Shown piece after piece: positions 1 to 39,480 of a stretch of DNA of 39,480 nt. Under the pieces are notes generated by a model. The model saw nothing but the letters and a program-made list of their open reading frames with translations, had not been told where the DNA came from and did not search any database. The position numbers were made by a program, and so were the translations under genes. Positions within the stretch are counted from its first letter, which is position 1; the number at the start of each line of letters is the position of its first letter. Source of the DNA: a virus. The stretch lies in the IMG/VR virus record IMGVR_UViG_3300037829_000176, positions 1 through 39,480 of that record. One strand, written 5' to 3'.

Positions 1-30
1 TCGATAAATCAAAATGAATTAGGAGCATAA
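1..30 (+). CDS. 3' end of a truncated upstream gene (possible)
   Basis: The first ten codons of the window form an open frame from base 1 ending SINQNELGA then TAA at 28-30. It is followed by a 25-nt A/T-rich leader to the next ATG, as is usual between genes here. It may be the tail of a plus-strand gene cut by the window edge. Ten codons are too few to identify it, and chance cannot be excluded. Confidence 0.3.
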   Translation, partial: SINQNELGA

Positions 31-55
31 TTAATAATAACTTAAACTAAATAAT

Positions 56-952
56 ATGTGTATAGCGATTTTAAATACAAAGGGAGCAACTCTAAAGAAG
101 GGTTTGCTTAAGAACTGTTGGGACAACAATGGCGATGGTGCAGGGTTGTTGTATATCAACGATGACAAACAAATGATGACGTTCAAAGAGATGAAGAGCT
201 TCGATGCTTTCTATCAAGAATATGGTAGGGTCAAGAAACTCTATGGCAGTAGGAATATTGTGCTACACTTTAGGATTAGCACTCACGGAAAGGTAGATGA
301 AACAAATTGTCATCCCTTCTTAGTCAGTGAGAACTTAGGGTTCGTGCATAATGGAATGATATATAGTGTGCCTGAAAGCAAGGACTATTCGGATACCTAT
401 ATGTTCAACGAGTCGGTACTCAAGTATCTTGGTGATGGCTTTGAGTACAACGAGGTCATACTTGAAATGATGGAGGGGTTCATAAATAGCAGTAAGCTTA
501 TCTTCCTCAATAATGATAACCACTATGCTATTGTCAATGAACAAGCAGGGCATTGGACTAATGAGTGTTGGTTCTCTAATACTTCGTATAAGCAAGTCAA
601 TAACTATGTTGATTACGGAGGTGTCAAGAAATACAAAAATGATTGGGGTTATGGGTATGGAGCGGGTAATATATATGGGCAGTCGTGGGACAGTTCATAT
701 GAGCCGTATGTTTACACCCGTGAACCTAAACAGGTAGAGCGAGATGAGGAGGAGATGTTGTGTTACGAGTGTGGTATGCACTTGTATGAAGATGATGAGA
801 TAAACTTCGGTACTTGCAGTTACTGTCAAATGGAGCAACACGAGCATTTAAACGATGAGTGCGAGGGGTGTTTAGGTACAGGTGGAAAATATAATAAAGA
901 ATGGAAGGCTCTACTCTGCGAATCCTGCGACAAAGACTTAACATTAGTATAG
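56..952 (+). CDS. Class II glutamine amidotransferase-like protein with two C-terminal zinc ribbons
   Basis: The N-terminal ~200 residues carry the hallmarks of an Ntn-type class II glutamine amidotransferase (GlmS/PurF family). These are Cys2 straight after the initiator Met as the nucleophile, HFRISTHG (71-78), CHP (85-87), HNG (98-100) and SDT (112-114). Such domains release ammonia from glutamine for a partner synthase domain. No synthase is fused or adjacent. Instead, after a Tyr/Gly-rich linker (~190-222), there are two CxxC...CxxC pairs, C236/C239/C254/C257 and C269/C272/C288/C291, which look like two zinc ribbons. The family assignment is firm from the motif order; the substrate is unknown. 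The zinc ribbons suggest a nucleic-acid or protein target, which is inference. The gene sits alone, with an 18-bp palindrome about 50 bp downstream. The start is fixed because the catalytic Cys must be residue 2. Confidence 0.85.
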   Translation: MCIAILNTKGATLKKGLLKNCWDNNGDGAGLLYINDDKQMMTFKEMKSFDAFYQEYGRVKKLYGSRNIVLHFRISTHGKVDETNCHPFLVSENLGFVHNGMIYSVPESKDYSDTYMFNESVLKYLGDGFEYNEVILEMMEGFINSSKLIFLNNDNHYAIVNEQAGHWTNECWFSNTSYKQVNNYVDYGGVKKYKNDWGYGYGAGNIYGQSWDSSYEPYVYTREPKQVERDEEEMLCYECGMHLYEDDEINFGTCSYCQMEQHEHLNDECEGCLGTGGKYNKEWKALLCESCDKDLTLV

Positions 953-1002
953 ACTCGCTATCACAAAGGGGGGTGTCGCATCCATAACGCACATAAATCA
1001 AA

Positions 1003-1020
1003 AGTGTCTTTAAAGACACT
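1003..1020. promoter_or_regulatory. Perfect 18-bp palindrome (operator or hairpin)
   Basis: AGTGTCTTTAAAGACACT is its own reverse complement. It lies 50 bp after the amidotransferase stop and 18 bp before the next start. No T-run follows on the plus strand, so a dimeric repressor operator is as likely as a terminator. Confidence 0.5.
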
Positions 1021-1037
1021 ATTAATAACTAAAAATT

Positions 1038-1262
1038 ATGAAAATAGAAACAATTGAAACTATTAACTATGACAAAAAAGCCTTTTTTACAATAGAGGCT
1101 GAAACATATGATGAATGCCTAGCCATATTTTTTAAGCTAAACAATCAATTAAAATATTGCAATGGTCATTCATATTCATTCATTGACCCCAAAGACCAAG
1201 AGCAATATTCGAAGTGGTTTTCAGTAAAGAATTATATTAATAATGGTGGCGATATGTGGTGA
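1038..1262 (+). CDS. Hypothetical protein (74 aa)
   Basis: A small soluble protein with mixed charge and an aromatic-rich C-terminal half (HSYSFIDP, YSKWF). I do not recognise the family. The start follows the leader AACTAAAAATTATG, which recurs exactly before the next gene and in variant form before several others, so translation probably relies on an unstructured A-rich leader. It begins the run of small accessory genes after the palindrome at 1003-1020. Expression as part of a plus-strand early operon is inference. Confidence 0.65.
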   Translation: MKIETIETINYDKKAFFTIEAETYDECLAIFFKLNNQLKYCNGHSYSFIDPKDQEQYSKWFSVKNYINNGGDMW

Positions 1263-1305
1263 ATACCAATTTTTGATAAATATTAACAATATAAAACTAA
1301 AAATT

Positions 1306-1524
1306 ATGATGACATATGACACGTTCTTATTGTCTTGCCTGATGGTAGATATGGGAATAAATGTGAATGGTATAGCCTATGAGTCACTCCCATACGATGT
1401 TCAGTTTGACAATGTAAGAAAAATATACAAGACCTTCGTCTATAGTCCTTCAAATGTACTATCGGAGAATGTCTACGCATGTATGGTAAATTTTTTAACG
1501 GATAATAAAAACATAGAGCTATGA
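1306..1524 (+). CDS. Hypothetical protein (72 aa)
   Basis: The open frame extends back to an ATG at 1243, but that start lies inside the previous gene. The ATG at 1306 follows the same AACTAAAAATT leader seen before the gene at 1038, so I place the start there. The product has a hydrophobic N-terminal stretch (TFLLSCLMVDMG) and no recognised motif. Its stop overlaps the next start as ATGA at 1521-1524, indicating translational coupling. Function unknown. Confidence 0.6.
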   Translation: MMTYDTFLLSCLMVDMGINVNGIAYESLPYDVQFDNVRKIYKTFVYSPSNVLSENVYACMVNFLTDNKNIEL

Positions 1525-1763
1525 AACAGGTAATCAAATTAACAAAAATGAATGGAGAAGCTATCTTAATTGGACTTCAGTCTATTATTAGTGTAAAACT
1601 AATTAAAGTCACAGACTCCTCAGCAAGTATAGAAAGTGGACACAGACTCCTCAGCAAGTTACGAGAAAGTTTCCAAACTAAAATAGAAAGTAGAGGAGCA
1701 ATGATTAGCACCAACTATGTAAAGGAAAGTGTTGAGGAAATCTATGACCTAATAAATAAATAA
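1521..1763 (+). CDS. FlbD-like small phage protein with an extended middle
   Basis: Both ends resemble the short FlbD-like family: an N-terminal IKLTKMNGEAILI followed by hydrophobic residues, and a C-terminal KESVEEIYDLI. FlbD proteins of about 55-60 residues are known from flagellar operons, and similar proteins are common in phages with no known role. Here the middle (about residues 30-66) is longer than usual and contains a near-tandem DNA duplication. The 19-bp unit at 1610-1628 recurs at 1641-1659, 31 bp away, so the copies are read in different frames (TDSSAS, then HRLLSK). The gene overlaps its upstream neighbour by 4 nt. Resemblance to FlbD is by eye only. Confidence 0.6.
   Translation: MKQVIKLTKMNGEAILIGLQSIISVKLIKVTDSSASIESGHRLLSKLRESFQTKIESRGAMISTNYVKESVEEIYDLINK
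1610..1659 (+). repeat. Frame-shifted 31-bp near-tandem duplication
   Basis: The 19-mer CACAGACTCCTCAGCAAGT occurs at 1610-1628 and 1641-1659. The 31-bp period is not a multiple of three, so the two copies inside the same gene encode different peptides. The sequences after the copies (ATAGAAAGTGGA, TACGAGAAAGTT) are also similar, suggesting an old 31-bp duplication that has diverged. Confidence 0.75.
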
Positions 1764-1765
1764 CT

Positions 1766-2023
1766 ATGAGACCACAAGCAGGATATTACAGAAACATCAT
1801 CGGAAATGTATTCCCAATGATTAGAATTGCACGTTATCATCCACCAATGAGTGGTGTAACAAAAGTACCAAACGATAACGTGATTGATTTACTAAAGGAT
1901 TCAAGCGACCACTTCGCTGAATACTATATTGATGGATTGAGAAACGGTTCTATGGTAACAATAGTAGAGAACCAAAGCGTAGACCAATACTTTAGTGTTG
2001 GTGAACTTTACTTTAAATCTTAA
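1766..2023 (+). CDS. Hypothetical protein (85 aa)
   Basis: It starts two bases after the preceding stop and ends just before the next short gene, so it is part of the same operon. The product begins MRPQAGYYRNIIG and is neutral overall, without membrane segments or Cys motifs. I do not recognise a family. Compact spacing and normal codon use for this region are the only support for it being a real gene. Confidence 0.65.
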   Translation: MRPQAGYYRNIIGNVFPMIRIARYHPPMSGVTKVPNDNVIDLLKDSSDHFAEYYIDGLRNGSMVTIVENQSVDQYFSVGELYFKS

Positions 2024-2026
2024 GCT

Positions 2027-2191
2027 ATGATGGAACGTCAATATATTTTCAAGATATATTATTGTGGCGACTTCTTATGTGAGATGATTGCTCACACAAA
2101 ATGGGAAGCAATGGATAGAGCCTTCAGCGAGTACGTTGGGAGCATTGACAATTTAACGAGGACAAAAATAATTGCTAAAAAATTAGGATAA
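2027..2191 (+). CDS. Short hypothetical protein (54 aa)
   Basis: An open frame begins at the doubled ATGATG at 2027, four bases after the preceding stop, and ends at TAA 2189-2191. The product starts MMERQYIFKIYYCGDF and contains HTKWEAMDRAFSEYVG, which has the amphipathic pattern of a real protein. It resembles small phage proteins with a beta-hairpin followed by a helix, but I cannot name a family. It fills what would otherwise be a 226-bp gap. The second ATG (2030) could equally be the start. Confidence 0.6.
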   Translation: MMERQYIFKIYYCGDFLCEMIAHTKWEAMDRAFSEYVGSIDNLTRTKIIAKKLG

Positions 2192-2206
2192 GTCAATCAT
2201 TAGTAT

Positions 2207-2214
2207 TACCTTTG
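2207..2214 (+). promoter_or_regulatory. Candidate promoter -7 box TACCTTTG
   Basis: TACCTTTG matches the Bacteroidota sigma -7 consensus TAnnTTTG and lies 36 bp before the ATG at 2250, in the short gap after the 54-aa gene. No clear -33 TTG lies at the expected distance. A match of this kind occurs by chance every few kb, so position is the main support. Confidence 0.45.
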
Positions 2215-2249
2215 TTTCAGTTGAGTATAATTATTAATTAAATAATACT

Positions 2250-2468
2250 ATGAAAAAATTACAATGTAATATTTGTGTTAAAAAAAAACAGATTGAAATA
2301 GACCGAGAGCCAAATAATATTTATGATGAATTTGTTTGTACGGAATGTGATGTAACTCTTGCTTATGTATCTGATAATCCATATACAAAAAAATTAAGTT
2401 GGCTACCAAATATCGAAATTCAAAAACACATTGGTATCTGTGTAGCAAAAATTATTGAGTGGGAGTAA
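2250..2468 (+). CDS. Small zinc-ribbon protein (72 aa)
   Basis: Two CxxC knuckles, CNIC near residues 6-9 and CTEC near 31-34, frame a short charged segment. This is the layout of a single treble-clef or zinc-ribbon domain. The rest (SDNPYTKKLSWLPN...IGICVAKIIEWE) is not recognised. Proteins of this size in phages are usually nucleic-acid or protein-binding accessory factors; that role is inference. A TAnnTTTG box lies just upstream, so this may start a new transcript. An unusual structured stretch (2477-2550) follows it. Confidence 0.65.
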   Translation: MKKLQCNICVKKKQIEIDREPNNIYDEFVCTECDVTLAYVSDNPYTKKLSWLPNIEIQKHIGICVAKIIEWE

Positions 2469-2476
2469 TTAATTAT

Positions 2477-2520
2477 TTATCGAATGGTTACAGGGGGGTT
2501 CGATTCCCCCCCCCCGATAA
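2477..2520 (+). other. tRNA T-arm-like hairpin with an outer stem
   Basis: GGGGGG (2493-2498), TTCGATT (2499-2505) and CCCCCC (2506-2511) form a stem and 7-nt loop identical in form to a tRNA T-arm. They are enclosed by an outer stem TTATCG (2477-2482) with CGATAA (2515-2520). I could not find a D-arm or anticodon arm upstream, and no matching 5' acceptor strand sits about 60 nt before, so it is not a complete tRNA. It could be a tRNA 3'-end remnant (the kind used as attP), a tRNA mimic, or a leader element of the gene at 2577. The run of ten C residues makes the base count sensitive to sequencing error. Confidence 0.5.
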
Positions 2521-2531
2521 CAAACCCAAAT

Positions 2532-2549
2532 GGACAGGGTTGATTGTCC
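2532..2549 (+). promoter_or_regulatory. Leader hairpin GGACA/TGTCC
   Basis: GGACA (2532-2536) pairs with TGTCC (2545-2549), followed by an A/T-rich tract. An alternative pairing, AACCC (2523-2527) with GGGTT (2537-2541), would exclude it. The hairpin lies 27 bp before the ATG at 2577 and could be a weak terminator or part of a regulatory leader. Confidence 0.3.
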
Positions 2550-2576
2550 TATTATTTAATTTAATTTTTTATCAAA

Positions 2577-2933
2577 ATGGAAAAACAAAATTTTTCTACA
2601 GCAGAAGTGAAATGGCGAGATTTATCTGATGCCGAAATTGATGAATTTCTTTCATCTTTTAATTTATTTGAAAAGTTAAAAATATTGCAAGATAATTCTC
2701 CTAATATGTGGAGATATTCAGAATACTTGTATAAAAAGTACAAAGCAGAATTAATGACTTCGTATATGAACGCAAGAGTAACCTGTGCAAATTCTCTTGG
2801 CAATAAGAAAACAGAAAGAAATAGAAGTATTTGTGAATATTACAAAAATGCTATGATTGATTTAGAAATACCAATTCCTGCCGATAATATATGTTGGGTT
2901 CTTGGTGGGTTTAATGGTTTAGGTTCTGTTTAA
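2577..2933 (+). CDS. Hypothetical protein (118 aa)
   Basis: A mostly helical, charged protein (DLSDAEIDEFLSSFNLFEKL; later YKNAMIDLEIPIPADNICWVLGG) with three scattered Cys and no recognised domain. It follows the T-arm-like and GGACA/TGTCC hairpins, so its expression may be controlled by that leader. Its reverse-strand shadow has no leader or context. It is separated by 13 bp from the RadC-like gene and is probably cotranscribed with it. Confidence 0.65.
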   Translation: MEKQNFSTAEVKWRDLSDAEIDEFLSSFNLFEKLKILQDNSPNMWRYSEYLYKKYKAELMTSYMNARVTCANSLGNKKTERNRSICEYYKNAMIDLEIPIPADNICWVLGGFNGLGSV

Positions 2934-2946
2934 TTTAATAAATAAG

Positions 2947-3396
2947 ATGAAGACATATAAATCAGATACGCCCGAGATTACGCTAAAGTATAAACATTCG
3001 GGTATAGTAAAGACCAAAATAACAAACTCAAGTGATTCGTATTCCTTGCTTAAAGGTATGTTTGATGCAGACACATTAGAGTATTGCGAAAGCTCAGTAG
3101 CAATCTACTTAAACAGAGCGAACAATACAATAGGGTGGCAGAAGATTTCTCAGGGTGGCATAACAGGTACAATAATAGATGTTAGAGTTGTTTTAGCAAC
3201 GGCACTTAAATGTGGTGCAACGAACATAATTATAAGCCATAACCATCCAAGTGGGCAATTAAAGTCAAGCGAACAAGACGATGCCTTAACTAAAAAGTTA
3301 AGTGATGCGTGTAAGATAATGGACATAAGGTTATTAGACCACGTTATAATAACAAGCGAGGGATATTATTCATACTCAGATGAACGGAAAATATGA
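2947..3396 (+). CDS. radC: RadC-like JAB/MPN domain protein
   Basis: The product has the RadC JAMM-type metal site HNHPSG at 98-103 (His98, His100) followed by S108-x-x-D111, the pattern H-x-H-P-S-G-x4-S-x-x-D. Conserved flanking segments are GGITGTIIDVRVV (~70-82) and ALKCGATNIIISHN. At 149 residues it consists essentially of the JAB domain and lacks the helix-hairpin-helix half of chromosomal RadC, as is typical of mobile-element and phage copies. Despite the name, a repair role for RadC is not established. Zn-dependent isopeptidase-like fold membership is established, and a counter-defence or recombination-linked role is inference. Its stop overlaps the next start by 4 nt. Confidence 0.85.
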   Translation: MKTYKSDTPEITLKYKHSGIVKTKITNSSDSYSLLKGMFDADTLEYCESSVAIYLNRANNTIGWQKISQGGITGTIIDVRVVLATALKCGATNIIISHNHPSGQLKSSEQDDALTKKLSDACKIMDIRLLDHVIITSEGYYSYSDERKI

Positions 3397-3647
3397 AGAA
3401 AGTAGTGTGTATAAATGACAAGAACCTACCACAAGGAGCAGAGGTTGTAAACGGAAAAGAGTATTATGTTGTCAATGAGTTTGTAAATACCTTTGACCAA
3501 AGGGTGTTTATAATATCGGGCATAGTAAACAAGGGGACAACAAAATTTGGGCTTAATTGGTTAGGGTATTGCTCAACTAGATTTGCAGATTTAGATGACA
3601 TATCAATTGAATGGGAAGCCGAAAACATTAGAGTAGGCGTTAATTAA
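3393..3647 (+). CDS. Conserved small phage protein, possible SH3-like fold
   Basis: It begins MKKVVCINDKNLPQGAEVVNGKEYYVV and has later beta-rich segments (RVFIISGIV, WLGYCSTRFADL). The opening VVCINDKN followed by a turn and a GKxYxV strand resembles a small family that I remember as common in Bacteroidota phages and prophages. It is usually left as hypothetical and looks like a small beta barrel. It is translationally coupled to the RadC-like gene through ATGA at 3393-3396. The 3' flank starts the first copy of a 32-bp direct repeat. Function unknown. Confidence 0.65.
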   Translation: MKKVVCINDKNLPQGAEVVNGKEYYVVNEFVNTFDQRVFIISGIVNKGTTKFGLNWLGYCSTRFADLDDISIEWEAENIRVGVN

Positions 3648-3671
3648 ATAAAACTTAAAAATTATGGGAAG
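3640..3671 (+). repeat. 32-bp direct repeat, copy 1 (leader plus start codon)
   Basis: The sequence 3640-3671 is identical to 4098-4129. It holds the A/T leader TTAATTAAATAAAACTTAAA, the ATG and the next five bases (GGAAG). The two copies bracket the gene at 3664, which could therefore be gained or lost by recombination between them. Confidence 0.85.
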
Positions 3672-4089
3672 TGTATTAGATTATATTGAATGTCCAAATT
3701 GTAAACACGAAGCGTCTGACGACTTCTATTACAAAACAGGTGAAGAGTACATTCATTGTGGTAACTGTGGTTATCATTTTTCAGCAACTATTGTTAATAG
3801 AGATAAGAAATTATCTGAATTAACAGAAGAAGATTGGAAAATTGAAGAACTTAAAAACCCTTATGGTGCTTATAGATTAAAATCATACCATAGTATTGCT
3901 ACTCAATGTGGTTCATTAGAAAATGAAGAACAATATAACGAATTAAAGAAAACTATTGAAGTTGATGTAAATGTAGAATTTTGTTCTGTATCAAGATTAA
4001 TTGATGGTGAAATTGTTACTGAAATGGTTATTGATAATGGACCTGAAATAGATTCAGCAGGATATACAGCAGAAGATAGAGAAAATTAA
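3664..4089 (+). CDS. Zinc-ribbon protein (141 aa)
   Basis: An N-terminal CPNC (10-13) and CGNC (~32-35) form a zinc ribbon. A ~100-residue acidic region follows (EELKNPYGAYRLKSYHS, VNVEFCSVSRLIDGEIVTEMVIDNGPEID) and looks like an alpha/beta domain. I do not recognise the second part. Synonymous codons are strongly A/T-ending even for this genome, unlike the following gene. The open frame lies exactly between two 32-bp direct repeats (3640-3671 and 4098-4129), so it may be a recently acquired cassette. Zinc binding is a confident inference from the paired CxxC motifs; the function is unknown. Confidence 0.7.
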   Translation: MGSVLDYIECPNCKHEASDDFYYKTGEEYIHCGNCGYHFSATIVNRDKKLSELTEEDWKIEELKNPYGAYRLKSYHSIATQCGSLENEEQYNELKKTIEVDVNVEFCSVSRLIDGEIVTEMVIDNGPEIDSAGYTAEDREN

Positions 4090-4097
4090 AATAAAAA

Positions 4098-4129
4098 TTA
4101 ATTAAATAAAACTTAAAAATTATGGGAAG
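4098..4129 (+). repeat. 32-bp direct repeat, copy 2
   Basis: Exact second copy of 3640-3671, again spanning the leader and first codons of a gene (start at 4122). The distance between copies is 458 bp, one gene long. Confidence 0.85.
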
Positions 4130-4481
4130 ATATTACAGTGGCGACATCAATGGTAAATTTTGGTTCGCCTTACAATCAAGTGATGCAGCAAGTAGGTTCG
4201 GTGGCTATGAACCTTCACCGAGTGTAATTGAGTATAGCTTTTACGAAGACGAACATCTTGAAGGCATTGAAGAAGAGATAAAAGCAATAGAAGATAATTT
4301 AGGCGAAAAACTAAGTGTTATCGAAAAGTTCTTTGAAGACAACAATGGCTACAATGATGAGATGATTAAGCCATACTTTACTACTGAACAGTTGCGAGAT
4401 TATGCAGACTTACTATTGGGTAGGCAGATAAGAGATTATGTTAAGGAGCATGGACAATGTAATTTTGATGCAGAGCTATGA
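4122..4481 (+). CDS. Conserved phage protein (119 aa), family MGRYYSGDI...
   Basis: The N-terminus MGRYYSGDINGKFWFALQSS with DAASRFGG is a pattern I recall from conserved hypothetical proteins in many phages and prophages. The later part is acidic and helical (EEEIKAIEDNLGEKLSVIEKFF), ending CNFDAEL. No catalytic motif is visible. The start lies in the second 32-bp repeat, and the stop overlaps the next gene by 4 nt (4478-4481). Probably part of the early operon. Molecular role unknown. Confidence 0.7.
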   Translation: MGRYYSGDINGKFWFALQSSDAASRFGGYEPSPSVIEYSFYEDEHLEGIEEEIKAIEDNLGEKLSVIEKFFEDNNGYNDEMIKPYFTTEQLRDYADLLLGRQIRDYVKEHGQCNFDAEL

Positions 4482-4774
4482 AAAAGAAAAACAAAGACAA
4501 AGCAGCAGGGATATTATTTTTAGCAGAGGGAGGTATAAAAGAAATTATATTTGAAGGTTTGCACGTTACCCTTGAAGAGATGCAAAAATGTGTGGGTGGA
4601 TACGTTGAGTTTATTTACTTAGAAGATGATTTAGTGTTAGTAGTAAATGAAGAGGGTTTAATAAACAACTTACCTCATAACGAAATAGCGACTAGAATAC
4701 TATTATCATTAGGAGGCAAAGCAAACTACATAGTTGGAGATACATTATTAATTAGTAATAGACTTATAAAATAA
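4478..4774 (+). CDS. DUF3846-like protein
   Basis: The segment LEEMQKCVGGYVEFIYLEDDLVLVVNEEG, continuing through LPHNEIATRIL to VGDTLLIS, matches what I remember of DUF3846. That family has a GGYIE strand, an NEEG turn, L-P-x-N and a terminal I-x-GD-xL strand. DUF3846 proteins are widespread in phages and conjugative elements without a proven function. The N-terminus is very basic (KKKNKDK). It is coupled to the previous gene by a 4-nt overlap and is followed after 5 bp by the next start. Confidence 0.75.
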   Translation: MKKKNKDKAAGILFLAEGGIKEIIFEGLHVTLEEMQKCVGGYVEFIYLEDDLVLVVNEEGLINNLPHNEIATRILLSLGGKANYIVGDTLLISNRLIK

Positions 4775-4779
4775 AAGTT

Positions 4780-5121
4780 ATGGATAAAGAAAGAAGGTTG
4801 TCAATACAGGCAAAAAGTTTAACATTAGATTGGTGGGATGAGGTGAAAAAGGTTAATTTTACCCTTGAATGTAATTGGTTCTTTAAGGACTACGATGAAC
4901 AAAAAGAATACGCATACATTGAACTTGAGGTTGTATCATCACAATCCTATGACGACAATGAGGTATGGGTAGATGATATCTCGCTATCAGATAAGTTCCT
5001 CGCAGACCTGTGCCTCGAAGCTGAGGAGGAAATCAATGGTGACTTGCATACTTATGAGATGTGGGATTGGTGGATACAGAAACGTGAAATAGATAAAGAG
5101 TACTACAATGAGGTATGGTAA
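4780..5121 (+). CDS. Hypothetical acidic protein (113 aa)
   Basis: A Trp- and acid-rich protein (LTLDWWDEVKKVNFTLECNWFF, DLHTYEMWDWWIQKREID) with no recognised domain. It probably has a beta-rich core followed by a C-terminal helix. The gene sits in the same tightly packed operon: the gap upstream is 5 bp, and its stop codon lies inside the start of the next reading frame. Function unknown. Confidence 0.65.
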   Translation: MDKERRLSIQAKSLTLDWWDEVKKVNFTLECNWFFKDYDEQKEYAYIELEVVSSQSYDDNEVWVDDISLSDKFLADLCLEAEEEINGDLHTYEMWDWWIQKREIDKEYYNEVW

Positions 5122-5293
5122 TAGGACAACGCTCTTTGACCAATTAGATTGGTGGGAGCGACAATGGAGAGGTAGCTTTGATTTACAGCTATACCTACAA
5201 GTTTGTAGGACAAAACGAAATGAAATAAAAACAGGTAAAGATGAAAAAGAAAAAAGAAAATTGGGTGGTAAGTTGGTCAAGCAAATGGGCTGA
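5108..5293 (+). CDS. Possible small basic protein (61 aa)
   Basis: The frame overlaps its upstream neighbour by 14 bp and its downstream neighbour by 53 bp. The first half looks coding (TLFDQLDWWERQWRGSFDLQLYLQVC). The second half is Lys/Arg-rich and lies largely within the overlap with the gene at 5241. It could be a genuine short gene, or a remnant whose 3' end runs on into the neighbour. I rank it below its neighbours because of the long overlap. Confidence 0.45.
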   Translation: MRYGNRTTLFDQLDWWERQWRGSFDLQLYLQVCRTKRNEIKTGKDEKEKRKLGGKLVKQMG

Positions 5294-5513
5294 TGAGAAC
5301 TTAAGTTCACCCGAAGTTAAAAGTGATACAATAGTTGAAGATGTAATTAACAAGTTCCGTAAACGCTCAGAAGCAGGAATGTTAAAATACAATACAACTC
5401 TTGATAGAACTGATTTGAGTACGTTAGATTGGCTTACACATCTACAGGAGGAACTGATGGATGCAGTCCTTTACGTTGAAAAATTAAAGAAAGAGATAGG
5501 TGGCAAAATTTAG
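5241..5513 (+). CDS. Conserved phage protein, possibly MazG-like helical
   Basis: After a very basic start (MKKKKENW) comes VEDVINKFRKRSEAG-MLKYNTTLDRTDLSTLDWL, then THLQEELMDAVLYVEKLKKEI. The pattern KYxTTLDRxDLSxLDWLxHxQEExMDAxLYxExLK is familiar from conserved proteins of many phages. Its EExMD helix pair recalls all-alpha MazG-like NTP pyrophosphatases. That would fit nucleotide-pool control, but a full set of MazG metal ligands is not visible, so the enzyme call is tentative. A strong intrinsic terminator begins 13 bp after its stop. Confidence 0.7.
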   Translation: MKKKKENWVVSWSSKWADENLSSPEVKSDTIVEDVINKFRKRSEAGMLKYNTTLDRTDLSTLDWLTHLQEELMDAVLYVEKLKKEIGGKI

Positions 5514-5688
5514 TAAATATCTATTGGTATGGATAAGCCAAAACTTGTCCATACCTTTTTGGATGGTAGGTCATGTACATCTTTCAACAAATGTATATGC
5601 TGACATCCATGAGATATTAATGTCCTGTGGTATGAACATTATTGTAGCCATTGGTTTTATAATAGACTATAGGGATAACGCTAAATAA
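5500..5688 (+). CDS. Small predicted membrane protein (62 aa, GTG start)
   Basis: The frame opens with GTG at 5500, overlapping the previous stop by 14 bp. Two hydrophobic segments are visible: KYLLVWISQNLSIPFWMVG (~6-24) and ILMSCGMNIIVAIGFII (~39-55), with a charged tail RDNAK. This would make a two-pass membrane protein. A strong terminator hairpin (5526-5560) lies inside the 5' end of the frame, so transcripts from upstream should often stop before its end. An alternative start at ATG 5563, just beyond the terminator, gives 41 residues with only the second segment. Whether the long form is made is uncertain. Confidence 0.45.
   Translation: MAKFSKYLLVWISQNLSIPFWMVGHVHLSTNVYADIHEILMSCGMNIIVAIGFIIDYRDNAK
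5526..5560 (+). terminator. Strong intrinsic terminator
   Basis: GGTATGGATAAG (5526-5537) pairs with CTTGTCCATACC (5544-5555) over 12 bp with one U-G wobble. The loop is CCAAAA and TTTTT follows at 5556-5560. It starts 13 bp after the stop of the gene at 5241 and lies inside the frame 5500-5688. Confidence 0.8.
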
Positions 5689-5703
5689 AGTTTACAAAAA
5701 CTA

Positions 5704-5711
5704 TACTTTTG
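5704..5711 (+). promoter_or_regulatory. Candidate promoter -7 box TACTTTTG
   Basis: TACTTTTG fits TAnnTTTG and lies 57 bp before the ATG at 5769, after the terminator at 5526-5560, where a new promoter would be needed. No good -33 TTG is visible at 19-21 bp upstream. Confidence 0.5.
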
Positions 5712-5768
5712 TAAGATATGCTTTACATAATAGGAATATTTCCGATTAACATTTAAAAATTTAACAAC

Positions 5769-6146
5769 ATGAAACTAGAAGTATTTACAGAAATCCTAAA
5801 TAGACTTAGGAAGCAATCAGACAAGCAAGATGTCTTGTATGAATTAGATATAGACCTTATAAACTATTCAGATGACTACACCTCAATAATAAATATTTTA
5901 TTAGAGGTTTACTATGGTAAGGAGGGAACAGATTGGATTTATTGGTATCTATATGAGAGAGACCCTGTTGGAACAATTGACCAAGCAACTACTAATGACG
6001 GAAAACCTATTTGTTATGATATTAAGTCATTATGGGAAGAGGTAGAGCAGTGCAGGTTGGATAACAAGGATGAGTATGAGTTACCTGTTGGACTAACAGA
6101 TGAGGAGAAATTAGAATTCTTAAAGATAATTTCAAAAGGAATGTAG
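5769..6146 (+). CDS. Conserved phage protein (125 aa)
   Basis: Contains YYGKEGTDWIYWYLYERD, then DGKPICYDIKSLWEEVEQ. This pattern (YGKEGxDWIxWxxYE..., GxPICYDxxSLWxxxE) I recall from conserved phage proteins of unknown function. The C-terminus is acidic and helical (GLTDEEKLEFLKIISKG). It follows the candidate promoter at 5704 and precedes a 172-bp gap rich in dyads and gene remnants. It is likely the first gene of its transcript. Confidence 0.7.
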   Translation: MKLEVFTEILNRLRKQSDKQDVLYELDIDLINYSDDYTSIINILLEVYYGKEGTDWIYWYLYERDPVGTIDQATTNDGKPICYDIKSLWEEVEQCRLDNKDEYELPVGLTDEEKLEFLKIISKGM

Positions 6147-6154
6147 ATAATATC

Positions 6155-6191
6155 TTAGCTATTAACAACTATTTGTCACAAATTTAGCTAA
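6155..6191. promoter_or_regulatory. Nested dyads: TTAGCTA/TAGCTAA around ATTTGT-C-ACAAAT
   Basis: TTAGCTA (6155-6161) is the reverse complement of TAGCTAA (6185-6191). Between them ATTTGT (6171-6176), C, ACAAAT (6178-6183) forms a perfect 13-bp palindrome. This could be an operator array or a structured RNA in the gap after the gene at 5769. Confidence 0.45.
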
Positions 6192-6218
6192 TATATGGGA
6201 CAGTTTGATAAAGGATAA

Positions 6219-6235
6219 GTGGTAAAAGTTACCAC
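6219..6235. promoter_or_regulatory. Palindrome GTGGTAA-AAG-TTACCAC
   Basis: A perfect 7-bp inverted repeat with a 3-nt spacer, 6219-6225 and 6229-6235. No T-run follows on either strand, so an operator or recombination site fits better than a terminator. It lies 20 bp before the mini-frame at 6256. Confidence 0.55.
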
Positions 6236-6255
6236 ATTAATTAAATAGAAATGAT

Positions 6256-6303
6256 ATGAAAACAGCAGTACAATACTACAACGAAACCTTTAAATCAGAG
6301 TAA
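6256..6303 (+). pseudogene. Gene remnant, 15 codons (MKTAVQYYNETFKSE)
   Basis: A 15-codon frame with a usual leader and stop. Its first residues (MKTAV) and last residues (QYYNETFKSE) look like the two ends of a small phage protein family. The complete gene at 7447 in this window ends in a similar GEDYYNKYFKK. I read it as an internal deletion that joined the two ends. A second fragment, MKETI, follows at 6305-6322 and overlaps the next start. The interpretation rests on remembered family patterns. Confidence 0.4.
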
Positions 6304-6318
6304 GATGAAAGAAACAAT

Positions 6319-6792
6319 ATGAGAAAATCTTTTTTAAAGCATTTACAAAATCAATTTTTAAATACACCACCATATGTAGTTTATGATTGGTTTTATAAAA
6401 ATAACAAGAATGAAAGCCAAGAGGTTATTCATGAGTTAATTGTTAAATATAAAAATATTGAATGGACATTAAAAAAAAATTTCCCTATAAGTTTAAACAT
6501 TTTATCTCAAGAAACTAAAAAACTTCTTAAAGAAAGAGATGGAGGTAAGCAGTTTAGAAATTTAAAAGGTGATGCAGAAAGACATCAAACACAAAAAAAA
6601 CTTATAATAAAAAATGGACTACCAACAGAAGCAATAATAATATTAGATCAAAATGGTAAATATGAATTAGTAGAAGGTTGGCATAGAATAATTCAACTAT
6701 TTATATTATATCCTAAAGGATTTAAATATCCTAATGTTTATGTTGGAAAAACAGATAAATCAATTTATACGGACACTAATGTCCCTCTGTAA
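6319..6792 (+). CDS. ParB/sulfiredoxin-like domain protein (157 aa)
   Basis: The C-terminal half has GLPTEAIIILDQNGKYELVEGWHRIIQLF. This matches the ParB/sulfiredoxin-like core, in which a strand-turn-strand is followed by EGxHR and a helix. Phage proteins with the pattern PTExIILxxxxxYELxEGWHR are known as uncharacterised members. The N-terminal half is helical and basic (FLKHLQNQFLNTPPYVVYDWFYKN). It may bind or cleave nucleic acid or use a nucleotide; neither is shown. Codons are more A/T-ending than those of neighbours. It sits between gene remnants (6256-6322) and a duplicated leader (6789-6821), both signs of recent insertion. Confidence 0.6.
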   Translation: MRKSFLKHLQNQFLNTPPYVVYDWFYKNNKNESQEVIHELIVKYKNIEWTLKKNFPISLNILSQETKKLLKERDGGKQFRNLKGDAERHQTQKKLIIKNGLPTEAIIILDQNGKYELVEGWHRIIQLFILYPKGFKYPNVYVGKTDKSIYTDTNVPL

Positions 6793-6821
6793 AACTTATA
6801 ATTAACAAGTAAAACTTATAA
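6789..6821 (+). repeat. 13-bp direct repeat pair in a gene leader
   Basis: GTAAAACTTATAA occurs at 6789-6801 and 6809-6821, 20 bp apart. The first copy overlaps the stop codon of the ParB-like gene and the second is the leader of the gene at 6823. It fits a scar left when the ParB-like gene was joined to an existing leader. Confidence 0.6.
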
Positions 6822-6822
6822 A

Positions 6823-7218
6823 ATGAGACAAATAGTATATAATTCTGTAAAATGCCTTGAGTGTAATGAGGTATTAGTAAGTAGACATGTGCATGACTAT
6901 GTAACATGTAGTTGCCCCAATGATGCTATGGTAGATGGTGGCAATGAGTATGGTAGGTATGGTGCAATGGACATGGATAAGATTGAAACTCATTATGTCT
7001 ATGCAGACGATGACTTTGAGGTTGTTAGAAAACATGCAGTAAGAGGTAGCAGAGGTATAGATGGTAAAGACCCACTAACTTGGATAGCCATAGCTGACAT
7101 GGATGATGACTACCTACATGCAGTACTTGACTATGGTGGTGTTGATTGGCATCTTGATTTAATTAGGAAAGAGATAGCATATAGAGATAGTTTATTAATT
7201 AAAAAACAGGACAAATGA
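6823..7218 (+). CDS. Zinc-binding conserved phage protein (131 aa, DUF7695-like)
   Basis: The N-terminus NSVKCLECNEVLVSRHVHD, then YVTCSCPN and MVDGGNEYGRYG, fits a widespread phage family. Its pattern is KCxxCxxxxxSxxxHDxxxCxC, VDGGxxYxR, with a small zinc site formed by CxxC and CxC. I recall this as DUF7695, a name I could not check. The C-terminal part (DPLTWIAIADMDDDYLHAVLDY, LIRKEIAYR) is a separate helical region also common as a stand-alone phage segment. Its stop overlaps the next start by 4 nt. Function unknown; zinc binding is likely. Confidence 0.7.
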   Translation: MRQIVYNSVKCLECNEVLVSRHVHDYVTCSCPNDAMVDGGNEYGRYGAMDMDKIETHYVYADDDFEVVRKHAVRGSRGIDGKDPLTWIAIADMDDDYLHAVLDYGGVDWHLDLIRKEIAYRDSLLIKKQDK

Positions 7219-7445
7219 AAGTAATAATTGAGTATGAATTTGAAGAACAAGACGATGCAAGGACAGCCTTAGATGGATATAAATGGAAGTTAGCCATGTG
7301 GGACTTAGACGGAATGCTTAGAGGTACAACAAAACACGGAATTTTTAATAATAGGGAAGCCACAGGAGTTGAGCAAGATATGGCTGAAAAATTAAGGGAT
7401 GCTATAAGAGAGATATTAAATGAATATAATTTAAACTTAGACTAA
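7215..7445 (+). CDS. Conserved small phage protein (76 aa)
   Basis: It begins MKVIIEYEFEEQDDARTALDG and contains YKWKLAMWDLDGMLRG, then a helical tail AEKLRDAIREILNEYNLNLD. The pattern (strand, helix with LxG, then WDLDxxLR, then an acidic helix) matches a short family common in phages with no assigned role. It overlaps the previous gene by 4 nt and is separated by one base from the next, so the three genes are coupled. Confidence 0.7.
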   Translation: MKVIIEYEFEEQDDARTALDGYKWKLAMWDLDGMLRGTTKHGIFNNREATGVEQDMAEKLRDAIREILNEYNLNLD

Positions 7446-7446
7446 G

Positions 7447-7668
7447 ATGGAACAGACAGCAATGCAAGAAGCAAATGAAAAGTATTTGAAATCAACTGCC
7501 GAAGAGTTTTACGGGTGGTTTTGGAATAACAGGGAAAGACTTTTAGAGTTAGAGAAGGAACAAATAGTTGAAGCACACGGAAACAAATTAAAGAAAAGTA
7601 AAGACGGAGGAAATTACGAATATTGGTTTAGTGGTGAAGACTATTACAATAAATACTTTAAAAAATAA
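7447..7668 (+). CDS. Conserved small phage protein (73 aa)
   Basis: A helical N-terminus (ANEKYLKSTAEEFYGWFW), a central ELEKEQIVEAHGNKL and a C-terminal GEDYYNKYFKK. The combination ExEKEQI-A-G followed by GExYYxxxF recalls a frequent small protein of Bacteroidota phages. The mini-frame at 6256 carries similar ends and may be a broken relative. It is the last gene of this operon; a clear promoter follows at 7680. Function unknown. Confidence 0.65.
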   Translation: MEQTAMQEANEKYLKSTAEEFYGWFWNNRERLLELEKEQIVEAHGNKLKKSKDGGNYEYWFSGEDYYNKYFKK

Positions 7669-7679
7669 ACCAAAATAAA

Positions 7680-7711
7680 TTTGGTAGTTTAAAAAGATTA
7701 AACTATCTTTG
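7680..7711 (+). promoter_or_regulatory. Bacteroidota-type promoter TTTG-N20-TATCTTTG
   Basis: TTTG at 7680-7683 is separated by 20 bp from TATCTTTG at 7704-7711, a good match in sequence and spacing to the Bacteroidota -33/-7 promoter. The start codon of the membrane-protein gene is 21 bp downstream. This is the best plus-strand promoter I see and probably drives the replication block. Confidence 0.7.
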
Positions 7712-7732
7712 TACTATTAATAATCAAATCAA

Positions 7733-7957
7733 ATGAAAAAAATCATGTCAATCTTTATGGCTCTTGTTCTAATTGTGCCATATTTATTCTTCTATTATTG
7801 CCTAATGAGGTTAATATTTGTAACATTAATGTCTTGCTCAGGATTCTTTGAGATGTTCGGAGCTGCATTGTTATCAATGTTCTTAATTTTCATTATGACA
7901 ATAGCAGGGTATATGTTAATTAGTTCTAGTTACTTATCAATAAAAAACAACAAATAA
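7733..7957 (+). CDS. Small two-pass membrane protein (74 aa)
   Basis: Two long hydrophobic segments, IFMALVLIVPYLFFYYCLMRLIFV (about 6-29) and FGAALLSMFLIFIMTIAGYMLI (about 43-64), with a Lys at both ends. This predicts a two-pass inner-membrane protein, or one with a cleavable signal. It is the first gene behind the promoter at 7680 and sits 3 bp before a DnaA-like gene. A holin role is possible from size and topology, but no lysis neighbours are present and it lies in the replication block. Superinfection exclusion or membrane tethering are equally open. Confidence 0.65.
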   Translation: MKKIMSIFMALVLIVPYLFFYYCLMRLIFVTLMSCSGFFEMFGAALLSMFLIFIMTIAGYMLISSSYLSIKNNK

Positions 7958-7960
7958 ATT

Positions 7961-8263
7961 ATGAAAAAACAAATCTTTAATCAGTACGCACAAAAGATTG
8001 CCGATTTATTCGGGGTCGACAAGCAAGAGTTATTCGTAAAGTCAAAGAAGAGGGACTTAGTAGATGCAAGGCACTTACTATACTACCTGTGCTTTCACAG
8101 ACCTATGCGACTAATATCTATTCAAAACTTTATGGAAGAGAATGGATACCATATAAGCCATCCCTCAGTAATACACGGAGTGAGCATTGTATCACAAAGG
8201 ATAGCAGAGGATGCAGACTACACCTTTATTATTAAGTCAATAGAAAAATCAGTAAACAATTAA
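7961..8263 (+). CDS. DnaA domain IV-like DNA-binding protein (100 aa)
   Basis: Contains SKKRDLVDARHLLYYL, then MRLISIQNFMEENGYHISHPSVIHGV. This follows the DnaA C-terminal domain layout, with a basic loop and DARxxxYYL helix, then a helix-turn-helix ending in a (S)xxxHG signature. There is no AAA+ part, so it is a free-standing DnaA-box-type binding domain. Such proteins occur in Bacteroidota phages and may act at the phage origin, or interfere with the host initiator; both are inference. It lies at the head of the replication block. A second, different member lies at 15317. Confidence 0.75.
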   Translation: MKKQIFNQYAQKIADLFGVDKQELFVKSKKRDLVDARHLLYYLCFHRPMRLISIQNFMEENGYHISHPSVIHGVSIVSQRIAEDADYTFIIKSIEKSVNN

Positions 8264-8279
8264 ATCTAAATAAATAAAA

Positions 8280-8873
8280 ATGGAAAATCAAATCAAATCA
8301 GTGTACTCTACACTATCACAAACAAGTGTGCGTGAGAAAATCGAAAGAAAAGGAAACCTAGACTATCTGTCTTGGGCAAATGCGTGGCATATGCTTAAAA
8401 CGGCATACCCTAACGCACAACGTAAGGTGTATGAACACGAGCATACAGGCTTTAATTACTTTACAGATGGCAGAACTGCCTACGTTAAGGTTGGCATAAT
8501 CGTTAATGACTTAGAGCATATCGACTACCTACCTGTAATGGATTTCAGAAACAATGCACTACCAATAGATAAGGTAACTGCTACGGATGTAAACAAGACA
8601 ATCCAACGCTCTACTGCAAAGGCAATCGCTATGCACGGACTTGGACTTAGTTTATGGACAGGTGAAGATGTTCCGGTGACTGTTGATGTTGCACAAGCAC
8701 CTCAAGAGTCAAGCCTAATAGAATTAACTAAGGGCAGTGAGAATTGGGAGAAGGTTGCTCAGTATATTACTTTAAACAAGCAGATTGGCTTAGATAAAAT
8801 CATACAGCAATTATCAACTAAGTACACTATTAGTGCAGCAGTGAATAAAGAAATAGCTAAGTTATTAAAATGA
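8280..8873 (+). CDS. Sak-type single-strand annealing protein (DUF1071-like)
   Basis: The N-terminus has GNLDYLSWANAWHMLKTAYPNA (about 25-46), then FNYFTDGRTAYVKVGI and DVNKTIQRSTAKAIAMHGLGLSLWTGED. This is the layout of the DUF1071/Sak family of Rad52-like annealing proteins. These coat single-stranded ends and anneal complementary strands in phage recombination. The first ~140 residues are the annealing domain; the tail (ITLNKQIGLDKIIQQLSTKY) is a small helical region. The next gene, overlapping by 4 nt, is a RecE-like exonuclease, which strongly supports the call. Confidence 0.85.
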   Translation: MENQIKSVYSTLSQTSVREKIERKGNLDYLSWANAWHMLKTAYPNAQRKVYEHEHTGFNYFTDGRTAYVKVGIIVNDLEHIDYLPVMDFRNNALPIDKVTATDVNKTIQRSTAKAIAMHGLGLSLWTGEDVPVTVDVAQAPQESSLIELTKGSENWEKVAQYITLNKQIGLDKIIQQLSTKYTISAAVNKEIAKLLK

Positions 8874-9610
8874 AGCACGAAGATATAATAAATCTTTTAC
8901 GCGATGATAAGGAGTATTACGGAGGTATTGGTAAGCAGTACCTCTCTAACTCTGACATTGGCGTTCTACTATCTAATCCAAAGGATTATGGTAAGTATAG
9001 AGCTGACAACAAGAGTTTTTCAGATGGAAGATATTTTCATCAGCTAATTCTTGAACCTGATAAGGCATTAGACTTTAAGTTTGTCGATACAGGTACTCGA
9101 TTAACAAAAGAATATAAGGAGTTTATTAAAGAGAATAACCTACCTTTTTGTATGCTTAAGAAAGAAAAGGATGAGATAGAAAACTTAGTTAGAGTTATGA
9201 CAGGTAATCTACGTTTCTTTGAGCAGATATACAAAGATGGCAATCAATACGAAGTACCTTCAATTAAGGAGATACAGGGTATGATGTGGAAGGGTAAGGC
9301 AGATATAATAACAGATGAATGTATCATAGACTTAAAGACTACAAGCGATATAAATAAGTTTAAGTGGTCAGCAAAGTCATACAACTATGACTCTCAGTGT
9401 TATATATATCAGCAGTTGTTTGGTAAGCCATTGGTGTTCTATGTTGTAGACAAGTTGTCCCAACAGTTGGGAATATATACACCAACTGAAAACTTTATTC
9501 TTGGTGGCGAACAAAAGGTAGCCAAAGCAATAGAGATTCATAGGAAGTATTTTGGTGGTAACCCAACGGATAATATCAACAATCACTTTATAGAAGAAGA
9601 CTTATTCTAA
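8870..9610 (+). CDS. RecE/exonuclease VIII-like PD-(D/E)XK nuclease
   Basis: Features visible are YLSNSDIGVLLSNP (24-37), the GRYFHQLILEP motif (53-63, His57), then KGKADIITDECIIDLKTT. The last gives the PD-(D/E)XK active site: Asp145, Asp154 and Lys156. It is followed by QCYIYQ (176-181), matching the YxxQxxxY helix of lambda-exonuclease-like enzymes (PDDEXK_12/RecE C-terminal type). It should resect double-stranded ends 5' to 3' and hand single strands to the annealing protein encoded just upstream. The two genes overlap by 4 nt, the usual layout of such two-component recombination systems. At 246 residues it is the nuclease domain only. Confidence 0.85.
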   Translation: MKHEDIINLLRDDKEYYGGIGKQYLSNSDIGVLLSNPKDYGKYRADNKSFSDGRYFHQLILEPDKALDFKFVDTGTRLTKEYKEFIKENNLPFCMLKKEKDEIENLVRVMTGNLRFFEQIYKDGNQYEVPSIKEIQGMMWKGKADIITDECIIDLKTTSDINKFKWSAKSYNYDSQCYIYQQLFGKPLVFYVVDKLSQQLGIYTPTENFILGGEQKVAKAIEIHRKYFGGNPTDNINNHFIEEDLF

Positions 9611-9615
9611 CGATA

Positions 9616-9623
9616 TAGGTTTG
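9616..9623 (+). promoter_or_regulatory. Candidate promoter -7 box TAGGTTTG
   Basis: TAGGTTTG fits TAnnTTTG and lies 31 bp before the methyltransferase ATG, just after the nuclease stop. No convincing -33 element, since the region upstream is coding. Confidence 0.35.
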
Positions 9624-9654
9624 GGCGACCTTTATAAACCCCACAAAAAATAAT

Positions 9655-10377
9655 ATGAAAAAAATAATTTATGGTGATTGCTTAACCGAAATGAAGCAGA
9701 TAGAAAATGGAAGTGTAGATTTAATTCTAACTGACCCACCCTACAACATAGCAAGGAAAAATAATTTTCACACTATGGGTAGAGCAGGAATTGACTTTGG
9801 AGAGTGGGATAAAGGATTTGATTTATTTTCATACATTGATGAGATACCAAGAATATTATCAAAAAATGGTAGTGTTATTATTTTTAATGATTGGAAAAAT
9901 GTTGGAGAAATCGCAAGGTATTGTGAAAGTGTAGGACTTGAAATTAAAGATATGCTTCGTTGGGTAAAATCAAATCCAATGCCAAGAAATAGAGATAGGA
10001 GATATATTACTGATTATGAAACTGCTATTTGGTGCGTGAATAAAAACGCTAAATGGACTTTTAACCGACAAGATGAAGCATATCAAAGACCTGAATTTAA
10101 AGGCTCATTGACACCTCAAAGTGAAAAGACAGAACATACAACACAAAAGCCACTTTGGTTAATGAAAGACATTTTAAAGATACATTCAAACGAAGGAGAT
10201 ACTGTACTTGATATGTTTGCAGGAAGTGGAACAACAGGCATTGCTTGTATGGAAATGAACCGAAACTTTATTATGATTGAAAAAGATGAAAATTATTTTT
10301 CCATTATTAAAAAAAGAGTGGAAGAAAAAAGAAAAGAAGATTTAACGCAGAAAACCCTATTCGGAGTTGGAATGTAG
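9655..10377 (+). CDS. Orphan beta-class DNA adenine/cytosine-N4 methyltransferase
   Basis: TDPPYN (26-31) is catalytic motif IV and VLDMFAGSGTTGIAC near the C-terminus is the SAM-binding motif I. Motif IV before motif I defines the beta class of amino-methyltransferases (adenine N6 or cytosine N4), here 240 residues, a normal length without a large target-recognition domain. GDCLTEM near the N-terminus and HTTQKP-LWLMKD (motif X region) also fit. No restriction endonuclease gene adjoins it, so it is orphan: protection from host restriction or expression control are the usual roles. It splits the recombination genes from the SSB-like gene. An imperfect hairpin follows directly. Confidence 0.9.
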   Translation: MKKIIYGDCLTEMKQIENGSVDLILTDPPYNIARKNNFHTMGRAGIDFGEWDKGFDLFSYIDEIPRILSKNGSVIIFNDWKNVGEIARYCESVGLEIKDMLRWVKSNPMPRNRDRRYITDYETAIWCVNKNAKWTFNRQDEAYQRPEFKGSLTPQSEKTEHTTQKPLWLMKDILKIHSNEGDTVLDMFAGSGTTGIACMEMNRNFIMIEKDENYFSIIKKRVEEKRKEDLTQKTLFGVGM

Positions 10378-10386
10378 TATTGCCGC

Positions 10387-10431
10387 TAACAGCCGTATAG
10401 ACGCAGTTTCAATTGCGTTTATACTTTGTTA
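10387..10431. repeat. Imperfect 45-nt hairpin after the methyltransferase gene
   Basis: GTATAGACGCA (10395-10405) pairs with TGCGTTTATAC (10414-10424) with one G-T wobble around the loop GTTTCAAT. Outside an internal loop (GCC against TT), TAACA (10387-10391) pairs with TGTTA (10427-10431). It starts 9 bp after the stop. It could be a terminator, or a mobile-cassette scar. The layout of paired inner and outer arms with AAC/GTT at the ends recalls integron attC sites but is shorter than known ones. Confidence 0.5.
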
Positions 10432-10476
10432 TAAAGACTTTAAGAAATCGGATGAGCGTAAGGCTCAACGTATCAA

Positions 10477-10530
10477 CCTATATACTTAACCCCAAAGGTA
10501 TATTGGATGATTAAAATAGATTGGGGTAAA
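10477..10530 (+). promoter_or_regulatory. Two mutually exclusive leader hairpins before the SSB-like gene
   Basis: CCTATATAC (10477-10485) pairs with GTATATTGG (10498-10506), one mismatch. Alternatively TTAACCCCAA (10486-10495) pairs with TTGGGGTAAA (10521-10530), one mismatch. The two overlap so cannot both form fully. The second ends 18 bp before the ATG at 10548 and could hide the ribosome entry region. Confidence 0.45.
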
Positions 10531-10547
10531 TTTAAAAACAAAGTACA

Positions 10548-10814
10548 ATGGCACAAGACGAAAAAATCTTTGCAGACGGCTTCTCTTTCAAAAGACAAGA
10601 GAACGCACCCGATTTCGTTATCGGAAGAGTATCAATCAAGGTGGATGATGCTATAACATTTTTGCGTAAGCACGAGAAAGGTGGTTGGGTAAATTTAAAC
10701 GCCAAGTATGGTCGTAGTGGTAATCCCTATATGGAATTAGATACCTATGAGCCGAAGGCAGGAGAGAGTAAGCCAATTGAAAAAGAGGCAGTCGCTAAAG
10801 ACCTACCATTTTAG
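10548..10814 (+). CDS. Single-stranded DNA-binding-like phage protein (88 aa)
   Basis: Contains EKIFADGFSFKR, then APDFVIGRVSIKVDDAITFLRKH, then GWVNLNAKYGRSGNPYMELDTYEP, ending EAVAKDLPF. The beta-rich core and a C-terminal DLPF resemble the acidic DDDIPF tip through which SSB proteins recruit partners. Short phage proteins with this layout are usually placed with SSB-like or replication-associated proteins. It lies between the recombination pair and the primase-helicase, which supports a ssDNA-binding role. A fold assignment cannot be made by eye. It is followed by a strong terminator and preceded by a structured leader. Confidence 0.65.
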   Translation: MAQDEKIFADGFSFKRQENAPDFVIGRVSIKVDDAITFLRKHEKGGWVNLNAKYGRSGNPYMELDTYEPKAGESKPIEKEAVAKDLPF

Positions 10815-10839
10815 GTATAACTCTAATTATCGGTTAATT

Positions 10840-10867
10840 AAGGGGGATGTTAAGTTCCCCTTTTTTT
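10840..10867 (+). terminator. Intrinsic terminator after the SSB-like gene
   Basis: AAGGGG (10840-10845) pairs with CCCCTT (10857-10862), followed by five more T residues to 10867. It begins 26 bp after the stop and separates the recombination/SSB genes from the primase-helicase block. Confidence 0.8.
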
Positions 10868-10935
10868 ACCCCCTATATTACTATATATATATATTTATAT
10901 TATATATATTTTTTTTCATTACAATTAAGAAATAA
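10868..10935. other. A/T-only tract, candidate origin unwinding element
   Basis: After ACCCCC the strand is almost pure A/T for about 45 bp (10875-10918), with alternating TATATA runs and a T8 run. It lies directly upstream of the primase-helicase gene, where phage origins often sit. No iterated initiator site is evident by eye, so this is a position- and composition-based suggestion only. Confidence 0.35.
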
Positions 10936-11010
10936 AATTAACATTATCGACACTATCCTTATAGACAAAGACTTTGAGGATATCGATTTCGACACAAAAA
11001 CGACACTAAG

Positions 11011-13416
11011 ATGAATACATACAACATTACCATATTTAAAAGCATAAAAGAAACCAATACACCATTCTATCGTGAGGCACATCAGATACTAGAAAGAATC
11101 AAGAATGGAGCGAGTAAGGAGTTGGTTAAGAAGATACGATTGGAGAAGAACAAGAGTGAGCGTAATGAAATGAAAAAGATGTTACCATCAATTTGTTTCA
11201 GTGGCACATTCAACAAACGAGCAGACACATCAATCATTGAGCATAGTGGACTTGTATGCCTAGACTTTGATGGCTATGAAAAGCAAAAGGATTTGTTACA
11301 AGATAAAGAAATGCTTACAAAGAATAAATATGTGTTCTCAGTATTTATATCTCCATCAGGTAACGGACTGAAAGTATTGGTTAAGATACCAAAAGAAATA
11401 GACAATCACATAAACTACTTTAATTCGCTTGAGAAGCACTTTAACTCGACTTACTTTGATAACACAAGCAAGAACATCAGTCGTGTCTGTTACGAGTCCT
11501 ATGACCCCTTAATTCACATCAACGAGAACTCTTCGGTGTGGGACAAGATTGAAGAAACACAATACAACGAAGTTATTAAGCACAGAGACATCGCAACAAT
11601 ACCAATTACGGATGAGAATAAGATTGTGGAGATATTAGTTAAGTGGTGGAGTAAGAAGTATCCAATGGTAGATGGACAACGAAACCATAACACATTTATA
11701 CTTGCAATGGCTTTCAATGAGTTTGGAATAAATAAGAGTCTTGCATCATACATTCTAAACCAATACTCAACGGATGACTTTACCGTGCAAGAGATATCAA
11801 TGACAATAGACTCTGCATATCGTAACGCATCAAGCTTTGGCACGAAGTATTATGAGGATGAGGAACGTGTCAGCCAAATAAAAGAGAAGCTACGCAGAGG
11901 GGTATCTAGGAATGAAATTAAGAGCCAACTACAGGACTCAAGTTTTGATTCAAGTGTAATAGACTCAGTATTGAATAAGGTTGAAGAAGAAAATTCGCAG
12001 CAGGTATTTTGGTCTAAGAATGACAAGGGAGTGATTAAGATAATACACATACTCTTCAAGAAGTTTTTAGAGGACTCAGGGTTCTATAAGTACTGCCCCG
12101 AAGGAGGCAAGAGTTATGTATTTGTGAAGGTAACCAACAACCTAATAGACCATACATCTGAGAAAGAAATAAAGGACTTTATACTTATGCAGTTAATAGA
12201 GTTGGAAGACATATCTATTTACAACTACTTTGCAGACAACACGAGGTTCTTTAAGGAGGAGTTCTTATCGTTGCTATCTACAATAGATATTTACTTTATA
12301 GAAGATACTAAAACATCAGCGTACCTGTACTATAAGAATTGTGCAGTAAAGATTACAGGAAGTGAAATAACAACCATTGACTACTTAGACTTGGGTGGCT
12401 ATGTTTGGAAAGACCATATAATTAATAGGAACTTTAATAGATGTTCAGTAAGCGAAAACTTTGACTATAAGGTGTTCATTAGGAACATATGCAACCAAGA
12501 CGAGAACAGAATAAAAACAATGGAGAGTACGATAGGATTTTTACTACACGCATACAAGAACCTATCATTCTGCCCGGCAATTATATTAAACGATGAGGTG
12601 ATTAGCGACAATCCTGAAGGAGGCACAGGGAAAGGATTGTTTATGAACTCATTGAATTGTATGAAGAAGCTCGTAGTAATAGATGGTAAGTCCTTTGCTT
12701 TTGAACGCTCCTTTGCTTATCAGTTGGTGTCAGCAGACACGCAGATACTATGCTTCGATGATGTAAAGAAACACTTTGACTTTGAGAGATTGTTCTCAGT
12801 AGTAACAGAGGGTATGACACTAGAGAAAAAGAATAAGGATGCTATAAAGATACCATTCAGTAAGTCACCAAAGATTGCTATAACAACTAACTATGCGATA
12901 AAGGGTGCAGGTAATTCATTCGCAAGAAGGAAATGGGAGTTGGAGTTACATCAGCACTATACCAAAACATATACGCCATTGGATGAATTTGGAAAGTTAA
13001 TGTTTGGAGATTGGAGTGATGATGATTGGTGTGAGTTTGACAACTATATGCTAAACAACCTACAAAACTTCTTAGTAACAGGATTGGTGAAATCAAAGTT
13101 TGTGAACTTAAAGATACGACAGTTGTCAGCAGAAACAAGTCACGAGTTTATAGAATGGTGTGGCTTAATTGATGACCAAGACAGGGAGATTGTTCTTGAC
13201 CCGGGAGCTAGATTATATAAGAACGACCTGTACGATAACTTTGTTAGAGAGTATCCTGACTATGGACCAAACTCAAGGATGTCTATGAGTAGAACAAGAT
13301 TCTATAAGTGGCTAAACTCATATGCAATGTTTAAGGAGGGTGTACCACCTGAAGAAGGTAGAGATGCTCGAGGAAGATGGCTTATAATAAGAAGAAAGCA
13401 AGACGTTAATGATTGA
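11011..13416 (+). CDS. Replicative primase-helicase (VirE_N/BT4734-like N-terminus, SF3-type helicase)
   Basis: The N-terminal ~180 residues contain SICFSGTFNKRADTSII, then GLVCLDFDGY (80-89) and FSVFISPSGNGLKVLVK. These are the pattern of the BT4734/VirE N-terminal domain fused to primase-helicases in Bacteroidota elements. The middle (about 200-270) resembles a primase C-terminal linker (NHNTFILAMAFNEFGI). The helicase part has Walker A GGTGKG (~537-542), Walker B ILCFDD (~578-584) and a motif KIAITTNY (~618-625) typical of SF3/D5-like helicases. It should unwind and prime at the phage origin. The product is full length. It overlaps the next gene by 8 nt. A 26-codon open stretch without a start codon ends exactly at its ATG. 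Confidence 0.85.
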   Translation: MNTYNITIFKSIKETNTPFYREAHQILERIKNGASKELVKKIRLEKNKSERNEMKKMLPSICFSGTFNKRADTSIIEHSGLVCLDFDGYEKQKDLLQDKEMLTKNKYVFSVFISPSGNGLKVLVKIPKEIDNHINYFNSLEKHFNSTYFDNTSKNISRVCYESYDPLIHINENSSVWDKIEETQYNEVIKHRDIATIPITDENKIVEILVKWWSKKYPMVDGQRNHNTFILAMAFNEFGINKSLASYILNQYSTDDFTVQEISMTIDSAYRNASSFGTKYYEDEERVSQIKEKLRRGVSRNEIKSQLQDSSFDSSVIDSVLNKVEEENSQQVFWSKNDKGVIKIIHILFKKFLEDSGFYKYCPEGGKSYVFVKVTNNLIDHTSEKEIKDFILMQLIELEDISIYNYFADNTRFFKEEFLSLLSTIDIYFIEDTKTSAYLYYKNCAVKITGSEITTIDYLDLGGYVWKDHIINRNFNRCSVSENFDYKVFIRNICNQDENRIKTMESTIGFLLHAYKNLSFCPAIILNDEVISDNPEGGTGKGLFMNSLNCMKKLVVIDGKSFAFERSFAYQLVSADTQILCFDDVKKHFDFERLFSVVTEGMTLEKKNKDAIKIPFSKSPKIAITTNYAIKGAGNSFARRKWELELHQHYTKTYTPLDEFGKLMFGDWSDDDWCEFDNYMLNNLQNFLVTGLVKSKFVNLKIRQLSAETSHEFIEWCGLIDDQDREIVLDPGARLYKNDLYDNFVREYPDYGPNSRMSMSRTRFYKWLNSYAMFKEGVPPEEGRDARGRWLIIRRKQDVND

Positions 13417-14866
13417 GAGAAAGTTAGGATTTAGTAATAGGAAGATGTGGCAGCACTGCGAACTACTTCAATCAATAGTCGAGCAAAAGGTTATGACTAA
13501 AGTTGGAAGAGGCAAGAACGCAGTGAACATCGAGGTGTATAAATATAAAAATAATGACGATGTCATTAAAAATATATCAGAGAGTATTGACTACTATAGA
13601 ATAGAAACAATGAAAGAACTAGAAAGAGAAAAGAAAATTACATTCAGGGATTACCAAAAAGAAATTATACTAAAGGGAACTGAAATGTTACTTCAAAATA
13701 AGTTCTTATATCTTGCTATGGAAGTTCGCACAGGTAAGACCCTTACAAGTTTGGCGATAGCAAATAATATAAAAGCACAGGATGTTTTATTCGTAACTAA
13801 AAAGAAAGCTATCAGTTCAATTGAAGCAGACTTTGATTTGTTTAAACCACCATTCTCCTTATGCGTAGTAAACTATGAAAGCCTACATAAGATAGACCAT
13901 GACATACCTTGGGACATTATTATTTTAGATGAAGCACATAGCATGGGTGCTTTTCCTAAGCCTTCACAACGAGCCTTGATAGTGAAAGACATCATACGAA
14001 AACACAATCCATTTGTAATTTTACTTTCGGGAACACCAACGCCTGAGAGCTACTCGCAGATGTACCACCAAGTGTATGGTATACCAAACAACCCATTCAA
14101 TGAGTTCACAAGCTTCTATAAATTTTGTAGTGCTTATGTAAAGGTAACGGAGAAAAAAATCAACGGTCTTTTTATTAGGGACTACTCAAAAGGACTGCAG
14201 TCCATACTTGATAAAATGAAACCATACACAATTAACTACACGCAATTGGAGGCAGGGTTTAAAGTTAAGACATCGGAACACGTTATGTACGTTGAGCTTA
14301 AAGACTCGACCTATAAAATAATAGATAAGTTAAAGAAAGACTTAGTAGTTGAAGGTAAGGAAGAAGTTATATTGGCAGACACTTCCGTTAAGTTAATGAT
14401 GAAGCTACACCAACTATACTCCGGGACTATAAAGTTTGAAAGCGGTAACTCTATGGTACTTGATTTAACTAAGGCTGAGTTTATCAAGGAGAAGTTCAAG
14501 GGTAAAAAGATTGGTATATTCTACAAGTTCAAAGAAGAACTCAATGCATTAAGTCAAGTATTTGGTGTAGAAAACTTGACAACTGACCTCAGTGTTTTTG
14601 AAAGTACAGACAAGAATATAGCACTGCAAATAGTATCAGGTAGGGAGGGAATATCATTAAAACAAGCCGACTGCTTGGTATACTACAACATTGACTTCAG
14701 TGCTACAAGCTATTGGCAGAGCAAGGATAGGATGACAACAAAAGATAGATTAGACAACGATGTCTATTGGATATTTACAAAAGATGGGATTGAAAACGAT
14801 ATATACAAAACAGTAATAAAAAAGAAGGACTATACTATTAACCATTTTAAAAAAACACTATTATGA
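13409..14866 (+). CDS. SNF2-type (SF2) DNA helicase/translocase
   Basis: Helicase motifs are in order: Q-like region ITFRDYQKEII (77-87), motif I MEVRTGKT (104-111), motif II DEAH (174-177) and motif III LSGTP (206-210). The C-terminal lobe holds GREGISLKQADCLVYYNIDFS, then WQSKDRM (motifs V-VI). This is the phage SNF2-like family, 485 residues, which translocates on duplex DNA and is often involved in fork restart or branch migration. The first ~50 residues are basic and not part of the helicase core. It overlaps the primase-helicase by 8 nt and the next gene by 4 nt, so it belongs to the replication operon. Confidence 0.85.
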   Translation: MIERKLGFSNRKMWQHCELLQSIVEQKVMTKVGRGKNAVNIEVYKYKNNDDVIKNISESIDYYRIETMKELEREKKITFRDYQKEIILKGTEMLLQNKFLYLAMEVRTGKTLTSLAIANNIKAQDVLFVTKKKAISSIEADFDLFKPPFSLCVVNYESLHKIDHDIPWDIIILDEAHSMGAFPKPSQRALIVKDIIRKHNPFVILLSGTPTPESYSQMYHQVYGIPNNPFNEFTSFYKFCSAYVKVTEKKINGLFIRDYSKGLQSILDKMKPYTINYTQLEAGFKVKTSEHVMYVELKDSTYKIIDKLKKDLVVEGKEEVILADTSVKLMMKLHQLYSGTIKFESGNSMVLDLTKAEFIKEKFKGKKIGIFYKFKEELNALSQVFGVENLTTDLSVFESTDKNIALQIVSGREGISLKQADCLVYYNIDFSATSYWQSKDRMTTKDRLDNDVYWIFTKDGIENDIYKTVIKKKDYTINHFKKTLL

Positions 14867-15084
14867 AAGACAAGAATGAATTTATAAAGATTGCTATTGA
14901 CAAGCAGAATAAAATAGCAAATGGAGATTATACTCACCAAAAGTATTTGATGTTTAGGGAATGGTTTTTCCAACAATATAAGAACGTAAGTCGAAGAGTT
15001 GCTGCTCGAAGTTTTGCAATGTTTGACTTGATGTACGGCTTAGATATACCAATAAAGAATACTAACGTAGAAGATGAGATATGA
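14863..15084 (+). CDS. Hypothetical protein (73 aa)
   Basis: A helical basic protein (NEFIKIAIDKQNKIANGDYTHQKYLMF, then SRRVAARSFAMFDLMYGLD). I do not recognise it. It is linked by 4-nt overlaps on both sides, to the SNF2 helicase and to the VRR-NUC nuclease, so it is made together with them. It may be a small helicase or nuclease accessory factor; this is guilt by association only. Confidence 0.65.
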   Translation: MKDKNEFIKIAIDKQNKIANGDYTHQKYLMFREWFFQQYKNVSRRVAARSFAMFDLMYGLDIPIKNTNVEDEI

Positions 15085-15329
15085 CGGAACAGCAGATACA
15101 ATCTAAAAAGATTAAGGAGCTTGAAGGTCAAGGTTACTATGTAATAAAACTTATGAAGACCAATAAAAATGGCATACCCGATTTACTTGTTTTACCCAAA
15201 AATAGCGATGCTTTCTTTATAGAAGTAAAAAAAGAAAGTGGAGTGTTAAGCAAGTTACAGGAGTACAGAATAAATGAATTAAATAAACACGGATTAAAAA
15301 CTGAAATTTTAAAAGGATGGAAAAATTAA
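15081..15329 (+). CDS. VRR-NUC family nuclease
   Basis: An 82-residue protein with GIPDLLVL (31-38) and FFIEVKKESG (45-54). This gives the PD-(D/E)XK catalytic set Asp34, Glu48 and Lys50 of the VRR-NUC family, followed by LSKLQEYRINELNKHGL as the usual C-terminal helix. Stand-alone phage VRR-NUC proteins are thought to cut branched DNA such as Holliday junctions or flaps. The length is normal for the phage form. It sits directly behind an SNF2 helicase, a common pairing in phage replication modules. It overlaps the next gene by 13 nt. Confidence 0.85.
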   Translation: MTEQQIQSKKIKELEGQGYYVIKLMKTNKNGIPDLLVLPKNSDAFFIEVKKESGVLSKLQEYRINELNKHGLKTEILKGWKN

Positions 15330-15805
15330 AAGAAATAGTATCGAAAGTATTTGATACAGATATTAACATTAAAACACGCAAAAGAAATAATGTTGAAGCA
15401 AGAATGATATTCGCAAGAATATTAAGGGAAGATGGAAATACATTTGAATCTATAGGAAAAGCAATAAATAAAGACCACTCTACAATAGTTTATTACGTTA
15501 ATCAGGCATCTATTTTAATAAAACAATCTATTGAGTTAAGTGATAAGTACTTAGAATGTAAGAGTTGTTACATAAACAATTTGGATGTGGTTTTACCTCA
15601 AATGAAATACGATGAACTAAAAAGTGAGGTTGTAGAGTTAAAGTTTTTATGTAATCGACTTGCTACTGAAAGAAATGAAATAATAAAAGTTCAAGAAAAG
15701 TACAATAGAATTAAAAAAATAATTAACTTAGTTGCCGAAAGAACGCACTTCGGAAAAGAAGAGTTCGTTGAAAGAAAAATAAACGAGATGTTTAATGGTA
15801 TCTAA
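15317..15805 (+). CDS. Second DnaA domain IV-like protein with a C-terminal coiled coil (162 aa)
   Basis: Residues ~1-65 contain KTRKRNNVEARMIFARIL, then GNTFESIGKAINKDHSTIVYYV. This is the DnaA C-terminal helix-turn-helix with the characteristic DHSTIxY(Y/A) signature, clearer than in the gene at 7961. Residues ~95-160 are long charged helices (YDELKSEVVELKFLCNRLATERNEI), probably a coiled coil for dimer formation. There is no ATPase part. It may recognise DnaA-box-like sites in the phage origin or host oriC. It is translated from an overlap with the VRR-NUC gene and shares one base with the next gene. Confidence 0.8.
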   Translation: MEKLKEIVSKVFDTDINIKTRKRNNVEARMIFARILREDGNTFESIGKAINKDHSTIVYYVNQASILIKQSIELSDKYLECKSCYINNLDVVLPQMKYDELKSEVVELKFLCNRLATERNEIIKVQEKYNRIKKIINLVAERTHFGKEEFVERKINEMFNGI

Positions 15806-15999
15806 TGGATGAGCAAAGAAAAATAGAAGAGGCAAGAGTCAATCGAATTGCATACTTAATTGGTATTCAACAGGACTCTTTGGTTGTTTTATTTGAAGCA
15901 TTATCCGATAGAGACTATGAAGATGCGAAGGCAGAAATAAAAGTATTAATAACAGAGTTAAGATTAATTTTTAAATCAATAGAGTATGACGATTTTTGA
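15805..15999 (+). CDS. Hypothetical helical protein (64 aa)
   Basis: A small, mostly helical acidic protein (DEQRKIEEARVNRIAYLIGI, then DRDYEDAKAEIKVLITELRLIF). It begins on the last base of the preceding stop (TAATG) and overlaps the next gene by 14 nt. No known family recognised. Location between a DnaA-like protein and a nuclease-like protein suggests a small replication accessory, which is inference. Confidence 0.65.
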   Translation: MDEQRKIEEARVNRIAYLIGIQQDSLVVLFEALSDRDYEDAKAEIKVLITELRLIFKSIEYDDF

Positions 16000-16399
16000 G
16001 GTAGAAGAAGATTTAAGAAGAGAACAAGTTGCTATTAAAAAATTTGTAGACATATTCGGTGGCTCATTCCAAAAGTTAGACCAATTTGACATTGACTACA
16101 AGGTCTTTGACAAAGACAAGAACTTAATAGCTTACGCAGAAGTAAAGGGTAGGATAAGAACAATGGACAAGGCTTACCCACTTCCTATAGCCGTAAGAAA
16201 AATCATGAAGTTATCTGAAAAAAGACTAAACCCTGTTCTTATATGGGCCTGTGAAGATGGCATAATTTACGCCAAGTTGAATGAGTTAGTAGGTCAAATA
16301 AAATTTAGTGGTAGAACTCCACGAGCAAATTCTACCAATGACATGGAGATTATGGCTTACTACGATAAACAAAAATGTTTAAAGTACGTTAGGTTTTAA
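15986..16399 (+). CDS. PD-(D/E)XK-like nuclease-fold protein (137 aa)
   Basis: The order FDIDYKV (34-40, Asp37), a turn, then AYAEVKGR (49-56, Glu52, Lys54), with an upstream helix containing Glu9/Glu13, is the pattern of a PD-(D/E)XK nuclease core. The remaining sequence (LNPVLIWACEDGIIYAKL) supplies further strands. Similar small phage proteins are often annotated only as hypothetical or nuclease. It is the last plus-strand gene; its stop overlaps the stop of the 3136-residue minus-strand gene. No terminator separates the two arms. Substrate unknown. Confidence 0.65.
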   Translation: MTIFEVEEDLRREQVAIKKFVDIFGGSFQKLDQFDIDYKVFDKDKNLIAYAEVKGRIRTMDKAYPLPIAVRKIMKLSEKRLNPVLIWACEDGIIYAKLNELVGQIKFSGRTPRANSTNDMEIMAYYDKQKCLKYVRF

Positions 16400-19300
16400 T
16401 CTTGATTGTAACTCCTAGAATAACTTCTTGAATAGCTTCTTGAAGACCTTCCCGAAGAACCTCTTGATTTAGTTTGTTTGCTTGAATTTCCAAAACCATC
16501 ATTGCCACCAAAACTATCACCCCCTCCAAAGCTATCGCTACTTCCAAAACTACTACTGCCACCAAAGCTGTCGCTACCTCCAAAAGTACCACTAGCCTTT
16601 TTTTTCTTAGGAACATATTGCTCACCATATTCAAGAGCATCCATTCTATTTTTTAACTCCCTGTTTATTTTTAAAGACTCTTCTCTTTTTTTATCATACA
16701 GTTTAAATGCATTTTTTGCATTTTCTTTCTCTCTTTTCTCAAAGTCTGTTCTACTACTATATTTAGTTTTATCTAATATAGATTTAAGCATATCTTCTTC
16801 TATTTTATTTTCTGACTTTCTATATTCAGGGTCTTTTATTTTTCGTAACTCCTTCTTTATTCCTTCCATTGTATATGCTCCACTATTCATCATTTGTTTT
16901 AAGATACTTGTTTTTTGAACAATTTCTTCAGCATCTGCTTTATCTTGAGACTCCTTCTTTACGGCTTTTTCTTTTGTTTCTTTTTTCAATTCCTTATATA
17001 CTTCTGCTAAAGCAATTTTCTTAACATCTCTATAGAAAGGAACAGCGCCTAATAATCCTAATGTTTCCATGCCCGCTCTATACCATTCTTTCGCTCTTGT
17101 TAGTTTTGCTCTTTCTGTTTTTGGTTCAGGTTCTAATAACTTAAATCCTAACTCACCAACCCCAATTAACGGAGCATAAGGTCCTGCAATAATTTTAACT
17201 AAATCTGTAGGCTCATCAATCTTTCCTTTTTGAAGTTGATTAAATTGTACTGCATCTTCATAAGGGTCATACTCTCCATTTCTAAGACCAATTTTTTCGC
17301 CATATTCTTCATTTGCTTTTTCTATCAAAGAATTCTCTATAACTCTAATAATATTTCCAAAACTTCTTCCAATTAATAAAGTTGTCGCAGAAGAAACAAC
17401 ACCTTGATAAAGTCTCTGTAACATTGTTTTTTTATCCTCATCATCATCATCATTTCCATAGCCAAAAGCACTTAACATTAACTCTGACAATAATCTAGTG
17501 GCTGTTACATATAGTGTCATCCTTGCCGTAACGGCAGCTAAAATTTGCGCTCCTTGTTCCCAAGGAATATCACCATTACCAACTAATGCATTAACACCTT
17601 TTCTAGCAGTATAGTATTCTTGAACGGTAAACTTGTTCATAAACTTATTAAAGTTTTTAGCTATCTGTTTTGTAGAGCTGTCTCCTTCTCTTACTACATT
17701 TTGTAAGATTCCCATATAAGCATTTGTGCTAGAACCTGCGGATATAGTTTGTGTGTCTGCATTATTTTTTGCTTTTGTTAAAGCGTCACGGTATTTATCC
17801 ATGTACTCTTCATTATTTGCTTTGATTTTATCAAAATCAGGTGCTACACCTGTTTCTTTTTGAAAAGAACGAGCAAAAGCACCAAACCATAATGGCTTCA
17901 TTACAATTTTATCGGGTTGAGATATTAAATTATCTGCAACAAATTCTACACCATTTACCCATTTACCTAAAGTGTTATCATAAAGTTGAAAGACACCATT
18001 AACCTCACGACTTTGTATATTTCTATTCTTGCTAAGTTTACTTGTAACAGCACTCAAATCTACAAGTCCACTACTTAATTTATCTGAAGGGTAATTTCTT
18101 GATGTTACCTTACTGCCTAGTATTGTTAATATATTTTTTGCATCCTCTGATGTTGATAATGTCCAATATTCACTCATTCCAACAGCCATATCTCTTGGAT
18201 TGTTTAATAGAACAAAAGATACGTTTGACATAAGCTCAGATATTGCTCTTGGCGCACTTGCAAGCATAGACCTATACCCTGTTTTTTGAAGCCAATTCAT
18301 GACCTCATTTGACTGAGTAAAGTTTGATTGAAGTAAGTCCCTAGTAGCTGTGTCATATGCTTCGCCTATAGTATTAAGAATTTCGTATTGGTCGGTTGTT
18401 GCATCATTATCTTCTAGTAATTTCATTGCTTTTGATAATGTCTTTCTAGCTGTTCTTATTGGCTCTGTCATATGATAATTAATAAGCACAGACCTTGCAC
18501 TTTGATTTACTGCAAAAAAAGCGTTTAAGTTTACAGGATGAACCTTAGTATCTCTCTCTTCTAAATTTTTAGAAGTAGTAGTAGGATTCATATTATTACT
18601 CATGTTATTAATTAATTCTGCTGTAGACAATCTATCAGAAGCACTAATTGTATTATAGAAAACATAATTTTTTATTGGTTTTATTTTTTTTCCATTTATT
18701 ACAGAGGCAGTGTAAGTAGCCTTTTTAGTCATTCTGTTATTTATTTCCTGAAGTTTTTTTAATGCATTTTTTTCAGCTTCATTAAAAGAATCATATAGTT
18801 TATCAATATCTATTTCACCATCTTTTTGAAAATTATCTTTTATAAATTCCATTTGCTTAATATCGGCAGCTTTATATCCACTTTTTTTACTATTTTGTTT
18901 TGCGAATTTAATGGTTTCATCTAAGGTTTTCATTGCCTGATGAACTTGATTGTTATTTGGATTTGAATTATACTCAAGTTGCATCATATATACCATCATT
19001 TTAAATTTAGATAGTATAACTTTATTACCATTATTTTTAAATATATTTGATATTGCTTTTTCTACTTGTGTTAATTCACCTTGAATATCTGTAATCTCAG
19101 ATTGATATATTTGCTGTGCTACAGCAGATTGTTCAAAAACAGCGTTGAATATTGTTTTAGTTTTAAAGTCACCAAATTGTTCATCTATATTAAATAAAGG
19201 CGCTATATTAACTCCAAATTTATCTCTAGAAGTACGGTCTGTTATATATTGTTTTATTTTTTTAAATATACCTGCAACAGTTTTAGGTATAGCAGCTTCT

Positions 19301-22300
19301 AATGAAATACTTTTTTCTATGAAGTTTAACTTCTCTACCATCTGCTGTGTAGCATTGGATACGAAGCCATTGTTTATGTTGTCAATGATTCTAAGTAAAT
19401 CTTTTAAATCTTTATTGTTAAAACTTTCAAGTGTTTTTTTATTCTTTAAAAGTGCTTGTAGTTTTTTTACTAAATCTCTTTCTAATCTAAACTCATCTCC
19501 AACAATCTCATCCAATGTTATTGTGGTATTGTTTATCTCATCAATTAACTCTGCTTTCTCATCAGCAATCTCTTGCTCAGTCATTTTTTCCTTAACCTTT
19601 GCTCCTTGTATCTTTGACTTAAAGGTCTTCATTAACTCATGTTCAGTCTTATCGATAACGCCATCCTCCAACATTTTATCTAATGTTTTTGAGTAATTTA
19701 CAACCTTATTTTCTACAACCTTATCTGCAAAGTTATCATACAACTCTTTCAAGTCAGATACTCTCTGCTCATTTGACTCAATACTTTCAATGATTTTATC
19801 TAAGCTTTCATTTAAGTCGGCTCTTTTATTTAATTCCAATATTGCATCTCTTTTAGATAGCATATCAACTATCTCGTAGTAAGACTCAAATACATCACTC
19901 GGTATTAGCTTTGCATTAATGTTTAATACGCGTGATAGTGGCTCTAATAAATCAGATGAGATGTCTCCAAGCTTTGTTAAATTTTTCTTTGCATTTTTTC
20001 TATTTGTGTTTGCTTTATCTACTTTGGCATCATAGTCTGCAATACCAATAACTTTATCAACGTAGTCTATAAACTTATCGTATTGTGTTTGGCTAAACAC
20101 GTTGAATCTTGCAAGGCGTAGCATGATTGATTTCATCTGCACGGCATTCAAGTTTTGAACTTTGCCTTTTAGCATAGTGCGAATTGCATTTTCTGCATTT
20201 GCCCTTAATGTTTTAGACTCTGTCTTTACTGCAAGTTTTGCTTTTCTTACAGCTTCTCTAATTTCAACAAATTTAGCTCTAGCCTCTTGAATATCTTGTT
20301 CATTTGTTTTTTGGTCAACAAATGTATTCCTTAAATATTCTTCTATTTCTTTAGTAAACTCAGCAATAGTTATTTTTTTATTTTTATGTTCTTTTCTATA
20401 TTCCTTTGCCATTGCTCTAATAGAAGCGTTTATAGTATTACCTGCAATAACTCCTGCACGGATTCCTTTTAAAATAAGCTTCAATGTTCCTAATGTAACT
20501 CCTGCATCAAGTTTTGCGTATGTAAGTTTATCTAAACCATTAAGAGTTTTAATGGCGGCATCTAAATAACTTATTAATGTATTTTTATTTTCAGGATTTT
20601 TAGCATCTAAGTTTTCAATCTTTTTAACTTCTTCTTTTAATGCTTGTACATGTCTATCTAAATCAAGTTTTAATCCATCTAAATCATCTTTAAGGATATC
20701 TTCAATTTCTTTTATATCTGCTTCAAGGTCCATTACTGTACCTTCTTTTCCTTTCGATTCTTTTAAATCAATAATTTCCTCACGAATTTTATTAACCTTC
20801 TCTCTAGCTTCTGCTCTTGCTTTTTCTATTTCTTCGGTTGTATCTTTAATATCTTCTTTAATAGAATCAATAGCACCCATCAAATCCTCTGTTGATACTT
20901 TTGCAGGTACAGGTGCTTCCTCTACAGGTGCTTCAACCTTTACTTCTTCCTTTACAGGTTCTACTTTAGCTTCAACGACAGGAGCTTTTGCTTCTGCCCT
21001 ACTTCTAATAGTTAAATAAAATTCTACATATTTATTACGCATTTCAGGGTATAAAAATTTTCCATTTTTATCCTTTTTTGAATACCTTTTAATTATTTCA
21101 TCTGCATATTTATAGGGGTTTGACTTAAGTAACTTAAGGTCTTTATCAAAACCAACAGCCCCATCTTCTATCATGCTTTCTAAAAACAACCTTTCTTCAG
21201 CTATAGCTTCTTCTATTTCTTTAGACATTTCTACTACAGGTTCTGCTTTAACCTTTGTTTTAGAAGTTACCTTTGCCTTAGTAGGTTCAACTTTAGCAGG
21301 AGTTATAACTTCATCAATATATACTTTTGTTTTGTTTTTAGTTTCAACAAACCTTCCTCTTTTCTCATCAGTTTGTATTGTTAGATTAGCTTCAACACTT
21401 GCTCTCTTTGGAGTTAAAGTTCCTATCTTTTTAAGTTGGACTTTTGCTGTAGCTCCGTCTTTAGAAACAACTATACTATACTCGGCTTCTGTTCCGTTAT
21501 TATCTACTGCTCTTACTGTAGCTCCTTTACCTTCTTTCTCAACTCTTTGCGCTTCCTTTTTTATTTTATTCGCTCTTTTATCTAATATTTTTTCGGCAGT
21601 TGAGATTTTTGCTTGAATAGCTATTATCTCTTCTTTCTGTGCTACAGTTGTTCTTTTTCCAAGGTCAAGTAATGGCTTTAATTTTCCATATTGAATTTCT
21701 TTCATTGACCTAATAACAGCATCGTCATACTCTTCAACCTTAGACCAAGACATAACAGTTGGTTTACCCTTTGCTTTTGGGGCTTCCGTTTTAGTTACAG
21801 GAGCTTTAACCACAGGTGCTTTAGCTTTAACAACAGGCTCTAATAGAGGACTGATTAGCGCATTATACTTCTCGTATATTTTATTATACTTAGCCAATAC
21901 AGTTTTCGGCATTTTAGTTTTATCTATCTTACCTTTTACTTTATAACTTTCTATTTTAGGTATGGCTTTAAGAAGTTCTGCTTGTTCTTCAGCTCTTAAA
22001 GTTGCTACTTGCTCTTGTGGTGTTGCTTCCGCTTCCACTACAGAAGTTTCTTCTGATATATCTACATCAGCTTTAGTATCTGTAGTAGTTTTATTGTACT
22101 TGGACCTTCTATCTTTTACTTCAGTTTCAAATTCAGCATCTTCAACTATTTCATAAGTATCTAAAGCTCTTTTAAAAGCATCCCTATATACTTGTTGTAG
22201 TGCTTCGTCTTTTTCACTAGCACTTATCATCCCATTATTTCTTTTTGCTTCTATTCTTTTAATTTCTCTTTCTTCTTCCTTATTTAAATATACTTCTGCA

Positions 22301-25300
22301 CCAACATTAATAGGTCTTCCTTGGTCATCATTTTCATTAAACTTATCTGAACTTAAACTTACAACATATCCCTCTGCAGTAGCACTATACCCTGCTCTTC
22401 TTTTACCTTCTTGATTTTCTTTTATTCTATCAATTCTAGCTTTAAATAATTTTCTAGGTGTACTTACACTTACTGCCTCACCTTCTGATATATCTACATC
22501 AGCTTTAGTGCCTGCTGTTTTAACCACAGGAGTCTTATCCTGTTCTTTTGCAAGTAACTGAAGTTCTTCTTCTAAAGTTAGTGGTACTGCTTCTTCTCCT
22601 TTAACTTCAGTAGTTGTTTCAGTAGTTACCGCATTATACAAATTATTGTAAAAATCATATGAGTAAGGAGTTTGTAATTCTCCATTTTCATCTTTTTCGG
22701 AAAAATACTCTAACTTTGATTTTGCATATTCAATAGGATTTGAGTTAAATAACTCAAGATCTTGTTTTTTAAGATTAATTTCTGTTTCATAATAACTACG
22801 GTCTTCTTTAGATGTAGCATCTTCAAGATTTTTTTGAAGTGATTGTAAGTTATCTTCAAGAGAGTTTTTTTCTGTTTCTATAGAACTCCTTACTTCTTCG
22901 GCTTTACCTTCTTCGGTAAGGACTTGAGGTTTTGTTGTGGGTTCTCCTTGGACCACTTCTTCGCCAACTGCGGTTGTTGGCTGTACAGGTACTTCACCTG
23001 CTGTTTGCTCTTGAATGGCATTTTCTACTGTGTTTTTTTCTCCTATTTCTTGAAGACGTTCATTAATTTCATTGACTCTTGCTGCTTGTCGCTTTACAAG
23101 ATTAGGGTCTTTCCCTTCAATTTGTTTGTTAAGCTCATTTTTTTCTAATAGTAAACTCAATGATGCAGATTGCCCTTCAACTGTTAAGTTTTCAGGCATT
23201 TGATTCATCATTCCACGAACTATTTCAAAGTTATTTGAAATCTCTTCTGCTTGCTCTTTTGTTATTCTATTACTAAGCATATCTGACTTGAGATTAGACA
23301 TAAGCGCCTCACTCATACCACTTGTCTTAGCAGCCATCAAAAGATTATTTAGCTCTTTGCTTTTTAAAACATTGTTGCGTTTATATGCATCTTTTGCTAT
23401 ATATATACTATGAACCATACCTCCGCCTAACGCACCAAGATACCCTTCATAAAGCGCTCCTTTGACTATATCTCCAAATCCTTCGTTACTAAAAAATTCA
23501 GTATCTTTTGCTGTATCATATATTTCTTTAATACCCGCACCTGTTAAACTTTGAAGTGACTCAGTAACGCCCTCGACACTCATTGCTCCTAATGTACCAA
23601 GACCTAAACTTGCAATATATGATTTGGTTTCGTTTCTTACAAGTGCATCAATTGCTTCTTTGGGAGCATCTTTAGGTAATGATTTTGCTAATACTCTTTT
23701 TAAAATATTACGTTTAATTGATGAGCCTATTGCAGTATCAATTTTACCTAATGCATACTCCATACCAATTGATTCAAGCGCTGAAGATACTACACCATAT
23801 ATAGATGCCATTGCTACTTTATCACTTTCGGCAATATCAATCTCTTCTAACTCATCTTTCATCTCATAATAAGACATAGGATAAAATGCAGTAGCAGTCA
23901 TTGCTCCTCTTGCTAATAATCCTGTACCTAATAAAGTAGTACCACCTGAAAGAGCCATTGGGGCCATTGCTCCTAATGATTCTGTAACTGAAAATGCAGC
24001 TTTAGTTAAATCGCTTCTTTCTTCAGAACGCAAATATTCTAGGCTTGTATCAAAATCCCATAATGGACTTATAGCTTGTTTAACTGCTTCATGATATTCT
24101 GCGGCACTCATATCTCTTCCTGTAGAGCCTGCAAGTAATCTAACAGGAGATAATACCCCTTTTATAGCACTTAATACTAATCCACCACCAATGCTGCCTT
24201 TTGTTTCTTGAATAAGATAATTCTCACCAACTGATTTATTGACATTTTTTATTAATGAGTCTGATATTTTTATTTGGTTTTGTATCTCTTTTTCTTGGTC
24301 TATTAATTCTTTCTGTCGATTGGTGTAATCTAATTTATATTGGTCTTCTGTTATTTCTCCATTATCGTATTTATTCTGAAGATTATTAAAAAATGATGTA
24401 TCATTTAATTTACTTTTATATGAATCAATATTATACTTAATATCTTCTTGGTATTTATTTACATTACCAATTTCTACCTTATCACTTGCTAATGCACCTA
24501 AAGCTGCTTGCGCCCTTGTTTTTTCATACTCCGAAACATTGCCTTTATCGCTTGTATATTTTGAGTATTTATTGACAATATCATTTAATTTTTGAGACTT
24601 GATAGGCATCCAATCTGCTCTTAATTCTTTTGCCTCTTTATTAGCTTTTTCTTTTTCTAATGCATATTGTGTTGACTCTAAAGAAGGAGCAGTAACGTCA
24701 TTGGGATTAATTGCTTTTTTTAAATTAAGCGACATATCTTCCTGCATTGCCTTCATTGCTGCTGTATCGCCAACATTTGGATATTTAAACGAGGCTTCTT
24801 TGGCGTTTGCTCTTCTTACATTTTCATATTGTTTTTTCTCAGAAGGAGAAAGATTATTGCCTTCCATCCAACCAATCATTTCTTCAGATATTTTTTTATC
24901 TTTATCCCAAGTCCAATTATCAAGAGTAAACTGTTCTTTGTTTCCTTTTGGAGATGTTATCTCTATTTTGTCACCTGCATTAATTTCGTTAAATGTAAAT
25001 AAAGGGAATTTTCTTCTTAATACATCAACAGCTTCTTCTTCTTCGCCTCCAATTAATTGTGCATTAATTGATTTAAGATTAGCATAAAAATTTGATTCAT
25101 ATAGATTATCTTCTTTGATTTTAGATATCTTTTCAGGCTCTATTTTTTTAGCACTCTGACCAAATTGATTGTTAAGAGCTGATATAGAATTTTCATTTGT
25201 AACAGTTACCCAAGTTTTATTTTCAGGAGTTCTTCTCTGCCAAGTACCATCATTATTAATTTTATATTCATTTTGTTCTTTGCCCGGATATCCAATAAAA

Positions 25301-25806
25301 ACTCCTTTTTCAGTTCCCGCAGTTTTATTGAATTGCTTATTAAGTGCCGATACTCTTCTTGGGTCTTTTATTGGGTTATCTAATTTTTGTATCTGTTCTT
25401 TATCACCTAAAATAGTTGAGCTATACTCATACCATTGGTTGTCATTAAACCTATAACCCTTACCTTCTTTTCCGGGATAGTTATCAAAAAATTCACCATT
25501 CCCACTATAATATTTATCTCCTACTTTTTTATATTTAGAATAGTCAGTTTTCGGAGATTCCGATGAACCATCGCCCAAAATTGACCCCCCATTTTCGGCT
25601 TGACTTTTTTTTTTAATTGAACCAATTCCCATTAAAGTTTTAAACGAATTGATATCTTCATTATACCCTTCCTGTTTAAATATATCATAAGTTTGCTTTA
25701 ATGCATTTCCATTGGTTGATATTAATTGTTTAAAATCATCAATAGAACCATTATATCCTTCCGACTTAAATATACTATATCCTTGTTGTATTGCTTCTTC
25801 GTTCAT
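16396..25806 (-). CDS. Giant internal virion protein (3136 aa), polyvalent-protein type
   Basis: Residues 1-62 hold two ~30-residue repeats (YSIFKSEGYNGSIDDFK, YDIFKQEGYNEDINSFK) found at the start of large Bacteroidota phage proteins. Hydrophobic segments lie around 540, 610-645, 725-745 and 780-800. From ~860 to 2400 it is mostly charged helix with Ala/Pro/Lys linkers (~1320-1345, ~1605-1635), two related modules starting SNPxxYA (~1020 and ~1560), and twin TKADVDISE tags. Around 2520-2800 is a conserved region (ISELMSNVSFVLLNNPRDMA; MTLYVTATRLLSELML) like the large polyvalent-protein C-terminal domains. The end (~3070-3136) is FGG/SFG repeats, then Arg-Ser-Tyr repeats. It is probably an ejected inner-core protein, last of the virion operon. 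I saw no RNA polymerase DxDGD or muramidase motif. Confidence 0.75.
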   Translation of the reverse strand: MNEEAIQQGYSIFKSEGYNGSIDDFKQLISTNGNALKQTYDIFKQEGYNEDINSFKTLMGIGSIKKKSQAENGGSILGDGSSESPKTDYSKYKKVGDKYYSGNGEFFDNYPGKEGKGYRFNDNQWYEYSSTILGDKEQIQKLDNPIKDPRRVSALNKQFNKTAGTEKGVFIGYPGKEQNEYKINNDGTWQRRTPENKTWVTVTNENSISALNNQFGQSAKKIEPEKISKIKEDNLYESNFYANLKSINAQLIGGEEEEAVDVLRRKFPLFTFNEINAGDKIEITSPKGNKEQFTLDNWTWDKDKKISEEMIGWMEGNNLSPSEKKQYENVRRANAKEASFKYPNVGDTAAMKAMQEDMSLNLKKAINPNDVTAPSLESTQYALEKEKANKEAKELRADWMPIKSQKLNDIVNKYSKYTSDKGNVSEYEKTRAQAALGALASDKVEIGNVNKYQEDIKYNIDSYKSKLNDTSFFNNLQNKYDNGEITEDQYKLDYTNRQKELIDQEKEIQNQIKISDSLIKNVNKSVGENYLIQETKGSIGGGLVLSAIKGVLSPVRLLAGSTGRDMSAAEYHEAVKQAISPLWDFDTSLEYLRSEERSDLTKAAFSVTESLGAMAPMALSGGTTLLGTGLLARGAMTATAFYPMSYYEMKDELEEIDIAESDKVAMASIYGVVSSALESIGMEYALGKIDTAIGSSIKRNILKRVLAKSLPKDAPKEAIDALVRNETKSYIASLGLGTLGAMSVEGVTESLQSLTGAGIKEIYDTAKDTEFFSNEGFGDIVKGALYEGYLGALGGGMVHSIYIAKDAYKRNNVLKSKELNNLLMAAKTSGMSEALMSNLKSDMLSNRITKEQAEEISNNFEIVRGMMNQMPENLTVEGQSASLSLLLEKNELNKQIEGKDPNLVKRQAARVNEINERLQEIGEKNTVENAIQEQTAGEVPVQPTTAVGEEVVQGEPTTKPQVLTEEGKAEEVRSSIETEKNSLEDNLQSLQKNLEDATSKEDRSYYETEINLKKQDLELFNSNPIEYAKSKLEYFSEKDENGELQTPYSYDFYNNLYNAVTTETTTEVKGEEAVPLTLEEELQLLAKEQDKTPVVKTAGTKADVDISEGEAVSVSTPRKLFKARIDRIKENQEGKRRAGYSATAEGYVVSLSSDKFNENDDQGRPINVGAEVYLNKEEEREIKRIEAKRNNGMISASEKDEALQQVYRDAFKRALDTYEIVEDAEFETEVKDRRSKYNKTTTDTKADVDISEETSVVEAEATPQEQVATLRAEEQAELLKAIPKIESYKVKGKIDKTKMPKTVLAKYNKIYEKYNALISPLLEPVVKAKAPVVKAPVTKTEAPKAKGKPTVMSWSKVEEYDDAVIRSMKEIQYGKLKPLLDLGKRTTVAQKEEIIAIQAKISTAEKILDKRANKIKKEAQRVEKEGKGATVRAVDNNGTEAEYSIVVSKDGATAKVQLKKIGTLTPKRASVEANLTIQTDEKRGRFVETKNKTKVYIDEVITPAKVEPTKAKVTSKTKVKAEPVVEMSKEIEEAIAEERLFLESMIEDGAVGFDKDLKLLKSNPYKYADEIIKRYSKKDKNGKFLYPEMRNKYVEFYLTIRSRAEAKAPVVEAKVEPVKEEVKVEAPVEEAPVPAKVSTEDLMGAIDSIKEDIKDTTEEIEKARAEAREKVNKIREEIIDLKESKGKEGTVMDLEADIKEIEDILKDDLDGLKLDLDRHVQALKEEVKKIENLDAKNPENKNTLISYLDAAIKTLNGLDKLTYAKLDAGVTLGTLKLILKGIRAGVIAGNTINASIRAMAKEYRKEHKNKKITIAEFTKEIEEYLRNTFVDQKTNEQDIQEARAKFVEIREAVRKAKLAVKTESKTLRANAENAIRTMLKGKVQNLNAVQMKSIMLRLARFNVFSQTQYDKFIDYVDKVIGIADYDAKVDKANTNRKNAKKNLTKLGDISSDLLEPLSRVLNINAKLIPSDVFESYYEIVDMLSKRDAILELNKRADLNESLDKIIESIESNEQRVSDLKELYDNFADKVVENKVVNYSKTLDKMLEDGVIDKTEHELMKTFKSKIQGAKVKEKMTEQEIADEKAELIDEINNTTITLDEIVGDEFRLERDLVKKLQALLKNKKTLESFNNKDLKDLLRIIDNINNGFVSNATQQMVEKLNFIEKSISLEAAIPKTVAGIFKKIKQYITDRTSRDKFGVNIAPLFNIDEQFGDFKTKTIFNAVFEQSAVAQQIYQSEITDIQGELTQVEKAISNIFKNNGNKVILSKFKMMVYMMQLEYNSNPNNNQVHQAMKTLDETIKFAKQNSKKSGYKAADIKQMEFIKDNFQKDGEIDIDKLYDSFNEAEKNALKKLQEINNRMTKKATYTASVINGKKIKPIKNYVFYNTISASDRLSTAELINNMSNNMNPTTTSKNLEERDTKVHPVNLNAFFAVNQSARSVLINYHMTEPIRTARKTLSKAMKLLEDNDATTDQYEILNTIGEAYDTATRDLLQSNFTQSNEVMNWLQKTGYRSMLASAPRAISELMSNVSFVLLNNPRDMAVGMSEYWTLSTSEDAKNILTILGSKVTSRNYPSDKLSSGLVDLSAVTSKLSKNRNIQSREVNGVFQLYDNTLGKWVNGVEFVADNLISQPDKIVMKPLWFGAFARSFQKETGVAPDFDKIKANNEEYMDKYRDALTKAKNNADTQTISAGSSTNAYMGILQNVVREGDSSTKQIAKNFNKFMNKFTVQEYYTARKGVNALVGNGDIPWEQGAQILAAVTARMTLYVTATRLLSELMLSAFGYGNDDDDEDKKTMLQRLYQGVVSSATTLLIGRSFGNIIRVIENSLIEKANEEYGEKIGLRNGEYDPYEDAVQFNQLQKGKIDEPTDLVKIIAGPYAPLIGVGELGFKLLEPEPKTERAKLTRAKEWYRAGMETLGLLGAVPFYRDVKKIALAEVYKELKKETKEKAVKKESQDKADAEEIVQKTSILKQMMNSGAYTMEGIKKELRKIKDPEYRKSENKIEEDMLKSILDKTKYSSRTDFEKREKENAKNAFKLYDKKREESLKINRELKNRMDALEYGEQYVPKKKKASGTFGGSDSFGGSSSFGSSDSFGGGDSFGGNDGFGNSSKQTKSRGSSGRSSRSYSRSYSRSYNQD
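16478..16600 (-). repeat. FG/Ser/Gly low-complexity repeat tract
   Basis: Degenerate tandem repeats of about 18 bp code for SFGGSDSFGGSSSFG-type repeats near the C-terminus of the giant virion protein. The Arg/Ser/Tyr-rich end (SRSYSRSYSRSY) follows to about 16405. Confidence 0.7.
22050..22077 (-). repeat. 28-bp direct repeat, copy 1 (codes TKADVDISE)
   Basis: Bases 22050-22077 are identical to 22482-22509. Both lie in frame in the giant virion gene and encode TKADVDISE before an acidic linker. The exact identity points to a recent duplication or gene conversion. Confidence 0.75.
22482..22509 (-). repeat. 28-bp direct repeat, copy 2
   Basis: Exact copy of 22050-22077, 432 bp away. That distance is a multiple of three, so recombination between copies would remove 144 codons and keep the frame. 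Confidence 0.75.
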
Positions 25807-25824
25807 ATATTATAAAAATTATTA

Positions 25825-27339
25825 TTAGTTTGGTAAATTAAACATTGTTCCAAATCCCGGTACAAAAGGAGATGCAGGCGTATTTTCTGCTTGTTGTTTA
25901 AATCCAATAATATCTTTCTCGTATTGTGAAAGTTTTTTAGTTTTCCCACCTTTTGCTCCAACATCTTTTAATATTTGAGTTTGAATATCTAAAGGTGTAC
26001 CTATAGACATTAACATTGATTTAGTTATGTCATAAATAGTTTTACCTTTAATTGGTTTATCATTATATTTTGTATCTAATTGAGTTTGTAAATTACCACC
26101 TTTAGTTAATTTAAAGACATTTAATCTAGGGTCTAATTGTCCAAGATAAGCCATTGCTTCTCCTGCTGACGCAGAATTATTTGAACCAAAAGCTTTCATG
26201 ATATTATCAGCAATTAAGTTTGATTTATCTTTTTGTTCTTGTAAACTTTTACCATACATTGCTCCTGCAACATCCATATTTTTATCAGCAATTGCACTAG
26301 TAACTTCTACTTTTCCTACATAGTCTACTTTTGATTTTAGCATATCTCCATAAAATTTATTTGCTGCTTCTTGTTGTTTCTTTCCATTCTCAGTAGTAAA
26401 ATCAGGCTGAGGAGGTCCTGTACTTCCTTCTTTTTTTACCATTAATATTTTCATTGGGTCATTTGCAGCTTCTTCTTTTGAAAAAGTCCAACCGTATGCC
26501 TTTCCACTTTCTGTTACTCCAATACTATTTGTAAGGACTGACATTGTGTTGTTTGGAATAGATAAATAAACAGCAGTTTGTGTCGCTAATCCTTTGTCAA
26601 ATTTTTCTTTATTTTGTATATTTAATTTGTTTTCTTCCTCAGATGTCAGTCCTTGTTTTCCACGCGCTGCTTTTTCTTCTAAAGCTGCCGTTACAAATTT
26701 CCCCATTATAGCTTCTGAATCTGTTGTTGCTTTATCTATATCAAAATAATTATATTTAGCTTTTATTCTTGTTGCCATATCGGCTGCTGAAACAGTATCA
26801 AATGTACCGTTTTCATTTTTTTTACTTAATAATAACAATCCTGTTTTATCATTAATAATTGGTGTTGTTTGTTTAAAATTTGAAAATGATTCAAATTGTT
26901 CTATCAACCAAGTTTCAGCTCCTTGAGACCTATTAGCAGGGTCAGCAGCATTCATTCTTTCCATTTTATCTTTATATTCTGCTTGATAATCTGCACTTAA
27001 ATCAAACATTGTTTTTGTTCCATTCTGAACATTTTGCATAAAAACAACATTATCTCTTTCAGATACTCTACCATTTTTAAATGCTCTTTGATTGGCAAGC
27101 ATTTTCTGTTGCATTTGAGATGCGTAACTTGCAGTCCACTCAGTCATATTATCTTCTTCACCTGTAGGGTGTTCATCTAAATATTGATTGAATGCTCTTA
27201 CTTGGTCGTCATACGCTTCCTTCTTTGCCTTTCTTGTAGCAAGTTGGTCTGTAACTAAATTTGATATACCAAGACCAATGTCAGCATAATTTACTTGACT
27301 GTCAAGGTCACGTTCTTGGTATTTATAAAATGTTGCCAT
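25825..27339 (-). CDS. Internal virion/structural protein (504 aa)
   Basis: A soluble, Gln/Lys/Ala-rich protein starting MATFYKYQERDLDSQVNYADIG, with long helical stretches (KKEAYDDQVRAFNQYLDEHP; ASQMQQKMLANQRAFK). It ends with Pro/Gly-rich SPFVPGFGTMFNLPN. I do not recognise a named family. Its place between the Ala-rich 243-residue protein and the giant protein matches the set of three ejection or core proteins of podoviruses (as gp14, gp15 and gp16 in T7), so it is probably the middle one. It lies 18 bp before the giant gene and 7 bp after its upstream neighbour on the same strand. Confidence 0.65.
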   Translation of the reverse strand: MATFYKYQERDLDSQVNYADIGLGISNLVTDQLATRKAKKEAYDDQVRAFNQYLDEHPTGEEDNMTEWTASYASQMQQKMLANQRAFKNGRVSERDNVVFMQNVQNGTKTMFDLSADYQAEYKDKMERMNAADPANRSQGAETWLIEQFESFSNFKQTTPIINDKTGLLLLSKKNENGTFDTVSAADMATRIKAKYNYFDIDKATTDSEAIMGKFVTAALEEKAARGKQGLTSEEENKLNIQNKEKFDKGLATQTAVYLSIPNNTMSVLTNSIGVTESGKAYGWTFSKEEAANDPMKILMVKKEGSTGPPQPDFTTENGKKQQEAANKFYGDMLKSKVDYVGKVEVTSAIADKNMDVAGAMYGKSLQEQKDKSNLIADNIMKAFGSNNSASAGEAMAYLGQLDPRLNVFKLTKGGNLQTQLDTKYNDKPIKGKTIYDITKSMLMSIGTPLDIQTQILKDVGAKGGKTKKLSQYEKDIIGFKQQAENTPASPFVPGFGTMFNLPN

Positions 27340-27346
27340 ATGTTAA

Positions 27347-28078
27347 TTATGAATATAAATAAGAAAATGGATTATTATAATTAGGATTTACTTGCGTTCC
27401 AATAGGTTGATTCAACGAGTTTAAGTTATTTTGAGCGCCTGAAATAGGAGACATTCTACTCGCATCAAAAGGAGAATAAACAGGGTTTCCATTATTTACT
27501 GTATAGTCTGCACCTTTTTTATACCCATACAAAGGAATTAAATTAGCCGCCTGTGTTGCCGCACTTGTAAGTCCTTCAAATCCTTGTGTTGTTGCTTGAG
27601 CTTTCATTTCTGCAGCATTTCTTGCTGCCAATGCTGCACCTGTAGCTTCTTCTAAATCTACTTGTACGTTTAAATCTCTTAATCTAGCCTCTTCAGCAAC
27701 TTTTAATCTTTCAATCTCAGTAAGTTCTTTACCCATTGCCGTTCTTATTCCTCCTTGCGCTTCGTTCTGAGCCATTTGAACTTTACCTGCAGTTGTTGCA
27801 ACCCCTCTAGTCTCTCCCTCTTGAGCGGCATTTGTCGCCTGTGTTCCTTGAGCAAGCATAGCTTCTCTTTCTAGTTCGTAAGGTTCTTTTTGAACGGATA
27901 ATGCATTCATATAGTTTACATCAAGTCTTCCACGAGCGTCTGCCATTGCTTTTAATCCTGCTGCCTCTGCTTCTTCTTGAAGTTTTTTTTGTTTGTTTGC
28001 CTGCGTAAAAGACATTGCAGCGCCACCTAAAGATGATGCTATACCTATTCCTGCTGCTATTGATGTTAATGCTGCCAT
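27347..28078 (-). CDS. Ala-rich internal virion protein, T7 gp14-like role (243 aa)
   Basis: The N-terminus AALTSIAAGIGIASSLGGAAMSF is a hydrophobic Ala/Gly helix. A long Ala/Glu/Gln-rich coiled region follows (LQEEAEAAGLKAMADARGRLD; EVARL-type heptads around 120-165). The end is Asn/Pro-rich (NPNYNNPFSYLYS). A hydrophobic start followed by a helical body is typical of the small ejected internal proteins that enter the host membrane. Sequence similarity to T7 gp14 cannot be claimed; the role is from composition and position. It starts 1 bp after the GNAT gene, so the two are coupled. Confidence 0.65.
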   Translation of the reverse strand: MAALTSIAAGIGIASSLGGAAMSFTQANKQKKLQEEAEAAGLKAMADARGRLDVNYMNALSVQKEPYELEREAMLAQGTQATNAAQEGETRGVATTAGKVQMAQNEAQGGIRTAMGKELTEIERLKVAEEARLRDLNVQVDLEEATGAALAARNAAEMKAQATTQGFEGLTSAATQAANLIPLYGYKKGADYTVNNGNPVYSPFDASRMSPISGAQNNLNSLNQPIGTQVNPNYNNPFSYLYS

Positions 28079-28079
28079 A

Positions 28080-28490
28080 TTATAATTTTTTTATCATTTC
28101 TATTTGGTAATTATCACCCTTAACATATCCAAGCTCTTCATATTTCTCAATGAGTGGTCTATGTTTTATAAGTGCATATGAATATTTAAACCCCAAATTA
28201 GTAGCCATCGTTGTTAAATTACTTAACAATGACCTTATCGCCTCTGTCCTATGTGGTTTTTTTCTATATTGTTTATTTGAAATAATCCAATCAACCCAAC
28301 AAAGATTTGAGTTTGTTGCATATAAAAATCCCGCACAAATAGGAACATCGCCATCTAAAATGATTATACCACCCTCTCCATTTTGAGGTAAGAAATCTTT
28401 TGGAGGAGCTACCCATCCCCAATCCTCCCACCATTCAAGAAGAATGTTGTCGTAATCATTGCTATTAAGTGGTCTAATGTTAAAGTCCAT
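28080..28490 (-). CDS. GNAT-type acetyltransferase (136 aa)
   Basis: It begins MDFNIRPLNSNDYDNILLEWW, then has strands GGIIILDGDVPICAGFLYAT and LCWVDWIISNKQYRK. A helix with RTEAIRSLLSNLTTMATNLGF follows, ending in YALIKHRPLIEKYEELGYVKGD. This is the order of a GNAT fold (beta strands 2-4, the acetyl-CoA loop region, then the LxxYExLGF end). The pyrophosphate-binding loop is weakly conserved. Such genes appear in the virion operons of several Bacteroidota phages; substrate unknown. A TATCTTTGTAGT box sits just upstream of its ATG. Confidence 0.75.
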   Translation of the reverse strand: MDFNIRPLNSNDYDNILLEWWEDWGWVAPPKDFLPQNGEGGIIILDGDVPICAGFLYATNSNLCWVDWIISNKQYRKKPHRTEAIRSLLSNLTTMATNLGFKYSYALIKHRPLIEKYEELGYVKGDNYQIEMIKKL

Positions 28491-28497
28491 TTAACTA

Positions 28498-28505
28498 CAA
28501 AGATA
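28498..28505 (-). promoter_or_regulatory. Minus-strand promoter box TATCTTTG next to the GNAT start
   Basis: On the minus strand TATCTTTG (28505 to 28498) lies 7 bp before the ATG at 28490. The wider 12-mer TATCTTTGTAGT is identical to one at the start of the gene ending at 35803. Transcription would begin almost at the start codon. Confidence 0.6.
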
Positions 28506-28512
28506 TAAAAAA

Positions 28513-29334
28513 TTAAGGGAAACTTTTCATTAACTCGCTTTCAGTAGCAAATAATTCTATTTTTATATTATAATTATTTGACAATTCAAATAAACAATAA
28601 TGACCCAATACTCCGTGAGATTCTGCGACAGAGTTTTTATTGAACAAAAAGTATTCTGTTTGTGTAGGTATAGGAGTTGTCCAAATAGGTGTAGTATCTA
28701 TAATAATATAGTTAAGTCCTGCAACATAGTCTTGAACAACATTTGTTACAATACCTACACCTACTGCAGATGATGAAAAGTAAAGAATATCTCCAATGCT
28801 TATTATAGTTCCTATAGCAATAAGGGGATTTATTGAAAAGTTAATTGTTGCTGTAGTTGCAGTAAAAGTAACACTTATACTATTTCCTATTCCATTAACA
28901 CTCCTTAATGGATATTCAGGCGCAGACATTGGAGTAGTTCCACTATTCCTTACAAACGCAAACCAAGTGGCTTCTTTTTTCTCAAACCAATTTTGGGCTA
29001 TAAATCCTGTATATTGTAAGTCTGTTGTCATTGTTGCGGCCCAAGGAGCATCTCCCACTAAATCCATTGTCTTAAATAATTTGTTCTCAAGAGGTAAATC
29101 ATTTATAACACTTTTAAGTGTTGTTGGAGAAAAAGGGTCTAATGCAGGGATATTTTGTAAACACCATTGTTCGTAAAATGTATTCCTTGCATTGTTTGAG
29201 CTATGTCTATATAAATTCCCACCCTTAAAAGAATAGAAATAGTTATTCATTCCTATCATCCAATCAGGATTGTAAGAGTAGAATGAAGGCCATCCTTGAA
29301 CGGCAGGGCTATATGTAAGTGTTTTAAAGCTCAT
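28513..29334 (-). CDS. Virion protein, tail-associated (273 aa)
   Basis: It opens with FKTLTYSPAVQGWPSF, then YSYNPDWMIGMNN and FKGGNLYRH. This motif set (GWxSFxSYxPDWMxGxNNxFYxFxxGxLxxH) I recall from structural or stabilization proteins of crAss-like and related phages. The later part is beta-rich and Ser/Thr/Ile-rich (ISVTFTATTATINFSI). It lies between the small tail protein and the GNAT enzyme in the virion operon. It is probably a tail component located at or near the hub; the exact position is unknown. The complete reading frame has no internal breaks. Confidence 0.7.
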   Translation of the reverse strand: MSFKTLTYSPAVQGWPSFYSYNPDWMIGMNNYFYSFKGGNLYRHSSNNARNTFYEQWCLQNIPALDPFSPTTLKSVINDLPLENKLFKTMDLVGDAPWAATMTTDLQYTGFIAQNWFEKKEATWFAFVRNSGTTPMSAPEYPLRSVNGIGNSISVTFTATTATINFSINPLIAIGTIISIGDILYFSSSAVGVGIVTNVVQDYVAGLNYIIIDTTPIWTTPIPTQTEYFLFNKNSVAESHGVLGHYCLFELSNNYNIKIELFATESELMKSFP

Positions 29335-29336
29335 AT

Positions 29337-29522
29337 CTAATTATCACAAAAAGTTGCAGGGTCTAAAACCCAAATTCCGGGGGTCACTTCATACCAATAT
29401 CTACAAATAATACCATCAGAATAATATCCTGCTGCTGCAGGTGCTGACATAGTAATATCGCTATATATATACGATGCTGTAGCAAGGTCTGTAGAATCTA
29501 AATAATAAGTTGAAGCAGGCAT
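29337..29522 (-). CDS. Small tail-associated protein (61 aa)
   Basis: The frame extends up to 29546, overlapping the stop of the tail hub gene by 13 nt. I choose the second ATG (29522) because it follows AAAAATT, the usual leader, and avoids the overlap. The product reads YYLDSTDLATASYIYSD, then TMSAPAAAGYYSDG and RYWYEVTPG. Short beta-rich proteins of the pattern YLDSxxLxxATxVYxD...PAxxGYYSDG are frequent beside tail genes in Bacteroidota phages. Function unknown, probably a tail or spike accessory. Confidence 0.6.
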   Translation of the reverse strand: MPASTYYLDSTDLATASYIYSDITMSAPAAAGYYSDGIICRYWYEVTPGIWVLDPATFCDN

Positions 29523-29533
29523 AATTTTTATTT

Positions 29534-32500
29534 TTAAAGTGGGCAATCACAATTTACAAATTCAACATCTACAAGAAGTCCACTTGCGCCATTAGTTGCC
29601 CAATAACTTTGTTCTGCAACACAAATTTGTGAGCTAGTTCCGGCAGGAATGGTTTCAGTAATAACTTCTCCCTCACCACATACAAATATTCCTGTTAAAT
29701 CAACTGAAACAGCATTATTATTTGTTACATTAACAGTATAACATTCTGCACAACAATTGCATTCATTTATATTATTAATAATCAATAAAGGATTATCTGA
29801 TATTATTGATTGAGCGCACAAAAATAATCCATTATTAGCTTTTATTTCTTGGTCTATGTGAATAATGCCATCACAATCTGTTACAGAATATATAATAACA
29901 TCGACAAGAGAAGGGTTATAAATATAATAAGTAGAACAACATATTCCATCACAACCGCAATCATTATTTGTAAAATCTAAGTTTTCAATAAATTCAATTC
30001 CGTCAGAAATAATAAAGTATCCTAAATCAATAAATGGAGTGATGCATCGTTGAATAGTGGTTAAAGCATCAATTGAAATAATAACATCAGATTCATTTTC
30101 ACAATCAAGCATACCTGTAAATTCTATATCTCTTTCTCCTGTATTTTCAATAGTAAAGTCTATGCATTCGTCTCCACAACAAAAACATCCTAAATACATA
30201 TAAGTAAAAGTTGGCTCTCTCATCTCTGCAGGAAAATCTCTAGCACATATAAATAGCGCTCCATAAGCAGGGAAATCATATCCATAAGTTCCTTCATCTC
30301 CAATTATAGCATTATTTCCATTGCAATCAACATATCCAATTGAACTCCATATTCGAGAATTATTATTTACAACAAGCCAAGACCCACAATTACAAGGGGG
30401 AGGAGTATAACAATCTGTACAAGCAGTTATACAATCTTCTGCACTAAAACATAACTCTACAGCTGTACTTTGCCTTAAATCCCAAATTAAATATAAGAAA
30501 TTATTTAAAGCAGGAGTAGTAAAAGTTCCTTTCCATTGAGTTACACTTGGTTGTGTAAGTGGAGTTATATCTGTAGCAACAGATAAAAGTGTTGTAATAT
30601 CTATTTGATTGTTTTGATAAAATGTATTGCTTGTGTGATATAAAAATTTATTAGGAGGACCATCAAAGTCATCAGTACCTATTTTATTTGTATATAGATT
30701 TGTATCTACTCCGGGATATGGAAAACTTCCTTGACCCCAAAAACCTGCGTCAATATTATAATATGATACAAGAGGATTGGAACTTGGTAAAGCAAAATTA
30801 ACTTGATTGCTCTGTAGTGGTGATGAATATGGTATTAAAGGGTCAAAATAATTATATTGATTATGTATAAACATTCCCGCATTTGAACCATCAGTAATTA
30901 CTACTTGAACTAAAAATATTTCAATACATTCTTGACATTGATTATCAACATTAAAAGTAACAATTGCGTTTGGTGCAATAGTAATAACAATTTGCAATTC
31001 AAGTACAAGGGGATTATTTACACTATAAGGAACGCTTATTGTTCCAACTCCATTAATACTATTTGATATTGTAGTTCCATCATAAGTAACATCTAAAGTA
31101 ATTAAACCTGAAGATGGGTCACCTGAAGGTAAATTAAATGTTGTTAATACAATATTTCCATCTGCAATACAATTAGTTAACTTTACGCAATAGCTTATTA
31201 CTCTTTCAGGTTTATCTGTATTATCTATATTAAATGAATTTATTTGACCACACCCAAAGCAATCTATTATATTTGGTATCTCTATATCATTACTTGTTAG
31301 TACATACTCATTCATATATGGGTCATAACCACCAAGTTTCTGTGTAGTTTGAGCATTAATAAACTCATCTCTAAACCAAGTTCTCATTCCAAATTCAGAC
31401 ACTACTTGTAGTTGGTCGCTTTTCATTGAATCACCTTGAATGTGAATTACAGCACCTCTCTTTGTATCAGTAAAATATCTATCAGCACCCCATTGAACAT
31501 AACTTTCAGGATTATGGCTTATTCCATATTTTTCAGTTCTTGCAATTTGAGTTCCTAATACTTCAGGAACTACAGTCAATGCTCTACCTGCCGAAGCATC
31601 TGACAATAAATTCTTACCTGCTAATACATATGATATCTTATCTTCTTGAATACATAGCACATCTGTTTCTCTACCATCTAAAACATATATATATCCAAAG
31701 GAAGACTCTAAATATTTATAATTTAAAAGTCCTAAATTAAACTCATTTAATTTGTTTAAGTTTGTTTCAGGGTTATATATGCCACTATATGTTATATCTG
31801 AAAATCTATGTGCTTCTTTATAATCTTGAGCAGAAACAGATGTAACTCTTTCTCCAAGATTAAATTCTCTTCCTACTATTGAATCTCTAACCTTATAACT
31901 TTCAACTCCATTTCCAAAAGAAAAACAATTAAAGAAACCTGTGTCTATAATTGCAGGTTGACCTAAAGCAAAGTCTTGGTTAGCTATATTTCCATCGTGT
32001 TCTCCTGTAGTAGGATTTATAACAAATGATAAATTATTTTCAAAAAACACATCGGGCAAAGCATCTATTGGAAGTGTTTCAAATATAAACTCAGGTCCTA
32101 TTGTAGTTCTTTGTAATGAAAAATATAGTTTTGCTATTGACTTATAACTAGCGGGAGAACAATCTTCAGTACCCGACATATGGAAAGTTAACATATTATT
32201 AGCAGGGTCACGATTTATATATAGTTTCATAACATTACTAGATATACTACTTGTAACAAGAGTATTCATCGCAGCAATACTTAAGCCAAATACTCCATTA
32301 AATGTTATAGACATATTTATTTCTTGTAAAGCATTAAAAGTAGACATAATAGCCGTTTGATTTGCTAAAAACCAACTTTCCAAACTAGCATAAGATTGAG
32401 TCGCAGTAAAATAAGAGTAAGCGTTAGCTCCATTTATTTCTCTTTTTCCACAACCACCTATTGGTTTTCTATAAGTATATAACAGAATTCCTATTGTAGA

Positions 32501-34867
32501 CCCAACAGGAACATCAAAGTCTGTGTATGTTAATGCAGGAGGAACAGGAAAAGCAGGGTCTGACCAACTCACTCTTGTAGTAGCCAATGAAGTTAAATCA
32601 GAAGTTCCAACAGAGTATTCATTATAAATTGGAATAGGACTAACCTGCGATTCAAAATTACCTGCTTCTAAACGCATATACACTCCTTCAATAAGAAATG
32701 TCGCATCTTTTTGTTTTGCTATTTTTTCTAAAACAGTTGTATATAAACAACTTTCAGTTGGTCCACTTGAATCTTTTTTTACAATAAGCCTGTCTCCAAC
32801 CTCAACTTTTTGCATATTTTCACCCTCAAGTAAAAACCAAAATAAACTATCTACATCTTGAACTACAAGAGTTGAGTATATTGTTTGATATCCTTCTTGG
32901 TCAGGTTTTATTACAAACTTATATCTTGTTGCCCAATATGGAGCTATTTGTGATACAGGTATAGTGACTTGTATTGAGTTTTTATTTGGTGATGATGAGC
33001 AAGGGGTGTAAACCGCATTTAATGGGCTTACAAGAGCTGTTGATGAACGTAAAAAATCATCCATATAAACAATTCCTATCTCATATCCTCTATTGCTATG
33101 TAAGCTTCTTGCGTTCCCAAGTTTATTAAATGTTACGATACTATTTACTATACTATAATATTCATACGCATAAGTTCCAAGATTATTTACATCTTCATAT
33201 TGCATTGCAACTAATTGCAAGTCAATATAAGTGTTTAAATTAGATGCTATTATTGCTATAGGTTCGTCTATAGCAGTAATACCTGAAGCTCTTTTTTGCC
33301 ATCCACTAGCTTGATTCGTAGGTATATCACAATTAAAATAATCTGTAAGTGTACTTCCATCACAAGAAGTAGGGGTTGCAGGAATAGGGTCATATACAGG
33401 AAGTATATTTATAAGTGTTCCTACCCATTCTTGAAATTCAGCACTTTGAGACAAAGCATATGGACTTACATAATTTTGAGCAAGAGTAAATGTTAATGAA
33501 GTACTTGTATTCCCTGTTTGTGTTGTAGGTTGTGTTCCTCCTGTATAACTATGGTGTGTAAAGTCTAAGTTAACTTGTATTGTAGCTCCAACTATTAAAG
33601 TTGTATTATAATTTGGACCAAAAGAAGCAAAATCTATTCTTAAAATAGAATTAGGCACACTATGACTTCCATCTATAGTGTAAACAGAAGTTTGAGCACT
33701 TGAGTCTAAAGCCTCTGATGCTATATCTTCTTGTATTAACTTTGCTTCATATGTAAGTTGTAATGTTTGTCCATTAAGTGATATCAAATCATATCCTTCA
33801 ACATAGTTTCCATACATAATTCTATTGCCCATAAGCGTTTGAGCTTGAGCAAATCTTGGGACATTATCATATAACCTTAATAACTCAGCTTCAGGTAAAA
33901 CAGTAAAGATTTTACTATTGTCAAATGTTAAAGTTTTATATGTATCATTTGGAATACCTAAGTCTGCCTTATTTTGTTTCTCAATTATTTTTATTATATT
34001 GCTTTCCGATTGCTTAAATAATAAGTCTATTCCTAAAACAAGAGAGTTTCCTGTCCAATAAGTGACTTGACAAGCATTGAATGCATTTATCATTCCCTCA
34101 TTCAAATATGCCTCAATAGTTAATTCAAATCCATTTGGCGTAAAAGCAATGTCAGACCATTGAGATGTAGCTGAGTATTCACCATCGGCATATAAATATC
34201 TATAAGCAAATGATATAAACCTCTCCTCCATAAAATTCTGTTCTCCTTGAGTATTTACTAACTGCACAGTTGGAGATTCTACAGGTGGTCTTTTAATTAC
34301 AAGTAATGACTCTTCAAGTAGTAATGCTGCAGGAATACTACCCGCATCAATAAACCCTACAGGTATAGCATAACTTCTATTTATATTTATTGACCTTGGA
34401 GCATTATAGTTATCTGTAAAAAACAATAACTCTTCTATTTTATTTACTCCTGTAATTAAATATTGAGGATTAAAATTTAATGTTGTATCTACACCACCAC
34501 CATTATCTATGGCAATAACATGATACGTTAAAGAAAGTGTATTTGTATTGAATGAAACAATTAAATCAAGTTTACCTGTAGCACCTAATGGAAAACTAGG
34601 GTCATGTACAAACCAATAAATAGTTTCTATTGAACCATCTTCGTATGCACCAATGCATCTAGCATCTACACTTAATAATGTATTTTCAAATCTTAAAGTT
34701 GTAAGTGAAATATTACCTTTTGTATTTTCAATAACTCCAAATTCAGAATTTTCTGTCGAACCCATTCTGATATTCATTGCATCAATATACTCCCCATTAG
34801 GGACAACTCTCTCATCGAAAGTTTTATTCATCTTACCTGCAACAAAATTTCTAGTAAACTTTGGCAT
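29534..34867 (-). CDS. Tail hub/stabilization protein with a Cys-rich four-repeat C-terminus (1777 aa)
   Basis: The N-terminus FTRNFVAGKMNKTFDERVVP, then NGEYIDAMNIRMGSTE and GVIENTKGN is a strongly conserved opening of large tail proteins in crAss-like and marine Bacteroidota phages. A propeller-like or hub body follows (about 1-900), then beta-rich segments up to ~1480. The last ~295 residues (from about 1483) are four repeats of 67-81 residues, each with paired Cys clusters and a central (D)C-x-G-type turn. The C-terminal part is a plausible receptor-binding region; that role is inference. Length exceeds typical hubs because of the C-terminal modules. It begins 1 bp after the ring protein gene. 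Confidence 0.75.
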   Translation of the reverse strand: MPKFTRNFVAGKMNKTFDERVVPNGEYIDAMNIRMGSTENSEFGVIENTKGNISLTTLRFENTLLSVDARCIGAYEDGSIETIYWFVHDPSFPLGATGKLDLIVSFNTNTLSLTYHVIAIDNGGGVDTTLNFNPQYLITGVNKIEELLFFTDNYNAPRSININRSYAIPVGFIDAGSIPAALLLEESLLVIKRPPVESPTVQLVNTQGEQNFMEERFISFAYRYLYADGEYSATSQWSDIAFTPNGFELTIEAYLNEGMINAFNACQVTYWTGNSLVLGIDLLFKQSESNIIKIIEKQNKADLGIPNDTYKTLTFDNSKIFTVLPEAELLRLYDNVPRFAQAQTLMGNRIMYGNYVEGYDLISLNGQTLQLTYEAKLIQEDIASEALDSSAQTSVYTIDGSHSVPNSILRIDFASFGPNYNTTLIVGATIQVNLDFTHHSYTGGTQPTTQTGNTSTSLTFTLAQNYVSPYALSQSAEFQEWVGTLINILPVYDPIPATPTSCDGSTLTDYFNCDIPTNQASGWQKRASGITAIDEPIAIIASNLNTYIDLQLVAMQYEDVNNLGTYAYEYYSIVNSIVTFNKLGNARSLHSNRGYEIGIVYMDDFLRSSTALVSPLNAVYTPCSSSPNKNSIQVTIPVSQIAPYWATRYKFVIKPDQEGYQTIYSTLVVQDVDSLFWFLLEGENMQKVEVGDRLIVKKDSSGPTESCLYTTVLEKIAKQKDATFLIEGVYMRLEAGNFESQVSPIPIYNEYSVGTSDLTSLATTRVSWSDPAFPVPPALTYTDFDVPVGSTIGILLYTYRKPIGGCGKREINGANAYSYFTATQSYASLESWFLANQTAIMSTFNALQEINMSITFNGVFGLSIAAMNTLVTSSISSNVMKLYINRDPANNMLTFHMSGTEDCSPASYKSIAKLYFSLQRTTIGPEFIFETLPIDALPDVFFENNLSFVINPTTGEHDGNIANQDFALGQPAIIDTGFFNCFSFGNGVESYKVRDSIVGREFNLGERVTSVSAQDYKEAHRFSDITYSGIYNPETNLNKLNEFNLGLLNYKYLESSFGYIYVLDGRETDVLCIQEDKISYVLAGKNLLSDASAGRALTVVPEVLGTQIARTEKYGISHNPESYVQWGADRYFTDTKRGAVIHIQGDSMKSDQLQVVSEFGMRTWFRDEFINAQTTQKLGGYDPYMNEYVLTSNDIEIPNIIDCFGCGQINSFNIDNTDKPERVISYCVKLTNCIADGNIVLTTFNLPSGDPSSGLITLDVTYDGTTISNSINGVGTISVPYSVNNPLVLELQIVITIAPNAIVTFNVDNQCQECIEIFLVQVVITDGSNAGMFIHNQYNYFDPLIPYSSPLQSNQVNFALPSSNPLVSYYNIDAGFWGQGSFPYPGVDTNLYTNKIGTDDFDGPPNKFLYHTSNTFYQNNQIDITTLLSVATDITPLTQPSVTQWKGTFTTPALNNFLYLIWDLRQSTAVELCFSAEDCITACTDCYTPPPCNCGSWLVVNNNSRIWSSIGYVDCNGNNAIIGDEGTYGYDFPAYGALFICARDFPAEMREPTFTYMYLGCFCCGDECIDFTIENTGERDIEFTGMLDCENESDVIISIDALTTIQRCITPFIDLGYFIISDGIEFIENLDFTNNDCGCDGICCSTYYIYNPSLVDVIIYSVTDCDGIIHIDQEIKANNGLFLCAQSIISDNPLLIINNINECNCCAECYTVNVTNNNAVSVDLTGIFVCGEGEVITETIPAGTSSQICVAEQSYWATNGASGLLVDVEFVNCDCPL

Positions 34868-34868
34868 A

Positions 34869-35792
34869 TTATTTTAAGATTTTATCTAATCCCCTTAAAT
34901 TCATTAAAAGTCTACCGGGATGAATATTGCTTATTCTTATTTTTGCATTTCTTAATAATGCTTGCTTATCTTTTTTAGCTCTTTGAATAATGTACTCTTG
35001 AACACCAAATTTAGAATTTAGAATTTCATATTTCACAGAAGCATAAACATATGCCTCAAATAGTTTATTTATAGTAATTAAAGAATTATCTCCATTTTCC
35101 ATTCCATCAGAAACATATTCAAGAATACATAATCTCTCAGACATTCCTGAGTCAAAATTAATAACCCCTGATTTTTTATCTATTGTAAATGTAGGATTGG
35201 CATTTGCCGTTTCTGTATTTAATCCAAATCTTGCACCTATAGCATAATCAAAATACCAATGACCATCTACATTATATCCCATTTGTCCATTAAATTGGCT
35301 TGCTTGGTTTAAGTATATTGACTTCTTTGTCCCTGTAATTCTATCAAAATCTATTTGAGAATACTGAGGAGAAAGAGCATTACCATCTTGGTCAAATAAT
35401 ATATTTGAAAGGTTATCTTGAAGATATGCTTTTGATGAAAGCGTTTGAATGTTCTCACTTAATGGTCTTAATAAACCATTTTCATATACAGATATTCTTA
35501 CCCAATTAACATAGTCAGAAGGTAAAATATATCTTAATGTATTTGGAACATTTAATTCCAATATTTTTATTTCTTTAAATGCGTCATAGTTTAACTCTTG
35601 AACTGCACGTTTTGCATGGAACAATATCTTATATCTTTCTTCGTTGTTTACTAAAGAATGATTTCCTGAGTACATTAAAAGAAAGTTAGTTACTATATCA
35701 GCTAAACTAACATATTGATACGAACCCCAATTTAAGTCTTCAGGTACATTTCCATTATTCTCATAATATTCATACTGTGATATATACGCCAT
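34869..35792 (-). CDS. Connector/ring protein (307 aa)
   Basis: The segments NWGSYQYVSLADIVTNFLLMYSG, then RYKILFHAKRAVQELNYDAFKEIK and PSDYVNWVRISVYENG match a family always found next to the tail hub in crAss-like and related phages. Its members are called tail tubular or ring proteins. It would extend the neck or tail tube under the portal. The FHAKRxxQELNYDxxKEIK segment is the most diagnostic. Four nucleotides of non-coding sequence or less separate it from its neighbours' frames, which suggests coordinated translation with the hub gene. Assigning a specific ring number would need structural comparison. Confidence 0.7.
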   Translation of the reverse strand: MAYISQYEYYENNGNVPEDLNWGSYQYVSLADIVTNFLLMYSGNHSLVNNEERYKILFHAKRAVQELNYDAFKEIKILELNVPNTLRYILPSDYVNWVRISVYENGLLRPLSENIQTLSSKAYLQDNLSNILFDQDGNALSPQYSQIDFDRITGTKKSIYLNQASQFNGQMGYNVDGHWYFDYAIGARFGLNTETANANPTFTIDKKSGVINFDSGMSERLCILEYVSDGMENGDNSLITINKLFEAYVYASVKYEILNSKFGVQEYIIQRAKKDKQALLRNAKIRISNIHPGRLLMNLRGLDKILK

Positions 35793-35802
35793 GTTTTATA
35801 TA

Positions 35803-36768
35803 TTATGGTATTTGTGCATTGTTTTCCATCTCTTCTTGCTTTCCAAATTGAACAGGCAGTGGCTCTCTAATTGATATACCACAATATTGAAGTATCTTAA
35901 CAACTAATGAAGTTTCATTTTGCATTCCTATTTCAAAATCTTGATAATCAAGTTGTGATTGGTCGAATACAGGTTCACCATTTGCTAAAGATATAAATGT
36001 CCATTTAGGTACTTTAGGATATCTAAAGTAAGTAGCTTCAACTTGCAATGGTAAGTTTATAATACTTGATGGATAAAAAGTTATTAAGTCACCTGTTTGA
36101 GTATATGCGGGATAGTTAACAGATGGCGATGTGATAGGTGACATATTTAATAATGTTATCTTTCCTGCTGTAACTTTTTCCGCTTCATTTTGAACTGAAG
36201 TATCAACAATCCTATAAGACTCAGGCACTAATGTAAATATATTTGCAGAAAGACCTAGTATTGTAGCACTTACAGATGTTACTGTAGCTGTTACCATTGG
36301 AGCAACTGAAGTATTAGTTACAATATCTCCAACTGAAACTCCTGCTAAAGAAAAATTAGCTAATGAATCTATTAATTGTGATGCAACAACAGATGTGTTT
36401 ACACCACTTGTGAGTATTTTAGAGTAGCACAATACTTTATTTATTAAATACTCTTCATCTCCTGTGGTTACTAAAGATGGGAGATAATATATATTTGATA
36501 AAGCAGTAGTTACTGATGTGTTTGTTAATGAGTTCGTTACTATAAACTCCTCTATTTGTTCAGAATAAGATTTTCCAAAATCGGCATAATCTGTTCCTGA
36601 TGCTCTAGCATTTTCTTTGTTTATAATTGTATTGTAATCAGAAAAATATTTCATAAATAATTCTAATTGTGCTTGTTGGGCATACAAATTAAAATCAGAT
36701 GGAGAAATATATCCGTAGTTATTTTTATTTAAAATAGCAATTACAGTATTCCTTACAGAGTTTATCAT
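35803..36768 (-). CDS. Connector/ring or tail-completion protein (321 aa)
   Basis: It begins MINSVRNTVIAILNKNNYGYISPSD, then FNLYAQQAQLELFMKYF. This N-terminal pattern (VRxxVxxxLNKxxxGYISPxxFNxxAxxAQxxxF) is common in neck-region proteins of these phages. The middle contains a beta-rich Ser/Thr/Val insertion (about 100-180), and the C-terminus NEPVFDQSQLDYQDFEIG is followed by a helix. The gene has a candidate promoter directly before its start and a terminator just upstream of that, so it probably opens the second virion transcript. Confidence 0.65.
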   Translation of the reverse strand: MINSVRNTVIAILNKNNYGYISPSDFNLYAQQAQLELFMKYFSDYNTIINKENARASGTDYADFGKSYSEQIEEFIVTNSLTNTSVTTALSNIYYLPSLVTTGDEEYLINKVLCYSKILTSGVNTSVVASQLIDSLANFSLAGVSVGDIVTNTSVAPMVTATVTSVSATILGLSANIFTLVPESYRIVDTSVQNEAEKVTAGKITLLNMSPITSPSVNYPAYTQTGDLITFYPSSIINLPLQVEATYFRYPKVPKWTFISLANGEPVFDQSQLDYQDFEIGMQNETSLVVKILQYCGISIREPLPVQFGKQEEMENNAQIP

Positions 36769-36772
36769 ACTA

Positions 36773-36780
36773 CAAAGATA
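36773..36780 (-). promoter_or_regulatory. Minus-strand promoter box TATCTTTG next to the ring-protein start
   Basis: On the minus strand the 12-mer TATCTTTGTAGT ends on the base before the last of the ATG context: the box (36780 to 36773) lies 4 bp upstream of the ATG at 36768. It is immediately downstream of the terminator T-tract at 36783-36790. Confidence 0.65.
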
Positions 36781-36782
36781 AT

Positions 36783-36811
36783 AAAAAAAAAGGCACTCTA
36801 TTAAAGTGCCT
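36783..36811 (-). terminator. Intrinsic terminator before the ring-protein gene
   Basis: AGGCACT (36791-36797) and AGTGCCT (36805-36811) form a perfect 7-bp stem. On the minus strand it is followed by eight T residues (complement of 36783-36790). It ends transcripts coming from the 248-residue gene. Confidence 0.85.
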
Positions 36812-36855
36812 CTTTGTTTTAAAATTACTTGCTATTAAGTAGCCGTAACTACTAA

Positions 36856-37602
36856 TTATTTTAAACTTATTTCTAAGAACTTTAAAACCTCAAGGCCTTC
36901 ATCTGACTTCAAGAATAAAGCAACTGTTTCATATGGGTCTTCACCAAATGGTATACCCATCATTTTCTTCTTATTGCTCTTTGTATTAAACCATACTTCT
37001 CTTTGTCCATTTCTAAATTGCAATAAATTATGAGCAAAAAATAATTGTACGTTTGACTGTAATTTAAGTAAAGGGTCATTAAGTATTTCTAAAAATGACC
37101 TAGGTTCTTTTTTAGCATATATTAATACATCTCTACGCAATTCTGCAGTTGATACATTTGTAACATCTTTTTGAAACATTACTCTACTTACTACTTCAAG
37201 TTGCTCAATGCTTAATTGTCTTGCTTCAATTAATGCGTCTACTTCAAAGTTTAAATCTTCAATTTCTTTTGCAGCATCAACTGTTTTGTTTACTTCTACA
37301 AAAGAATTTCCATTTAATGGATGATAATGTAGAAATTGTTGTAACACGGGATTTGTTCTTGGAACAGTTAAAAACCCATCATCAAAGATTATTGGTTCAA
37401 GAAGAAAGTTTCCGTCTTGCTCATCTTCGAATGGTGATTTTTGATTTCTTGCATATCGCAAAGGTCTGTTAATGTTTTTTTCTTCATCAAAATAAAGAAG
37501 TGGGTATCTAGATGTGTTTCTAGATGGCAACGTAAAAGATATTGGCGTTGCATCGCTTTTTAATTTGTAGGTCTTATCTACTGATGTTGTGTTTGTTTTC
37601 AT
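36856..37602 (-). CDS. Conserved head-associated protein (248 aa)
   Basis: Contains LPSRNTSRYPLLYFDEEKNINRPL, then RYARNQKSPFEDEQDGN and EPIIFDDGFLTV. Similar openings (LPxRNTxxxPLxYFDEExxxNRxLRYAxNQxSPFxDEQ) I recall beside capsid genes in crAss-like and environmental Bacteroidota phages. The middle is a helix-rich region (NFEVDALIEARQLSIEQLEVV) and the end is GEDPYETVALFLKSDEGLEVL. The role in the head or in packaging is not known. It lies between two terminators, one after the capsid gene and one before the ring-protein gene, so its level may differ from both. Confidence 0.7.
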   Translation of the reverse strand: MKTNTTSVDKTYKLKSDATPISFTLPSRNTSRYPLLYFDEEKNINRPLRYARNQKSPFEDEQDGNFLLEPIIFDDGFLTVPRTNPVLQQFLHYHPLNGNSFVEVNKTVDAAKEIEDLNFEVDALIEARQLSIEQLEVVSRVMFQKDVTNVSTAELRRDVLIYAKKEPRSFLEILNDPLLKLQSNVQLFFAHNLLQFRNGQREVWFNTKSNKKKMMGIPFGEDPYETVALFLKSDEGLEVLKFLEISLK

Positions 37603-37625
37603 TTTATTTAATTTAAGTTGTTACT

Positions 37626-37658
37626 AAAAAATAGAGAGGAACACTGATGTCCCTCTCT
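37626..37658 (-). terminator. Intrinsic terminator after the capsid gene
   Basis: The minus-strand RNA AGAGAGGGACA pairs with UGUUCCUCUCU (37658-37648 with 37643-37633) over 11 bp with one G-U. The loop is 4 nt, and a run of T residues follows (complement of 37626-37630). It lies 19 bp after the capsid stop and should favour a short capsid-only message. Confidence 0.85.
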
Positions 37659-37676
37659 TGATTTAATCATTTGTTA

Positions 37677-39116
37677 TTATGCTCCGTAACGGAATAATAC
37701 AAAGTTATTCGCACCTAAAGTACAAACAGCACGCTCAGATAAGAAGTTAACTTCCATTGCATCTAAGTCACTAGTTTGAGCACCTCCGGCTGAACCTGTA
37801 ATCCAAGTCTTATATTTTCTATCTTCTGCTTCTGAAGCACGATATCTAACATGTAAGAAAGGTCGCTTTGCATTTTTACCCATAACTTGGTCATATACAT
37901 TAGTTGAACCTGCAGGAACTAAAAGTCCTGTAATGTTCCCTGATGCAGTTGCACCTGTAGGCATAGAACCACGCATTGTTGGGTCATTTAAGTATTTCCA
38001 ATCAGTCTTGTAGAAATCATAACCTCTTCGGAATCCTGTAAAGCCTAAGTTTAAAGCCATGTCTTTGTCATTGTCAAATAGACCATAAGAAGTGCCACCT
38101 ACTCCATAAGAGTTTTGTGCTGCTAACATATCGTCAACGTCAAATCCAAAATCACGATTAACAAATAGTACGTTTTCTTCAATAGCACCTTGCTTATCTA
38201 AACGAGATATAACAGTGTCCCAATCAGCAAGAGTTGTTGGATTACCACCACCCCATACATTTCCGCGACTATTTACTACATAGAAAACACCTTCTGAACC
38301 TTTATTACCGGCTGAAGCATATGTTGTTTGTAGTGCAACACCTGAAGCTGCACCCGCAGGAACTGCTTCTACCATTGCTGTTTCAAGATAGTCCTCAAAA
38401 CGTAAACGAGTTTCATGCTCTGATTTCAAGTACCAAAGGTATCCTGAAGCACCATTCTCAGTAGTTACTTCAACCCAACCAATTTGAGCCATGTCTGAAC
38501 CATTTACTGCATACTTATCTTTGATGATAATTGGTGAATTTGAGAAAATAGTATCTTCAGCTTCCAAAGAACCTGTCATTCCATTTGTTCCTTTTTTAAA
38601 TTCTGAACCATATACCCAAATAGAACAAGTTGAAGCAGCAGCAAATGCTTGACCACCTTGCTCATAATAAGCTACTGTAATAGTATAAGTAGGACCTGCT
38701 CCTGCAGGTGCAACAATAACGATTCCTTTATTTGATAATCCCGTAGCATTATCATAAATCATAACTGTTTGACCTAAACGGATTGCAATAGTGTTTCCTG
38801 AAGTAATTGTAGCATCTGTAATAGTGTATACAGACTGAGTAGCAGCAGCAGCAGCAGTTACAACACAATTTGTATATTTAGTGTGTAGACGACCTTGTTC
38901 TGCCCATTTAATCATGTCTGAGTTTGACGGCATCTCTGCTCCTACCATACGCAAGAATGAAGATACTGTACGATTACCATAACGCTCAAATTCTTTCTCA
39001 TAAGTATCAGGAAGATACTGAGTTAAGAAGTTGAAGTTAGTAATGTAGTTTGTTGATAATGGAACTTGCTCCGAACTAGGAGAAAGACCAAAAGTTGGTG
39101 TTGATAATATTGACAT
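37677..39116 (-). CDS. Major capsid protein, HK97-type (479 aa)
   Basis: The opening STPTFGLSPSSEQVPLSTN, then NFLTQYLPDTYEKEFERYGNRT and SFLRMVGAEMPSNSDMIKWAEQGRLH is the diagnostic N-terminal arm of crAss-like and related capsid proteins. The later NVLFVNRDFGFDVDDMLA-like region, DFYKTDWKYLNDPTMRG and the terminal ERAVCTLGANNFVLFRYGA also fit. Residues ~95-180 hold a beta-rich inserted domain (TIAIRLGQTVMIYDNAT, AGAGPTYTITVAYYEQGG). Codon use is more GC- and C-ending than in neighbours, as expected of a highly expressed gene. It is followed by a strong terminator and preceded by the assembly gene. Confidence 0.85.
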   Translation of the reverse strand: MSILSTPTFGLSPSSEQVPLSTNYITNFNFLTQYLPDTYEKEFERYGNRTVSSFLRMVGAEMPSNSDMIKWAEQGRLHTKYTNCVVTAAAAATQSVYTITDATITSGNTIAIRLGQTVMIYDNATGLSNKGIVIVAPAGAGPTYTITVAYYEQGGQAFAAASTCSIWVYGSEFKKGTNGMTGSLEAEDTIFSNSPIIIKDKYAVNGSDMAQIGWVEVTTENGASGYLWYLKSEHETRLRFEDYLETAMVEAVPAGAASGVALQTTYASAGNKGSEGVFYVVNSRGNVWGGGNPTTLADWDTVISRLDKQGAIEENVLFVNRDFGFDVDDMLAAQNSYGVGGTSYGLFDNDKDMALNLGFTGFRRGYDFYKTDWKYLNDPTMRGSMPTGATASGNITGLLVPAGSTNVYDQVMGKNAKRPFLHVRYRASEAEDRKYKTWITGSAGGAQTSDLDAMEVNFLSERAVCTLGANNFVLFRYGA

Positions 39117-39135
39117 TTTTTTTTGTTTTTAGTTT

Positions 39136-39480
39136 TTAAATTCTTTTCATACTTCTAATTTTTAGTCCGTTTCCGGAGTCAGGGCTTAGAGACTTGACCT
39201 GTACGCCTTCGGTTCTTGAACCTGCTTCAGATACTTTACGCTCAGACATGTTTATGTTTTTTATCTTACGCGTAACATCATCCGTTGCATCAGCTTGTCC
39301 TTGTTCATAAAAGAACTTAGCAAACTTTTCAGGGTTCATTGCCATAGCTAACGATTTATGATATCCCTCTGCGTCTTTCATTAAACCATTCTCATCTAAA
39401 AACTTATTAATAAAGTTTTGTGGTGATGAATGATTTTTTTTAATCTCGCTTAGATTACCGGGAGAAAATGAAAATTTCTT
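39136..39480 (-). CDS. Capsid-assembly (scaffold-like) protein, 5' end beyond the window
   Basis: The frame stays open through all 33 codons from 39382 to the right edge, reading ...NFINKFLDENGLMKDAEGYHKSLAMAMNP. The gene therefore starts outside the window and the ATG at 39381 is internal. The visible part contains EKFAKFFYEQGQADATDD, then KNINMSERK and a short end GLKIRSMKRI. This AxAMNPxKFAKFFYEQGxAxA pattern lies directly upstream of capsid genes in crAss-like and related phages. The position and charged helical composition suggest a scaffold or assembly chaperone; this is inference. Confidence 0.65.
   Translation of the reverse strand, partial: KKFSFSPGNLSEIKKNHSSPQNFINKFLDENGLMKDAEGYHKSLAMAMNPEKFAKFFYEQGQADATDDVTRKIKNINMSERKVSEAGSRTEGVQVKSLSPDSGNGLKIRSMKRI

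Follow-up and report, generated by a model that had tools for sequence, protein, structure and literature searches.

In phage phiCrAss001, six muzzle subunits assemble into a hexamer at the tip of the tail, which likely acts as a gatekeeper and probably contacts the cell surface, and the phiCrAss001 tail is reported to be stabilised by disulfides (PMC10172136). The tail of the Agrobacterium phage Milano forms a disulfide network (PMC10811340). Both precedents weaken a point made in the original prediction for the locus described here, namely that abundant Cys residues are unusual in phage tails. We analysed a window of 39,480 nucleotides (positions 1 to 39,480 of IMG/VR record IMGVR_UViG_3300037829_000176), in which a muzzle protein is divided over two genes and its first piece ends in four Cys-rich modules.

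A muzzle encoded by two genes

The module-bearing ORF (29534-34867, minus strand) encodes 1777 aa with the four Cys modules at its C-terminus. The label of a tail hub, originally given to its product, proved to be wrong, as the protein is a crassvirus-type muzzle: Pfam PF25731 (crAss_MUZ) matched residues 6-246 with 33.5 bits against a cut-off of 27. In addition, phrog_14478 (virion structural protein) matched residues 6-753 with an E-value of 1e-202, while a search of PDB chains with the full-length muzzle profile returned no convincing match. Related muzzles were found in the Manatee Spring phage ctfjg026 (44% over 87%), in Cellulophaga phi18:3-type phages and in Flavobacterium elemo phages; the hosts of the relatives of the window phage are Cellulophaga and Flavobacterium. 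Residues 1-1199 (31271..34867, minus strand) comprise, by homology, the ring-joining, propeller, IG and crass regions of the muzzle core. They are followed by an extra region, residues 1200-1465 (30473..31270, minus strand), which was delimited on the basis of alignment A2, ends in a conserved LYLIWDLR motif and is missing from the elemoA-type muzzles (elemoA and the Wenyingzhuangia locus L112).

In these two single-chain muzzles, the first ~1200 residues align to window residues 1 to ~1190, and the last 235 residues correspond to a separate gene of the window (28513-29334, minus strand). Its 273-aa product matched residues 1235-1469 of the elemoA muzzle (E = 8e-28), residues 1176-1411 of the Wenyingzhuangia muzzle (E = 1e-27) and phi18:3 gp115 (E = 3e-30). 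Judged by this homology to single-chain C-termini, the gene is the detached C-terminal part of the muzzle, and the whole propeller-containing core is therefore not carried by one chain in the window. The same split was found in phi18:3 gp114/gp115 and in ctfjg026. The first piece of the window muzzle carries, at its broken end, the region 1200-1465, a Cys linker and then the four modules, after which a small ORF (29337..29522, minus strand; 61 aa from an internal ATG) and the second muzzle piece follow. The small ORF encodes a YYSDGIICRYW domain, and the corresponding YYSDG(I/T)ICRYW domain is fused in frame to the muzzle in L014, L015 and L018, all of which are devoid of Cys modules; in L018, the muzzle end carries this domain twice. 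In L038, L053, L077, L089 and others, the YYSDG protein is enlarged to ~440 aa and bears a C-terminal Cys module of its own.

Two further observations concern regions outside this junction. Residues 701-940 of the muzzle (~32048-32767 of the window) represent a second variable stretch among close relatives, with raised pairwise dN/dS values of 0.55-0.87, possibly reflecting exposed loops of the crass domain. A 3136-aa protein encoded on the minus strand at 16396-25806 gave no Pfam match above cut-off.

Anatomy, distribution and predicted fold of the Cys modules

The array is preceded by the Cys linker LCFSAEDCITACTDC-YTPPP (residues 1466-1491; 30395..30472, minus strand), whose conserved form LCYS...(A/V)CC.C is present in almost all homologues. 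At the muzzle ends of L039, L048 and L067, a linker of the form LCYS......CC.C is repeated two to three times without an intervening beta module, much like a unit in its own right. All four modules lie on the minus strand: module 1 spans residues 1492-1564 (30176..30394; 73 residues; 96% aa identity to the close relative L005), module 2 residues 1565-1639 (29951..30178; 75 residues, with coordinates that include the border Cys 1564 common to module 1), module 3 residues 1640-1706 (29750..29953; 67 residues, coordinates from residue 1639) and module 4 residues 1707-1777 (29537..29752; 71 residues, coordinates from residue 1706).

Four Cys-rich repeats of 67-81 residues, bordered by CFCCGDEC, CGCDGICC and CNCCAEC, had been predicted from residue 1483 onwards. 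The border motifs are present in the translated ORF, divided between neighbouring modules as CFCC/GDEC, CGC/DGICC and CNCC/AEC, and the number of four modules held; the repeats measure 67-75 residues, however, and begin at residue 1492, with residues 1483-1491 forming part of the Cys-containing linker. Self-alignment, proposed as a check on the repeats, gave weak scores: of the six module pairs, only modules 2 and 4 stood clearly above shuffles (p<0.001). It was replaced by a leave-clade-out profile, built exclusively from muzzles of ≤52% identity outside the window clade, which independently detected module 2 (E = 6e-6), module 3 (E = 8e-5), module 4 (E = 6e-6) and part of module 1, while a wider profile detected all four. 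The first 1465 residues contain 16 Cys, whereas the last 286 contain 24 (hypergeometric 3e-9); across 2000 shuffles, no stretch of 286 residues exceeded 19.

Profile searches of all fetched loci yielded 97 distinct modules, which lie at the C-terminal ends of muzzles, at the end of the ~440-aa YYSDG protein and in L111. The family signature consists of six Cys (C-x2/3-C ... C ... C ... C-x-C) and is found in the window modules. In five of the six columns, the Cys is retained by 91-96 of the 97 modules; in the first column it is present in 67, most of the remaining modules having an alignment gap where the border Cys is shared. The L111 modules are devoid of the outer C1 and C6 together and keep C2 and C5. 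On this MAG contig, the modules of both the muzzle (L111:2-3442) and a neighbouring protein (L111:7499-9262) are set between long Thr-Pro linkers and alternate with a second kind of Cys unit.

The claim that no named domain shows this spacing holds for Pfam, PHROGs, PDB sequences and Foldseek against the PDB. Searches of Pfam and PHROGs with 38 modules gave just scattered weak matches of one or two members, the C-terminus of the window muzzle matched no Pfam or PHROG entry, and the PDB sequences contained no family matching the modules. Tblastn searches of isolate phages with the C-terminus and with single modules returned nothing or only a weak match to MW202828, and scans with other modules recovered just the same muzzles or neighbour proteins. 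Sharing with flavobacterial surface adhesins had also been considered, but the module was absent from all 399 genomes of the flavobacterial family of the Wenyingzhuangia genome G001, and an origin from these adhesins is therefore not supported; the profile used did recover its targets in the genome G002.

Structure prediction, suggested as a further check, was in line with the expected beta modules. The AlphaFold (AF2) model of module 2 comprises six strands in an all-beta arrangement (pLDDT 75, pTM 0.63), and the model of the four-module tail consists of repeated all-beta units (pLDDT 81, pTM 0.56). Foldseek searches against the PDB gave no match at E≤0.001, the search with four modules being limited by their flexible orientation (pTM 0.56), and none of the known folds for adhesion or carbohydrate binding, such as Ig-like, CBM29 and cupin/jelly roll, was matched significantly. 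Weak matches to CBM29, ASRT and cupin folds appeared; the cupin, toxin and CBM29 matches were not significant and hence not used. In BFVD, one unnamed phage protein matched the fold with an E-value of 5e-7.

Variation in module number and block exchange of modules 2-4

Comparison of repeat numbers, as proposed originally, revealed that homologous muzzles carry between zero and four modules: among 58 muzzles, 14 have none, 30 have one, one has two, four have three (the third module of L072 being counted by eye) and nine have four. The core tree implies at least eight changes in module number. L014, L015 and L018 fall inside the four-module group, yet they carry no module, and their DNA proceeds from the Cys linker directly to the YYSDG domain. 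Further module-free muzzles occur in L047, L049, L084 and L105-L107, so that in these lineages a muzzle can work with no module at all. At the C-terminus of the phi18:3 muzzle (L086), a cadherin-like repeat (NEAPIAVADSVGVNKGDSVIINVLDNDSDPDGDDLTV) was recognised by eye where the Cys modules would be, and the muzzle C-terminal slot may thus carry other domains as well.

Comparison with the close relatives L005 and L006 (the same contigs as L001 and L002) delimited an exchanged cassette at 29551..30175 (minus strand) that covers modules 2-4 and leaves module 1 outside. The DNA of the window and L005, its nearest relative, is 94-97% identical through module 1 (dS 0.09-0.22), and identity drops from the module 1/2 border to 52-60% across modules 2-4 (dS 0.6-1.4), the same range applying to both relatives. 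The borders are sharp in the DNA. The 5' flank is 92-97% identical, and in L006 an identity of 93% is regained at the 3' flank, ~30 bases upstream of the stop codon, and persists beyond it; the DNA downstream of the cassette is ~89-93% identical. Between the window allele and those of L005 and L006, all 17 cassette Cys are kept (17/17), compared with 32-35% of the other residues.

Phylogenetic analysis grouped the window with L005 in the core tree (100/100) and with L017 in the cassette tree (100/100). The AU test rejected the opposite grouping in each tree (p = 8e-5 and 3e-7, likelihood differences of 93 and 170); although the groups were picked after the identities had been seen, the likelihood differences are nevertheless large. 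This strong conflict between core and cassette trees led to the conclusion that modules 2-4 were swapped as a block between close relatives by recombination. In other close pairs, too, the tail is less conserved than the core (0.55-0.57 versus 0.89). In pairwise comparisons of the cassette, dN/dS mostly falls below 1 while synonymous sites approach saturation, and positive selection is therefore not demonstrated. A diversity-generating retroelement was also considered as the source of variation and was not retained, since no reverse transcriptase match was found in the 39.5 kb record, which may be partial, and since the divergence includes indels over the whole cassette, unlike the point variation generated by such elements.

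Proposed role and comparison with described systems

We propose, with a probability of roughly 60%, that the modules constitute an exchangeable array for host contact, stabilised by disulfides, at the muzzle tail tip. A variable, block-exchanged array whose Cys scaffold stays fixed is what would be expected of a host-contact surface in this position. The absence of a significant match to an adhesion or carbohydrate-binding fold, the existence of module-free muzzles and the low dN/dS of the cassette speak against this reading. By analogy to phiCrAss001, the window muzzle would form a hexamer at the tail tip (PMC10172136), with the modules on the outside of the tip and perhaps 24 modules per tip. 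Each small all-beta module would be held by approximately three intra-module disulfides, formed outside the reducing cytoplasm, and the modules would extend like a string of beads from the C-terminus of the first piece of the split gatekeeper assembly. Module 1 would act as a conserved base and modules 2-4 as a recombinationally exchangeable surface that touches a host surface structure, tunes adsorption specificity and may help to set off muzzle opening, while the Cys scaffold would permit this surface to diverge to ~35% identity with retention of the fold. A swap of modules probably changes what the phage grips on its host. More tentatively, the split-propeller muzzle could represent a plug-in slot on the gatekeeper, in which exchange of the disulfide-module cassette couples host recognition directly to gate opening, rather than through separate tail fibres; we regard this extension as conceivable but somewhat doubtful.

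The modules could alternatively serve as spacers or stabilisers that lengthen or brace the muzzle, their divergence resulting from weak constraint and ordinary phage recombination. The existence of muzzles with no modules, the generally low dN/dS (<1) and the role of disulfides in the assembly stability of the phiCrAss001 tail (PMC10172136) are compatible with such a function, but weak constraint predicts neither the sharply bordered replacement of a whole block with conflicting trees, nor full retention of Cys at 35% identity elsewhere, nor a conserved module 1 beside divergent modules 2-4, and we consider this explanation unlikely. The modules could also be a docking platform for further proteins of the tip instead of the host, for instance for the YYSDG protein encoded downstream or for the ~440-aa version with its own module in L077-like phages. 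The adjacent YYSDG gene, the module of the same family at the end of the YYSDG protein in L077, L038, L053 and others, and the fused YYSDG domain that replaces the modules in L014, L015 and L018 are in line with such a role. As the downstream DNA stays ~89-93% identical despite replacement of the cassette, no co-varying partner is seen in the neighbourhood, and we consider docking improbable.

Binding of a metal such as Zn by a four-Cys site between modules, formed by the border Cys C-x2/3-C ... C-x-C, is the least probable explanation, with only a slight chance of being correct. The spacing and the six conserved Cys are compatible with such a site, yet the joint absence of C1 and C6 in L111 modules that keep C2 and C5 fits paired disulfides better than four ligands, and disulfides are documented in the related phiCrAss001 tail (PMC10172136). 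The L111 pattern suggests nested disulfides C1-C6 and C2-C5 plus C3-C4. With respect to the predicted disulfide- or metal-stabilised beta modules in a receptor-binding part, the all-beta folds support the beta modules, the variation in number and sequence is as expected of a host-contact part, and the pattern of Cys loss favours disulfides over metal.

In environmental crass-like phages, host-recognition parts are mostly unassigned, and the cassette offers a concrete, testable candidate that is bounded, has a clean recombination border and lies inside an otherwise conserved gatekeeper protein. The unnamed module family can now be recognised by profile. The muzzle itself is already known; within the searched libraries and the open-access literature, we found no description of a muzzle that is split and bears unnamed Cys modules in an exchangeable cassette, and as far as these sources extend, this arrangement is undescribed.

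Comparison with the phiCrAss001 muzzle gp44 places the N-terminus of the window protein above the PF25731 cut-off, and a tail-tip location and a gate role are expected; the window muzzle differs in being split in two genes and in its C-terminal extension with four Cys modules. For phiCrAss001, the IG2 and crass insertions are described as varying in length, with no mention of such Cys modules in the passages concerned (PMC10172136), and the break between the two muzzle pieces suggests a third site of muzzle variation beside these insertions. The muzzle of ctfjg026 (MW202828) is split like that of the window and has a single module of this family at its end as opposed to four, whereas Cellulophaga phi18:3 gp114/gp115 (Pachyviridae) share the split but end in other repeats and have no Cys module. 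The Flavobacterium phage elemoA muzzle (KNV10_gp25) and its Wenyingzhuangia counterpart have a homologous core on a single chain, with neither extension nor modules. The Milano tail resembles the proposed array in that disulfides stabilise an extracellular tail machine (PMC10811340), but it consists of unrelated contractile tail proteins held by an interchain network instead of tandem Cys modules.
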